A stretch of 51,794 bases of DNA from IMG/VR virus record IMGVR_UViG_3300044987_002198, positions 1-51,794 of that record; one strand, written 5' to 3'. This document shows, in pieces, positions 1 through 51,794 of the stretch (positions within the stretch are counted from its first letter, which is position 1; each line of letters opens with the position of its first letter). A program made the translations under genes and the position numbers. Below the pieces are notes generated by a model. That model did no database searches and was not told the DNA's origin. It saw only the letters and a program-made list of their open reading frames with translations. Origin of the DNA: a virus.

Positions 1-123
1 CCGGCGGGGGGCCCGTTAAAATATAAAAGAAAAACGCGTGAGCTTTTCTTGCTTGCAAAGCCAGTTTGTTCCGTCGACCTTTAAGCAAACTACCGGCGAA
101 ATGTTGCCAGTCAATTCTTTTGC
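1..123. repeat. Left copy of the assembly overlap (circular genome)
   Basis: Bases 25-123 are identical to 51696-51794, and 16-24 match 51687-51695 except for one base (T at 24, A at 51695). Before position 16 the two copies differ in a G-rich run. This shows that the contig is a closed circle or a terminally redundant linear genome with a unit of about 51,671 bases. The short overlap is more like an assembly artefact than a genuine direct terminal repeat, but read depth would be needed to tell. Confidence 0.9.
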
Positions 124-192
124 CAGCTTTACGGCTTGCGTGTAGTTTACTGGTTCGCTGTCTATCATTCCCGACTTGATTGATGCTTTCAT
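16..192 (-). CDS. Small hypothetical early protein (58 aa)
   Basis: This leftward ORF encodes 58 residues of unrecognised function. The reading frame is open back to 273, but the start was placed at the ATG at 192 (MKASIKSG) because a GGAGG ribosome site lies about 8 bases upstream, whereas the upstream ATG has none. There is no signal peptide or membrane segment; the middle contains a short helix-forming stretch (AVKLAKELTG). The gene crosses the point where the circle was opened, so its 3' part recurs at 51687-51794. It is the first gene after the terminator at 309-334 and has its own promoter candidate at 242-270. Its downstream neighbour on the circle is the gene at 51386-51631. Confidence 0.65.
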   Translation of the reverse strand: MKASIKSGMIDSEPVNYTQAVKLAKELTGNISPVVCLKVDGTNWLCKQEKLTRFSFIF

Positions 193-241
193 CTTCCAGC
201 CCTCCGTTTGGTTGTTTGTGTGTCCTTGTTTCATGGTTGTA

Positions 242-270
242 AAGGTACGCCATAACATTTTATCCGTCAA
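242..270 (-). promoter_or_regulatory. Candidate sigma70-like promoter, leftward
   Basis: Reading leftward, TTGACG (270-265) is followed by a 17-base spacer and TACCTT (247-242). It sits just after the terminator of the 342-686 gene and about 50 bases before the start at 192, where a promoter would be needed. The -10 box is weak, so this rests mainly on position and the -35 box. Confidence 0.4.
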
Positions 271-308
271 CATTTTTTTATATTTATTTTCATATATTAT
301 TCAGGCAG

Positions 309-334
309 TAAAAAGCCCGCCGGGAAGGGCGGGC
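309..334 (-). terminator. Intrinsic terminator, leftward
   Basis: A perfect 7-base stem (315-321 with 328-334, GCCCGCC/GGCGGGC) has a 6-base loop and is followed, in the leftward direction, by a run of five T (A at 310-314 on the given strand). It lies 8 bases beyond the stop codon of the 342-686 gene. Confidence 0.85.
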
Positions 335-341
335 GGCAGGA

Positions 342-686
342 TTAAGCAGTAGGGAGCGGGTACAGGGTGAAGAAGCCGTCGCCTGTTTGGAATGTACCGG
401 CTGCGGGATCATAATAGCGGATATGTTTGATGTATATCCGCTCCCCGTTGAAGGTGAAATAAGATGATTGGGTAAAATCTACTACGTCCCATGATTCGCG
501 GTGTTTGGTAGGCTTTGCAACGATCAGGCCGTCAGCTATAAAGTCGCAATCGGTTTCCGTTACAGTGTGATATTTCTGCCGGAGCTGGTGATATATCTCT
601 TCTTCATCTTCAATAGAACGCCCGCGCAAGATGCGCTTGCACTGGAAGGAATGCCCTTTTAGATACGTTTTTTTCGAGGGAAACAT
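342..686 (-). CDS. Hypothetical early protein (114 aa)
   Basis: This is the first gene of the leftward arm and is not recognised. The protein is 114 residues, basic at its N-terminus (MFPSKKTYLKGH), with an acidic patch (EDEEE) near residue 27 and an aromatic C-terminal half (YFTFNGERIYIKHIRYY) that could be a small beta-rich fold. It has no signal peptide or membrane segment. A modest ribosome site (GGCTCC) lies before the ATG at 686. It is transcribed alone: a promoter candidate lies at 713-741 and a clear terminator at 309-334. Its position next to the divergent control region would suit an early host-takeover or regulatory protein, but nothing in the sequence proves this. Confidence 0.7.
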   Translation of the reverse strand: MFPSKKTYLKGHSFQCKRILRGRSIEDEEEIYHQLRQKYHTVTETDCDFIADGLIVAKPTKHRESWDVVDFTQSSYFTFNGERIYIKHIRYYDPAAGTFQTGDGFFTLYPLPTA

Positions 687-712
687 AGGGAGCCTTTCGG
701 TTAGTTGAAAGT

Positions 713-741
713 ATTAAATCTTAAAACGCGGAGTTTGACAA
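713..741 (-). promoter_or_regulatory. Candidate strong leftward promoter
   Basis: Leftward TTGTCA (741-736), a 17-base spacer and TTTAAT (718-713) match five of six positions in each sigma70 box. It lies 27 bases ahead of the start at 686, inside the divergent intergenic region, and is the best sigma70 match noticed in the window. A TTGACA on the opposite strand (735-740) overlaps it but has no convincing -10 box. Confidence 0.6.
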
Positions 742-759
742 GTGCAAAAACGGGGTAAA

Positions 760-789
760 TAAAGTTTATGCCTTTTGCTATAAACTTTA
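760..789. repeat. Perfect 10-bp inverted repeat
   Basis: TAAAGTTTAT and ATAAACTTTA flank a 10-base loop about 20 bases upstream of the -35 box of the leftward promoter at 713-741. It could be an operator for a dimeric protein. On the plus strand a T run follows it (792-797), so it could also be a weak terminator. Confidence 0.55.
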
Positions 790-1122
790 CGGTTTTTAGA
801 TAAATTTTATGGCATGTTTTTCTTGTATTTATTCCTTGTAAAGATTAGCAAGTGTTTAATAACAGAATTTATAAGGGGTTTTTAACAGAATAAAGGCATA
901 AATTATATTTTTGGTGTTCTAACCGGAGGGTCTAAGCTGATTAATTATCATTACTAATAAAAAACCACTTAAGGCTGTCTGGGTTTCGCCGTGCAAAATA
1001 ATTTAAGTGTGTATGGCGGGGTTTTTTAGCCTTAAATTCTGTTTTTGGCGAGTCGCTAAGTTAGGGGCCTTAAAAAAATTAAGATGATGATTTTTAAGAG
1101 GTGTTTTCAGATTTTTCTGTTT

Positions 1123-1209
1123 TTCAGGGTTCAGGGGCTCAGGGGTTCAGGGGCTCAGGGGTTCAGGGGTTCAGGGGTTCAGGGGTTCAGGGGTTCAGGG
1201 GTTCAGGGG
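1123..1209. repeat. Tandem array of an 8-bp unit (TTCAGGGG)
   Basis: Ten perfect-length units of TTCAGGGG or CTCAGGGG run head to tail at 1130-1209, preceded by one 7-base unit. Because 8 is not a multiple of 3, an ORF across it gives an 8-residue repeat (e.g. GVQGFRGS) in every frame, so the open frame here is a by-product of the array and not evidence of a gene. Confidence 0.9.
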
Positions 1210-1280
1210 ATTAATCTCCTCCCCCTCCCCGCCCTCTGCCCTTCCCGGCTCAATGCCTGTCCACGTTCCTTATATGCGAA

Positions 1281-1380
1281 ATACCGCAACAGACCGCAAG
1301 GAACCGCAACAGACCGCAAGGAACCGCAACAGACCGCAAGGAACCGTAACAGACCGCAAGGAACCGTAACAGACCGCAAG
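1281..1380. repeat. Five tandem copies of a 20-bp unit
   Basis: Five contiguous 20-base copies (GAACCGCAACAGACCGCAAG and variants) fill 1281-1380 exactly. Copies 2 and 3 are identical, copies 4 and 5 share a C-to-T change, and copy 1 differs in its first three bases. There are no spacers, so it is not a CRISPR array. The unit has an internal sub-repeat (ACCGCAA). It could be an iteron-like binding array or a slippage-prone satellite. Confidence 0.9.
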
Positions 1381-1534
1381 GGCCGCGAAGCCGCCCACAA
1401 TGCAACGGATGATCCTGCAAGCGGGCAACGGGGCAAGGGATTACCTATCCGCCGCCATCCCTACCCTTATAGGATAGGGGGTCAGCGGCGCAAGTGTGCA
1501 TGTACCTTGTAAGGGATCTGCCTACCTGCCACGG

Positions 1535-1604
1535 CACGCGGCACCCGGCACGCGGCACCCGGCACCCGGCACGCGGCACGCGGCACCCGGCACGCGGCAC
1601 CCGG
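1535..1604. repeat. Ten tandem copies of a 7-bp unit (CACSCGG)
   Basis: CACGCGG and CACCCGG alternate irregularly for ten contiguous units. This is the third unrelated tandem array within 500 bases. The ORF across it reads as repeated TRHPARG and is not credible as protein. Confidence 0.9.
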
Positions 1605-1873
1605 CACGCCGGACGAGGCCGGAGGGTCGCCCCAAGGGGTACATCAATGGATAGCGGAGTGGGTGGCGGATTGTTCCTCCCCCTCCCCCCAGAAAATTTT
1701 AAACTCTACCTCTTACAAAGATTACGTTCTCAAAATACCCACTCTTTTTCATATTCCATTAAAGCAAACCAACACACCCAATGCCCCCCTCTTATTTCAA
1801 ACTCCAAAGGATTCTGGGAAAATTTAAACGTTGAAACTTGACGGCTCAATTCTCAAAAGAGTATCCCTTACAT
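1605..1873. other. Leader region before the terminase genes; no gene seen
   Basis: No convincing ORF is seen. The stretch includes a polypyrimidine run (near 1675-1690). At 1838-1867 there is a weak promoter candidate, TTGACG, 18 bases, TATCCC, with the same spacing as the better candidate at 26131-26160. If used, it would start transcription almost at the ATG at 1874. Confidence 0.4.
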
Positions 1874-2317
1874 ATGAAATTTAACGATGTACTCAACGAG
1901 CAGGGTATTTGGGCGATTATAAAAAGCGAATTAGAACTCGATGGCAAGATAGCCATGGAACTGACTCGCCGGATAACTAAACAATTACGGCTGTCTTGTG
2001 AGACTGCCTTGAAGATGGATCGCATCGAACTGCGCGAGGAACTCGAAGCCGAGGTCAAGAAAAAGTACGAGGCACGAGAAGCTGTCCTGAAAAAGCGCGA
2101 AGAGGCTGGAGGTGGTCTTACCCGAGAGGAACTCATCCGCTGTCTGGCCGACGCGGTAAACTCCACCGACAAAGATGGCAACCATGTAACCAACGTACAG
2201 GCGGCAAAACTGCTGACGGAGCTGGAAGGCTTCTCGGCAGCGACTCAGGACATCACGGTCAACATCATCAACTACGCCGACGCGCCGGACTTTTATAAAA
2301 CGGTACTGCCGGAATGA
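1874..2317 (+). CDS. Terminase small subunit (putative)
   Basis: The 147-residue protein lies directly before the large terminase and overlaps its start by ATGA, which with its size and acidic/helical character points to the DNA-recognition subunit of the packaging motor. The N-terminal part (residues 1-35) is a compact helical region; residues about 50-80 are a charged coiled-coil-like helix (ELREELEAEVKKKYEAREAV), as expected for the oligomerisation helix of small terminases. The C-terminal YADAPDF segment may contact the large subunit. The frame is open to a TTG at 1838, but the ATG at 1874 was chosen (AAAAGAG lies about 13 bases upstream). The assignment rests mostly on position. Confidence 0.65.
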   Translation: MKFNDVLNEQGIWAIIKSELELDGKIAMELTRRITKQLRLSCETALKMDRIELREELEAEVKKKYEAREAVLKKREEAGGGLTREELIRCLADAVNSTDKDGNHVTNVQAAKLLTELEGFSAATQDITVNIINYADAPDFYKTVLPE

Positions 2318-3876
2318 ATATCACTTACCCCATCCTCCCGCCCCGTCCCTATCAAATCCCGATACACAGGGCTTTGGACAGGGGCATCCGCAGGATTACC
2401 TATTCGTGGCCGCGGCGACACGGTAAAGACGTGACGATGCTCGACATCTTCATCAAGGAAGCGCAGAAGAGGGCGGGGAACTACTGGTACCTATTCCCGA
2501 CACGGGCGTGGGCAGAGCGGGCAATATGGGACAACACACAGTCGATCACGGTCAACGGCGTGGAGAAAACTGGCAAGCTCATTGACATCTGCCTCGGGGG
2601 ATTACCGGCAGAGAAAAGCGAAAAGAACCTGTCCGTGCGATTCCCGAACGGGAGCCTGATACGGTTTTCCGGTACGGACGATTTATCCTTCGTCGGGCAG
2701 GGCGGGTACGGGTATGGCATCAGCGAGGACTCCATCCACCGGCCAGACGTGACCAGTTACATCTCCCCAATACTAGAAGAAGCCAACGCGTGGCTCATTC
2801 GCCAAGGAACCCTGCGCGGGAAGCAGAACCACCTGTACAAAGCGATTTGCTCGGGATTTAAAAGCGAGGCGGTCTTTACGCAGTGGCTTACCCCGGAAAT
2901 CACGAAGGCGTACTGCTGGGTAGGAGGCAAGGTCAGCGTAAACCCCGAGCTGCTCGGCAAGATCAACCCGCAGACCGGACGGGTTTACCTCAACGTGCAG
3001 GATCTTGTGGATATCGGGGAAATTTCCTATTCGCTGGCGTATCGAGAATACCTGAACCGGGCGACCAACAACACCGACGAGGGGTACTACTCCAACGAAT
3101 ACGAAATCGCCAAGAACGAAGGGCGCATCGGTAGAGGGGCGCACGACCCTGCGCTGCCGGTCTACACGTTCTGGGACTTGGGGAAGGGCACAGCGGCGAA
3201 TTGCACCGACGCAATGGCAATGTGGCTCGTGCAGTTTCCACTCAATGACCTGCCGAACCCGAAGAAGATACGGCTCATCGGCTTCGAAGAAACACGCGGC
3301 GGGGTTTGGGAAGATCACGCCACCCTACTGCGGAGCAAAGGCTACGAGTACGGCGGGCACTTCATGCCGTGGGACATCAACAAGGGCGCGGCGGGGGTCA
3401 GCGGCAGTAATTTGCAGTGGGCGAAAGAGGCGGGTATCGAGTTTACTCCTGTCCAGCGGCGGGGGCAGGGCATCATGTCGGCTATCGAGCTTTGCCGCAG
3501 GGCGTGGGCGAAGGTGGAGTTCTGCCCCGGCACGGCGACCGACGGCGCGGAGCGGCTCAGTGAGTACCACGAGAAAAAAGACCGCGAGGGTGTTTTTATG
3601 GGGGTACCCGACCACGATAACAATTCTAATTGCGCAGACGGTTTTAGAACTTTAGTGGAAGCACTTGACAAAAAAATTGTGAGGTATAATCCTCCCAATG
3701 ATGCAACGCAAGGCGATAAAGAACCGGTCGTGCTTTCGATGAGCAGGGCGGGCGGATACACGCCAGTGGAGACGAAGCCAATGCTGTGTGCAAAAGGCGA
3801 GGGAGTAACTCAGAAAACTTTGGCCGACATCCGGCGCATCAGGGAGCAGAAAAAACAATCAGCATGGAGGAGATAG
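2314..3876 (+). CDS. terL: Terminase large subunit
   Basis: This 520-residue protein is the ATP-driven DNA packaging motor and headful or site nuclease. A Walker A-like motif WPRRHGKD lies at residues 32-39, the variant RRHGK being typical of short-tailed-phage terminases. The ATPase domain continues through GISEDS (about 135), the likely Walker B acidic pair. The C-terminal RNase H-like nuclease domain is marked by FWDLGKG (about 286-292), DAMAMW and a late acidic site in PDHDNNSNCADGF (about 430-445). Length is normal for the family. Its start overlaps the small subunit stop, so the two are translationally coupled. Confidence 0.92.
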   Translation: MNITYPILPPRPYQIPIHRALDRGIRRITYSWPRRHGKDVTMLDIFIKEAQKRAGNYWYLFPTRAWAERAIWDNTQSITVNGVEKTGKLIDICLGGLPAEKSEKNLSVRFPNGSLIRFSGTDDLSFVGQGGYGYGISEDSIHRPDVTSYISPILEEANAWLIRQGTLRGKQNHLYKAICSGFKSEAVFTQWLTPEITKAYCWVGGKVSVNPELLGKINPQTGRVYLNVQDLVDIGEISYSLAYREYLNRATNNTDEGYYSNEYEIAKNEGRIGRGAHDPALPVYTFWDLGKGTAANCTDAMAMWLVQFPLNDLPNPKKIRLIGFEETRGGVWEDHATLLRSKGYEYGGHFMPWDINKGAAGVSGSNLQWAKEAGIEFTPVQRRGQGIMSAIELCRRAWAKVEFCPGTATDGAERLSEYHEKKDREGVFMGVPDHDNNSNCADGFRTLVEALDKKIVRYNPPNDATQGDKEPVVLSMSRAGGYTPVETKPMLCAKGEGVTQKTLADIRRIREQKKQSAWRR

Positions 3877-3878
3877 TT

Positions 3879-4253
3879 ATGATCTCAGATATTTGTAAAT
3901 GTGGATCATGTTTTGTAGTAGATTGCGGATATCCCTTAGGAGATAACGACGAACACAAAGCCCACGAACGATGGCTAGAGGCGCATAAAAAATGCAGGGA
4001 ACCAGATGGAAAGGAAAACAACCATGAGCAGACCAGACACACCGATCTTAAACCGCCTCGCACAGGTCAACGACGGACGATCCGCTGTAACCGGCGAGGC
4101 TTCCGGTCGAGGATACCTCGGCAGTCTGCGGGCAGAGCACCCTGTAGTGTTCCGCAAGCCGACTCACCAGACCCTTCCCCGCCAGCCGGAGAAAGACACG
4201 AAGGAGTGCTACGCCTTCAAGACCGGCGCGGCGAGTCACCGGCTGATTCTTAA
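3879..4253 (+). CDS. Small cysteine-rich protein with overlapping 3' half (124 aa ORF)
   Basis: A strong GGAGGAG site (3866-3872) precedes the ATG at 3879, immediately after the terminase. The first 50 or so residues look genuine and probably bind zinc: C6, C8, C11 and C16, followed by histidines (EHKAHERWLEAHKKC). From about 4024 the frame overlaps the next gene and turns into Arg/Pro-rich sequence typical of an out-of-frame reading, although no stop occurs until 4253. Either the two genes truly overlap by 230 bases or one base is wrong near 4000-4020, where A-rich runs occur. Function unknown. Confidence 0.55.
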   Translation: MISDICKCGSCFVVDCGYPLGDNDEHKAHERWLEAHKKCREPDGKENNHEQTRHTDLKPPRTGQRRTIRCNRRGFRSRIPRQSAGRAPCSVPQADSPDPSPPAGERHEGVLRLQDRRGESPADS

Positions 4254-4275
4254 AAGTGAAGTTGACGGAAAATAA
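4024..4275 (+). CDS. Hypothetical protein upstream of portal (83 aa)
   Basis: The ATG at 4024 (MSRPDTPILNRLAQ) has an AAGGA ribosome site 8 bases upstream. The 83-residue product is basic and has no membrane segment or known motif. It overlaps the preceding cysteine-rich ORF in another frame. The amino-acid pattern here is more protein-like than that of the competing frame. Between the terminase and portal, small head-associated or packaging accessory proteins are common; no specific role can be given. Two TTGACA boxes follow it (4278-4283 and 4295-4300), without clear -10 boxes. Confidence 0.6.
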   Translation: MSRPDTPILNRLAQVNDGRSAVTGEASGRGYLGSLRAEHPVVFRKPTHQTLPRQPEKDTKECYAFKTGAASHRLILKSEVDGK

Positions 4276-4329
4276 GTTTGACACTTTCTCGTTTTTGACA
4301 CACGTTTCCAGAAAACGGAGAACCTCTTC

Positions 4330-6183
4330 ATGGCGGAGAATAAAATAAGCGCGGCGGACAAGGAACTGTCGGAGAGCATCCGCATTCAGTTCGACGAGAG
4401 CTACTCCGCCGCTCTTCCCCATTTAAAACGCCTCGAGAAAATGCAGGCCGCTTACGAGTGTCAGACCCCCGAGACGTGGGAAACCTTCTCTCAAATCTTC
4501 CTCCCCCATTTCCGTACCGCAGTCGAACAGGCATTGCCGGATGCGTTCAATTACCTTCTCCCGAAAAGCGGAATGCTGGAGATCGTACCGAACGGGCCGA
4601 TGACCTTCGCTCAGACCTCAGCGGTACGGGATTATTACGAACAGTTGGTCATGCGGAAGATCGGGCTGAAGAAGCACGGCCTGCTGACGCTCAAGGACTG
4701 CATGAAGCTGAACATCGGCTACGGCGAAGTGACGACGCAGATCATCACTCCGATGGACGCTACAGCAAACACCATTTTCGGAGGAGGCGAGGCCCGCAAC
4801 ATCCGGCGCATGGACATGGGGACACCCCGCGAAGTCATTCAGTACAAGTACGTCGATTGGCGCACGGTCATCCCGACACCTGACGGAGGGACTCCCGATG
4901 ACGTGAGCGGTATTTTCCGGCTGAAAGGAATACGCGAGGACGTGTTCCTCGACATGTACCGCGCCGACGCACTGCTCGACGAGCCGATGCTCAAAGGCGA
5001 TCCCAACGCGATTATACAGTCGGTTCGGGACGGTCGGACATCCCTTTCTCATTTCCCGCTGGAGTGGGTCATGGGTCAATTTGGAACGACGGATAACGTC
5101 ATCAAGTCGATGCGGAAACTCAACGACATCAACCGGCGCATGAGACTGTCTGCCCGATCTCCGGTTAAGATTCCGGTACTGATGTGTGAATTTAACAGGG
5201 AGCATGTGTGGCTTGTTCCAGACGGAACAGTCATCTATCACATCAAGGACAAAATCCAGACGTTCAGAAAATCCATCGTAAAGGCCACAGCCTGCCCGGA
5301 CGGTGAAAGCTGGTTCCCTGTTGGCGATGCGGGTTCTTCGCTCGATGCGACTGAGGGTTCCAATATTCTTCAGAACGCGATTGTTGATTTGCTCTCGTAC
5401 AAACTTCACCCGGCCACTGTAGTGAATCGATCCTTGATTACGGACAAAAACGCGGTTATCGAGCCCTACGCTCAGTTGGATGCCTACGGAAAAGCCGGAG
5501 ATGCGGCGGCGGTTATACAAGGCCCGCAGATCGACCAGAGCATGTTCAATATCGGCGCACAGTTCGAACAGCAGATTGCGCTGGCGAACGGACAACCCAT
5601 GAATTTGCAAGGCTCCGGTACCGCAGGCGTGATGCGCGGCGGCGGCGGTGCGTTCGAGTCTTTCCTCCAGACCACACAGGCGCGCTCGAAGCTGGCCGGT
5701 GCAGTAATTCAAACGGGTTGGTTGGAAGAAGTTGTAAACAACGTCATCATCCTCTCCCAGATCATTGGGCAGGACGACAAATATATTTACAAAGACGGAT
5801 TGAGCGGGAAGTACGTTGAAAAAACCATAACGGCTCAGGACATCATGCACAGTTTCCAAGCGGTTGTGGACTTGGATGATAAGTTTCACTCATCGCCGTC
5901 CGAACGGGCAATGGACATTTCGCTTTACATGCAGGTCTACAAAGACAATCCCAAGGTTGACCAAGACGCAGCGCTCGAAGAAGTGACCGGCAACCGTGAA
6001 AAGTGGAAGAAACTCAAAGCCACGCCTGAACTCGAAGCGGCGCAACTTAAAGCTCTTCAGGAACGGATGGCGGCGGCGGAAGCCGCTAAAGCACAGGCCG
6101 CGCAGGGGGCGCAGGGCGGCGGGCAGAACCCCGGTATGCAACAGATGCAGGGCGCGGGTAGTCAGAGGGCGGTGTCAGTATGA
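4330..6183 (+). CDS. Portal (head-to-tail connector) protein
   Basis: The 617-residue product follows the terminase and precedes the scaffold and capsid genes, the place of the portal in podovirus-like genomes. The sequence agrees with connector-type portals: a helical N-terminal half, the segment YVDWRTVIPTPDG (about residues 175-187), a glycine-rich turn (MRGGGGAFESF) about two thirds in, and a long helical C-terminus that ends in a low-complexity Ala/Gln/Gly tail (AQGAQGGGQNPGMQQMQGAG). Twelve copies should form the ring through which DNA enters. GGAG lies 9 bases before the ATG. The stop overlaps the next start. Confidence 0.85.
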   Translation: MAENKISAADKELSESIRIQFDESYSAALPHLKRLEKMQAAYECQTPETWETFSQIFLPHFRTAVEQALPDAFNYLLPKSGMLEIVPNGPMTFAQTSAVRDYYEQLVMRKIGLKKHGLLTLKDCMKLNIGYGEVTTQIITPMDATANTIFGGGEARNIRRMDMGTPREVIQYKYVDWRTVIPTPDGGTPDDVSGIFRLKGIREDVFLDMYRADALLDEPMLKGDPNAIIQSVRDGRTSLSHFPLEWVMGQFGTTDNVIKSMRKLNDINRRMRLSARSPVKIPVLMCEFNREHVWLVPDGTVIYHIKDKIQTFRKSIVKATACPDGESWFPVGDAGSSLDATEGSNILQNAIVDLLSYKLHPATVVNRSLITDKNAVIEPYAQLDAYGKAGDAAAVIQGPQIDQSMFNIGAQFEQQIALANGQPMNLQGSGTAGVMRGGGGAFESFLQTTQARSKLAGAVIQTGWLEEVVNNVIILSQIIGQDDKYIYKDGLSGKYVEKTITAQDIMHSFQAVVDLDDKFHSSPSERAMDISLYMQVYKDNPKVDQDAALEEVTGNREKWKKLKATPELEAAQLKALQERMAAAEAAKAQAAQGAQGGGQNPGMQQMQGAGSQRAVSV

Positions 6184-6551
6184 GCGACTTCTCCAAAGAT
6201 CAAGCCCAGTTAGAAGCACTCGCCAAGAAGCGCAGATACTTCAAATCTGCCGCTGACTTTCTCGCGTCAAACGCGACCAGAGAATTTGCAGAGGGACTGA
6301 TCGCCCGCATTACGGCGACACGGGACGGGCAAATCGCAACCTATGATTCCGCGAATCCCGAAGACTCTTTAACAATCGCCCGCTGTCAGGCGAAACGATC
6401 CGTCTGTAACGAAATCTTAGCGGACTTCAATCCAGACCTGTGCAGAAATGCCATCGAATCGCTTGACAACGAAATTAAAAAAATCCACAACACAATAGAA
6501 GCGAAGAAACAAAAAGCCGATCAGGTTGTCGGCGGCTTCAATTCTTTGTGA
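6180..6551 (+). CDS. Hypothetical head-region protein (123 aa)
   Basis: It starts inside the portal stop codon (ATGA), so its translation is probably coupled to the portal. The product is helical and charged, with a coiled-coil-like C-terminal half (NAIESLDNEIKKIHNTIEAKKQKA) and no membrane segment. Similar small helical proteins between portal and scaffold are often head-completion or portal-associated proteins. This is by position only. Confidence 0.75.
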   Translation: MSDFSKDQAQLEALAKKRRYFKSAADFLASNATREFAEGLIARITATRDGQIATYDSANPEDSLTIARCQAKRSVCNEILADFNPDLCRNAIESLDNEIKKIHNTIEAKKQKADQVVGGFNSL

Positions 6552-6570
6552 GAAACCGAGGAATAAAACC

Positions 6571-7248
6571 ATGACACTCGAAGAAAGACTGACCGCCGCC
6601 GGAGTAAAAACGCTCGAAGAACTCGAAGCGAAGATCAAGGCTGATGCCGCCGCTGAAGTACGCGCCGTTGCAACCGCCGAGGAAGCCAAACTGCGTAAGC
6701 AGATTACTGACTTGGAAACCATCAAAGCCTCGCAAGGCGGCGAGATCGGGGAGCTTCGTAAAAACAAAGAAGCCCTCGCAGAAGCCCAGCGCAAGCTGGA
6801 AGAATTTGAATCGAAGAAGACGAAAGATGCGGCAACCCCTCCCCCGGTCGTTAAGACCGAGGCAGAGTGGAAGCAGGAAAATGAAAAGAAGCTACTGGCT
6901 ATGTCCGACGAGGATTTGGCGAAATTGAATAAGACCATCGTAGAAAACGATGCTCTCAAAGCGATTTCGGCTACCGAGGAAGGCAAGGCAGGGTTGATTG
7001 ACCGGATTCTTGGTTCCAGCAAAGAGGCAGCGTCTCAGGAAATATTTCGTCGCCCGACACATGAGAAGAAACTGACGGTATCGGAGCAGATTGACTTGGC
7101 TTTAAATAAAAAGCAGTCAGGCACTCCGGCCAACCGCCGACCTCTTGGGATACCGGCTTCGAAACCGAACCCGAACCCAAACCAATCTGGTGAACCAGTC
7201 TCCGGTGCGTCTTTCGCGCAACGGATGGCAGGCATACAGACCCAATAA
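6571..7248 (+). CDS. Putative capsid scaffolding protein
   Basis: The 225-residue product lies 12 bases before the capsid gene. It begins MTLEERL after a GAGGAA site; the in-frame start at 6526 is less likely. Residues about 10-100 form a long charged coiled coil (EELEAKIKADAAAEV, RKQITDLETIKASQGGEIGELRKNKEALAEAQRKLEE are its heptad-rich parts), a Pro-rich linker follows (TPPPVVK), and the C-terminus is disordered and Asn/Pro-rich (KPNPNPNQSGEPV). Coiled-coil body, disordered tail and position before the capsid gene are the usual marks of a scaffold, which directs procapsid assembly and is then lost. Confidence 0.7.
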   Translation: MTLEERLTAAGVKTLEELEAKIKADAAAEVRAVATAEEAKLRKQITDLETIKASQGGEIGELRKNKEALAEAQRKLEEFESKKTKDAATPPPVVKTEAEWKQENEKKLLAMSDEDLAKLNKTIVENDALKAISATEEGKAGLIDRILGSSKEAASQEIFRRPTHEKKLTVSEQIDLALNKKQSGTPANRRPLGIPASKPNPNPNQSGEPVSGASFAQRMAGIQTQ

Positions 7249-7260
7249 GGAGAAAATCTC

Positions 7261-8460
7261 ATGGCTATTATCAATGCAAATTTTACGACCCAATCGAGCG
7301 GCATTGCCGTGCCGTCCCCGACCGTAGTCGGCAACGACCTGCTCCGCGTGAATGATGTCAACCCGGACTTCAACATGCTCAACTCCGAAGACTCGGTGCT
7401 TTACCGCATCTTGGCTTTGCTGGCGCGTGAAGCTGACGCAACTCAGCCGCAGTTCTGGTACTTTGAAGACGACCTGAACGCTGTCACCACCACGGTGAAC
7501 GGTGCTGAAGCCAACGTCGCCGAAGCCACTGTCGTCATGGACGATGCCCTGCTTGCAGTAGGTCAGGTTGTTCATAACGTCCGCACCGGCGAAAACATGC
7601 TGTGTATCGCTGTCAATACCGCCCCGAGCTATGAGTTCGAACGCGGATACCAAGGCACGACCGCTGCGGCGATTCTCGACGAAGACCTGATCGCCATCCT
7701 CCCGGCTGTGCTGGAAGACGGCGGCGCACCGAAGGACTGGATTGGCAATCTGCCGACCAAGAAAGACCAGTTCGTTTCCTTCGTCTCGCAGTCCATCAAG
7801 TCCACGGACTTGCAGGAAGCAACCCAGATGCTCAACGGAGCCGGTCAGCTTTCCGCGCAGTACGCCAAATGCACGACTGACCTGATGCGGAAGATGAACC
7901 TGCTGGTTCGTCATTCGAAGAAGTCTCTCGATGCCGGTTTCGCCGCTGGTGTAACCACCAACGCCGCGTACCACACGGACGGGCTGGAACAGCTCATCAC
8001 CACGAACACTGAGCTTCCTATCACCGGTCTGGACTGGGCAAGTTTGAATACGGCCTTCAATGCCGCGTTCGTTCCCACCTCGTCCTCGATGGAAAAGATG
8101 CTGGTCCTCTCGCAGTACGCGTACTCGAAGATCAACAACCTCGTCTGGGGTCATTTCGTCGAAGGCGGAACTCCGTCCTTCCAGAAGACGTTCGGTGCTC
8201 TGATGAGTTCCATTCAGCTCGACGGCGGCGGCATCATCCACTTGGTGGCCGACAAGCATTCCTTCTACCCGAACAACCTCGGGAAGCAGGGCTACCTGCT
8301 CGACATGGCGAACGTCGGCATGAAGAAGATGGCTAACTTCGATCTCTCGTGGCGCGAAGTCCCGAAAGACGAGTACCGCGTCGAGAAGCATGAACTGAGC
8401 GATTCTATCGCCCTCATGCTGAAACATGCGAGCCTCCATCGTACCATCACGTTTGCGTAA
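7261..8460 (+). CDS. Major capsid protein (SU10/DUF5309-like, HK97 fold)
   Basis: The 399-residue protein should form the capsid shell. It follows the scaffold gene, has a perfect AAGGAG site and is the last gene before a strong terminator at 8467-8499, an arrangement that gives high expression. The segment FERGYQGTTAAAI near residue 125 resembles the conserved region of SU10-type capsid proteins, as does the pattern of domains with a long helix in the middle (SAQYAKCTTDLMRKMNLL). Family assignment comes from remembered patterns; a structure prediction would confirm the HK97 fold. Confidence 0.85.
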   Translation: MAIINANFTTQSSGIAVPSPTVVGNDLLRVNDVNPDFNMLNSEDSVLYRILALLAREADATQPQFWYFEDDLNAVTTTVNGAEANVAEATVVMDDALLAVGQVVHNVRTGENMLCIAVNTAPSYEFERGYQGTTAAAILDEDLIAILPAVLEDGGAPKDWIGNLPTKKDQFVSFVSQSIKSTDLQEATQMLNGAGQLSAQYAKCTTDLMRKMNLLVRHSKKSLDAGFAAGVTTNAAYHTDGLEQLITTNTELPITGLDWASLNTAFNAAFVPTSSSMEKMLVLSQYAYSKINNLVWGHFVEGGTPSFQKTFGALMSSIQLDGGGIIHLVADKHSFYPNNLGKQGYLLDMANVGMKKMANFDLSWREVPKDEYRVEKHELSDSIALMLKHASLHRTITFA

Positions 8461-8466
8461 GCGAAC

Positions 8467-8499
8467 AAAAACCCCCGGTTGGTAGCCGGGGGCGTTTTT
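8467..8499 (+). terminator. Intrinsic terminator after the capsid gene
   Basis: CCCCCGG (8472-8478) pairs perfectly with CCGGGGG (8486-8492) across a 7-base loop and is followed by CGTTTTT. An A run before the stem makes it usable in both directions. It begins 12 bases after the capsid stop codon and would let capsid mRNA accumulate above that of later tail genes. Confidence 0.9.
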
Positions 8500-8519
8500 A
8501 AAAATAACAGGAGAATCCT

Positions 8520-8966
8520 ATGAAAAAGTTTATCACAATCGCTATCATGGCTCTGGCAGTGTGCGGAGTTTCCTTCGGGCAATCGTTCGTTGAGGGGGAT
8601 GTCGTAAAGACCATCAACCTGACGGTTACTGGCGGAACCAACCTCACGGCGGACGCTGTGGTGACGGTACCTGCTGGGGAACGCTGGTCGTTGCTTGGCG
8701 TGTACCAAGGATACCCGGCTGGTCAGACCAACACTGTGGTTGTTAAGCGAATCCTTAACGGATTGGCTGCCTCAACTGCCGTAACGGTTGATACATTAGC
8801 CGCCGCTACCGGTTCGACCATCGAATCCATTGGGGAAGGCGACAAGACTGCCGACATTGACTCTATCATCTGTACCGAAGGTGATGTGGTATGGCTCGAT
8901 GGTTCTGGTCAGGCTTCCGGAAACAACACGACCTACAAACTGTTCGTCAAGAGAACCAAGCAATAG
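8520..8966 (+). CDS. Putative exported decoration/head protein with signal peptide
   Basis: The 148-residue protein starts with a classic signal peptide (MKKFITIAIMALAVCGVSFG, then Q), followed by a Thr/Val/Gly-rich beta-sheet domain (VKTINLTVTGGTNLTADAVVTV). It lies directly after the capsid gene and its terminator, where decoration or head-fibre proteins are usually coded. A signal sequence is odd for a virion protein assembled in the cytoplasm. Either it is not cleaved, or the protein is exported and works in the cell envelope. AGGAG precedes the ATG by 6 bases. Confidence 0.7.
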   Translation: MKKFITIAIMALAVCGVSFGQSFVEGDVVKTINLTVTGGTNLTADAVVTVPAGERWSLLGVYQGYPAGQTNTVVVKRILNGLAASTAVTVDTLAAATGSTIESIGEGDKTADIDSIICTEGDVVWLDGSGQASGNNTTYKLFVKRTKQ

Positions 8967-9030
8967 TCTTGTCTTTTGACCGGTCAGCTAGGGTTTGTCT
9001 CGCCCTAGCTGACCACCTTCTCAGAGACTA
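8964..9030 (+). promoter_or_regulatory. Long hairpin between tail genes
   Basis: A perfect 12-base stem (8982-8993 GGTCAGCTAGGG with 9003-9014) closes a 9-base loop. Outside it TAGTCT (8964-8969, containing the stop codon) can pair with AGACTA (9025-9030). There is no T run, so it is not a standard terminator. It ends just before the AAGGAG site of the next gene and may influence mRNA processing, stability or start-site access. Confidence 0.6.
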
Positions 9031-9043
9031 AAAAGGAGATAAC

Positions 9044-9634
9044 ATGGCTGAGTACACAGAGTTGCAGTTGAAGGCAAAAGAAGAAGGCATCAAATCATGG
9101 CACGTCAAATCCGATGAAGTGCTGGCCGATGAACTGGCCGCGAAATGGGCAACGCCCGTTCCCGAAGATGAGAACAACGAGGTCGTAGTCTCGGAAACCG
9201 TCAAGGAAGCCCCGAAGTTTATCGCACCGGCTCCCGCCGCCGCAAAACCGCCGCCGCCCGCCGCCGCCCCCGAAGGAAAAGTCACCTTCTACTGGAAGGA
9301 CAAACGTAACGTCGAATTTACAATCGAAACGCGCAAAGCCACTCCGACATCGTTGCGTCAGGCCGAATCATTCGCCAGCAAGAACAGCGTTATCGTTCTC
9401 GACCCAACTAACCCGATTGAGAAACAGGCCATTGAAAAACTTCGCAAAGATGCGAAATTTAAACTCGACTTCGATGAGGTTGATAACCGCCGCAACACTC
9501 CCGGCCAAAAGGGAGCCAAACTCGACGAGCTGATGGAACTGGACACGAGCGTCCTCATCCAGATGGTCGGAGGGTCGATAGCCGACAGCCGTAAAACTCG
9601 CGGCGAGCTGATTCAGCAGATCATGGGCAATTAA
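9044..9634 (+). CDS. Hypothetical virion-region protein with Pro/Ala hinge (196 aa)
   Basis: The protein has a charged N-terminal helical part (residues 1-55), a low-complexity hinge rich in Ala and Pro (about 63-80, APAPAAAKPPPPAAAPEG), a small beta domain (KVTFYWKDKRNVEFTIETRK) and a helical C-terminus (KLDELMELDTSVLIQMVGG). The middle beta domain and hinge suggest two modules joined by a flexible linker. It lies between decoration and tail-adaptor candidates, so a head or neck role is plausible but unproven. The family is not recognised. AAGGAG precedes the start. Confidence 0.75.
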   Translation: MAEYTELQLKAKEEGIKSWHVKSDEVLADELAAKWATPVPEDENNEVVVSETVKEAPKFIAPAPAAAKPPPPAAAPEGKVTFYWKDKRNVEFTIETRKATPTSLRQAESFASKNSVIVLDPTNPIEKQAIEKLRKDAKFKLDFDEVDNRRNTPGQKGAKLDELMELDTSVLIQMVGGSIADSRKTRGELIQQIMGN

Positions 9635-9649
9635 CCCGAAGGACATGGC

Positions 9650-10510
9650 ATGACATCGTTAAAAGAGCTTCGTTATCTTCTGAGAGATTGGATTGAGGAC
9701 GACTCGATTGACGATGTTTTTGCCAACTTCATTAACGAGGCTATCAAAGAGTGCGAGACGATTGTCGATTTCTCGGAACTCTACGCTGAGTTGGCCGTAA
9801 CGGTACCGGATACGGGCATATTCACTGAGCCTGCCCGTTGCCGCGAGATCCTCGAAGTGATTCCCGTTACGAGCACGGGATTCCCCGCTTACCGCTTTAT
9901 TCCCCGCCAGCGGGTAATTTCCCAGAGCGAGTCTGTACTTATGGAATACACGATGTGTCCATACTCTGGCTTCGAGGAAGAAGAAGCCAGCTACACGGTA
10001 TCCGTGACTCAGGGAAGTAAGACCATCACCAAGGTCGGCTCCACGTTCTTCGCCGCCGCTGACATAGGCAAGCGGTTGATGCTCGACGACAGCTCCGAGC
10101 TATACGAAATCACAGCCGTGGGAGCGACAACAATTACTGTCACCCCGGCTGTCACCGCCGACACAGACACGAGTATTATTGCTCGGGTCAATCCAGCCGG
10201 TACCCGCCGTTTCATTCTCCGAGATCAGTACAACAACGTCAAGGGAGGGGCGATGGTCGTTTCCTATCAGCGTAAGCACCCAAGGGTTTACGAGGACGCT
10301 TCCATGCTCCTGATACCCTGCCCGCGCTCCGTGGCACTCATCGCGCTCCAGCAAGCATTGATGACCAACAAGTATTCAGTCGATGCCCAGCGGCTCGCGC
10401 AAGCTGTCACAGATGCCAAACACGCGGAACTCGACAACTTCGCTTTCAAAACAACCCGCAGGAAAGTAGGAGACAGTTCTTTTGCTGTTCGCAGTAGAAG
10501 GGGGCAGTAA
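9650..10510 (+). CDS. Putative head-tail adaptor / tail tubular protein A-like
   Basis: The 286-residue product starts with a helical segment typical of adaptor proteins (MTSLKELRYLLRDWIEDDSI...FINEAIKECE), continues with a beta-rich insert (about 105-175, SYTVSVTQGSKTITKVG... TITVTPAVTADTDTSI) and ends in a long helix (VALIALQQALMTNKYS). This architecture, with the position between capsid and tail-tube genes, matches the gp4/gp11-type dodecameric adaptor that sits below the portal. The beta insert resembles repeats seen in gut-phage decoration proteins and may face outward. The stop overlaps the next start (TAATG). Confidence 0.65.
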   Translation: MTSLKELRYLLRDWIEDDSIDDVFANFINEAIKECETIVDFSELYAELAVTVPDTGIFTEPARCREILEVIPVTSTGFPAYRFIPRQRVISQSESVLMEYTMCPYSGFEEEEASYTVSVTQGSKTITKVGSTFFAAADIGKRLMLDDSSELYEITAVGATTITVTPAVTADTDTSIIARVNPAGTRRFILRDQYNNVKGGAMVVSYQRKHPRVYEDASMLLIPCPRSVALIALQQALMTNKYSVDAQRLAQAVTDAKHAELDNFAFKTTRRKVGDSSFAVRSRRGQ

Positions 10511-10698
10511 TGCCTCCCCGCAAATCCTACAATCCGTACAAGATCAACACGGAGTCGATCAACCGTTTTCGCGGCGTGGCGAATCCTGAGAATGAGCTGA
10601 CTATGGCAAAGGTATACGTCGGCTCTTCCAATAACTGCGTGAGTTTTCGTACCGGCGAGTTGACCATTCGCTCAGGACAAGTCAGGGAGAGTATCTAA
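10510..10698 (+). CDS. Small protein; paralogue of the 11744-11926 module (62 aa)
   Basis: The 62-residue product ends in ELTIRSGQVRESI and has an F-x-G-(V/I) start followed by a DNA- or protein-fitting loop; the gene at 11744-11926 ends in VFKTRPGQVRESLFSGE and has the same general pattern. The pattern (F-G-(I/V)..., then D/N-x-hydrophobic-x-x-R-x-G) resembles the first 60 residues of tail-tube proteins of short-tailed phages, where the N-terminal arm ends in an R-P-G motif. It may thus be a free-standing N-terminal arm of a tail protein. It overlaps both neighbours (TAATG at each side), which implies tight coupling with the next gene. Confidence 0.65.
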   Translation: MPPRKSYNPYKINTESINRFRGVANPENELTMAKVYVGSSNNCVSFRTGELTIRSGQVRESI

Positions 10699-11747
10699 TG
10701 GCAGACGCAAACGGCATCATATTTAAGAATCCAACGCTGAACACTTGGTTCGTCGCGCCTGCCGTTGACCTGACGGCGTGGAACGTGCTTACGGTTTCAA
10801 ATTGCCCCGACACGGCGTTTAATCTGGAGTACACCTACGTTCCGGCTGCCGCGAAGTGGTCGAACGGAACTCGGCATATCTGGAAAGACACGCTCTGGTA
10901 TCTCTCTGATGGCACAACGACCTTTCACGCGCCGGACAACGGACTCAACACCCCTCCAGCTACGTTCTACCGGACGCTGGAGTATCCGCTGACGATTAGG
11001 GTTGTTGGTGCAGGATTTTCTGGCGTAAATGGTGACTATCAGTACTCATTTGGTGGGGGTGAGTATCCTCCGATGTACACACGCGGATTTTATTATCTGA
11101 AGTATAATTATGGAGATGAGCAATGGAATATTTCAAGCCTCATTGAGGGGCTCAGCACCTCCTATTACCTTTGTGACTCAACAGATTTCCTGCCACCGAA
11201 ATCTGACTGGTTGGAATCCGTTCCGACCGGAGATCTTCTGCCCGCCCCAACCCTCGAATACTCGCTGGAAGCAGGGGCCGCAAGCGTATCTCCGACTTCT
11301 TCCACCGCAACGTGGGTATCCAATAACCCCACCTCCGGCTTCGTTTCTTTGACCGGCACGCCGAACGAGGACTTCGGGTACGTCATCACCTTCGACGTTC
11401 AGGGCGGCGCGGACTACCCGTACTACAAGTATTGCACCAAGACGGCGGGAGAAGTTTACGGGGCTCTGCCAGAGACCACGAGAGATGGTTTTATCTTCGC
11501 AGGCTGGTTCACACTCGCCGGGGGAGAAGGAACCCGCATAGCGGCAACGGACGAACTTCTGGAAGCCGCCGACGCAACCTTTTACGCCAAGTGGGTAAAT
11601 AATGTATCAGGAAAGATAGGTTGCGGAGCCTGTTTGGTATCGCTGTTCGTGATTGGAATTGGAACCGACATCTTTTGCGAATCCATTGGTTCCCGCCTCT
11701 CCAAAACCACGCCGCAGACCATCGTCCGAAGGTTACCGACACCATGA
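10698..11747 (+). CDS. Virion protein with InlB-type B-repeat (349 aa)
   Basis: Residues 1-150 are aromatic and beta-rich with no recognised fold. Residues about 227-298 (VITFDVQGG through GFIFAGWF to FYAKW) match the Listeria-Bacteroides/InlB B-repeat pattern (T-F-D-x-N/Q-G-G, G-Y-x-F-x-G-W, Y-A-K-W), a small adhesin domain common on bacterial surface proteins. The last 45 residues include a hydrophobic stretch (ACLVSLFVIGIGTDIF). An ATGA overlap with the next gene argues that the frame to 11747 is real. It sits in the tail-tube block and could be a tail-side adhesion protein; its origin may be a bacterial surface protein. Confidence 0.65.
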   Translation: MADANGIIFKNPTLNTWFVAPAVDLTAWNVLTVSNCPDTAFNLEYTYVPAAAKWSNGTRHIWKDTLWYLSDGTTTFHAPDNGLNTPPATFYRTLEYPLTIRVVGAGFSGVNGDYQYSFGGGEYPPMYTRGFYYLKYNYGDEQWNISSLIEGLSTSYYLCDSTDFLPPKSDWLESVPTGDLLPAPTLEYSLEAGAASVSPTSSTATWVSNNPTSGFVSLTGTPNEDFGYVITFDVQGGADYPYYKYCTKTAGEVYGALPETTRDGFIFAGWFTLAGGEGTRIAATDELLEAADATFYAKWVNNVSGKIGCGACLVSLFVIGIGTDIFCESIGSRLSKTTPQTIVRRLPTP

Positions 11748-11926
11748 ACAAGACGTACCATAGACGAGTATTTGGGGGAAAGATCGCGACCTTTGATGGT
11801 ATTCATCAAGGTAAAGGTGCCATGCTACCTGATGCTTTGGAAATGTCCCTGAACGCGACGTTCGATGATAACGTATTCAAAACCAGACCCGGCCAAGTGC
11901 GGGAATCACTATTTTCTGGAGAGTAG
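11744..11926 (+). CDS. N-terminal module of tail-tube protein, split off by in-frame TAG (60 aa)
   Basis: This short ORF (MNKTYHRRVFGG to FSGE) stops at TAG (11924-11926) and the ATG of the 1238-residue tail gene follows with no gap in the same frame. Reading through the TAG would give one protein of about 1299 residues. Its FDGI... DALEMSLNATFDDNVFKTRPGQ pattern is that of the N-terminal arm of stopper/tail tubular B-like proteins, which usually is part of the large chain. The start overlaps the previous stop (ATGA). It could be a nonsense split, an amber readthrough site or a genuine separate gene, since a paralogue exists at 10510-10698. Confidence 0.65.
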   Translation: MNKTYHRRVFGGKIATFDGIHQGKGAMLPDALEMSLNATFDDNVFKTRPGQVRESLFSGE

Positions 11927-14900
11927 ATGAAAAAATTTATCAATGACAAATCACCCTTCTCGAATAGCCTTGATGAAATGGATGGTCAGGTTCTTATCCT
12001 CGAAGGACACGACCGACCGAGATACATCTACCCGTTCAATAGTGAAGCAGGATACTTGGGATTAACCGGATGGGCTGAACATTGGAATAAGCCGACCTTC
12101 AATCAGGAAGGTGTTGGTGAATTGGATTCAAATAAGTACTACTCGATTATCGTAGTTCCCTATAAAAGCGACATAGCCGCAGGCGGATTACCTATCATGG
12201 GAGAGCCTACACAACGGGCTATTCCAATTCAGCCAACAGCAGGATTTAAATCTATCGTTTTCAACATACCTACCCATGAACAGCAAGTAATTAAAGATTG
12301 CGGAATTGCGTACTACGACGCGACGGGAACGATGACTGATGAAAATAAGACCGGACTCAACGCATGGATTACGAGTGCTTATGTAGGCAAAACACTCAAG
12401 AATGTTGAAACAGGGCTGACCTATCCAATCACAGCTAACACAGCAACGGTAATCACCGCTACAGGTTCTGTATTCTCCGTAGGAGATCGTTACCAGATTC
12501 TTTCGGATACGGTTACAGGACGCTTCATATACGCCGCAGAGATGCCCTCCTCTAATCAGGTCGTGTTCTCGAATTTCTATTTGATCGGAATTGTTCAGAA
12601 TAACACGGAGACGACATACGCCCTTGAACGATTCTTCGAAGGGGCGGATATCTGGGACTTTTCAGCGGGGTATTTTCCACCGCCAAACGCAAACTGCGTG
12701 AAGAATGTTTCTGGGATTATGTTCTGCGGCGGGGGAATAACGGATGAGTCTGGGCTTGCTGAGTACAAAGGCGCGGCGGAAGTTCGAGCGGCAACTGCGG
12801 CATCCAACAAAGAAATCACTTTGAGTTATATCGACGACACGTACACCGACGCGAACTTAAATAAAATTGTCCGCATCACATTGGGATCGTCTCACTCTTC
12901 GTTTGCCGACATTCACGTCGGCAGTTATGTGACGATTACTGGAGCATCTAATCCTGCAAACAACGTGGAGTCTGCTCGCGTTCTCCGTGTCGATCCGGCA
13001 GGGATGTGGATCGAGTTTGAAAACGATAAGGCAGAGATTGCCACGACCGTCGTAGCCAGTACACCAATTATTACAACGGGAAGTAATGGGACTATCGACA
13101 CGGTTGTTCCTGCATCCCGAGCAACGACCGAATCGTGGGTGCTTACCTGCATCGCGGGAAGTTTTGCAGGAACAGCTCCAGTTATCGTTGGGGCAAGTGT
13201 TGGTAATGGGGTTATTACAACCCCCGTCCCAAATGCAGATGCTGTTGCAGAAACATGGACACTCACCTGTACCGCAGAAACAAATACGTTCTCAGCTGGT
13301 ACCGTCACAAAATCGGGAACGGGGAGTTGGACAACAGCACCCATCCCATCGCTCAAAGCGTTGGCTGTTGCTGAAACGTGGACAATGACCTGTACGTATA
13401 AGAGAATGGTTCCGGTGTATTCGAGCATTGCTACATCTGGGCTGTCGTCGTCGCTCTATTCTCGATTTGAAACACCTGTCGTTGGAAGCAATGCAGTCCC
13501 CTCCTCTTCTGTTGTTTTTACGTGTATCGCACAGACGACAGCATCCGCATCTTTACTAGGAACATTCACACTTCGTCCGACCTGCAACGGGGTGACGTAC
13601 ACAGATATTGTAGTAAATAACAATGCAGGGAATATAGTAATAAGCGCAGCGGGCGTGTCGTTAAGCATACTGACATTCTATCAGACTTCAACGAACCCGA
13701 CCGCATACGCTAAGTTTGATATCGGGGATACGATAACCGTTTCAGTAGGTGCCGTAGCTGGGGGCGGTAGCACGTTTTCTGTAGTCGGAGGTGTTACAGG
13801 GAACATCGGATTTATGACAAGCGGCACCCCTTACCTTTCTAACTATTTTGGGATAACGATTCCCGATGGGACGACTCCGTGGGAAGTAAATGATACGGTT
13901 CAATTTACCGTCTCCGCGATTAGGGGCAATGGAGCACGGTTCTCTGTGGTTGGAAGTCTGTCGGGTGTAAAGGCAAATCTTACCAGCGGGCAACAATACA
14001 GTAATTCGTTCTTCTCTATTCTCGTTGGAGACGGCTCTACGAAATGGGCAACGAGCGATTCGATTACTTTCGACGTTGTGGCTACAGCGGATGCCAGTGC
14101 GTTCTCAGTGGTAGGGGATCGGTCGGGGGTGCAGGCTCCACTTACCATTGACGAGCTGTACACGAACGATTATTTTTCAACGACCGTAAATTCAGGAACC
14201 CCTACTTGGCAAGTCGGGGATAGTATTTTCTTTACGACTACCAAGACCTTCGCTCCCGTTACGTCTACAACGATGCAGGCCAGCGTAATCCCTAATTACA
14301 TCAAGGGTGTGCTCTCCGGAGAAGATGCAACGAATTTTACAGAAGGCATGGTAGATGCAAAGTTCATGTTCGTATCTGACCGATCTGGGTCATATTACAT
14401 TTCATGGGTAGATCCAATCACCCAGAAGATCGGGATTTCCGCAAAGTACACTGGAAACAATACAAGCCTAGATACGTACAAAATCAGTTCTGACCCGTCT
14501 CTTTATTATTCAGACTCCAAAAACCCTCACCGCGTTCGGAGTGGAGCGATTGTCGATATAGGAGACTCCATCACAGGTATATCCTCCGTTGGGGATAATG
14601 TTCTGGTGTTTTGCCGCAGCTCTTTGTGGAGAGTATCCGTCGAATCCCTCGGTGCGCATCCTGTCCTTATCTCGGATAACATCCGCTGTCCCGCGCAGTT
14701 CTCCATCGTCAAGGGGGAGAAGCTGGTTGCCTTCTACGACGGAACGGGGATCAGTGTGACGGACGGCGTTACAGCCGCGTCTCGTACTTCCTACAAGGCA
14801 AAAGAATACCTTGCCAATATCAACAAGGCATATGAGCAAAACATCGTCGGCGTGTACGACCGCGAGAACCGCCGCTTCGAGTTCGTATTTCCGATGGGGG

Positions 14901-15643
14901 ATGAGACGCAGAATAACTACGGGCTTATTGTCACTGAGGATACTTGGAATTGTTACCCCTCCGCTAGGCCTGACTGCAATGCATTGTGGACGAACTATGA
15001 CTCTGGAAATCTTCGAGTCTATCACGGCACGACCGGGGAAAAGCCAGATAACAACGGGATTATTTGGAAGCATGACGGGAATGCTGACGGTACTGTCGTA
15101 GCTATAATGACCATTACGGCAATTTCAGGACAAGTTATTACGATCTCCGCAACGGAGGCACTCGCCCTCACCGCGGGGGATGTGATAACGATCTATCCGG
15201 TAATCAGCGGGGAGCCGTACTCCAGCGCGATTATTGAAGCTGTTGAAACGATTACCGAAAACCCCTACACCTATGAAATCACGCTATCGGCATTGCACGA
15301 TCTCACGGCCTATGTAGCCGGGGATTTGATCTATTCCGGATACATCCCGTTCGATTACGGGATTAAGTGGACGGATTTCTCATCTCCGCAGTACCGGCAC
15401 CAAGTCCGCAACATTCAAATTGATTTGGAAAACATGACTGGCAAGCTATACGTCGATCATTTCTTGGACATGAACGAGACTCCCGTGGCGATTAACGAGT
15501 ACGATGTAACCCCTGCCGACTCGAAAATCACCGTTCCGTTCCGTATGGGCAAGTGTTACAAATACGGCTTCCGGCTGCGCGGCGTTTCGAGTACCCAACT
15601 GAAAATAAGCTCTTTCGAGTTGATGTTTGACTCTCAGGTGTAG
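11927..15643 (+). CDS. Tail-tube (stopper / tail tubular protein B-like) protein with internal repeats
   Basis: The 1238-residue protein is probably the main nozzle component of a short tail. Residues 1-290 and 800-1238 look like the beta-propeller body of tail tubular B proteins (e.g. SITGISSVGDNVLVFCRSSLWRV, VVGVYDRENRRFEFVFPMGDETQNNYGLIVTEDTWNCYP in pieces). Between them lies an insert: four segments spaced about 40 residues apart containing W-x-x-T-C (about residues 400-530), then three tandem 54-55-residue repeats (about 612-772) with FSVVG...SG...LT...Y.N.(Y/F)F and a W-x-(V/S)-x-D-(S/T)-(I/V)-x-F end. This repeat pattern is like that of gut-phage head-fibre/decoration proteins. GGAG lies 5 bases before the ATG. 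See the in-frame TAG upstream. Confidence 0.7.
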   Translation: MKKFINDKSPFSNSLDEMDGQVLILEGHDRPRYIYPFNSEAGYLGLTGWAEHWNKPTFNQEGVGELDSNKYYSIIVVPYKSDIAAGGLPIMGEPTQRAIPIQPTAGFKSIVFNIPTHEQQVIKDCGIAYYDATGTMTDENKTGLNAWITSAYVGKTLKNVETGLTYPITANTATVITATGSVFSVGDRYQILSDTVTGRFIYAAEMPSSNQVVFSNFYLIGIVQNNTETTYALERFFEGADIWDFSAGYFPPPNANCVKNVSGIMFCGGGITDESGLAEYKGAAEVRAATAASNKEITLSYIDDTYTDANLNKIVRITLGSSHSSFADIHVGSYVTITGASNPANNVESARVLRVDPAGMWIEFENDKAEIATTVVASTPIITTGSNGTIDTVVPASRATTESWVLTCIAGSFAGTAPVIVGASVGNGVITTPVPNADAVAETWTLTCTAETNTFSAGTVTKSGTGSWTTAPIPSLKALAVAETWTMTCTYKRMVPVYSSIATSGLSSSLYSRFETPVVGSNAVPSSSVVFTCIAQTTASASLLGTFTLRPTCNGVTYTDIVVNNNAGNIVISAAGVSLSILTFYQTSTNPTAYAKFDIGDTITVSVGAVAGGGSTFSVVGGVTGNIGFMTSGTPYLSNYFGITIPDGTTPWEVNDTVQFTVSAIRGNGARFSVVGSLSGVKANLTSGQQYSNSFFSILVGDGSTKWATSDSITFDVVATADASAFSVVGDRSGVQAPLTIDELYTNDYFSTTVNSGTPTWQVGDSIFFTTTKTFAPVTSTTMQASVIPNYIKGVLSGEDATNFTEGMVDAKFMFVSDRSGSYYISWVDPITQKIGISAKYTGNNTSLDTYKISSDPSLYYSDSKNPHRVRSGAIVDIGDSITGISSVGDNVLVFCRSSLWRVSVESLGAHPVLISDNIRCPAQFSIVKGEKLVAFYDGTGISVTDGVTAASRTSYKAKEYLANINKAYEQNIVGVYDRENRRFEFVFPMGDETQNNYGLIVTEDTWNCYPSARPDCNALWTNYDSGNLRVYHGTTGEKPDNNGIIWKHDGNADGTVVAIMTITAISGQVITISATEALALTAGDVITIYPVISGEPYSSAIIEAVETITENPYTYEITLSALHDLTAYVAGDLIYSGYIPFDYGIKWTDFSSPQYRHQVRNIQIDLENMTGKLYVDHFLDMNETPVAINEYDVTPADSKITVPFRMGKCYKYGFRLRGVSSTQLKISSFELMFDSQV

Positions 15644-15644
15644 T

Positions 15645-15860
15645 ATGGCAAGACGAATACCTATAGGGATTACGGATACCGCTCAGCTAGGAGAACTGGT
15701 TGATAGGGAACTGTCCCGTCTTGAAACACTGGGGAAGCAGGGATTCGTGTCCACATCCCGTCCAGTAGATAAATCACAATCGTATTTCTTTGTGGACAAA
15801 GGGATTCTAAAATTCTTTAATGCAACAACAGGAGTTACAGGCTCTGTAACCGTAACGTAG
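15645..15860 (+). CDS. Small virion-region protein (71 aa)
   Basis: The ATG at 15645 (MARRIPIG) starts one base after the tail-tube stop, with AGGTG about 5 bases upstream; the frame is open earlier, but this is the likely start. The product has a helical N-terminal half (ITDTAQLGELVDRELSRLE) and a beta C-terminal half ending GVTGSVTVT. No family is recognised. Proteins like this beside tail-tube genes can be tail-knob or fibre-attachment parts, which is inference. Two stops in a row (TAG TGA) end it. Confidence 0.7.
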   Translation: MARRIPIGITDTAQLGELVDRELSRLETLGKQGFVSTSRPVDKSQSYFFVDKGILKFFNATTGVTGSVTVT

Positions 15861-15872
15861 TGAGGTGAGATT

Positions 15873-16883
15873 ATGTCAACCGTACAAGAACAATATGCCC
15901 AGTTACAGAAGTCCTTAAATGAGGCGACTCAAAATGCGTCTAAAAAATGGAATGGCGGTCTTTTTACGGGGATGACTTCGTCGGGGGGAAACCAAGATCA
16001 ATACGGACAATACGCAGTCGCAGACGCTGAAAAAAGGAAAAAAGCATCCGAATTATCTCAATTTGAAGAAGCCAATAAACAGGAGTTGTTTGGGCACGAG
16101 CAGAAATTAGCTACGGAGGGTCTGGTCAAAGGATACGAACTCGCCTCCCAAAAAGACGACCCCTCGGATACAGAATTTCTGGCCGCGATGATGAAGGACT
16201 ACAACGGCTTAAAGACAACCCTTAACGACCAGATTACCCAGATATCAAACACGGATTTAGGTGTGGATGTAAACGGTCTTGTTGGAGAGATCAATGCCAA
16301 CTTCCAAAACACAAAGAACCGGATTACCGACTCCGCCCTCACCTCCGTAGCTAAGGCGGGGGTACAGCTAGACGCGTATCTTGGCTCGCCAACAGGCGAT
16401 CAGCGGTCGGCAGCTCGGTTCTCGATGGCGGCATCCGTCACGAACAATATGATGCAAACCGCTTTCCAAACAATAGCCGGATTGTACGATAAAAACACGC
16501 AGGAGATTGTTAATGCCCAGCTTGAAGGCGCGAAGATAAACAATCAGGCGGTGGCAACCAAGGCAGGGGCCATCGCATCCTTTACCGGACAGGCGACACA
16601 GGCTTATCTGGGAACCCTCGGCGCGTTAAATGACAATTATATCGCCCGCCTCAATTCATCAACTCAATTCGCTCAGATGTATCTCGACGCATCCAAGGTT
16701 GATATTGCCACGCAACTTACCAAGGATACAGCAAGCCTGTCGGCAATGACTTCTCTCCTTACCAGTGATAATTATGGAATTAAAGGTGTTATGAAGTACG
16801 GTGCGCCTACGGCGGATGTTGCGCGGATCAGTAGCGTACCAGCCGATACGACATACAGCAAAGGGTCTATTGCTAAACTCTAG
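15873..16883 (+). CDS. Internal virion protein (putative, 336 aa)
   Basis: The mostly alpha-helical protein is rich in Gln, Asn and Ala (EEANKQELFGHEQKLA) and has a long Ala-rich central stretch that may insert into membranes (ATKAGAIASFTGQATQAYLG, about residues 229-248). It is the first of three adjacent genes of growing size between tail tube and fibre, the place where short-tailed phages encode ejected inner-core proteins. By analogy it may be the smallest ejection protein. No signal peptide. GAGGTGAG precedes the ATG. Confidence 0.6.
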   Translation: MSTVQEQYAQLQKSLNEATQNASKKWNGGLFTGMTSSGGNQDQYGQYAVADAEKRKKASELSQFEEANKQELFGHEQKLATEGLVKGYELASQKDDPSDTEFLAAMMKDYNGLKTTLNDQITQISNTDLGVDVNGLVGEINANFQNTKNRITDSALTSVAKAGVQLDAYLGSPTGDQRSAARFSMAASVTNNMMQTAFQTIAGLYDKNTQEIVNAQLEGAKINNQAVATKAGAIASFTGQATQAYLGTLGALNDNYIARLNSSTQFAQMYLDASKVDIATQLTKDTASLSAMTSLLTSDNYGIKGVMKYGAPTADVARISSVPADTTYSKGSIAKL

Positions 16884-16891
16884 GAGCTAAC

Positions 16892-19171
16892 ATGGCAGAC
16901 ACAACTAAAACGCCAGAGGAACTCGCCGCCGAAGAACAGGCACGACAAGACGCATTGAAACAGGCAGAGGCAACGCCTCCAGAACAACTCGCACAGGAAG
17001 CTCCCCCTGCTCCAGAACCCAAGCCGCAGATTTCCATTAAACAAAGGGATGATCTGAACCGCGTTCTGGCCGCGCAAAACACCAATCTAAAATACGACAT
17101 TTCCGAGGTACTGTCTAAGATTCCGAACAACAAGGGGTACGGGTACAGCGGCGATAAAGTTGTTTTTATGGCACAGGATGGTGACTTGCTCGACTCAAAA
17201 GAAGTCATGCGGACGATGGATGCTGGTTACAAATTGACGAAAGACGCATACGGCGAAGCGGTTGCCAAGTTATCCACCAACGCCCTCGCACGGTCTGCCG
17301 ATCCGGGATTCAAGTTTACTCCAGATGATGTTTATAACGCATGGGAAAAGACTGCAAAAACGTCCGGTATTCTTGCCGAGGACTATGATCCTGAAACAGC
17401 GGTGGGTGTCGAGCGTGTGGACGCTACCGGCGCGGGCGCGATGAAGGTGATTCAGACTGCCGTTAAAACAACCTCCGCGCAGATAGAGAACGGGACAGGC
17501 TTCAATCAGGCCGTTGCCTACGGACTCTCGATGCTCAGTCAGGATGATTCGTTTATCGCATTGAGTGACCCGGCTAAAGCCTATTACGCCAAGCAACTTG
17601 TCACCACCTCTGACGAGGTGCGAAAGAGTGCTGAGGGCTCTGCTATTGTGAAATCAACACAAGCATGGAATCAGGCAGAACAGCAGGCACATCGGGAAAT
17701 TGGAGGGAGTATTAGCCTGCTGCCGGAAGATTTTGCTGTTCAACTCTCCCCGCAAGAGAAACTTGTCGCTGAAACCAATGCGGCTACCCTGCTTGAAAAC
17801 TCATCCAAAGTCGAGGTGGAAGCGGTTAAACTCAACCAGCAGGCTGAAAAAGAAGAACAGGATTTAGGGGCGATTCGTCGCAACTATCCGCAGGCGATTA
17901 AAGGACTTGTTGAAAAGGGCTTGAGCGAAGCGGAAGCAAATATCCGTTTGCAGAATTTAACCAAAGAAAAAGAACAGACCGTCGCCGCACTTCGCAAACA
18001 AGCTGAGACAACTGCACAGTCAGCAAAGAGCTACCAGCAATCGTCCGAGAAGGCTCTTTCGTATGCTACCAAAGGACTTCCGTATGGCCTGAAAGCCAAG
18101 GATACTGAACGGATCGTGGGCGGCATCGTTGGAAACATCGACGCGCTTTCAAGTCCGATTGCAATGGCGGAAGCGATGCACGTTACAGGTTCTCGTAAAG
18201 AAACTGCCGTAGATTACGGAAGTATGAACCCAGCCGACCAGTACGCGTTCTTCCTTGAACACGGAGTCAATCAGTGGCTTTCCGATTACTTGGCAAAAGA
18301 CCCGAATAAGAAAGAGGTTGCGGCAACCATCCGCGCAAACCTGATGGCGGAGTTTAATAAAAAGGGAAGCGTTGCGGGTGTTTCTCCTGATATGGATACC
18401 GCAATTCGTCGGCAGATGCAGAATTTCAAAAATGTCCAATCGAGACAAAGCAGCGCGGAACTGGTCGAGGCTCGCACCGAGAAGTACGACAAGTTCCGTT
18501 CCAAATTTCAGACCGACTTTTATAAGAAGATGATTGAAGGGGACGACCCGCAAGCCTTACTGAACGAGAATAAAGGGTACCTCGACCCTAAAGACGTTTC
18601 CGATTACGAGGCGTTCCTGAAAGACCCGCCTAAAACATTCAATGAAGTAATGTCCAATCCCAAAGCCAGCCGGTCGATGAAGAAAGCCGCGCTCGGGGAA
18701 CTGGAAAAAGAAAGCGCGACCGTCGCGGCCACTGTCGCCGAGAGTTTGAAATTTGTCCGAGGTGGGGTGCGGGCTGAGGGTAAAGTAGGCTTGCTGAAAA
18801 CTGCCGACGACGCGATAACCGCTGTCGTCAAGTCAGGACTGAAGAACGAACACAAAGCCGCGCTCATCGGACTGCTGGCGAAGAACAACGAAATATCCGG
18901 GGTAACTCGCGGGGAGTTCGTAGATGGGTATGGATTCGACCGGCTGTACGAGATGCACGTCGCCGCGACCAAGGCAACTGGTGTGTACGGTGGGTGGGCT
19001 GATTTCATGGATATGTACGCCGCGCTTGACAGGAAGCTCGGAGGTGTGGCAAAGAATGTAACAGACACTCAGAAGAAGGAAATCGTGAATACCTTCATCA
19101 AGGAAGCTACCGATCCGCTTATGAACCGTATGAGAGCGGCGGCTGTTTCCAACCTCGCTACCGGACGCTAA
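16892..19171 (+). CDS. Internal virion protein (putative, 759 aa)
   Basis: The 759-residue protein begins with an acidic, Gln/Pro-rich disordered segment (residues 1-45, PEELAAEEQARQDALKQAEA) and is otherwise almost wholly helical, with a charged coiled-coil region near 300-390 (VEAVKLNQQAEKEEQDLG and on). It has no recognised enzymatic motif. Position between two other large helical proteins and ahead of the tail fibre suggests an inner-core/ejection protein. TAGGAG precedes the ATG by 6 bases. Confidence 0.6.
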   Translation: MADTTKTPEELAAEEQARQDALKQAEATPPEQLAQEAPPAPEPKPQISIKQRDDLNRVLAAQNTNLKYDISEVLSKIPNNKGYGYSGDKVVFMAQDGDLLDSKEVMRTMDAGYKLTKDAYGEAVAKLSTNALARSADPGFKFTPDDVYNAWEKTAKTSGILAEDYDPETAVGVERVDATGAGAMKVIQTAVKTTSAQIENGTGFNQAVAYGLSMLSQDDSFIALSDPAKAYYAKQLVTTSDEVRKSAEGSAIVKSTQAWNQAEQQAHREIGGSISLLPEDFAVQLSPQEKLVAETNAATLLENSSKVEVEAVKLNQQAEKEEQDLGAIRRNYPQAIKGLVEKGLSEAEANIRLQNLTKEKEQTVAALRKQAETTAQSAKSYQQSSEKALSYATKGLPYGLKAKDTERIVGGIVGNIDALSSPIAMAEAMHVTGSRKETAVDYGSMNPADQYAFFLEHGVNQWLSDYLAKDPNKKEVAATIRANLMAEFNKKGSVAGVSPDMDTAIRRQMQNFKNVQSRQSSAELVEARTEKYDKFRSKFQTDFYKKMIEGDDPQALLNENKGYLDPKDVSDYEAFLKDPPKTFNEVMSNPKASRSMKKAALGELEKESATVAATVAESLKFVRGGVRAEGKVGLLKTADDAITAVVKSGLKNEHKAALIGLLAKNNEISGVTRGEFVDGYGFDRLYEMHVAATKATGVYGGWADFMDMYAALDRKLGGVAKNVTDTQKKEIVNTFIKEATDPLMNRMRAAAVSNLATGR

Positions 19172-19187
19172 AAGATAAGGACAATAT

Positions 19188-22100
19188 ATGGCTTTCGCTG
19201 ACCTGATGAAAAACGGGCTGAAGGAAACTCCTGAAGAGGAACAGATTCGGCTACAGCAGGAGGAAGCGCAGAAAGTAAGCCTGTTTGAAGGGTGGGATAA
19301 AACCGCCGCCGATGACCTTCTCTTTTCCCCTCCCAGCGAAGCCGAAGCCCCTGAGGACTACGCCCGCAATACGCTCCAAGCCTACTACTCCAAGGAACTC
19401 GGAGTGGACAGCCTCCCTGAGATGGCTTTCCAGCAATTTATCAAAGAGGATTTCGGGGAAGGCACAGACCACGCCACCGCTCTCAAATCCCTTCAAGAAA
19501 CCAAGCGTTGGGGGACGGAAGCTCGCGACCCGACGAAACTCGAACTCGCCAAGTATGAGAAGCTGACCGCTGGCGACTGGCTCCGTTCTTTCAGCGCGAA
19601 CACCACCAAGGCTGTCCACGGCATCGACGCAGGTCTGATGCGGGCGGCGGCGGCTGGCGCGGCGGCAGTCGGTAAGGGTGATTCTCAATTTTACGAAGTG
19701 ATGATGAACGCCGCTGATGACGTGACCGCAAAAGGTCAGGCCGGATACGACATAATGACCGGCGATAAATTCTTCAAGGACATTACCTCCGACGAAGCCA
19801 ACAACGACATTTTTGCCCAGAACATCGGGCAACTGCTCGTCGTGGTTCCGCTGGCTATCGCTACGGGGGGATCTTCGTGGGGCGTGAGCCTTGCCACGGT
19901 CGGTTCCATTAACTCGGGTATGCTTTTCAATGAAGGCTTCCAGCAGGCTCGGGAAGATGGTCAGGATGACAAGGAAGCCCTCAAAACCGCAGGACTCTAC
20001 ACACTCGCGGCGGCTCCCTCTGAAACGCTCGTTGACCTTGCAACTGCCGGTGTATTCAAGCCCTTCGTGAAGTACGCTTCAGCTTTATCCGGCCCCGTTC
20101 GTCAGCGGATTGTCCGCACGGCGATTCAGGGACTCACTGCCGCTGTGCCGGGGGGCTTCGTCGAAGGCGGTCAGTACGCCATGCTCAACAAGCTCACCAA
20201 CCGCCAGATCGACCAAGGCGAGTTCTGGGCAACCGTCCGCGCCGGTGCGATTCTCGAAGGACTCGGCGGCTCGATCACGCAGGTAGCCGGTGAGGTGGAT
20301 TCCGCCCGCGCAAAGGCAAAACTCCGCAAAGATTTCAAACCGGTATTCGGAAACCAGACCGACGCGGTGGTAGACCGCATCCTCTCCGACGAAGAACCGA
20401 ATAATGCCCTGAACCGTGAAGTTCTGAACCTTGTCACGGCTGATTTTAAAACGATTGCCCTGCTCGGTGAAAAGAGCGAGCTACGCGCCCGCGCTGAAAA
20501 GGCATCCGACGCAGTTTTCAACGAGCAGTGGAAGGTAGCCGGTTCCGAGCAGGAAGCCGCGCTCAAGGTGGAAATCCAGAAGCGGGCGGAACTCGAAGCG
20601 CATGAAACGCCCGAGGACATTGTTATCACCGAGCCGAAGCCAGCGACCACCACCCTGCCGACTGGCCCCGCTCAGAAGGAAAAGGAAAAAGCCAAAGCCC
20701 GCAAAGAAGCGGAGAAAGTACGGGCTGACCGTAAAAAGCGCAAAGCCGCTATGCTCGAAGCGATGACCGCCGATAACGCTCAACAGCGCACCGTTTTGCT
20801 GGACGACGGCGCAGAAGTCTACGAGGATGGAACACCCGTCGAAGGCTCGAAACCCGCCCCGCAGCAGGTTATCGAAACCGAAGCCGCTCCGGTTCCGGTG
20901 AACCGCATCGACCCGAACAACGGCGAGAACCTTGCCCGCCTGACCCTCGCTGTCATGGAAAACGAGAATCTTTCCCAAGAGCAGGCGATTAAGCGCGTTG
21001 CCTCTCTGCCCAGTCAGAAGCGCAAACAGTACCTTGAAATCCTCGACGACGGGACGATGGAAACCGTAGACCTCACTCCGGATGAAGTACGCATCCAAGC
21101 CATTGACGATGAACTCGAAGCGATGGGACGCGCTCCCCAGCCGCCCCAGACCCGTACTGCTTTCCCCGAAGGTCTGACCTCGGCGCGAATTAAAGCACTC
21201 CAGAACAGCATGACCCGCGAGCAGGCGGAGCAGCTGTACGCTGACGGCGACCAGAAGAATGATTTCATAGCCGCCGTGTTCGACGGTGACCGCAAAGCCG
21301 TCCAACGCTTCAATTCCCGCTCGCAGGGGCGCGAAGTCCAGACCGAGTTTAACATTGAGCCGGGTACGAGCTACGAAGCCGCTACACAAGCCGCCAGCGC
21401 ACCTCAGCCGGTCGTGGGTGACACTGTGATGCTCCCGAAAAAAGAGGGAGATGCTCCGAACGTCCACAAGATCGTTTTAGACCAAGTTGCCGCTGACAAG
21501 ATCAACGTCCTCCGCCAGAAACTGATTGATGCAGGCTTTGACGTAGAGTTGGTGAAAGCCGGTGATGTTGAAGAACGCTTCGGATATGCCGGTGTCAATT
21601 TAGCCAAGGAAATTGAAAGTCGCAAAATCCTCTCCGTCTCCGAGGACGGCACACTCGCCACGGTCGAAGGTCAGACCGCCCCCGTCCTCCTGAGTTCCAC
21701 CACACGCGGAACCAAGGGCGTATCCGAGACGGTATCTCAGAAGGTAGCCGAGAAGCTCGCGCCCAACGAGCAGGCGGAAGTATCCTCCGGCGCGAAGGTG
21801 TTCCGAACCCTCGCAACTCAGGATTACGTGAACAACCCCGATTTAACGGTAGCGGAAAATCTGAAAGCCCGCGAGGATGCCTTCTTTACCAAGCTCCCCG
21901 AACTCGCGGACGCGCTGGGCGTGACCACGGAAGAACTGCTTGTAGACGGACGGCAAGCCGAACTCGTGGATAAGCTGGCGGAGATGACTGCGACAACCCC
22001 ACCCCCACTGTCCGAAGGACTTTACAAAGCCAAGAATGAAGAGGGTCGCGCCTACAAAATTGCACAGGGATTTATTTGGAATGGTACGGATTGGGTTCAT

Positions 22101-25100
22101 CCTGATTACCCCGGAAAATCTTACGCATCCAGCGATGTTCCCGCTCCCTCAAAAGAAGCGGTACAAAGAAAGCTTGCGAAACTTCGTTTAGCTCCAACTA
22201 CACCCCCCTCCATCAACCCCGTAGACGCGAGTACGGCGGCTGTGGTGGGGGCGGCACAGCAGAAAGGAGAAGAGGTAAAGGGAGATCGCACTTACCTCGA
22301 AGAAGTCCCTACAAAACTACTTGAAGAGGGTCTTGCAAAATTTAAAGAGGAAATGTCGTCTGATTTTGTGTTTGGAGGAGAAGAGGCTCGTCGAAGAACC
22401 CAAGTATCCATTGATGCTTATACAGAAGAGCTTTTAAGAAGAGCAACCACTTCTTCCGACACCCTCTACCAAGCCCCGTCTAAAAAACTCACCAAGCTAC
22501 TCCAAGACCAAGGATTAACCCCCGAGGAAGCCAAGCAACTCGCGTCCGTCAAGACCGAAAAGCAAACCCTCTCCGACATCCAGACCGCTTTCAACGTCCC
22601 CGCTGACGAAGCCGCAGGGGTCGTGGCGATTATCCAGTCTCTCGGACTCGACGTGAACAACTTCGTGTTTCAAGAGGACAAAGCCACCAGCGGCAAGAAG
22701 TACATCGCCAAGACGCAGTTTATCCCCCAGCTCGCCAAAGCCCTCGTTACCGCAGGGAAGCAAGCCAACACCGAAACCGCTGTACACGAAGTCGCGCACG
22801 TCGCCCGCCGTTTCCTGCTCACCAAGGGCTTCGAAGGCTCCATCGACCTCGAAACCATCGACACCGTGGAAGCCGAGTACGGCGTAAAGGACGGGAAGTG
22901 GACACGTCCGCAGGAAGAACAATTTGCCGAGCATTTCGTGGACTTCATCAAGACCGGCGAATCCCCCTCGCAGGCAACCGATACCCTATTCCAGAAAATG
23001 TCGAACTGGATACGGAAAGTCACCCGGCTCTTTTCCACGCAGAATCAGGGCGTGTCCGAGAATATGCAGAAGGTGTTCAGCTCGCTCATGCAGCGCGGCA
23101 AGATTTCCGAAACCATCGACGAACAGCTTTCCCAGCTCGAAGAGGAAGTGAAGCAGGCTCGGGAAGGCCGGAACAAGAAGCAGACCGACTTCACCCCCCG
23201 TGAAGAGTCCGACGTGCCCTTCACCGCCGAAGAACCCGTTGTACAGTTCCGCAAGTCGGAAGCTGAACGCATCCTCGGTCGGGTGATGGGAGTCACCGAA
23301 AAAGGATTTTTTGAAACCGTCGAGATTGCCCGCCAGAAGGGGCTGATTGACAACGCTACCACCACCGCACGGAACATCCTTGCCGATCCCGAACGCCCGA
23401 TTACCGACGAAGAGTTCGCGGGGATGGCGGTGCAAAGTGCCGCGATAGAAGAACGCCAGTCCGTTCTGGACGTGAAGATATCCGAAGCCCAGCGTCAGGC
23501 CGAAGAAAACGCTCGCAGGGGTGGGGAACAGCGCGGGGGTTTCAGTTCCTACCTCGGCAAGCTCCAGAGCCAGTACCAGCAGTTGGAAGCCGATAAGATG
23601 CTTCTCGCTTCTGCCAACGCCCTGTCAGCGACCACGACTTCCAGAACCCTCGGCATCCGTCGCTTGGGTATTAACAAAACCACTCTCGAACCCGATACCG
23701 TTATTCGCAACATCAACAACCAGCGCGAGAAGCCGCTGGATACCGTTACCGAAGCCGATATTCGGAACAGTCTAAAGGGCGTGAAAACGAAACAGGATGC
23801 TTTGCGCTCCGCAACCCTTTCCATCGCCCGCGCAAAAGCCGATGCCGAGTTCCTGTACATGCTGAATCAGGGCGGTAAAAAACTCCAGTACGGGGAAGCC
23901 TCCGACCTCGCCGTGCGTATTTCACAGGGCTTGAACTCCGAAGGCATGACCCCTGAAATAGCGATGGCGATGAACAGCCTCGCCAACAACTACATCGCCA
24001 ACGGCGTAGACACCCTCGACGGGGTGTCGGATGCTCTTTTGAACCAGTTCTCCGAATACGGTTTGACCGAGCAGGATGCGTGGTATGCGGTAGCCGGTCG
24101 GTTCATCAGCCCGAAAGCCGTTACTGAACTCCAGCGCACCTCCAAGATTTTGAAGAAAGAAGCCAAGCTGTCCAGTCAGGTGTTTGATGCGTTCGAAGGC
24201 ATCTTCGAACAGCAGAAGGTCGGGCAGCCGATCACTTCGAAAAACATCGAAGATTTGACCAACAAGTACAAACTCCTGCGCTCTTTCTACGAGCAGGAAG
24301 AAGTCAACCCTGAGAAGCGCAAGCGCACCCTCGCGGCAATCGACGAAGCCCAGAAGCAGCTCGACACGATGTCCCGTCCTGTCCGCTACACCCAGCAGAC
24401 GCTAGACGAGGAATCACAGGCACTTCAAGACACCCTCAAGGATCTCCGTGGACAAATCACCGACACCGATACCAAAGCCAAGATCGACGAGGCTCTGCGG
24501 ACATGGAGTACCCCGTTCGTGGCGAAGGGAACAGCCGCCACCTCCGAAGCCCGCGCCAAGACCAAAGCCGACCTGAAGGAAGCACGCGACATGATGCGGA
24601 TGCACATGGCGCAGGGAACCCGCGACGAAGCCAAGCTCGCCGCCCGCTTGCTGGAGCGGTTGCAGGGGGTCGAGGACTCCTATGAAAAGATGTACACCAA
24701 GCTCCCGTCCAAGAAGGTCATGGAGCCGTCCGAAGCGATCAAAGACCTCCAGACCCGGCTCTCCGAGGCCATCAGCGCGAAGGGACTCCAGACCCGTATC
24801 CTGAACGTGCAGGATTTGATTACCAATTTCTCCGAGGAAAAGTACCGCGCACAGCTCAAGGAACTCGAACTCAACCCCGTGCTGGTGAAAGAGTCTGAGC
24901 GAATTACCAGCCTCCGCACCGAACTCGCCGCGCTCAACAAGCACCTGAACAGTAAGATGGAACGTGCCAAGACCGGAACCGTGAAGTTCTGGATGCGGGA
25001 AATTCTCAGCATCAACAAGGCTGTCCTGCTGTCCGGGGATATGCCGGTTCTGCGTCAGGGGGGTATCGTCACCTCGAACCCCTTCCGTGCGAACTTCTTC

Positions 25101-26117
25101 GATGTCACCGCCAAGTCCGCCAAGGTTTACTGGAGCGGGCTGACCAAAGGCACGATGACTGAACAGGTTATCAGTGACATTACCAAGTCGAAACACTTTA
25201 CCGAGTCCATCCGCCACGGGATGCAGTACCCCGATAGCAACGCCACCCTGACAGACGGGGAGATGATGGTCGGCGCGAACGTAGCCGAGAAGGTTCCTGT
25301 ATTCGGTCGGTTGATTGCCGGTTCCAATCAGGCGCAGGCGGCGGGGATTATGCTCGCCCGGTATCAGGCTTATGAGTCCTACCGCATCAAGTTCCCGAAC
25401 GCTTCCGACGCGGAAATGCGGGCATGGGCGGATGTGGTGATGACTTCCACAGGTAAATCCACCTCGGATATGGTCAACCGCGCCTCGACGTTCATGGACG
25501 TGTTCATCATTTCCACGAAGTACATGGCCTCGCGCTTCGAGACGCTGTTCAAGCCTCTCCAGTACGCACGGACACAGCCCCGCGTAGCCCGTGAAGCGTT
25601 AAAGGACTTGCTCTGGTTCTTCGGTACCCGTATCGCGCTGGTCGGACTGCTGAAGTCCTTTATGGGCGATAAGGTGGACATGGGAGCCGACCCGCTGAAA
25701 AGCACCTTTATGAAGATCATGGTGGATAGCGAGGATGGCACAACCCGTGTCTACGACCCGTTCGCAGGGATTGCTCAACCCATCCGGCTGATGCTCGGAA
25801 CTCCGGTCAAAGTCACGAAGAACATGATGGGCGGCAAGGAGAAGGTTTCCCCGATTGACGACACCCTGCGGTTCCTTCGGGCAAGGGCTACTCCCTTTAT
25901 TGCGATGGCGGACGGACTCGCATCCGGCAAAAACTATTTCGGGCAGAAAACAGGGAGGGGTGAGATCGTCGCCCGGTCGTACGCCCCACTGCCAATGCAG
26001 GATTTGTACGACTCGATTCAGGATAGCAAAGACCCGTTCGATATTTCGGTTGCGTCCTTCTTTAACGTGATGGGAGTAAACAGTTATTTTGACAGGACGC
26101 GGAGAGTAAAGAAATAG
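19188..26117 (+). CDS. Giant internal virion / polyvalent protein with zinc-peptidase motif (2309 aa)
   Basis: At 2309 residues this is the largest gene. Residues about 212-240 are hydrophobic (LLVVVPLAIATGG) within a helical N-terminal region, and about 460-550 is a Lys/Ala/Glu-rich linker. HEVAH at 1200-1204 with a downstream EEQFAEHF (near 1245) fits a zinc metallopeptidase of the HExxH-type with a third Glu ligand. A long coiled-coil region follows (about 1290-1930). The last 360 residues (WFFGTRIALVGLL, MASRFETLFKPLQYA) resemble the conserved C-terminus of large polyvalent phage proteins that are packaged and injected. It is probably ejected into the host, with the peptidase acting on the envelope, on the phage's own proteins or on host factors. 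AAGGA precedes the ATG. Confidence 0.75.
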   Translation: MAFADLMKNGLKETPEEEQIRLQQEEAQKVSLFEGWDKTAADDLLFSPPSEAEAPEDYARNTLQAYYSKELGVDSLPEMAFQQFIKEDFGEGTDHATALKSLQETKRWGTEARDPTKLELAKYEKLTAGDWLRSFSANTTKAVHGIDAGLMRAAAAGAAAVGKGDSQFYEVMMNAADDVTAKGQAGYDIMTGDKFFKDITSDEANNDIFAQNIGQLLVVVPLAIATGGSSWGVSLATVGSINSGMLFNEGFQQAREDGQDDKEALKTAGLYTLAAAPSETLVDLATAGVFKPFVKYASALSGPVRQRIVRTAIQGLTAAVPGGFVEGGQYAMLNKLTNRQIDQGEFWATVRAGAILEGLGGSITQVAGEVDSARAKAKLRKDFKPVFGNQTDAVVDRILSDEEPNNALNREVLNLVTADFKTIALLGEKSELRARAEKASDAVFNEQWKVAGSEQEAALKVEIQKRAELEAHETPEDIVITEPKPATTTLPTGPAQKEKEKAKARKEAEKVRADRKKRKAAMLEAMTADNAQQRTVLLDDGAEVYEDGTPVEGSKPAPQQVIETEAAPVPVNRIDPNNGENLARLTLAVMENENLSQEQAIKRVASLPSQKRKQYLEILDDGTMETVDLTPDEVRIQAIDDELEAMGRAPQPPQTRTAFPEGLTSARIKALQNSMTREQAEQLYADGDQKNDFIAAVFDGDRKAVQRFNSRSQGREVQTEFNIEPGTSYEAATQAASAPQPVVGDTVMLPKKEGDAPNVHKIVLDQVAADKINVLRQKLIDAGFDVELVKAGDVEERFGYAGVNLAKEIESRKILSVSEDGTLATVEGQTAPVLLSSTTRGTKGVSETVSQKVAEKLAPNEQAEVSSGAKVFRTLATQDYVNNPDLTVAENLKAREDAFFTKLPELADALGVTTEELLVDGRQAELVDKLAEMTATTPPPLSEGLYKAKNEEGRAYKIAQGFIWNGTDWVHPDYPGKSYASSDVPAPSKEAVQRKLAKLRLAPTTPPSINPVDASTAAVVGAAQQKGEEVKGDRTYLEEVPTKLLEEGLAKFKEEMSSDFVFGGEEARRRTQVSIDAYTEELLRRATTSSDTLYQAPSKKLTKLLQDQGLTPEEAKQLASVKTEKQTLSDIQTAFNVPADEAAGVVAIIQSLGLDVNNFVFQEDKATSGKKYIAKTQFIPQLAKALVTAGKQANTETAVHEVAHVARRFLLTKGFEGSIDLETIDTVEAEYGVKDGKWTRPQEEQFAEHFVDFIKTGESPSQATDTLFQKMSNWIRKVTRLFSTQNQGVSENMQKVFSSLMQRGKISETIDEQLSQLEEEVKQAREGRNKKQTDFTPREESDVPFTAEEPVVQFRKSEAERILGRVMGVTEKGFFETVEIARQKGLIDNATTTARNILADPERPITDEEFAGMAVQSAAIEERQSVLDVKISEAQRQAEENARRGGEQRGGFSSYLGKLQSQYQQLEADKMLLASANALSATTTSRTLGIRRLGINKTTLEPDTVIRNINNQREKPLDTVTEADIRNSLKGVKTKQDALRSATLSIARAKADAEFLYMLNQGGKKLQYGEASDLAVRISQGLNSEGMTPEIAMAMNSLANNYIANGVDTLDGVSDALLNQFSEYGLTEQDAWYAVAGRFISPKAVTELQRTSKILKKEAKLSSQVFDAFEGIFEQQKVGQPITSKNIEDLTNKYKLLRSFYEQEEVNPEKRKRTLAAIDEAQKQLDTMSRPVRYTQQTLDEESQALQDTLKDLRGQITDTDTKAKIDEALRTWSTPFVAKGTAATSEARAKTKADLKEARDMMRMHMAQGTRDEAKLAARLLERLQGVEDSYEKMYTKLPSKKVMEPSEAIKDLQTRLSEAISAKGLQTRILNVQDLITNFSEEKYRAQLKELELNPVLVKESERITSLRTELAALNKHLNSKMERAKTGTVKFWMREILSINKAVLLSGDMPVLRQGGIVTSNPFRANFFDVTAKSAKVYWSGLTKGTMTEQVISDITKSKHFTESIRHGMQYPDSNATLTDGEMMVGANVAEKVPVFGRLIAGSNQAQAAGIMLARYQAYESYRIKFPNASDAEMRAWADVVMTSTGKSTSDMVNRASTFMDVFIISTKYMASRFETLFKPLQYARTQPRVAREALKDLLWFFGTRIALVGLLKSFMGDKVDMGADPLKSTFMKIMVDSEDGTTRVYDPFAGIAQPIRLMLGTPVKVTKNMMGGKEKVSPIDDTLRFLRARATPFIAMADGLASGKNYFGQKTGRGEIVARSYAPLPMQDLYDSIQDSKDPFDISVASFFNVMGVNSYFDRTRRVKK

Positions 26118-26130
26118 TAAACACTCACAT

Positions 26131-26160
26131 TTGACAATAACCGTTCCGGGAGCGTATCTT
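26131..26160 (+). promoter_or_regulatory. Candidate promoter for fibre and lysis genes
   Basis: A perfect TTGACA (26131-26136) is followed by 18 bases and TATCTT (26155-26160). Transcription would begin near 26167, just before the AGGAGG site (26171-26176) of the gene at 26182. It lies in the only sizeable gap of the late arm between the giant protein and the fibre gene. Confidence 0.55.
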
Positions 26161-26181
26161 CCGGAGAAACAGGAGGACATT

Positions 26182-26487
26182 ATGAGAAAGATAATCGCAG
26201 TTTTGATAATCACACTCGCCGGTGTGGGGCTTGCAAGTGAGTATTTAAGCAATCAGTTTATCGCAGACCCGGCCAACGGTACAGCCAGCTGCACGAACTA
26301 CCTCGGGTGGGCTTACGCCTCCAGTGACTCTGCATCTGCCACAACCAACGACGCAAAATGGAAAATTCGCCGCCTGATTTTGGACGCTTCTGGAAACGTC
26401 ATCGAGATTAAAAGTTCTCAGGGAAGTGGTTTGAATCCCGAGTACAGCACAGCATGGACTAACCGGATCAGCGCAACGTACAAATAA
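26182..26487 (+). CDS. Small secreted protein before the tail fibre (101 aa)
   Basis: The start was placed at 26182 because a perfect AGGAGG lies 5 bases upstream; a TTG in frame at 26131 is inside the promoter. The N-terminus is a signal peptide (MRKIIAVLIITLAGVGLAS). The mature part has one pair of small-residue beta segments, a cysteine (ASCTNYLGWAY) and a Ser/Thr/Asn-rich C-terminus. It is not recognised. It may be a fibre-associated or envelope protein. It is followed 8 bases later by the fibre gene, which also has a signal peptide. Confidence 0.7.
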   Translation: MRKIIAVLIITLAGVGLASEYLSNQFIADPANGTASCTNYLGWAYASSDSASATTNDAKWKIRRLILDASGNVIEIKSSQGSGLNPEYSTAWTNRISATYK

Positions 26488-26495
26488 GGAGAACC

Positions 26496-29291
26496 ATGAA
26501 AAAACTTATCCCATTTTTGCTACTGCTCGGCGGAGCGTCTTTCGGAGAAATCATCATAACGGAAAAGGGCGATGAATTTGCCGTCATCCTGCCAAAACCC
26601 GCAACCGCCGCCCAACTCGCCACGAAGCTCGGAACGGACGGCTCCAACGCCACATCAGACTTCATCGACAACGTAACAACTGGCGTTCAGGTAACGGCCT
26701 ACGCATACCTCACAGCACCGTCAAACACAGTTCTCAGCACGACGAACTGGTACTACTTCAAAGGCGTTTTCTCAAACGAGGTTACGAAGAACGTCAGCTT
26801 CGGCGCGGCAGGAATTACGGTGGATGTTGATTGTGATATTGAGGTAGAATGGAATACTTCCGGACAGTCAGACCAAACCACATCAATTCAAATTGCTATG
26901 GCAAAAAATGCCTCATTCAATACTAATGGCATAATGACGAATGGTGTCATACTTAACGGATCGTTCGACTCACAGCAATCTGATACCGGATCGGCGGCTG
27001 ATGGATGGGCTGGGATACATTCCATGTGGCAAGGTAGCCTTGTAGCAGGCGATTCTCTCTCTTTAATCATCAGAACAGATGATGCTTCTCCGGCAGTTAC
27101 ATGGGCGGCTCTGAGTGCGTCTGCCTCGCTCCACTCTCTGGTTGCGGTAGGACTGTCTACGGATGCTCCTGTTGTCCAAACCACGGGAACCAGCACCACG
27201 GATGTAATGAGCCAGAACGCGGTGACGGAAGCCATTGAAGTTGAAACAGAAGCTCGCGTTGACGCTGACGACGACCTTCGCCAGATTATAACATCCGGTC
27301 AGGCTCTCAGTTATGAGTTCTACATTTCGACAAACAAATATGCTTCTGGAGCATTTGGCTACACGCCTACCAACGCTCAGTACACATTTTGTAGCGCACA
27401 ATCGCCAACGGCTTCCAGCTTCACCTACACATATACCGCTACGAATACCTACGGGTATGTCGCTTTCTGCACGAATCAAGTATTTTATACGAACGGCGCA
27501 GGAACAGCGTTTTTCTACGACTACGCCAGCGAAAACGGGTCTGGTGACATTGCTGAAAAGGTTGAACTGTACGCTTTTGAAGTTGGCACAACCAATTCTA
27601 TAGAGATTGGTGACGTTGCTATTCCGTTAAATGTTACGTCAGGAACAACCCCTGTGATGCGGCTGTTCAACATTCCGTACATCGCCTACTCAAACACGAA
27701 CGGATACTATTTAGGCATCAAGAAGAAATGCACCGCAAAAGGGAGTGGAAGTACGGTTACTCAATGGGCTGGAGCCGGGTACAACACGCATCTTGACCTT
27801 GCCCTACCTTCGTCAGTACTGGCTGACTTCTATGTAGCAAAATCAGCAATCACCCAAACCGTCACCAGCGACACGAACACCGTTCCGAGCAACTTGGCCG
27901 TGAAAGCGGCAGACTCCAACCTACAAGCGCAGATTAGCGGACTTGTTTCTACAGGTGGAATCTCGCAGGCGGCGGATGCTCGCTATGTTGGCCCTGACCT
28001 TCAAATCTACGGAACAAATGGGTCCTATCGGTACATCACCGATTTTGAATCTGCCATAAACGAATCCCCTTATTTGTATCTAACAAACGAGACCGCCTTT
28101 TTGCGACGCCCAATTTCTGTTACGAACTCCATACTCCTGTCTGGAACAAATCCGAGATTTGATGGAGGAAACAATTTAATTAGAATGAATCGTTATTCGT
28201 ACACGGGGCCATCAGCGGGGTTTTTTAGCATTTTTTCAGCTACAAATGTGGTGATAAGAAACGTTATGCTGTCTGGAATTGCGGGAGATGGGTGGTCGTC
28301 TACCAACGGCTCGTGTCCAAAACCCTACATGCTTGAAGATTTAAACTCGTCTAACTTCCTTGTTGAGGCGTGTACATTTCAGGGTGAAAATCAGGCAACG
28401 ATTGGTGGTGGAGTTGTTGATTTTATGAAAGCGGTTGCTGGAGTCTCCTCTACTGGGCCTAAAGTCATCCGTAAAAGTACGTTTGTTGTTATGGATACCA
28501 ACTTGACGCGCAGAGCGATAACCTTTGGGGCGAATCACAATACAAACATCCCCCCAGTGACCTATGTAGACTGTGATTTTGTAGCCTCGACAAATATGAT
28601 CGCCGCCTGGGCTGGCAACATGGGTGCAAACTTTATAAACTGCCGTGCGAATGTGTATTTGGGAACAAACTACGCATTTCCGGGATACTTTAACGCCGAC
28701 TCTAATTTTTTAGCAATGTCGTCTGAGCGGGCGAAGTCGCTGGTGATTGACGGAAAACAGGATTATATCGCTTGGTCAGGCACATCGGCAACTACAGCGC
28801 AACCGCAAAACGCCCCAACGTTTACAACCGGATACGACGCGTGGGGGTGGCGGTCAATTTCAACATTTTTACCAACGGCAAACGCATCTATTCAGTTCGC
28901 GTCTAGTTATCCATACCTGAGCCTCAGTAATGCGAACTATTCAACCGGAAGCTCGTTTGCGAGCGCGGAAGTCGGCCCGCTTAAACTGGCAGACTACTAT
29001 GCCGTGATCGAACTCCCGCCATCCTCCAACACGAACGATCCCTCAAATGCAGTATTTTACGTCGTTCAAACGTTGAGAACGCTCAAACCAGACGGTACGC
29101 AGGGCGGGACTTCGCTCGTTCGTTTATTCACAAACAGTACAGCCGCCGCACTCATTACCAACTTTTCAGGAACCGTCGCTTGTACCAATGATACCGTGAG
29201 TTACGGAATCAACCGTGGCGCAACAAGCCAAGACGTAAACGCAACGGGAACGGTCATTAAAGTTCACTCGGCGAGATATAGGGTTTACTGA
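26496..29291 (+). CDS. Tail fibre / receptor-binding protein with signal peptide (931 aa)
   Basis: The 931-residue protein begins with a signal-peptide-like segment (MKKLIPFLLLLGGASFGE). Residues about 228-245 contain TGTSTTDVMSQNAVTEA, a motif found in many tail fibres of gut phages, followed by a short coiled coil. Residues about 560-740 look like a right-handed beta-helix (VVIRNVMLSG, NFLVEACTFQG, VTYVDCDFVA), often used for binding or cleaving host glycans. The C-terminal part is a beta-rich receptor-binding candidate. This gene most likely fixes the host range. The signal peptide is unusual for a fibre and matches two neighbours in the late arm (8520 and 26182). Confidence 0.8.
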   Translation: MKKLIPFLLLLGGASFGEIIITEKGDEFAVILPKPATAAQLATKLGTDGSNATSDFIDNVTTGVQVTAYAYLTAPSNTVLSTTNWYYFKGVFSNEVTKNVSFGAAGITVDVDCDIEVEWNTSGQSDQTTSIQIAMAKNASFNTNGIMTNGVILNGSFDSQQSDTGSAADGWAGIHSMWQGSLVAGDSLSLIIRTDDASPAVTWAALSASASLHSLVAVGLSTDAPVVQTTGTSTTDVMSQNAVTEAIEVETEARVDADDDLRQIITSGQALSYEFYISTNKYASGAFGYTPTNAQYTFCSAQSPTASSFTYTYTATNTYGYVAFCTNQVFYTNGAGTAFFYDYASENGSGDIAEKVELYAFEVGTTNSIEIGDVAIPLNVTSGTTPVMRLFNIPYIAYSNTNGYYLGIKKKCTAKGSGSTVTQWAGAGYNTHLDLALPSSVLADFYVAKSAITQTVTSDTNTVPSNLAVKAADSNLQAQISGLVSTGGISQAADARYVGPDLQIYGTNGSYRYITDFESAINESPYLYLTNETAFLRRPISVTNSILLSGTNPRFDGGNNLIRMNRYSYTGPSAGFFSIFSATNVVIRNVMLSGIAGDGWSSTNGSCPKPYMLEDLNSSNFLVEACTFQGENQATIGGGVVDFMKAVAGVSSTGPKVIRKSTFVVMDTNLTRRAITFGANHNTNIPPVTYVDCDFVASTNMIAAWAGNMGANFINCRANVYLGTNYAFPGYFNADSNFLAMSSERAKSLVIDGKQDYIAWSGTSATTAQPQNAPTFTTGYDAWGWRSISTFLPTANASIQFASSYPYLSLSNANYSTGSSFASAEVGPLKLADYYAVIELPPSSNTNDPSNAVFYVVQTLRTLKPDGTQGGTSLVRLFTNSTAAALITNFSGTVACTNDTVSYGINRGATSQDVNATGTVIKVHSARYRVY

Positions 29292-29307
29292 CAAAGGAGA
29301 ATACCGG

Positions 29308-29346
29308 ATGAACCGCGAACCCGACAATCTTGAAACCACGGCCTAA
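29308..29346 (+). CDS. Possible 12-residue mini-ORF (leader peptide?)
   Basis: AAAGGAG precedes an ATG that opens only 12 codons (MNREPDNLETTA) before TAA. It lies between the fibre and the first lysis gene. It might be a leader peptide or remnant of a gene; the good ribosome site is the only evidence. Confidence 0.25.
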   Translation: MNREPDNLETTA

Positions 29347-29382
29347 CGGCCAGCCCGAAAGGGCAGAGAAAGGACGCAGACA

Positions 29383-29685
29383 ATGGCACAACCATGCAGT
29401 GAGCACTCCCGAATACAGAGAATCGAAGAACGGCTAGGCGGCGGCGACGTAACCCTTGCCCTTCTCGATGAGAAGCTCGGACAGATTTTAGAGCAGACGA
29501 AAAAGACCAACGGGCGTGTCACTAAGCTGGAAGACGAAAGCAAGAAGCCAAGGGTCAATATCCCTGCCGCCGTCGCCATTGTCACCTGTTGCGCTATCGT
29601 CTGCACGTCGCTGGTTGCCGTGGTGAGGGATGGTATTGATTCGTATGCCAAGCATTGCGATTCGGCAAAGGTCGTAGGTAAATAA
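29383..29685 (+). CDS. XhlA-like membrane protein (lysis cluster, 100 aa)
   Basis: The 100-residue product has an N-terminal amphipathic coiled coil (HSRIQRIEERLGGGDVTLALLDEKLGQILEQ in pieces) and one membrane segment near residues 60-80 (IPAAVAIVTCCAIVCTSLVAV), the layout of XhlA-type holin-associated proteins. It opens a run of small membrane genes in the lysis position. Its role is likely holin accessory or anti-holin. AAAGGAC lies about 9 bases before the ATG. Confidence 0.6.
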   Translation: MAQPCSEHSRIQRIEERLGGGDVTLALLDEKLGQILEQTKKTNGRVTKLEDESKKPRVNIPAAVAIVTCCAIVCTSLVAVVRDGIDSYAKHCDSAKVVGK

Positions 29686-29694
29686 GGAGCGCGA

Positions 29695-29835
29695 TTGACA
29701 ACGGCTGAAACAATCTGCCTGACGATAACGGTGAACTGGCTGGCGTTTGTTGCCGTGATCTTCTACGCGGTTCGGAGGTTCAAGAAGGTTCACGTTCACA
29801 AGGATATTGAAGTTGAAGGGGGCGCGGAGAAATGA
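29695..29835 (+). CDS. Tiny single-span membrane protein (46 aa, TTG start)
   Basis: An AAGGAG site 5 bases upstream points to TTG as start codon. The product is 46 residues: an N-terminal membrane segment (ICLTITVNWLAFVAVIFYAV), then a basic, His-containing tail (RRFKKVHVHK) and an acidic end. With one span and positive inside residues it could be a small holin or an i-spanin-like factor. Its stop overlaps the next start (ATGA), so the two are probably translated together. Confidence 0.6.
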   Translation: MTTAETICLTITVNWLAFVAVIFYAVRRFKKVHVHKDIEVEGGAEK

Positions 29836-29954
29836 AAACACTGCTGGTTATTTTGTGCCTGACTCTGTCCGGTTGCACCTACAACCGCAACGCGCCTTTG
29901 ATTAACGTCCAAGACTCCGCCAACGGAAACACAGCAACGGTTCCGCTAAAATGA
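29832..29954 (+). CDS. Small lipoprotein, o-spanin-like (40 aa)
   Basis: The 40-residue product has a signal peptide ending in a lipobox (LTLSGC, cysteine at 15), so it should be lipid-anchored in the outer membrane, and a short Asn/Pro-containing mature part (APLINVQDSANGNTATVPLK). A tiny lipoprotein in a lysis cluster usually is an outer-membrane spanin or an entry-exclusion factor. It indicates a host with two membranes. Both ends overlap neighbours by ATGA. Confidence 0.65.
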   Translation: MKTLLVILCLTLSGCTYNRNAPLINVQDSANGNTATVPLK

Positions 29955-30196
29955 AAAACCCGCAAGGCAGACTATTCATGGTGATCGTATTCACGGTGAC
30001 GTTCTGCCTTGGCTGGTTGTACGCCCTTATCACATCCGCAACTCCGGAAGCCCGCAACGGAACGATGGGAGTCATGGCCGGACTTGTTACCGTTATCGTT
30101 ATGGCCTACTTTAACCGCTCTGACAGGGCGCAGGACGCGACTTCTACCTCCACCCTTAGTCTTACCACCCCCGAACCGCCAAAGGAGCCACAATGA
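29951..30196 (+). CDS. Putative holin (81 aa, two membrane spans)
   Basis: Two membrane segments (LFMVIVFTVTFCLGWLYALI and GVMAGLVTVIVMAYF) are separated by a short loop, followed by a Ser/Thr/Pro-rich hydrophilic tail. Size and layout fit a class II-type holin, which would form the lesion that triggers lysis. It lies between the lipoprotein and a hydrolase candidate, overlapping each by four bases. Confidence 0.65.
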   Translation: MKNPQGRLFMVIVFTVTFCLGWLYALITSATPEARNGTMGVMAGLVTVIVMAYFNRSDRAQDATSTSTLSLTTPEPPKEPQ

Positions 30197-30822
30197 GCCT
30201 ACACCCCGACATAGATGCCATTCGTGGAGCCGCCAAGACCGGAGACGTGCTGCACGTCCGGTCAAAAACATTCTTCGGCTTCTGGATTCGTCGGATGCTG
30301 TCGCTTGGATTGAATAAGTGCTGGGGAAACCACAACGCGCCAGTGTACGAGGTTGACGGACGGCTGTATATCCTTCAAATCGAGGCTCCAGCGGCTTACG
30401 AGATGCTTTTGAGCGACTACCTGCACCAAACCTACGAACGCGGCGGACGGGTTATCCTGCTTCGTCCTGACGTGCTTTGCAAACGTCGGTCGCCAAAACA
30501 GATTTCCGGCATCCAGTTTGCCACCCAAAGATGGCGGTTGATGATTGGCATGAAGTACGACAAACGCGGAATCAGAATGTTTTTGCGGATGGTTTTTCGA
30601 CAATCTGCTCACGTTGACGAAAACACTAAAGAGCGGATTTACTGCACAGAAGGAACATTCGACCCGCTGGTATTTAATCCGTACATTGGATGGCAGCCGG
30701 ACATGCTGAAAAACGAACAGTACCCCGCCCCGATCCATGTCGAACATCTGTTGAGGCAAGAGCGGCTCGTTTTTGTCGCTGGCGATGAAGTTGGGCAAGA
30801 GTCCATAATCGAGCAAAAGTGA
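30193..30822 (+). CDS. Permuted NlpC/P60-like (YiiX-type) hydrolase, lysis candidate
   Basis: The pattern GDVLHVRS (17-24), WGNHNAPVY with H47, an ILQIEA strand with E64 and a downstream YCTE with C151 fits the circularly permuted NlpC/P60 fold of YiiX/YaeF-type papain-like enzymes, in which His comes before the catalytic Cys. Such enzymes cleave peptidoglycan peptides or lipids. It is the last gene of the late arm, right after the holin candidate, and could be the endolysin or an auxiliary hydrolase. There is no signal peptide. A different lytic enzyme with signal peptide is coded at 48184-48585. Confidence 0.6.
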   Translation: MSLHPDIDAIRGAAKTGDVLHVRSKTFFGFWIRRMLSLGLNKCWGNHNAPVYEVDGRLYILQIEAPAAYEMLLSDYLHQTYERGGRVILLRPDVLCKRRSPKQISGIQFATQRWRLMIGMKYDKRGIRMFLRMVFRQSAHVDENTKERIYCTEGTFDPLVFNPYIGWQPDMLKNEQYPAPIHVEHLLRQERLVFVAGDEVGQESIIEQK

Positions 30823-30894
30823 ACACATCATTCTTCAACTGTTCAGAATGCCGCTTTTACCAACACTGACCCAAGCGTCTTGCCTGCCACCCCG
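30823..30894. other. Convergent junction between late and early arms
   Basis: The rightward arm ends at 30822 and the leftward arm at 30895. No standard terminator with T run was found. An 8-base inverted repeat, CGTCTTGC (30876-30883) with GCAAGACG (30910-30917), spans the junction and may stop or slow converging transcription. Confidence 0.4.
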
Positions 30895-31239
30895 TTAAGC
30901 CTTCGGATTGCAAGACGTACCGGAAGGATTAACTGGTTTATCCCATCCGTCAATCCACGCGTGAATCATCCGCCGATTGTCTCGCATCCATGAAAACAGA
31001 CTTGAACCCAAAACGGAAACAAGCTGTTCGTTATTTGAGTGGTCTGAAAAACCGTTCATATCAAGAACCATGTGAATAACTTCATGCAGGTTTGTTGAGT
31101 TGGTTACGTCAACCGGAAGTCCAGCTCACAGGAAGATTCTTGCCTGCTTCTGTTCGCATCTGCCCATTCCGTTCGTAGCCCATATTGTCGGGTCTGAGTG
31201 TTCTACCGATACATCTACGCCGCATATCCTCTGAATCAT
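30895..31239 (-). pseudogene. HEVIH metallopeptidase-like gene interrupted by an in-frame TGA
   Basis: The frame from ATG (31239) to TAA (30895-30897) is 114 codons with one TGA at codon 38 (31128-31126). Before it the chain reads MIQRICGVDV... KQARIFL; after it AGLPVDVTNSTNLHEVIHMV and so on, with HEVIH at 52-56. This is the layout of small phage-encoded zinc metallopeptidase-like proteins, in which a strand leads straight into the HExxH helix, so both halves clearly belong to one gene. Other genes here stop at TGA, so the code is not reassigned; this is a nonsense mutation, a sequence error or a readthrough site. The start overlaps the upstream stop (ATGA) and AAAGG lies upstream. Confidence 0.75.
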
Positions 31240-31358
31240 ATTTTAACCTTTCTCTTTTCCTTCAACCAATCCCTCGCCTCGTTTTCGTGACCGGCCTTGA
31301 CTCTGGCTTTGTACTCTTTCCGGTAGCCGAGCCAAAGTGATAGCAGGGCGCGGGTCAT
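31236..31358 (-). CDS. Small basic protein (40 aa)
   Basis: A strong GGAGGAAAAGAA site precedes the ATG at 31358. The 40-residue product is very basic and helical (LGYRKEYKARVKAGHENEA, WLKEKRKVK). It overlaps both neighbours by ATGA. It could be a small nucleic-acid-binding or adaptor protein; no family is recognised. Confidence 0.65.
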   Translation of the reverse strand: MTRALLSLWLGYRKEYKARVKAGHENEARDWLKEKRKVKI

Positions 31359-31546
31359 TTCTTTTCCTCCAGTTCCCAGTCATACATCCAAACGGCATTA
31401 CGCTGTCCGTCGTTCCAGTAAACGACTCTATACATTTCTCCGCGCTCGTCCATCGAAACAGCGTCAACGCGACCGACAACCTCGATAGCCTTAATAAAAA
31501 CCGTCTCTTGGATGTTGTGTTTAAACGGGATTACAAGTGCGCTCAT
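31355..31546 (-). CDS. Hypothetical small protein (63 aa)
   Basis: The start is the ATG at 31546 (MSALVIPFKHN), which overlaps the upstream gene's stop, with AAAGGA nearby; the frame is open further upstream but the sequence there is a shadow. The product is a small beta-rich chain (VIPFKHNIQETVFIKAIEVVG, YRVVYWNDGQRNAVWMYD in pieces), like several small early phage proteins. No function can be assigned. Confidence 0.7.
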   Translation of the reverse strand: MSALVIPFKHNIQETVFIKAIEVVGRVDAVSMDERGEMYRVVYWNDGQRNAVWMYDWELEEKK

Positions 31547-32034
31547 CCCCGTCCTTTCTTCGCGGCTTCGGCGGCGAACTGTTGAATCGACAGCTTGGGG
31601 ATGCACAAGACACCAAAGCCCTCTGCCCACTTATTAACAACATCAACCGGAGCGATTTTACCTTCCTCGATCTGCGTTTCATAGTCTTTTACTTGGCGCA
31701 GGTATTCAGTTCGTTCGTCCTCGGCAATTTTCAGCTGCTCTTCGATTGTGGAGAGTTTGGCTTCTGCGGCCTCTGCTCTGCCCTGTAGTCGCGCCAGAAG
31801 CTCTCGGCCTAGTTGCGCCTCGCCTTTGGCTTCGAGCTTGGCGTTCGCCTCTGCGAGTTCGGTTTCAAGTTGGCGAGCAAGAGTCATTAGCTCTGCATCA
31901 ACGGGAACTCCACATTGAAGTATAGCATCCGTCCGTGGTGTTTTTGATTCACTCACTGTCTTTACCCTTTCAGCTATTTCTCGCTTCCATTGTTCTTGCA
32001 GAATCTCGTTCCGTGATGGCGTTTTGTCACTCAT
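31543..32034 (-). CDS. Coiled-coil early protein with TPRTDA motif (163 aa)
   Basis: The protein has an N-terminal SKTPRTDAI motif (about residues 30-38), common in small phage early proteins, followed by LMTLARQLETELAEANAKLE and a coiled coil to about residue 120 (AKLSTIEEQLKIAEDERTEYL). The C-terminus is globular (WAEGFGVLCIP). There is no known enzymatic motif. A GGAGG site precedes the ATG and the stop overlaps the next start. It is likely an oligomeric scaffold or regulator. Confidence 0.75.
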   Translation of the reverse strand: MSDKTPSRNEILQEQWKREIAERVKTVSESKTPRTDAILQCGVPVDAELMTLARQLETELAEANAKLEAKGEAQLGRELLARLQGRAEAAEAKLSTIEEQLKIAEDERTEYLRQVKDYETQIEEGKIAPVDVVNKWAEGFGVLCIPKLSIQQFAAEAAKKGRG

Positions 32035-32356
32035 GGCTGGCCTCCGTTTTGAATAAATCCATCAGGTCATCAGCATCGGCTATGTTCCTATCGCATTGAC
32101 CACAAGAACACCAATAGTCCGGTTTCTCAGGTTTCTGTTTTGATACTCGCTCTATAAAGCCACGCAACCGCTCCACCGTTGCTTTCAGGTCTGCGATTTC
32201 CTGCTGGTTGGCGTGGTATGCATTGGCTCTGTCGCAAAGTAAGGTCACATCTACTTCCTTTGAACACATGGCAACTACAGTGCGAGGATGCTCGGTTATG
32301 ATGTAGAAATTCCCGTATGAAGATTCGATTTTAAATCTCGGTGTTTGCTTGTTCAT
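32027..32356 (-). CDS. Hypothetical protein with coiled coil and cysteine pair (109 aa)
   Basis: The 109-residue product has a small beta-rich N-terminus (RFKIESSYGNFYIITEHPRT), a coiled coil near 50-72 (EIADLKATVERLRGFIERV) and a cysteine cluster WCSCGQCDRN near 82-90 that could bind zinc. It ends with an acidic helix. AAGGAG precedes the ATG. Both ends overlap neighbours. Unknown function. Confidence 0.7.
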   Translation of the reverse strand: MNKQTPRFKIESSYGNFYIITEHPRTVVAMCSKEVDVTLLCDRANAYHANQQEIADLKATVERLRGFIERVSKQKPEKPDYWCSCGQCDRNIADADDLMDLFKTEASHE

Positions 32357-33456
32357 TTCTGCTCCTTTACATAGAACCGTGCGGCGATTGGTGTAAGTGG
32401 TAAGCCTTCGTTTTTGTATCCGTATTTTCCCAACTCAAAGTACCAGTCGGTATGCCCGCCTTCTGGAATCGCAAACATCACTCCAGCAAAGCCGACGATG
32501 GATGGGAGTTCGTGCAATCTGAACAAACTTCTGCCGCTCTGAGTTTTTGCGTGTTTGATGTCGCAGTACCACAGATCGCCCAGCGCATAGACGGCATACT
32601 CTACGAAACGAGGATCCACCTTTACCGGCCTGTCCTCAGCGAAAACGTAAGAGGATGGGACGGCCACAGCGATTCCGGTGCCATTACATTTACCCCAAAA
32701 AGAAGAACCTGAGCCTATGTCAACCCAATATCCTCCACGAATAGTAAACTGAACCGTGCAATCCATCGGAAACTTGTACCGCTCCTGATCTTCCAGCGAA
32801 ACGATTTTATATCCCGGCTCTGGCTGGATTTGATTGTAAAAGTAGTTTTTACACCCAGGACATTCAAATTTATTGTTTCCTTTTGGAATAAATCCAACCC
32901 ACTCTCTCGCCCCGCAAACATCACACCGGATTTCATGCTGGATTTGTTTCGGCTCCACCTTGACCGGAACGCGAACAAAAAACATTGAGAGTCCGTCACT
33001 GCCTTTATGCTGATACATTTTCCCGTCTGCACCAATGAACCATTCGTACTTGTTGATTGGTCTGTATTCGTAACCGTTAGGATTATTTTCAATAGCGGCT
33101 TTCTGCTCGGCGGTGATTTCTATCCAGCCGCGCTCCGCGACCCCCCTTATGCAGTGATTCAGCAGTTTCCCGCCTTCACCATAATCGGTGTGAACTGTTT
33201 TCGCTGACGGATTAAAAAACCACCGTTCCTTCTCCGGCTCTGGCGGCATTTGGAAGTCGTGGGTAAGCCTGTACACAGAGTTTTTCAAAAAAACATCATT
33301 TATTTTCTCGATTGGTTCTCCTGTAACAGACAAAACTTTAATGTTTTTCCAGTTATGTCTAGCCCACTCCTGCCACTCAGGGGACCAGAACATAAACGCT
33401 TCTTTGTTATGCCGCATACCTTCCACCATCTCATGCTGTTCTTCTCTCGTTTTCAT
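32353..33456 (-). CDS. Hypothetical zinc-ribbon protein (367 aa)
   Basis: The ATG at 33456 (MKTREEQHEM) follows GGAG by 9 bases and overlaps the upstream stop. The 367-residue protein contains a four-cysteine zinc ribbon at about 180-210 (CDVCG ... CPGCKNYF). The remainder carries short Trp-rich repeats (FMFWSPEWQEWARHNW, RGWIEITAEQK). It has no membrane segment. Early phage proteins of this sort with several WxxW-like short modules are usual between replication genes, but their role is unknown. Confidence 0.7.
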   Translation of the reverse strand: MKTREEQHEMVEGMRHNKEAFMFWSPEWQEWARHNWKNIKVLSVTGEPIEKINDVFLKNSVYRLTHDFQMPPEPEKERWFFNPSAKTVHTDYGEGGKLLNHCIRGVAERGWIEITAEQKAAIENNPNGYEYRPINKYEWFIGADGKMYQHKGSDGLSMFFVRVPVKVEPKQIQHEIRCDVCGAREWVGFIPKGNNKFECPGCKNYFYNQIQPEPGYKIVSLEDQERYKFPMDCTVQFTIRGGYWVDIGSGSSFWGKCNGTGIAVAVPSSYVFAEDRPVKVDPRFVEYAVYALGDLWYCDIKHAKTQSGRSLFRLHELPSIVGFAGVMFAIPEGGHTDWYFELGKYGYKNEGLPLTPIAARFYVKEQK

Positions 33457-34007
33457 TTTGGTTCTCCTTTTTCTCTTCCTAATCCCCACGCAGCGAGTCC
33501 CGCCGCGTCCGTTAAATCCTGCCAGTCCGAAGCATTCACCTTTCCGATGCAGTATTGCTCAAAGTCCACCGGCACAGGGTAGGGGTCTTTTCCGCCCTTC
33601 ATCTCGTACTTGATGCCCAGCGCGTCGAGGATACGGCATTGTTTGATTGCCTTGGGGACGGTTCCCTTCCACTCCCTAGGCAACGGGCAATACTTCTTCG
33701 GCGCGTAGGACAGGGCCAGAGCCGCCCCTGCGATCAGGGACAGGTTAGCCACGTCCTGCGGGTTGGCGTAGGAGGTCTTGCCCGTGTAGCGCACGTCCTG
33801 ACCCTCTACGACAAGGATGTCGGGTTGCCAGAGTTCCACAGTACCCTTGAACGCCTGTTGCTGGATAAGGGCAATGGCCGCATCCCTGCCGGTCAGTTCC
33901 TTTTGACGGACGACCTGCACTTGCAAGCCGTACATTCCGTCGGCTCCGGTCAGGTAGGCGAACGCGCAGCCGTGAACGTCGGGGTCTATGCCGAGGGATG
34001 TTCTCAC
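33453..34007 (-). CDS. RuvC-like Holliday-junction resolvase
   Basis: The 184-residue protein shows an RNase H-like fold pattern: SLGIDPDVHGCAFAYL (first Asp at residue 8), VVEGQ after a beta strand (about 66-70) and DWQDLTDAAGLAAWG near the C-terminus (two Asp). These match the acidic residues of RuvC-type resolvases, which cleave four-way junctions formed during replication or recombination. The start is GTG, overlapping the upstream stop (GTGA), with GAGGAAG upstream. It helps resolve branched DNA before packaging. Confidence 0.75.
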   Translation of the reverse strand: MRTSLGIDPDVHGCAFAYLTGADGMYGLQVQVVRQKELTGRDAAIALIQQQAFKGTVELWQPDILVVEGQDVRYTGKTSYANPQDVANLSLIAGAALALSYAPKKYCPLPREWKGTVPKAIKQCRILDALGIKYEMKGGKDPYPVPVDFEQYCIGKVNASDWQDLTDAAGLAAWGLGREKGEPK

Positions 34008-34291
34008 GCCTTCCTCGCTTTCAGATAGACCATGCCGTCCTTGAAGTACACGGACATTTTAAAGCCGTCACGTTTCAGGTCCTTTTTGAGAGCGTTCATA
34101 GACACAGAGTTGCGAAGGTTCAGGTACGCCTGCTTGCTCCCGTCGAGAAACCAGCCGTACACGGTGAAATGCTCGCCACGTTTCGCGGTTTCCATTTCCT
34201 TTCGGGGGAAGTCCGATGCGAGCAGATCGCAGAAATACACGAAGTCGCAATTTTTTGGCCGTCCACGGGTTTCTATATCTTGGTGTTTCAT
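34004..34291 (-). CDS. Hypothetical small protein (95 aa)
   Basis: The 95-residue product has two beta-rich halves (NCDFVYFCDLLASDFPRKEME; FKMSVYFKDGMVYLKARK) and a basic C-terminus. A weak AAAGAAAG site precedes the ATG, which overlaps the upstream stop, so translation is probably coupled. Nothing further can be read. It is coded between the coiled-coil membrane protein and the resolvase. Confidence 0.65.
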   Translation of the reverse strand: MKHQDIETRGRPKNCDFVYFCDLLASDFPRKEMETAKRGEHFTVYGWFLDGSKQAYLNLRNSVSMNALKKDLKRDGFKMSVYFKDGMVYLKARKA

Positions 34292-34566
34292 TTCAGTAGT
34301 GCTTTCTTTAGTTTGGTAATCTGGCCGTCGCGATTGGTGATCTGGCGTTTAAGGGATGCACAATCCTCCCTGAGCGCGATTAGTTGTTCAAGCAACGCCT
34401 GCGTTTTAACCTGCCCTTCTCTAAGTCTCTTTTCATATTCAGTACAGAGGCACTTCCAATAACTCAGTTCGTCCGCGTGTTTCTTGGTAGCCTCTTTTTT
34501 CTCCATACGATATGCCAGCCACAGCATTTGTAGGAACACGAGTTGAATCACATAGTACGTTGTCAT
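34288..34566 (-). CDS. Membrane-anchored coiled-coil protein (92 aa)
   Basis: The ATG at 34566 (MTTYYVIQLVF) was chosen because a GAGGAT ribosome site lies upstream within the end of the polymerase gene. An N-terminal hydrophobic segment (YYVIQLVFLQMLWLAYRM) is followed by a long coiled coil (about 25-92). This arrangement is similar to i-spanins and to membrane-bound scaffold proteins. Because it sits beside the DNA polymerase rather than in the lysis cluster, its role is unclear. Confidence 0.65.
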   Translation of the reverse strand: MTTYYVIQLVFLQMLWLAYRMEKKEATKKHADELSYWKCLCTEYEKRLREGQVKTQALLEQLIALREDCASLKRQITNRDGQITKLKKALLK

Positions 34567-34567
34567 T

Positions 34568-37168
34568 TTATTTATCCTCTTTCTTAGGTGCTTCTTCATA
34601 CGGTCTGAGTTTCCCGTCCACATAGTACGGGAAAGCCTTCTTGCTCCAGCGGTTCATAATGCAGGCTTCCGTACCGGCGCGGACGCTGGGGGTGATGCAC
34701 TCCATGCACGACTTCATAATTTCGCGCATCCGCTCGATACGGGCAGTCAGCAGTTCGTCGTCGCGGATTTCCCCGAACAGCTCGTCGTGAATGAATATCG
34801 TCGGGCGCACCATCGCAACACCGTCCACATCCGCCAGGATTGACTCTACGCCGCTTCGGATCTCGCGCTGAACCTCGGAGGTCGCCAGCAACGCTCCCTC
34901 GGCAGACGATGACTGGAGAGCCTGCCCGTTGGCGCAGGCGCAGAAGTCCGTCTTGGCGCGGTGCATTCCCAGCGGGGTGTCGTAGGCATAGTACTGCTTC
35001 TTGTACTGCTTGCCGTCCTCGTCCTCTTTGATTTCCGAGCCGAAGTTCGGGTCGAAGCACCGCTTGGAAACGTAATCAAGGTAGAGTGCCATTTCAGGGA
35101 AAGCTGTTTTCCAGATGTCGCGCAGCTTATAGGCGGTTTCCAAGTCCACGGACACCCCGTAGGTGGCCTTCGCGTAGGCTACGAAGGTTTTCGGGCCGAG
35201 TCCCCCCGGATAGCCGAGGCCGGTGGGCTTCGCAAACTTGCGAAAGTGCGCGTAGAAGTCGGCAAAGGTGGGGGTGCCTTCCCTGCCCATGTCCTTCCAC
35301 GTCTGGTCGAAGGTCGATGAAGCGTTCTCGTCATGACAGGATTTGAGTTCCATGAAGAACTCATACATTTCCAGCGGTTCGAGTCCTGCGACAATCTCAG
35401 CGAACCACGGGTCGAGTTCCTGAGCGATGTACATACCCAGATAAGAGTGAACGTCACGCCCTGCATTGATCGTATCCCCAAGCACCGAGAACCCGAACAG
35501 CTCGACGCATTTCTGCGCCGCCGTGCCGAGTTCCATCGCGCTGTAGTCGATTGAGAACAGCTTATAGCCGGGGCGAGGGATGATGCACGGACGGATGCGG
35601 GGGTCAACCTGCTGGCCGTTCATGGAGGGGTACATATAAAGGGCGTTCTTACCGAGTCCCTTTTTGTTGGCGTAGGATGAGGTACGTCCGGTGCGCTTCA
35701 GCGGGCGGAAGCAGGAATGCACCACGTCAGCGGGAACCTTACCCGCCAGCCGGTCGGTCTGGCCTTCCAAGATGGACGGGCAGTTGAGTATCCCTTCCGC
35801 CCAGAATAAGCCGGGAATGTAGGAGGTGATGATCTTGGCGTACTCTTTCCGCGTGTAGTACAGGTTGAGAATCGGGTCGAACGCGGCGAAGGTGGCGAGC
35901 CACTCTTCATCGGCGCACAGGAGCCACTTCTCAGGGAGTCCTTCGGGGCTTTCCAGAAGAGATGATACCGCACCGATGTCGATAATCCGCCCGTCGATTA
36001 TCAGGCTGTCAAACGCCCCCTCTTCCTTCAACTTTTTCTTGAGGGAGTCCGCTGCCCAGAGTTCGATCAGTTCGTTACGCTGCGCGGCGTTCCACATATA
36101 CCTGTGCAGTGCTTTATCCGAGCCGCACTCAGCCTTCGCACCCCTCATCTTGACGGGGCAGGAACAGTCCTTGCCGGACTTGCCGACGTAGCCGGGATTG
36201 TCGGGGTGGTAGATGCACCCGAGTTCGTGTTCCTTCTGGCCGGTCGCGTAGGGTTCTGGCGGAACGGCAGGAATTACGATGCCTGTTCCTATCCACTTCG
36301 CCTGCTCTTTCGCTGGGAGGCCGTCGAAGGCTTCGATGGCTTCCTCAATCAGCTTTTCGGTGACGGAGGATGTATTCGACAATGCGTACTGTTCTATGAA
36401 ATGAGACAGCACTAGTGGCTTGACCAGCTTCGGGTCGTTGTAGAGTTCGTCGAACTCCTTGGCGACTTCCAGCACCTTGTCGCCGTCGAGCAGGTTGCCG
36501 TGTTCGGTCATCAGTTGCAGGGCGAAGTGAGCGCGGACGCGGAAGGCTTCTGTGACGTAGGGGTCGTAGCCGATGCGCTCTTGGAGTTCTCGACCGGCTT
36601 TACTCTGCTCCAGAAACACGAGCAGGGTGTCCTTGGCATCGTTCTCGGCGTAGGTGACAAACTCATCCGGCCACTCTGCAAGGGGCTGGTTCTCGACCAT
36701 CTCGTAGTTCATGCGGACGGTGCCTTCGCCGTCCTTATCAGCGGAGCGGTCAACGCCGAGGTATTTCTTCGCCATTCCACCGAGGGAGTAATCAGCGCGT
36801 TCCACCACGCCGTTGAGTTCCACGGAGTCGATGTCTCCGGTTGCGGTGAGGTTGTAGAGCATTTCACGAATCATCGTGTCGCGTACCCGTTCGCCATCGA
36901 GGGCTTTCCAGATCAGGGGCATGGTTTCTGGGAACGCTTTAGCGATCACGGTCAGGTCGAACGCGGCGTTGTGGAGTATCAAGATCATGGATTCATCAGA
37001 GAGGGTTTCGATGATGTCGGCTTTGAAACTTTGGTTAGCTTTTTCTATAATCCAAGCAATGGGTTGTCCATCGTCGCCAAGCGCGGCGAACTGGGCGCAG
37101 ATAATGGGCGGGGTGACGGCATCTTTGCCAATCAACCTTGTCTCGGTGTCTAAAGCCAATAAATTCAC
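34568..37168 (-). CDS. DNA polymerase, family A with 3'-5' exonuclease
   Basis: The 866-residue replicative polymerase has an N-terminal exonuclease domain with LALDTET (4-10), HNAAFD (66-71) and YAENDAKDT (173-181). Polymerase motif A is DYSAMEL (541-547), motif B KFAKPTGLGYPGG (644-656) and motif C IHDE (793-796). Between the two domains, residues 318-348 form a Cys/His cluster (CIYH, CSC, C) that may bind zinc and is absent from T7 polymerase. The start is GTG, with AAAAGGAGA 7 bases before it. A hairpin terminator-like element lies just upstream. Confidence 0.95.
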   Translation of the reverse strand: MNLLALDTETRLIGKDAVTPPIICAQFAALGDDGQPIAWIIEKANQSFKADIIETLSDESMILILHNAAFDLTVIAKAFPETMPLIWKALDGERVRDTMIREMLYNLTATGDIDSVELNGVVERADYSLGGMAKKYLGVDRSADKDGEGTVRMNYEMVENQPLAEWPDEFVTYAENDAKDTLLVFLEQSKAGRELQERIGYDPYVTEAFRVRAHFALQLMTEHGNLLDGDKVLEVAKEFDELYNDPKLVKPLVLSHFIEQYALSNTSSVTEKLIEEAIEAFDGLPAKEQAKWIGTGIVIPAVPPEPYATGQKEHELGCIYHPDNPGYVGKSGKDCSCPVKMRGAKAECGSDKALHRYMWNAAQRNELIELWAADSLKKKLKEEGAFDSLIIDGRIIDIGAVSSLLESPEGLPEKWLLCADEEWLATFAAFDPILNLYYTRKEYAKIITSYIPGLFWAEGILNCPSILEGQTDRLAGKVPADVVHSCFRPLKRTGRTSSYANKKGLGKNALYMYPSMNGQQVDPRIRPCIIPRPGYKLFSIDYSAMELGTAAQKCVELFGFSVLGDTINAGRDVHSYLGMYIAQELDPWFAEIVAGLEPLEMYEFFMELKSCHDENASSTFDQTWKDMGREGTPTFADFYAHFRKFAKPTGLGYPGGLGPKTFVAYAKATYGVSVDLETAYKLRDIWKTAFPEMALYLDYVSKRCFDPNFGSEIKEDEDGKQYKKQYYAYDTPLGMHRAKTDFCACANGQALQSSSAEGALLATSEVQREIRSGVESILADVDGVAMVRPTIFIHDELFGEIRDDELLTARIERMREIMKSCMECITPSVRAGTEACIMNRWSKKAFPYYVDGKLRPYEEAPKKEDK

Positions 37169-37181
37169 AGTGTCTCCTTTT

Positions 37182-37213
37182 AAAAATTCCCCCTCGGATT
37201 ACCCGCCGAGGGG
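37182..37213 (-). terminator. Hairpin/terminator before the DNA polymerase gene
   Basis: In the leftward direction, CCCCTCGG (37213-37206) pairs with CCGAGGGG (37197-37190) over an 8-base loop and is followed by GAATTTTT. It stands between the ssDNA-binding candidate (stop at 37228) and the polymerase ribosome site, so it may terminate part of the transcripts and give less polymerase than the upstream protein. Confidence 0.7.
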
Positions 37214-37227
37214 AGCGGGGTTGGCTT

Positions 37228-37857
37228 TTAGCCTTCCGTTTCTTCAGCAGCGACCAGCTCCATGAAGCGGTCTTCCGAACCGAAGAACTTTACAATGTCC
37301 TTCTCGTTGAGATGCTCGGCAAGAGTCGCCAGCGGGACGTGACGGTCGAAGCGGATATTGATGTACGTCTTCAACTCTCCCGCTTTATCTTTCGTCGGCG
37401 CGGATTCCACTCCGCGCATCTCGATGACGGTCGTTCCATCCAGTACGCCGACCGGCTGGCCTTCGCACTTCAGGATGGACGTTGCCAGTTCCTGCACCTC
37501 GTCGGACGACAGCTTCGCCGCCTCGGTCGCGTCAAAGTTGAGCGCGGCACAGAGGAAGGGCGAGAAGTCGCGGTTGAAGCGATCCCCGAAGAAGAAAGCA
37601 AACGAGATGCTGTCCCCTTTGAGGTGTCCTGCGTACCCGTCTTGACCCGGAACTTTCCCGGCTCCGTCCGCGACCGGTACGAGTACCGTTGCGCTGGCGG
37701 AGATGTACGGGACGAACTTGCGCGACGTGGCGAGTTCGACCGTGTTGATGAGTACCTGATACTTTCCGACTTTCGGATCGTTGCGGTTGCTGACTTCGAG
37801 CTTGTTCATACCTTTCAGTAGCTCACGAGCTTGGTCGATGTTCATTTTGTTTGCCAT
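37228..37857 (-). CDS. Putative single-stranded DNA-binding replication protein (209 aa)
   Basis: The ATG at 37857 (MANKMNID) stands 8 bases after GGAG; the ATG six bases earlier would be too close. The protein is beta-rich (YQVLINTVELATSRKFVPYI, SISFAFFFGDRF) with a variable loop (GAGKVPGQDGYAG) and an acidic C-terminus (VAAEETEG), a hallmark of ssDNA-binding proteins such as T7 gp2.5. It directly precedes the polymerase. Placement and acidic tail support an ssDNA-binding or DUF669-type role. The fold itself was not recognised. Confidence 0.5.
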   Translation of the reverse strand: MANKMNIDQARELLKGMNKLEVSNRNDPKVGKYQVLINTVELATSRKFVPYISASATVLVPVADGAGKVPGQDGYAGHLKGDSISFAFFFGDRFNRDFSPFLCAALNFDATEAAKLSSDEVQELATSILKCEGQPVGVLDGTTVIEMRGVESAPTKDKAGELKTYINIRFDRHVPLATLAEHLNEKDIVKFFGSEDRFMELVAAEETEG

Positions 37858-37908
37858 TTCCATTTCTCCTTTTCTATCCGCTTACTGGGCGGTTTCTGTT
37901 ATGCGACC

Positions 37909-37936
37909 ACTGTACGCCCCCTGCGGTGGTGGTCAA
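37909..37936 (-). promoter_or_regulatory. Candidate promoter for ssDNA-binding/polymerase genes
   Basis: Leftward TTGACC (37936-37931), a 16-base spacer and TACAGT (37914-37909) lie in the gap after the radical SAM gene. The sequence just upstream reads ATTTAAA, also found upstream of the boxes at 43818 and 47691. Transcription would start near 37902, 45 bases before the ATG. Confidence 0.45.
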
Positions 37937-37973
37937 CTTTAAATCGTATTTATTTTCGGGGATTATTTTGTGC

Positions 37974-38936
37974 TTAAAGCCCCGATTTCCAGCACTCGAA
38001 AGATTTCACTGCTCTTTGGGAGTTTGTGGGATGTCGCTTTTGCAAAAATGTTTTGAAGTCTATCTTTTTAAATAGGTTGGGTTGATTGCACCATGCAGCT
38101 AGATCGACATAAAAATCAGAGAATGGAGAATCCCAACAAGTTATGTCTCGCATGATGTACGGAAGTGTCTTGTTTTTACTACACCACAACACGCGCTGTG
38201 TCGTTTCGTGAAACGCCATGTCCGGGTGTGTATAAATGTTGAATTTAATCTGCCAGTCTTTGCGCCAACTCATCCGACTTAATCCAGCACTTACTAAGGG
38301 AAGGTACGCGAGAGAGTCGAACGAAAAAAGATAGTCTCCAAGGTAGTTTAGACGAGACAGTAACAGGCTAGTACAATCAGTCACTAACCGGATGTCTAGG
38401 CCGCTGTTAAAATATACCTTTATTTTTCTGTCCGCTAACTCTGTTAAAATCTCAGCGCACTCTGGCAGGGCAAGGATGTTGTTATCTAAGAAATTAACCT
38501 TCTTGTGCCTTAAAATTTTAGATATATCAGACACTTTTCTGATGGGGCCTTCCTTCTCAGGAACAACACAAAAGGAACACTTCCGAATACACCCCCTGCT
38601 TAGAAATCCGTAGGACGTGTCGTTGTCTGGGTATATTGAGTAATCGGGATCATAATCCTCAACGACATCAGGGAGTGTTGTTTTTAAATCCACTCCGGTT
38701 CCTCCAAACACAGCATCCCCTTTTATCAAATCCCTAGACCCTTTAAAGATTACGCTACAGTATGTTTTATCAAAGCCAGTAGGCAGTGTATGTGTCTTTT
38801 TGTTCTTCCGTGGGTAATACGAAATTCCCAACCTAAGCAGTTCAACAGAATCCCCTTGTTGTCTATGGTAAGAAGCCAGTTTCATAAGAGGGATATTCGG
38901 GATGGATGAGTCTGCGTCTACGAGTAAAATTTTCAT
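37974..38936 (-). CDS. Radical SAM enzyme
   Basis: The CX3CX2C iron-sulfur motif RGCIRKCSFC (C116, C120, C123) identifies a radical S-adenosylmethionine enzyme. Residues 1-45 (MKILLVDADSSIPNIPLMKLASYHRQ...) resemble the Rossmann-like B12-binding domain, but the cobalamin DxHxxG motif was not seen. The 320-residue protein is shorter than most B12-dependent relatives. The start was set at ATG 38936, which follows GGAG by 6 bases and lies one base after the helicase stop. Substrate unknown: it sits beside a helicase and a cytosine methyltransferase, so DNA modification is possible, but an RNA, protein or metabolite substrate is equally open. Confidence 0.85.
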   Translation of the reverse strand: MKILLVDADSSIPNIPLMKLASYHRQQGDSVELLRLGISYYPRKNKKTHTLPTGFDKTYCSVIFKGSRDLIKGDAVFGGTGVDLKTTLPDVVEDYDPDYSIYPDNDTSYGFLSRGCIRKCSFCVVPEKEGPIRKVSDISKILRHKKVNFLDNNILALPECAEILTELADRKIKVYFNSGLDIRLVTDCTSLLLSRLNYLGDYLFSFDSLAYLPLVSAGLSRMSWRKDWQIKFNIYTHPDMAFHETTQRVLWCSKNKTLPYIMRDITCWDSPFSDFYVDLAAWCNQPNLFKKIDFKTFLQKRHPTNSQRAVKSFECWKSGL

Positions 38937-38937
38937 A

Positions 38938-41058
38938 TCAATCTCCAAATGTTTTATTCAAAACGAGCCGGTCGGCTACGGACAGTTCGTGCGGCTTCGC
39001 ACCCCACTCCATCAAGACCTCGAACGGAACGACCTTCGGCTTCGGAACGTAGGTCGCGTAAATCAGCTTTTGCTTGTTGCCTTGCGACTGGTGAACGTAA
39101 GCCGCGTCATTAAGTGTCGCTCCGAACAGGATGTGATCGAACTCCGTGGTGTTGCAAGTGGTGACGAACACTTCATCGTATTCCTGAAGGTGGCGGTGCT
39201 GTCTGCCGATGGTCTGCTCGGCTCGCGCTGCGGAGCGCGGCCACTGCAAGTAGAACTGGTTACGGTCGAACTGGAGGTTCTTGCCTTGGAAGTGCGCGTT
39301 CGAGGTCAGAATGATAATGCGCCCCTTGCACTTTTCGCGGTCGTTAAGGATGCGGTTGAACTGCTCGCCGGCTTTACAGAACAGGGGGTTGAGTCCTTCC
39401 TCTTCAAAGCGTTCATTTGCCCATTCCCCAACCTCGTCATTGTCGTACCAGATGAGACACCCCTCCCCCTTCGGCAGGCACTTGGCGTACTGGACGGCTT
39501 TCTCAATTTTAAATCCGCAGACGTGGACGGCTCGCTTATTGCGTTCGATGCGCCCCTCGAAGTCTGCATCTTTCCAGTCCATCCAGAGCTTGTACAGCAT
39601 CGCGCCGACTTCCTTGGAGCCGTGGTCGCTCATGTTCTTACCGATCAGCATAGGCGTGTCCATGCCGTTGTGTCCACGGTCACGAATCCAAGCGCGGAGT
39701 TCGCGGGCATAGTCCATGTTCCGCTGGTGGTAGTTCTGGGAGAGTTCGAGAATTTCTTCGGCCTCGGCGGTGCTGGAATAGATACCCCGTTCCATCAGCC
39801 AATCAATATCCGGCCAGTAAAGCTCGGTGTAGAACCCAGCGCCTTGAATCCAATACTTCCACCGAAAAAGCATCATAGCTTCTTCAATTTCGTCGCCGGA
39901 CGGAGTGAGCCACTTTTCGTCGAGCTGCTTGACGAGTTCTTCAACGCGATCCCATCCCGGCGCGGAGGCGTATCCCTCGACCGGCTCGTTGTTGATGTAG
40001 AGCGAGTACGGGAGGTCGTGGCCGGACGAGCAGACTACGCCGGGGGTGGTGGTGAGTCGCTTCTTGAACGCTTTACGGAACCCGAGAACGGAGTTGTCGA
40101 ACTGCTCCCCTCGGAAATTCTTCCGCGCCCAGTCGAGGACGTACTTGAGCGGGCCTGCTTCGGATTGCTCGTCGCTCTTGAAGTCAGATACGGAGGTCGC
40201 CGTGGTGTCAATCAGCTTCGACCATTCTTCCGTCAGGGATACCGAGTTCGGGATGAAGTTGTTATGCCCGAGGGATGCGCGGGCGATTTCAAAATAATCC
40301 ATTAAGGACTTCTGTGTCATGGTTCCCGAGAGCGCGACGACCTGCGGGTGGCACTCGTGAAGGTACTGCGTGAACCGGCGCGTCCGGGCGGAACGCTTCG
40401 ATACGGAGTGCGCTTCGTCAAGGATAATAAGGTCGGGATTGACGGCGGCAAGGATTTCGTGCGCGTCTGCCGATGAAAGCAGGGAGTAGGTGAAAATGTA
40501 AAGCCCCTTTCGACCGGACTGGGCTAGTTGTTGTCTTTTGAGTTTTGATAACCCATGTAGCCGGTGGATCGGGGTGTTAAAAATAGTGAGCGGTCTCCAG
40601 TGTTTTATGTCCGTGTCGCAAAGCTGGGTTGCCAGCGCGGGCGGGACGATCAGCATGATTTTCTGCTTGCCTGCGCTGTAGGCATCGTTCGCTATCAGCA
40701 GGGAGGTCAGGGTCTTGCCGCCGCCGACGGCGAGCGGCAGGAACGCCCCGCCGACTTCGCTGTACGCAAGCAGGGATTCCGCCTGAGTCGGTAACAGCCG
40801 CCAGCCATCCGCGAACGCCTTGGCTTGGAAGTAGTGCTGCGACACGGCTTCCAGTACGTCGGCATCCGGCACGTAGCGCAAGGGTACGTTCACGATGCGC
40901 TTGAGTTCCTGCGAGACGGTTTCCATCGACCGCGCTCTCATAGCGTGTATCTTAGCGGGGTTCGGCGGACGGCGGGAGGGGGCTTGCGCCACCTTCTCCG
41001 CGCCGACGCTTTCCGCGAGGGCTTTCATACGCGCTATTTTGAGGGCGGTGGGGGTCAT
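38938..41058 (-). CDS. SF2 DNA helicase/translocase
   Basis: The 706-residue ATPase has GGGKT (112-116), LIILDEAHS with DEAH at 214-217, LSGTM (243-247) and a late RAEQTIGRQHRH (about 625) that is motif VI, the full SF2 set. It is longer than most phage SF2 helicases because of an insert of about 200 residues between the two RecA-like lobes (about 290-480), rich in aromatic and acidic residues. It should unwind or remodel DNA during replication. The start was placed at ATG 41058, overlapping the methyltransferase stop (ATGA). Confidence 0.85.
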   Translation of the reverse strand: MTPTALKIARMKALAESVGAEKVAQAPSRRPPNPAKIHAMRARSMETVSQELKRIVNVPLRYVPDADVLEAVSQHYFQAKAFADGWRLLPTQAESLLAYSEVGGAFLPLAVGGGKTLTSLLIANDAYSAGKQKIMLIVPPALATQLCDTDIKHWRPLTIFNTPIHRLHGLSKLKRQQLAQSGRKGLYIFTYSLLSSADAHEILAAVNPDLIILDEAHSVSKRSARTRRFTQYLHECHPQVVALSGTMTQKSLMDYFEIARASLGHNNFIPNSVSLTEEWSKLIDTTATSVSDFKSDEQSEAGPLKYVLDWARKNFRGEQFDNSVLGFRKAFKKRLTTTPGVVCSSGHDLPYSLYINNEPVEGYASAPGWDRVEELVKQLDEKWLTPSGDEIEEAMMLFRWKYWIQGAGFYTELYWPDIDWLMERGIYSSTAEAEEILELSQNYHQRNMDYARELRAWIRDRGHNGMDTPMLIGKNMSDHGSKEVGAMLYKLWMDWKDADFEGRIERNKRAVHVCGFKIEKAVQYAKCLPKGEGCLIWYDNDEVGEWANERFEEEGLNPLFCKAGEQFNRILNDREKCKGRIIILTSNAHFQGKNLQFDRNQFYLQWPRSAARAEQTIGRQHRHLQEYDEVFVTTCNTTEFDHILFGATLNDAAYVHQSQGNKQKLIYATYVPKPKVVPFEVLMEWGAKPHELSVADRLVLNKTFGD

Positions 41059-41897
41059 TTTAAAGCACCCCACTGTTCGGCCATTGCTTTTGCAATTCCG
41101 GGGAATGTTTTGCTTCTTGCCTGTTTTGTTTTTGCTGATTTTCCGCCATACTTATTGAACCATACAGGCCGTGTTGTACCGTCTGCGTATGTTACCATCT
41201 CGCCTTTATCAACAATGTTTGTGTGGACTAACGGGGTAAGTTTTTTAAGCCATAGGCAAGTGGCTTTTTGACAGGAATCCCCAAATTGATATGGATGAAT
41301 TATCTGTGATGGTTTCAATGGCAATCCGTACTTTTCCGCAATATCTGGAAACCATTTTTTGACATACGCGCCAGACACAATCCCTACAGGATTTTCAACT
41401 GCTATCAAATCGCACGGAGCGTTAAGTATTTTAAGGAAGAACTCTAATGACTGTCTTTGCTCTCCGCTTGTCCGTTTCTTTTCAAACCAAGCCGCGCCGG
41501 AAACGGCCAGATCAGTACAGGGCGGGAATCCAATAATGCAATCCCATTTGAAGCCGTGCGGTCTGGCATACGCTACTCCATCAAATTCTTTATACTCAAA
41601 CGGAACATTATTATCATCTTCTTGTGTAGGGCCCGGACAGGCACACTCTGAATAATCTATCTGACATTTCTGACAAAACGCAAATTCCCGATCCTCGTCT
41701 GATTCATCGTAAAGACATTCATCAGCATGGACAACCTTTCTCCATCCATCCAAAACCGGGATTACATCGCCTTGAATGTGCCACTCGGGATGCCCGCCAC
41801 TGCTCTGGAGAATATCGCACGAATACGCTTCATGTCCGAGTTTTCGGAACTCAATACAGACGGCTTGAGATTCTTCGCAACCAACTAATACTTTCAC
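41055..41897 (-). CDS. DNA (cytosine-C5) methyltransferase
   Basis: The 280-residue protein has the SAM-binding start VLVGCEESQAV, the catalytic-loop motif GFPPC (PPC at 125-127) and VENP (167-170), the motifs IV and VI of C5 methyltransferases. Residues 75-87 form a CQKC...CAC cluster inserted before the catalytic loop; phage-type enzymes of this kind often carry it and it may bind zinc. It probably protects phage DNA from host restriction. The start is GTG after GGAG. Confidence 0.88.
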   Translation of the reverse strand: MKVLVGCEESQAVCIEFRKLGHEAYSCDILQSSGGHPEWHIQGDVIPVLDGWRKVVHADECLYDESDEDREFAFCQKCQIDYSECACPGPTQEDDNNVPFEYKEFDGVAYARPHGFKWDCIIGFPPCTDLAVSGAAWFEKKRTSGEQRQSLEFFLKILNAPCDLIAVENPVGIVSGAYVKKWFPDIAEKYGLPLKPSQIIHPYQFGDSCQKATCLWLKKLTPLVHTNIVDKGEMVTYADGTTRPVWFNKYGGKSAKTKQARSKTFPGIAKAMAEQWGALK

Positions 41898-41908
41898 GTT
41901 GTCTCCTA

Positions 41909-41928
41909 CCCCTCCCCGAAGGGAGGGG
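41909..41928 (-). promoter_or_regulatory. Stable UUCG hairpin before the methyltransferase gene
   Basis: An 8-base perfect stem closes a four-base loop that reads UUCG in the leftward RNA (closing pair C-G). It lies between the nuclease stop and the GGAGA site of the methyltransferase, has no T run and is probably an mRNA stability or processing element rather than a terminator. Confidence 0.65.
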
Positions 41929-41938
41929 GCTTATTGAA

Positions 41939-43765
41939 TTATTCCGTTACCGCTTGGATTACATCTTTTGCATAAGGACGTATCCCCATGACCACGGTTT
42001 CCAGCAGCGAGGCTTTCGGAAGCCGGGTGACGGTCAGTGTCGATCCGCCGAGGGCTCCCGCAATCTGCTCGGACATGGCCTGAATCGCGTCGCGCTTGGC
42101 GAAGGTGTTCATTTCCGTCCACTTCGCAGCACCCATCAGGCGGATCATTTCCGTCTCGACGACGATCATCAGCTCTTCCGCTGTGACGCGGCAGGCCGGT
42201 GAGCCGAATTTCCCGCCGCCCTTGACCTTGGATTCGATCACAGCACAGCCGATGAGGATGGTGAAGCGTTCGCGCTCTGTCGTAATGTCCAAGTCAGTGA
42301 ACGGGGCGCGTTCGGCGGCTTCGGGATATTCCGGCAATCCTGTTCCGACTTCACCGGAGTTCACTTCGTAGCGGAGTTCCGGCTCGTCTCTTGGAACGGG
42401 TTTTTCTTTCTTCACTTTCACCGGCGAGGGCGCGGCTTCCACGACTTCCTTGGCGGTCGGGGGTTCTGATACCTTACTTTCCAGCACGACTTCCGTGCCG
42501 TCCAGTACGACCAGCTTACCGGCTTCCACTTTCCACTTGAAGTCGGTGGATGTTTTCACGCCGGTCTTTTTGCACATGATGTCGCAGATGCGGCAGGCTG
42601 TACCGGAACTGTTGAGTCCGGGGGTGGGGCTGTCCGCACACGCCTTGCACCCTTTGAAGTGCCACGGGGCAGGTTGCTGGGCGGCGACGGGGGCTTCGGG
42701 TTTAACTTCGGCAGGAACTTCTGCCTTCGGTGCTTCGACGACGGCTACGGGTGCCGCTGGCTGTGGCGCACTTGCGCCGGTTTGTTTTTCGCGCATTTCG
42801 CGTATCTTCTTCTGCATTGGGCTTTCCATGGTCTGTTCTCCTTTTTCTTGGTTCAGCTCGTTTGCGAGCTTTTTGTAATCTGTCGAGTTGACACCTGTCA
42901 GCTCTCGGTTAATACGTTCCGTGTAACCGTCCACGGTTTCGAGATTGGTGCAAATGCGGGCGAACGGGCACCCGCCGTACTTCTTGCAGGCGGACGCGGG
43001 GCAGGCAGGAAGGGGGATGTCGTCAAACTTCTGAATATCCTTGTAAGCGAGCATTAACTCTACCGTCGGGGCGATGCGCTCTTTCATAAACTGCTCGACC
43101 TGTTCCCACGTCGTGGTGACTTCGCGCTTTTCGACGTGAGGCTTCGCGGGGTTCTTGCAGTAATATTGGTGAGCGAGAATCAGGGGCTTGGATTTGTCAT
43201 AACCCCCTTTGGTATAGTACCAATAAGCGTAAAACATCATCTGGATATTTTCCCCGAGGTATTCGCTCGCGTCGGGGTTGGTACTCTTTGCCCACTTCAT
43301 GTCCTTGGTGGTCTTGTGGTCACGGATCGCTCCGGGTTCCAGCAGGTCGATGAAGCCGTTCGCAGTAACGCCTTCCATAAACTGCCAGTTCGTGATAGGC
43401 TTTTCGATCTCGCGGCCTTCGACACGCATCAGGATACCTTCCGCGATGGCTTTTTCAATCAGGCTCTTGACGAGGGCTTGTTCTTCGAGAGAAATAGCGA
43501 GCTTCTCGCGCTTCCCGTAGCGGTCGAGCGGCTGTTCCCAGCCTTCGGGGTATAGTTCGACCGGCTTACCATCCACCGTGCCGTTCAGGTCGGCCAGCAA
43601 GTACCGCTCGACGACGGAGTGCAGTACGGTTCCGAAGGTAGTGGATTCTCGCGGAAGCTGAGGCAACTTCTTGACGTTCTGAAAATACCACTTGCGAAGG
43701 CATCCGTCGTGCTTGGGGTCGGCGGTTTCAATAGCGGAGGCTGAGGTGCGGAGGGGCTTGGTCAT
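41939..43765 (-). CDS. Cas4/RecB-like iron-sulfur nuclease with C-terminal extension (608 aa)
   Basis: Residues 1-275 match the PD-(D/E)XK exonuclease family of Cas4/AddB type: GTVLHSVVERYL (H49), GFIDLLEPGAIRDHKTTK (D140, D149, K151) and four cysteines for a 4Fe-4S cluster, C22 near the start and C260, C266, C272 at the end (CKKYGGCPFARIC). The remaining 330 residues are unusual: a Pro/Ala-rich linker (about 340-380), a cysteine cluster (CKACADS, CRICDIMC) and a conserved-looking domain (about 500-608). It may process DNA ends in recombination or degrade host DNA. There is a promoter candidate at 43791-43818. Confidence 0.8.
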   Translation of the reverse strand: MTKPLRTSASAIETADPKHDGCLRKWYFQNVKKLPQLPRESTTFGTVLHSVVERYLLADLNGTVDGKPVELYPEGWEQPLDRYGKREKLAISLEEQALVKSLIEKAIAEGILMRVEGREIEKPITNWQFMEGVTANGFIDLLEPGAIRDHKTTKDMKWAKSTNPDASEYLGENIQMMFYAYWYYTKGGYDKSKPLILAHQYYCKNPAKPHVEKREVTTTWEQVEQFMKERIAPTVELMLAYKDIQKFDDIPLPACPASACKKYGGCPFARICTNLETVDGYTERINRELTGVNSTDYKKLANELNQEKGEQTMESPMQKKIREMREKQTGASAPQPAAPVAVVEAPKAEVPAEVKPEAPVAAQQPAPWHFKGCKACADSPTPGLNSSGTACRICDIMCKKTGVKTSTDFKWKVEAGKLVVLDGTEVVLESKVSEPPTAKEVVEAAPSPVKVKKEKPVPRDEPELRYEVNSGEVGTGLPEYPEAAERAPFTDLDITTERERFTILIGCAVIESKVKGGGKFGSPACRVTAEELMIVVETEMIRLMGAAKWTEMNTFAKRDAIQAMSEQIAGALGGSTLTVTRLPKASLLETVVMGIRPYAKDVIQAVTE

Positions 43766-43790
43766 GTTGTTTTCGTCCTTCTTTTCGTGT

Positions 43791-43818
43791 ACTTTATCTT
43801 ATTTCTAATCCGTGTCAA
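43791..43818 (-). promoter_or_regulatory. Candidate promoter of the nuclease/methyltransferase/helicase block
   Basis: Leftward TTGACA (43818-43813), a 16-base spacer and TAAAGT (43796-43791). The upstream sequence ATTTAAAAACCAGTTGACAC is matched at 19 of 20 bases by the one at 47691. The start would lie about 20 bases ahead of the nuclease ATG at 43765. Confidence 0.55.
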
Positions 43819-43940
43819 CTGGTTTTTAAATATCTCCATGTCTTTTTTCTCATCCAACGACTATAAAGACCGCTCAACCACGCAGGACACCACCTCAATG
43901 TGATTAAACAATGCCTATCCATACCTTCTCGTCTACTCAT
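43815..43940 (-). CDS. Possible small basic/Trp-rich protein (41 aa)
   Basis: An ATG overlapping the primase-helicase stop (AAATGAGTAG) opens 41 codons (MSRREGMDRHCLITLRW, W-rich C-terminus) and stops at the TGA within the promoter -35 box. The coupling-type start supports it, but there is only a weak ribosome site (AGAGAA) and no recognised family. Confidence 0.35.
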   Translation of the reverse strand: MSRREGMDRHCLITLRWCPAWLSGLYSRWMRKKTWRYLKTS

Positions 43941-46509
43941 TTGCCGTCCTTTGCAGTTCTCTAATCTTCCGTAGGTTCGGGGTGTTCTTCCCTAGCTTCG
44001 CGGCGAACTCCAAGAGCATACTACAATCCAGTTCGTGGTATTCCTTGTGGTCGATGAGCTTGGTGTCCTGCGTCGCGGCGACGTTGCGGAGTACCTGAAC
44101 GGCTTTGCCAAAGTTCATCGGCGTATCGTTAATTTTCAGCTCATCCATCAGTGCGTCCACGGTCACGTAGACCTTATGGGTCTTATCACACAGCTTGTAA
44201 TTTTTCCGCTGGGAGGCAGTTTCTATCAGGTTGAAGATTGCCGAGATGAGAGTCGCGGTCGTGTCTTTCTGGACGATCTGCTGCGTCATAAACGGAGCGT
44301 TCTTCGCGCAGTTGCCTTCGACAAGGAACCGACCAACAAATCCCAAATCACTTTTCAGGCGGTTTTTCCAGAGCCACAGGAAATGCTTGGCTACGATGAA
44401 CTGGCTGGGGTCGCCCGGTCTGGCAATCCACCGCGAGCCGGTGCGTCCGGTGAAAGCGTTCCCGCCGCGCTCCGCGAGCCACGATGCCGCCGCGCCGTCG
44501 AGGTCGAAGTGCATCAGGCGTTGCCCTACCGCTTCGCGGTCGTCCGCGCTCATGTCCTTGTCGAGCAGGGTGCGTATGATGTCGTGATTGTTGGCGGTCA
44601 AGATGGCGCGGATGGGATTGGAAATATAAACGCCCTTGCAGTATTTCTCTTCCGAGGGAATCTTATCGCCGGAGACGATGTTTTTAAATTTCTCCTGCGC
44701 GGATATGCCGGTGACTTTCGGCCACTCTTCATTGATATTCAGGAACGGGGTGCGGGAGAGTATGCTGTTATACTGCGAGGTCATTTCCCTTGAGGTCGCG
44801 AACATGGGCTGTTCCAGACATTCGGACAGCCCTTCAATCAGCAGGGTCTTGCCGATGCCGGGGGGCGCGGTAATCGAGAGAGCGCATATCGGCCCCTCTT
44901 CAAAGGCGAGGGCATTGGCAATCCAATCCGTGCCCCGGGCGTAGTGCCTGCCGTAGAAATGAGCAAGCCACTCGTCAACTTCCGCGTTGTACGTGGGTTC
45001 GAGGTTCAGGTTGCGGCGGTACATCGGCAACTTGAGGACGGGGTTCTTGCCGTCCATGTCCTCGATGTACCCGTCCGATTCGAGCTGCGGGACGTACTCC
45101 GCCTCACGGATCACCGTGCCGTGCCTGTTGATAATCTCGGTGCTGTTAAGGTCTTGGAGTTCGCCGTACTGCCCCGGCTTGCGGGTGGGGATGATGGTGT
45201 CAAGAAACGTGGTACGAATTCGCATGATGATCTGCGGGGAGGTGATGGGGAATGATTCGTAGCATCCTTCCTTGCCCATTAGAAAATAATTGTTCGGCGC
45301 GAGCGCGGCTATCAGGTGGCGGTCTACAAAATCCATTTCCGAGCCGTCCTCGTTGGAAAGCTGGACGTGCGGACACCACTTCTTAATCCCTTCGAGGATG
45401 GCTTCCTTGGTTCCGAGTGCGCGGGTCTCTTGGTGTGCCTTCTCTTCCTGTGCTAAGTTATGCTTGGCAACTTCGACCGGCCAGATGGACATGACGGCGT
45501 TCCAGAGATGTGCGAACCAGTCCTGATCCTGCTCGAAGCCGGATACCGGCCCGTGGAACAGGGCGTATACGTGTTCGGGGGTGGCGTAGCGTATCTGCCG
45601 GATGATGATAGGTATAACGGAGCCGAGGGCGGTCATAATCGAATCGTTGCGGTCGCCGGTCGAGGCGAGCGGCACGTCTGATTTAAAAAGCGCATCATGG
45701 CACCGGAGTTTTTTCAATTCCCGCTTCGCGTCTTTGTAAAAATCAGATTGGTTGTAATTGTTGCCGACCCTTACCTTGAGGTATTTGTCGATTTCGTCGT
45801 GCGCGGGTTGCCCGACGCGGGAAGCGTCAAAGTGCTTCAGGGTGGGGATGATTTTCGTCGGGGATTTTTTGATTGTGGATAAGTCGAGGGTTGCGTCCTG
45901 TTCGTGGACTTCAAAGAACGGGTCTTTCGATGAGTCCTTTCCGTCTCGCACGACTCGCGGGCAGCGGAACAGCCGCGTCCAGTCCTTGCAGGAAGGGTCA
46001 ACGTCAATCCCCGCTTCATGGAACAGGTTGAACAGGGTGGCGATGTACTGCTCTCCGGCTTTCACGGGGATGGGTGTTGATAACGTGTAAATAATTCGTG
46101 CCCCGTGGAGGGTGGTGTAGCAATATCTCCAGTTCGCAAGGTGTCCTTCAATGGTGTAGAGCTTCTCAAAAAAGTCCGCGTAGAGTTCCGTTGTCCATTC
46201 CGCGTGTCCGGGGCAGTCCCAGTCGAACGCCAGCAGGGACATCGTGACCGGCACGAGTTCATCGAAGGATGAAAGGGCTTGCTTGGAGAGGCGCGGCCAG
46301 CCTTCGTTTTCCAGTCCCTTGAGCGTATAAAGGGTGAAGTGGGTATCAGCGGGGTGGTGAGTGTCCATCGCGTCCTTCAGGGTCACGATATTCATAACGT
46401 CGGGGGTAAAGGGCTTGCCGTCCTTGTCTATGTGCGGGCCGGTAATGCACTTGACCGAGCGAGCCATCTTGGACGCGAGAGTGCCGATTAGGATTTCCGT
46501 GGGGAGCAT
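43933..46509 (-). CDS. Primase-helicase (AEP primase fused to SF3 helicase)
   Basis: The 858-residue protein has an N-terminal archaeo-eukaryotic primase-like domain: FDWDCP (Asp 96 and 98), YCYTTLHGARIIYTL and DWTRLFRCPRVVRDGK (third acidic/basic region). The C-terminal part has an SF3 helicase core: TAPPGIGKT (547-555), INEEW (about 590) and LTANNHD (about 636). Such fusions start and unwind DNA in phage replication in place of DnaB/DnaG. A Walker A of PPGIGKT type fits the SF3/VirE class. The ribosome site AAAGG lies about 10 bases before the ATG. Confidence 0.85.
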   Translation of the reverse strand: MLPTEILIGTLASKMARSVKCITGPHIDKDGKPFTPDVMNIVTLKDAMDTHHPADTHFTLYTLKGLENEGWPRLSKQALSSFDELVPVTMSLLAFDWDCPGHAEWTTELYADFFEKLYTIEGHLANWRYCYTTLHGARIIYTLSTPIPVKAGEQYIATLFNLFHEAGIDVDPSCKDWTRLFRCPRVVRDGKDSSKDPFFEVHEQDATLDLSTIKKSPTKIIPTLKHFDASRVGQPAHDEIDKYLKVRVGNNYNQSDFYKDAKRELKKLRCHDALFKSDVPLASTGDRNDSIMTALGSVIPIIIRQIRYATPEHVYALFHGPVSGFEQDQDWFAHLWNAVMSIWPVEVAKHNLAQEEKAHQETRALGTKEAILEGIKKWCPHVQLSNEDGSEMDFVDRHLIAALAPNNYFLMGKEGCYESFPITSPQIIMRIRTTFLDTIIPTRKPGQYGELQDLNSTEIINRHGTVIREAEYVPQLESDGYIEDMDGKNPVLKLPMYRRNLNLEPTYNAEVDEWLAHFYGRHYARGTDWIANALAFEEGPICALSITAPPGIGKTLLIEGLSECLEQPMFATSREMTSQYNSILSRTPFLNINEEWPKVTGISAQEKFKNIVSGDKIPSEEKYCKGVYISNPIRAILTANNHDIIRTLLDKDMSADDREAVGQRLMHFDLDGAAASWLAERGGNAFTGRTGSRWIARPGDPSQFIVAKHFLWLWKNRLKSDLGFVGRFLVEGNCAKNAPFMTQQIVQKDTTATLISAIFNLIETASQRKNYKLCDKTHKVYVTVDALMDELKINDTPMNFGKAVQVLRNVAATQDTKLIDHKEYHELDCSMLLEFAAKLGKNTPNLRKIRELQRTANE

Positions 46510-46510
46510 G

Positions 46511-47467
46511 TCAGATGCCTTTCTCGGTGGGTTTGTAGGGAACGCCTATAAAGTCCAGCACTTTCCCGCATCCGAGGGTATTGATGCAGTAGTTCCACTG
46601 CTTCGGGTGGCTGGTATACATGCGTTGGAAGCGGTTGCTTCCTTTCTCCAAGTGGACACCAAACATACAGAACATGCATCCTGTACGTGTTTCGCCCATG
46701 TCGTAGATTTTTGAGTAGGGGAGGTTGTTTTGTTTAATGTATTCCCACACGTCGGACTCGTTCCAGAAAGATAGTGGCTTACTGAGAGGGTGCTTTAAAG
46801 AAAATGCGTTGCATCCGTAGTTGATGTATTCCTGTTTCCGTGTTGTAGATTCTGTAGCCATCACTCCTATTATTCCGCATCGTCCTGTCTCTTTTTCGTA
46901 AGCCTTCAATGGGTTCTTTTTCATAACTGTGCAACAGGAATCAGAGCATTTGAAAGGGGCATCCACCAAAGGAAGCCAACGAGCAGGAACTTTAGATTTT
47001 GGTGAAGGCGACCCATCAGCGTTCTGCCCTAATGTTAAACGACGAACGACCTGCGCTGACTTTGTTCTTTGAAGCCGTCCAACATAATCGGATACTTTCT
47101 TACTCACAACCGGATAACCGTATTTCTCAATCACCTGATTGAACGGCATCTTAGGCTTCAACCAGACTACCCGATCACCGAACGATTTTACAAAGTCACG
47201 AATTTCTGGATATTCAAGGCCGGTATCAACAAAAACAGCAGGGATGCGCGGGTTAATTGACCAGACCAAATGCAATAGAGCTGTGCTGTCCTTACCCCCA
47301 GAAAATGCCACATAACATTGATCCTCCCAATGGTCTAGCCATTCCTGAATACGCTTCTTGGACAGTGTTACCTTGGCGTTCAGCGGCAATGCCTGATACT
47401 GCTTCAACTGCGAAGCAAGTATCTGACTGCGGGTAGGCTCAGCGGTTAAACTCGTCGTCGGTTCCAT
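46511..47467 (-). CDS. PAPS reductase-like PP-loop enzyme
   Basis: SGGKDS (56-61) is the PP-loop of adenine-nucleotide alpha-hydrolases, and the overall order fits PAPS-reductase-like proteins: FVDTGLEYPE follows the first strand, CSDSCC lies in the middle (about 170-180), and a GCMFCMFG pair near 265. The cysteine set suggests an iron-sulfur cluster. Phages often carry such genes; roles proposed are DNA phosphorothioation (DndC-like), sulfur metabolism or modification of host targets. No dnd partner is seen in this window. The gene overlaps the upstream small gene by 29 bases. Confidence 0.8.
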   Translation of the reverse strand: MEPTTSLTAEPTRSQILASQLKQYQALPLNAKVTLSKKRIQEWLDHWEDQCYVAFSGGKDSTALLHLVWSINPRIPAVFVDTGLEYPEIRDFVKSFGDRVVWLKPKMPFNQVIEKYGYPVVSKKVSDYVGRLQRTKSAQVVRRLTLGQNADGSPSPKSKVPARWLPLVDAPFKCSDSCCTVMKKNPLKAYEKETGRCGIIGVMATESTTRKQEYINYGCNAFSLKHPLSKPLSFWNESDVWEYIKQNNLPYSKIYDMGETRTGCMFCMFGVHLEKGSNRFQRMYTSHPKQWNYCINTLGCGKVLDFIGVPYKPTEKGI

Positions 47468-47633
47468 TTCCTAATCCTTCCAAAAGAGGTTTGATTTTCC
47501 GGTCGCACAATTCCCAAAGGGCGGTCTTAACTGCTTTCTTGAGTGTGAAGCTGGCGTTCGCCTCGTCAAGATAACAAAGAATCTCCCCTATCGAATCGTT
47601 GAACGCTTTCTGAATCTGCTGCTCGGTGTCCAT
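47439..47633 (-). CDS. Hypothetical small protein (64 aa)
   Basis: The 64-residue product is mainly helical (MDTEQQIQKAFNDSIGEIL, ASFTLKKAVKTALWELC) with an acidic C-terminus. The AGGAAAGGATTTAGGAC leader provides a ribosome site. Its 3' end overlaps the PP-loop enzyme start by 29 bases, so translation of the two is probably coupled. No family recognised. Confidence 0.65.
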   Translation of the reverse strand: MDTEQQIQKAFNDSIGEILCYLDEANASFTLKKAVKTALWELCDRKIKPLLEGLGNGTDDEFNR

Positions 47634-47650
47634 GTCCTAAATCCTTTCCT

Positions 47651-47691
47651 GCGAAAAAGGCAAGATGCGCCTTTTCGCGGGAGTGTGTCAA
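47651..47691 (-). promoter_or_regulatory. Hairpin and promoter candidate before the PP-loop operon
   Basis: TTGACA (47691-47686) follows the ATTTAAAAACCACTTGACAC motif also present at 43818. A weak -10 box (CATCTT, 47667-47662, 18-base spacer) lies inside the loop of a hairpin (GCGAAAAAGGC 47651-47661 with GCCTTTTCGC 47669-47678). The overlap of hairpin and -10 box might allow regulation. It precedes the gene at 47439-47633. Confidence 0.45.
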
Positions 47692-47698
47692 GTGGTTT

Positions 47699-47863
47699 TT
47701 AAATCAAGTCGTGGTCGTGGCGGTTTTTGGTCTTGCTCCAGTCCGTGCGCTTCCTTTCCCACCGCCGATTCATTTCCTTGCCGTCCTTGGACACTCGCTC
47801 GTGGGGTTTTCGCCTGATCTTCTCAAAGCAGGGAGCATCGTCGTAATCGGGTTCCGTGTGCAT
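47699..47863 (-). CDS. Hypothetical small basic protein (54 aa)
   Basis: The start was placed at ATG 47863 (MHTEPDYDDAP), preceded by GGAG 6 bases away and one base after the upstream stop. The protein has an acidic N-terminus and a strongly basic C-terminus rich in Arg, Lys, Trp and His (RRKPHERVSKDGKEMNRRWE). Such charged small proteins may bind nucleic acids. No family recognised. Confidence 0.6.
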   Translation of the reverse strand: MHTEPDYDDAPCFEKIRRKPHERVSKDGKEMNRRWERKRTDWSKTKNRHDHDLI

Positions 47864-47864
47864 A

Positions 47865-48074
47865 TCAGTCTCCGTTTCTTTCACATTCGAGCCAGTATTC
47901 TCCTGCTAATTCCCGCTTGTTTTCTGCCGTTTCCTCGTCCGAGGTCTCTGTCTCGTTCCCGCAGCCGTCGCAGGTGTAAATGTCGATCAGCTTAAATCCG
48001 GCCTTGTGCGGATGGGCAATCAGCCGATTGCCTTGGTAGGTGCAGGGGGCATTACAGCATGTGCTTCGGGTCAT
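47865..48074 (-). CDS. Zinc-ribbon small protein (69 aa)
   Basis: The ATG at 48074 (MTRSTCCNAPCTYQGNRL) follows GGAGGAG. The cysteines of CCNAPC and of CDGCGNETE are about 35 residues apart and should hold one zinc ion. The C-terminal half is acidic and helical. It overlaps the upstream gene's stop and is followed by another small gene. It may belong to the zinc-binding early protein group of this phage (also 32353, 48071). Confidence 0.7.
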   Translation of the reverse strand: MTRSTCCNAPCTYQGNRLIAHPHKAGFKLIDIYTCDGCGNETETSDEETAENKRELAGEYWLECERNGD

Positions 48075-48187
48075 TTCAACTCCTCCTCGTTTTCCTCTTC
48101 CAGTTCGCAGTGTTCTTTGCAGTCTGAGCATATTGGATCGTCTTCCCCGAACAGCGAACACGCTCCGCAGCAGTTGGATACTTTCAT
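48071..48187 (-). CDS. Tiny four-cysteine zinc protein (38 aa)
   Basis: An AAGGAG site precedes ATG at 48187. The product MKVSNCCGACSLFGEDDP continues with CSDCKEHC and an acidic tail of Glu and Leu. The two CxxC-type pairs make a minimal zinc ribbon. Both ends overlap neighbours by ATGA, which supports it as a real gene despite its small size. Confidence 0.7.
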   Translation of the reverse strand: MKVSNCCGACSLFGEDDPICSDCKEHCELEEENEEELK

Positions 48188-48585
48188 TTCAACTCCTTCC
48201 TTACTTTATTCCAGTACTTGACGGTTGATTGTTTCTTGTGCCCTGCCGGGCCGCCATTGTGGACTCTGGCAGTCTGCTCGATGGTCTTGCCTTTTCCGTA
48301 ATGTGCAAGGTAAATCCTCGTCATGTCAATGCTCTTTTGACGGTCGAGCCGGTCGCGGAGCGTGTAATGTGTCCCGGCGATGCGGTTCACGTCCTGGACG
48401 TATTCCGCGTGAATCTGCAATATGCCGACCGCCTTGCCGTGATCCCCGACCGCCCTGTATTCTCCTCCACTTTCAACTTGAATTAGTGCCGGTATGAGCC
48501 GGTCGAGTTCGGCGGGAGTAATCGCCGGGCACGGAGCGTACCGCGAAACAGTTACAGCCGCCAGAATAAGGAGTGTTTTGTTCAT
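48184..48585 (-). CDS. Lytic transglycosylase with signal peptide
   Basis: The 133-residue enzyme has an N-terminal signal peptide (MNKTLLILAAVTVSRYAPCPA) and a lytic-transglycosylase core: IQVESGGEYRAVGDHGKAVG with catalytic E38, GILQIHAEYVQDVNR and a VHNGGPAG motif near 106. It would cleave the glycan backbone in the periplasm after Sec export. It lies among early genes, apart from the lysis cluster at 29383-30822, so it may act in entry, in secretion of other factors, or as a signal-arrest-release-like endolysin. GGAGGA precedes the ATG. Confidence 0.85.
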   Translation of the reverse strand: MNKTLLILAAVTVSRYAPCPAITPAELDRLIPALIQVESGGEYRAVGDHGKAVGILQIHAEYVQDVNRIAGTHYTLRDRLDRQKSIDMTRIYLAHYGKGKTIEQTARVHNGGPAGHKKQSTVKYWNKVRKELK

Positions 48586-48848
48586 GCCGTCCTCCAGACC
48601 CCCACGCCGCCGGGGATATGTGCCGTGGCGAAGGTTGTCGTTACGCCGTGCCGCTGGGCGTAGGTCAAAAAGCTGTTTATCCGGTCGCGGGTAGCCCCTT
48701 CGCCGGTAAACTCGATGCTTTGCCCTGCCTCAAGGGAGCGCAGGGTTTTTAAAACTGCTGCGCGTTCTGCGCGGCTCGTTAAGGTTAAGCGGCTGGAGTA
48801 GTCGCGCTTCGGCGGCACGCTGGGCGTTCTATTGATTTTTATTTCCAT
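48582..48848 (-). CDS. Hypothetical basic protein (88 aa)
   Basis: The 88-residue product has a short N-terminal beta strand (MEIKINRTPSVPP), a basic helix (RLTLTSRAERAAVLKTLRSL) and a compact C-terminal part. AAAGGGG lies 8 bases before the ATG. It overlaps the transglycosylase start (ATGA). Function unknown. Confidence 0.65.
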   Translation of the reverse strand: MEIKINRTPSVPPKRDYSSRLTLTSRAERAAVLKTLRSLEAGQSIEFTGEGATRDRINSFLTYAQRHGVTTTFATAHIPGGVGVWRTA

Positions 48849-48877
48849 ATTAAAAACCCCTTTCTTCGGGTTTGGTT

Positions 48878-49549
48878 TTATTCGGCGCGGACCGGCATAA
48901 TAACAGCCAGTCGGCTCGTTTCCGCGTCTTTAATGAGTAGCGGGGATAATTCATACGACATCCAGAAGCGCGGATTTTTCATGCCCGCGACGGCTTCCCG
49001 GAAAAACCGGTCACAAATCCGCGTCTTTTGGCCGTCGATCATGGTTTCCCGCGTCGCGTTTTTGCCTGTGCCGGGGCCGGTTTCCCATACAAGCGCGGGG
49101 CGTTCGGTAGTTTCAGGGGGGATGACTTGCGAGTAGTTGGGGAATGTCCCGTAGGCTGATTCCCTTTCCGAGAGGAGGCTCCCATCTGGAAGCAGTCTGC
49201 CATCCGGGTGTTTTGTGTAGCCGGTTACAAGGTGTATCCGTGCCCCGTCTGCGGCTATCAGCTCTTTCCGTTCGCCGTGGATGAAAGCGGTATTCAAAAC
49301 AAGGCGCACGGGGTCTTTGGAAACCGCCTGTAAAACCCACTTTTCGGGGTCTTCTGCGGTTGTTTTTGCTGTGTCTTTGGGAGCGAAGAACTTAAACAGT
49401 TCCGCCATACCTTGTCCGATGGCGTATCCGTTTGGCTCCCCGCTCTCGATGGATTTTTCGATCTGCTCCAATAATTCCAAGGCTTTTTCCTTGGATGGTT
49501 TGGAAAAGTCGAATCGTTTTGAATCTTTGCCTTCTTTATAGTTTTCCAT
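48878..49549 (-). CDS. Sliding-clamp-like protein (223 aa)
   Basis: The ATG at 49549 (MENYKEGKDSKRFDF) has AGGAGGAG about 10 bases upstream; the frame is open further but the sequence there is not protein-like. Residues 100-190 show parts of the bacterial sliding clamp: VLNTAFIHGERKELIAADGARIHLV and YGTFPNYSQVIPP, where F-P-(D/N)-Y...V-(I/L)-P is a hallmark of the beta clamp. The protein is much shorter than DnaN (about 366 aa), so at most one or two clamp domains are present. It may oligomerise to a ring and tether the polymerase. Confidence 0.55.
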   Translation of the reverse strand: MENYKEGKDSKRFDFSKPSKEKALELLEQIEKSIESGEPNGYAIGQGMAELFKFFAPKDTAKTTAEDPEKWVLQAVSKDPVRLVLNTAFIHGERKELIAADGARIHLVTGYTKHPDGRLLPDGSLLSERESAYGTFPNYSQVIPPETTERPALVWETGPGTGKNATRETMIDGQKTRICDRFFREAVAGMKNPRFWMSYELSPLLIKDAETSRLAVIMPVRAE

Positions 49550-49574
49550 GATCTGTATTCTCCTCCTGTTTTGA

Positions 49575-49790
49575 TTAGTAATCTTTTTGCCAACTGGGGA
49601 CAGTTGAACGGTAGGCTTTCCGCGCTTCGCGGGCTGAGCGCGCCGCTGCCCTGCGCCGAGACAGTTCGCCGGTGATCTCTTCGACGGTCGCGCCGGTATC
49701 CTCGGCGGCTTTATGTATTGCCAGTCTGGTTGAATGCCCGTCAAAGGTGTAATACTGTACCCTTTCAAGGGCGCGGTCTAGGGTTGTCAT
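49575..49790 (-). CDS. Hypothetical small helical protein (71 aa)
   Basis: The ATG at 49790 (MTTLDRALE) follows GGTGG by about 8 bases; a GTG nine bases earlier is possible. The product is helical with a basic Ala/Arg-rich C-terminus (LSRRRAAARSAREARKAYR), suggestive of nucleic-acid binding. The start overlaps the upstream stop (ATGA). Confidence 0.65.
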   Translation of the reverse strand: MTTLDRALERVQYYTFDGHSTRLAIHKAAEDTGATVEEITGELSRRRAAARSAREARKAYRSTVPSWQKDY

Positions 49791-49951
49791 GTGTTCCACC
49801 TTTCGCGGTTCGTCCTTTGTTCTTCATTGGTATAGATTCCCGCCCGTAGGCGGTCGGCTTCCCGTTCGATCTGGCGGAGCATCCGCCGCGCGCGGAACGT
49901 GGAAAGCACGGCGCGAAGCTCTTTTAATAGGGGTTCGCGTTTTTTAGTCAT
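49787..49951 (-). CDS. Small basic helical protein (54 aa)
   Basis: MTKKREPLLKELRAVLSTFR and a following Arg-rich helix make a small highly basic product. Its start overlaps the upstream stop (CTATGA) and its end overlaps the next start, so it is kept in the coupled series, although no separate ribosome site is clear. It was found by reading the sequence because it is short. A nucleic-acid-binding role is possible. Confidence 0.6.
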   Translation of the reverse strand: MTKKREPLLKELRAVLSTFRARRMLRQIEREADRLRAGIYTNEEQRTNRERWNT

Positions 49952-50376
49952 AGGGTTCTCAAAGCCTTTTCCGCTATTTCGTAGCAGTTCCGGGCGGTCT
50001 GCAAGGCTTCTACGTTGTCGAAGTCCATAACAGAATCGTTGAACAGGTCGGCAACCTTTAAAGACATGGCCGCGAAGCGTTCCAGCGGGTTCTCTGAGGT
50101 CAGCACCGGCGCGGGGGTGTTCTTACCCGTAAACCATGCTTCCGACTCTATCTCTGCCAATTCGCGAAGGCTTTCGAGGGTTTCACGGATGCGCTCCAAG
50201 TCAGGTGACAGGCATTTACAGCTTGGGTAATCATTAAAAATGCCGGTGAGGGAGACTTTAACGGCGGTTGCTTCGCTGAGTGCTTCGCTGAGTGCTTCCA
50301 ATAGGGTGCGCTCGTTTTCGGTCTTCGGGCCGGTGCGTTTTAGTTCTTCGAGGTCTTCGTTATCTAGGAAGTTCAT
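49948..50376 (-). CDS. Hypothetical helical protein (142 aa)
   Basis: The protein has an acidic N-terminus (MNFLDNEDLEELKR) and a duplicated EALSEALSEA segment from a 12-base tandem repeat, followed by helices (ERIRETLESLRELAEIESEA and EALQTARNCYEIAEKALR). It has no known motif. AAAGGGAAAAC precedes the ATG. Acidic helical early proteins can be DNA mimics or host-protein binders, but that is not shown. Confidence 0.7.
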   Translation of the reverse strand: MNFLDNEDLEELKRTGPKTENERTLLEALSEALSEATAVKVSLTGIFNDYPSCKCLSPDLERIRETLESLRELAEIESEAWFTGKNTPAPVLTSENPLERFAAMSLKVADLFNDSVMDFDNVEALQTARNCYEIAEKALRTL

Positions 50377-50426
50377 GTTTTCCCTTTCTTTGTGTTCTTT
50401 TACTGTTTTGGTTAGTGGATAAAGGT

Positions 50427-50560
50427 TTATGCCGCCGCCGCCACTAGTGTGCGCCGGGTGATTATCCTATACAATCCGCCGCCGTTTTCACGGTAAAGCC
50501 GGACGTTTTCCCTGAATTCCGCCCGCTCTTCTTTGTCTTTAATCCAGCCGCTTTGCTCAT
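50427..50560 (-). pseudogene. 44-residue gene broken by a one-base frameshift near 50550
   Basis: A GGAGACGCAACC leader points to ATG at 50560 (ATGAGCAAAGC). In that frame it gives 32 residues of low-complexity sequence. One extra A in the AAA run (AGCAAAAGC) would restore MSKSGWIKDKEERAEFREN, then VRLYRENGGGLYRIITRR and a stop at 50427-50429, a much more protein-like chain. The total is 134 bases, one less than a multiple of three. A sequencing/assembly error or a recent frameshift is likely. Function unknown. Confidence 0.6.
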
Positions 50561-50577
50561 GGTTGCGTCTCCTTCTT

Positions 50578-51063
50578 TTAACCGTGCGCTCCGATGAAAG
50601 AAAACTTTTTAATTCCCGCCGCCGCGCAGATGTCCTTCAGTGCCCGCTCGTTTTCGCCGGTGCCGGACAAGCTCCACGGCAATTCTACGCCCGCCGCGCT
50701 GAGCGCGTCGGCCAGTGCCGCGCTTTTCCGGTCGTACCCCCAGCCGCCCGCGTACCCGCCGCCGGAAATGCATATACCGTTCGGGAAGCGTTTATTTGCG
50801 GGGAATTTAAGCCAGACGCAGCAATAAATACGCTTGGGGTATTTTCCCGCCCCGTAGAAACAGCAGTCAATAACAGCGGACATGCCGCCGGGGTTGTATT
50901 GGTTTGGCTTGGTTTCGGTCTTGGCAACGGCAAGGAGGCTTTCAAAAAAGTGATCCTCTTTGCGGTTCTGGCTAATTTTGGTTTCGACTGGCGTGTACTC
51001 GTTCGCGGCGGCGTTCGGGTAGTCGGTGATCCGTGCGAATTTAACTGTATTTGATTTTTTCAT
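50578..51063 (-). CDS. Hypothetical early protein (161 aa)
   Basis: The 161-residue protein has a basic N-terminal segment (MKKSNTVKFARITDYPNAAA), a central region with a Cys-Cys pair twice (VIDCCFYGAG; IYCCVWLKF) and a glycine-rich loop (ICISGGGYAGGWGYD). The C-terminus is helical and ends KKFSFIGAHG. No membrane segment. The pattern resembles no family I know. GGAG stands before the ATG; it begins the block of small leftward genes. Confidence 0.7.
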   Translation of the reverse strand: MKKSNTVKFARITDYPNAAANEYTPVETKISQNRKEDHFFESLLAVAKTETKPNQYNPGGMSAVIDCCFYGAGKYPKRIYCCVWLKFPANKRFPNGICISGGGYAGGWGYDRKSAALADALSAAGVELPWSLSGTGENERALKDICAAAGIKKFSFIGAHG

Positions 51064-51099
51064 TTCTGTATTCTCCTTCTGTTTGGGTTTCGTTTCTTC

Positions 51100-51288
51100 C
51101 TACCCGCGCCCGAAAGAGCCGGGAAAGTATTCCAGCACCGTTTCGTTTTCTGGACAGCGGTCCCGCGCTGCCGCTTCCCTTGTCGGGAAAGTCCGCGCCC
51201 TGTCCGGGCTTCTTGTGTAGCTCGCCCGGCTGCCGGGCTTTGCAACGTAGCCGCCGCCTTGATCGTTGCGTTTTATAATGTATGCCAT
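51100..51288 (-). CDS. Hypothetical small basic protein (62 aa)
   Basis: ATG at 51288 (MAYIIKRNDQGGGYVAKP) follows AAAGGGG. The protein is basic with Arg, Pro and Thr, and a short segment YFPGSF at the end. Many phages have such proteins (YxxxR-rich, about 60 residues, with a conserved A-x-x-F-x-T-x-x-A-A pattern) among early genes; no function is known. Confidence 0.65.
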   Translation of the reverse strand: MAYIIKRNDQGGGYVAKPGSRASYTRSPDRARTFPTREAAARDRCPENETVLEYFPGSFGRG

Positions 51289-51385
51289 AATTTCCCCTTT
51301 CCTTTTCCTCACTCTGCGTTTCCGGGCTTGTGACCGTCAGCACCATGCTGGCCGCATTAAGGGCGGAACCTGTCCGCCGATCGGG

Positions 51386-51631
51386 TTATGCCTTCGCCTT
51401 CGCCTTTTCGTTACGCCGTACGTGTTTACTGAACATAGAGTCAGGGATTTCCACGATCCCAAACATGAAAGGAATACGCCTTTCATGATATGCTTTAGAT
51501 GCCTCAACCTTTAAAACAGCGTCGGCTTCTGTTTGAGCTTCTAAAAAGAAGTGGGACATTACTTTCTCAGGGCGAATCCCGCAAACGATAGCTGCCTTGT
51601 CATCTAGTGAAATTACTGCCCACTTTTTCAT
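51386..51631 (-). CDS. Hypothetical small protein (81 aa)
   Basis: The 81-residue product has an N-terminal beta-rich part (MKKWAVISLDDKAAIVCGIRPE), an amphipathic helix (EAQTEADAVLKVEASKAYHE) and a basic C-terminus (HVRRNEKAKAKA). GGAGAAAGG precedes the ATG. Its upstream neighbour on the circle is the gene at 16-192, across the end of the contig. Function unknown. Confidence 0.7.
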   Translation of the reverse strand: MKKWAVISLDDKAAIVCGIRPEKVMSHFFLEAQTEADAVLKVEASKAYHERRIPFMFGIVEIPDSMFSKHVRRNEKAKAKA

Positions 51632-51658
51632 CTTGTAGCCTTTCTCCGGCGCTCGTTT

Positions 51659-51683
51659 CCCGGCGCCGGGCGGGGGGGGGGGG
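51659..51683. repeat. 12-bp palindrome and 12-base G tract at the contig join
   Basis: CCCGGCGCCGGG (51659-51670) is a perfect palindrome followed by C and a run of twelve G (51672-51683). At the left end the corresponding place has only six G and then CCC. The difference shows that the number of bases is uncertain here and explains where the assembler opened the circle. Confidence 0.85.
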
Positions 51684-51794
51684 TGGTTAAAATAAAAAAG
51701 AAAAACGCGTGAGCTTTTCTTGCTTGCAAAGCCAGTTTGTTCCGTCGACCTTTAAGCAAACTACCGGCGAAATGTTGCCAGTCAATTCTTTTGC
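51672..51794. repeat. Right copy of the assembly overlap
   Basis: This is the second copy of 1-123 (see there) and contains the 3' part of the small gene coded at 16-192 on the leftward strand. It should be merged with the left end to close the circle. Confidence 0.9.

Follow-up and report, generated by a model that had tools for sequence, protein, structure and literature searches.

Among the domains of polyvalent proteins, zincin metallopeptidases (MPTases) are the most frequent (Iyer et al. 2017, PMC5512222). As described in the part of that paper devoted to these peptidases, they place an HExxH helix and a later Glu-bearing helix within a giant late phage protein, and 12 clades of them have been published. 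Bbp10 of Bordetella phage BPP-1 (phrog_9880), whose residues 700-1000 are one seed of the CLCA_X family according to the relevant section of PMC3650047, has an HExxH...E domain homologous to the one studied here, and its giant gene ends the ejection cassette, before the tail-fibre genes. DdrB of the myophage P1, likened here by description, is likewise large and is predicted to contain a zincin MPTase; it is processed before packaging, and its own MPTase was proposed as the cutter (PMC5512222). The virion RNA polymerase (vRNAP) of coliphage N4 carries an HExxH domain, C1, in a giant ejected podophage protein (PMC12633501, PMC5512222). In the portions of the literature that deal with the domain family (PMC3650047, PMC5512222), no measured activity is reported.

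The protein described here comes from a single virus record of 51,794 bases, analysed in full and called the window. The source of the giant is a phage of the short-tailed type, which also encodes a family A DNA polymerase and a helicase. In the window, late genes of 1238, 336 and 759 aa are followed by the giant and then by a gene of 931 aa. The features used in the text are as follows.

2314..3876, plus strand: terminase large subunit (phrog_2; tblastn to annotated terminases)
7261..8460, plus strand: major capsid protein of SU10 type (PF17236, E 3e-12)
16892..19171, plus strand: 759-aa late gene directly 5´ of the giant, probable internal virion protein (from position only)
19188..26117, plus strand: giant late protein, probable ejection-type polyvalent protein (ORF, translation and gene order relative to BPP-1-like phages)
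22650..23057, plus strand: zincin-like peptidase domain, residues ~1155-1290 (leave-window-out profiles; AlphaFold2 core pLDDT ~85-95)
22785..22799, plus strand: HEVAH, residues 1200-1204, with H1200 and H1204 as predicted zinc ligands and E1201 as predicted general base
22917..22919, plus strand: E1244, carried by the helix that follows the HExxH helix and predicted to be the third zinc ligand
24855..26090, plus strand: C-terminal region, residues 1890-2301, common to giants without the peptidase domain

The ORF and its translation agree with the 2309 aa read earlier; the start codon is ATG. As a whole it gave nothing significant against Pfam, PHROGs, NCBIfam and PDB. Pfam searches recognised no effector domain in its N-terminal 1100 residues and, unlike in the polyvalent proteins described in PMC5512222, no second polyvalent-protein domain besides the zincin. 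An RNA polymerase domain, such as the N4 protein has, was not found. The preceding 759-aa gene had no family match, and homology of its product to Bbp11 lysozyme-type proteins was looked for and not found. Elsewhere in the window, a late gene at 10698-11747 (plus strand) contains a Listeria-Bacteroides repeat domain (PF09479), and the replication-side block encodes a radical SAM protein (37974-38948, minus strand) and a PAPS-reductase-domain protein (46511-47467, minus strand).

The sequence-only reading had proposed a peptidase embedded in the giant, and strong support for a zincin-type domain now comes from homology, from the conservation of the ligands and from the predicted secondary structure. 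On sequence comparison, residues ~1155-1290 are homologous to a domain of the giant proteins encoded last in the ejection cassette of BPP-1-like podophages (Bbp10/phrog_9880). A tblastn search confined to residues ~1145-1311 produced weak matches, the best at E 4e-3. Most of them lay in giants of BPP-1-like podophages or comparable phages, and those in Nsp-JY18, 1.021.A and HU1 spanned just the segment after HExxH. The HExxH motif stands at the aligned place in 12 of 12 giants from named phages. A profile made from the domains of these twelve, with the window left out, recovers the window protein at E 1.2e-14, the only match outside its training set to pass the threshold in 3245 sequences; of 200 shuffles, none did better than E 0.036. 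Another profile, built from 56 metagenomic members and again excluding the window, detects the giant at E 4.2e-25, its motif being in register. Direct comparison with a single relative (phmmer against L114) gives E 1.7e-22 over residues 1122-1303, and the isolated domain region matches phrog_9880 at E 1.7e-05. Within the known Bbp10 zincin family, which is present in hundreds of giant phage proteins, the domain of the window is a divergent member. An orphan giant that Pfam, NCBIfam and PDB sequence searches had left unrecognised is now placed in a widespread family. That the domain is a zincin of the polyvalent/Bbp10 kind we consider very probable. Single-sequence scans of metagenomes and genomes with the whole protein, the domain, the capsid protein or the terminase yielded no confirmed relatives, nor did a plasmid search or a scan with a two-sequence alignment of the C-terminal part.

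HEVAH is indeed found at residues 1200-1204 and is the sole HExxH in the entire protein. The downstream Glu site mentioned in the earlier reading is E1244, which lies within 'EEQFAEHF' and is conserved in relatives. The possibility that His and Glu would vary among relatives was raised as grounds for abandoning the peptidase; H1200, E1201, H1204 and E1244 are all conserved, being among the invariant positions of alignment A4. E1244 is invariant also in alignment A6, a set collected partly on the Glu motif. At V1251, F1253 and T1279 the giant departs from the family, which usually has E, Y and Y. The CLCA_X consensus HExxHxxxD, as given in the section of PMC3650047 on that family, differs from the HEVAHVARR of the window, while the seed Bbp10 reads HESGHFFLE.

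Metagenomic relatives were collected with a pattern for the downstream motif only, E[QKT][FW]A[RE]x[FN]ExY, from which HExxH was absent, and matches were confirmed by tblastn to the window. This resulted in 80 loci, all with the domain; 68 have HExxH and ten HExxxH (78/80 with either), one is truncated and one lacks the motif. Keying the scan on the Glu motif means that E1244 and positions 1251 and 1253 are conserved in this set partly by construction, and the aligned subsets A5 and A6 retained HExxH members only. The variant HExxxH (e.g. HEMSGH) replaces HExxH in L137-L140, L143, L144, L151, L152, L155 and L162; such a variant is also among those described for polyvalent-protein MPTases in PMC5512222. 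The exceptional giant ORF (L130, match at 9001-9507) has kept the domain and lost HExxH, reading IRGMAHVFRR, and to judge from its sequence this is possibly a dead peptidase.

Some further HExxH motifs were encountered. HELGH or HEVVH is found in the giants L001:17148-21896, L004:27793-34293 and L096:15524-19373, possibly representing other zincin clades or chance; these were rejected as instances of the same domain and left out of its support, because the domain profile gives no match to them. Two giants contain two HExxH each (L105, Pseudomonas phage AF, at 807 and 1007; L106, Lbo-JY46, at 533 and 1177), of which only one per pair matches the domain. An 885-aa protein with LPD23 and HEIQH (L045:1504-4161) adjoins a related terminase.

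Two AlphaFold2 models, calculated from alignments of 54 and 57 sequences, had mean pLDDT of 75 and 77, with the core mostly at 85-95. The predicted order of elements is strands, the HExxH helix (1195-1210), a helix and the E1244 helix (1240-1256), and the same order is described for the zincin core of polyvalent-protein peptidases (PMC5512222, in its account of the fold). The earlier reading would have been contradicted by a fold devoid of a peptidase site; the models instead present a zincin-like arrangement with both the HExxH helix and the Glu helix. Foldseek against viral predictions returned 7 matches at E<=0.001, including giants annotated as 'large polyvalent protein associated' or as 'crystallin beta/gamma motif'. 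Against PDB no match at E<=0.001 was obtained, so there is no significant similarity to a solved zincin, and for this reason the fold assignment is based on the motif, the element order and published profile work.

In annotated records of BPP-1-like and similar phages, the domain gene codes for ~2000-4000 aa. In most cases it comes directly after a gene for an internal virion protein, an endolysin or a structural lysozyme, with tail-fibre, tail-spike or holin genes following; one record among those compared for gene order (L103) is without annotation. The window giant is a large gene ending the late cluster, the same place, at the end of the ejection cassette, as in BPP-1-like phages. From gene order, packaging of the giant and its ejection together with the DNA thus seem probable, and the injection proposed in the sequence-only reading becomes plausible.

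Outside the zincin, the N- and C-terminal parts of the window protein have no detectable homology to the domain-bearing giants; LPD22 and PBECR1 of Bbp10 are missing, and taken whole the protein cannot be recognised as a homologue of Bbp10. Among twelve records behind close domain relatives there was no terminase match to the window, which is weak evidence because some of these records are fragments. A search with the whole protein found only one named phage, whose giant (L001) matches the C-terminal 270 residues of ours (22% identity, E 2e-5). A terminase-based scan led to a metagenomic relative (L091) with a 1604-aa giant that has residues 1890-2301 in common with ours (25% identity, E 2.5e-26) and contains no HExxH; hence the C-terminal part is kept both with and without the peptidase motif. 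Domain searches of the giants revealed ART, PBECR, LPD22 and LPD23 in the domain relatives, and in bbp10-type records the zincin together with LPD22, PBECR or ART. In all four giants that have a recognised enzymatic or toxin-like domain, a small sample, it lies N-terminal to the zincin: PBECR1 in Bbp10, ART in Jess A, PBECR5 and GNAT in Ab9, and PBECR5 in L116.

Several other explanations of the motif have to be weighed. HExxH arises by chance in many proteins (PMC3650047, where motif frequency is discussed), and a long helical protein might have acquired it in this way. However, with His making up 0.5% of the giant's residues, any HExxH appeared in just 0.15% of 2000 composition shuffles; this, together with the leave-window-out profile matches, the invariance in A4 and the motif in nearly all metagenomic loci, refutes a chance origin, to which we assign practically no probability. 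A non-peptidase enzyme, e.g. an alpha-ketoglutarate-dependent HExxH hydroxylase, would agree with the failure of PDB fold searches to single out a peptidase, and HExxH is known in such enzymes, as is noted for the N4 C1 domain in the part of PMC12633501 concerned. Nevertheless, the downstream Glu helix and the strand order suit a zincin core, and published profile work, as far as it treats Bbp10 and the MPTase domains, puts them among zincins (PMC3650047, PMC5512222), so that a hydroxylase appears improbable. Somewhat more credible, although still unlikely, is a catalytically weak or dead zincin fold that the ejection protein has retained for a structural role. The deviations at V1251, F1253 and T1279, the loss of HExxH in one relative and the existence of HExxxH variants would all fit it, but none of the four residues predicted for catalysis or zinc binding is altered in the window, and HExxH or HExxxH is maintained in all but two of the metagenomic relatives.

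As to the role, the earlier reading offered the opening of the cell-wall protein layer, processing of the ejection machinery and the cutting of a host defence protein. No supporting evidence was found for the first, and among the three, processing, whether of the giant or of the ejection machinery, fits best. We lean towards a zincin-like domain in an ejection-type polyvalent giant that mainly processes itself or co-ejected proteins. The giant would be packaged in the capsid and then ejected along with the DNA, and the peptidase would for the most part work in cis, on the giant that carries it, inside the capsid or just after entry. By such cleavage the variable N-terminal ~1100 residues would be detached from the C-terminal part, which other phages keep in the absence of this peptidase. 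For it speak the precedent of P1 DdrB, the C-terminal part found in giants lacking the domain and the position of effector-type domains N-terminal to the zincin. Against this reading we count the three deviating residues, the lack of a solved-zincin match and of an N-terminal effector domain, and also the N4 vRNAP, which in spite of its MPTase enters the virion uncut (PMC5512222). The alternatives listed in the passage of PMC5512222 on function are post-entry self-processing and cleavage of host proteins. The latter would make the peptidase a true effector whose target, cleaved immediately on injection, is a host protein such as one used in defence. It could draw on the presence of the domain in giants with otherwise unrelated flanks and on the ART and PBECR toxin-type domains that neighbour the zincin, but the fixed placement of the domain within a large structural polypeptide suits processing at least equally, and we hold a host effector to be rather unlikely. 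The same low probability applies to a mobile, swappable injected protease directed against a host (defence) protein and carried on unrelated giants of many phage lineages.

The mosaic pattern, i.e. the domain with unrelated flanks and the C-terminus with or without the domain, provides a concrete test between ejection-protein processing and host action, and H1200, E1201, H1204 and E1244 are the residues to be targeted by mutation. Finally, the names given to BPP-1 bbp10 (L100:6685-12843) and similar genes, 'crystallin beta/gamma motif-containing protein' and 'lysis protein', look misleading.
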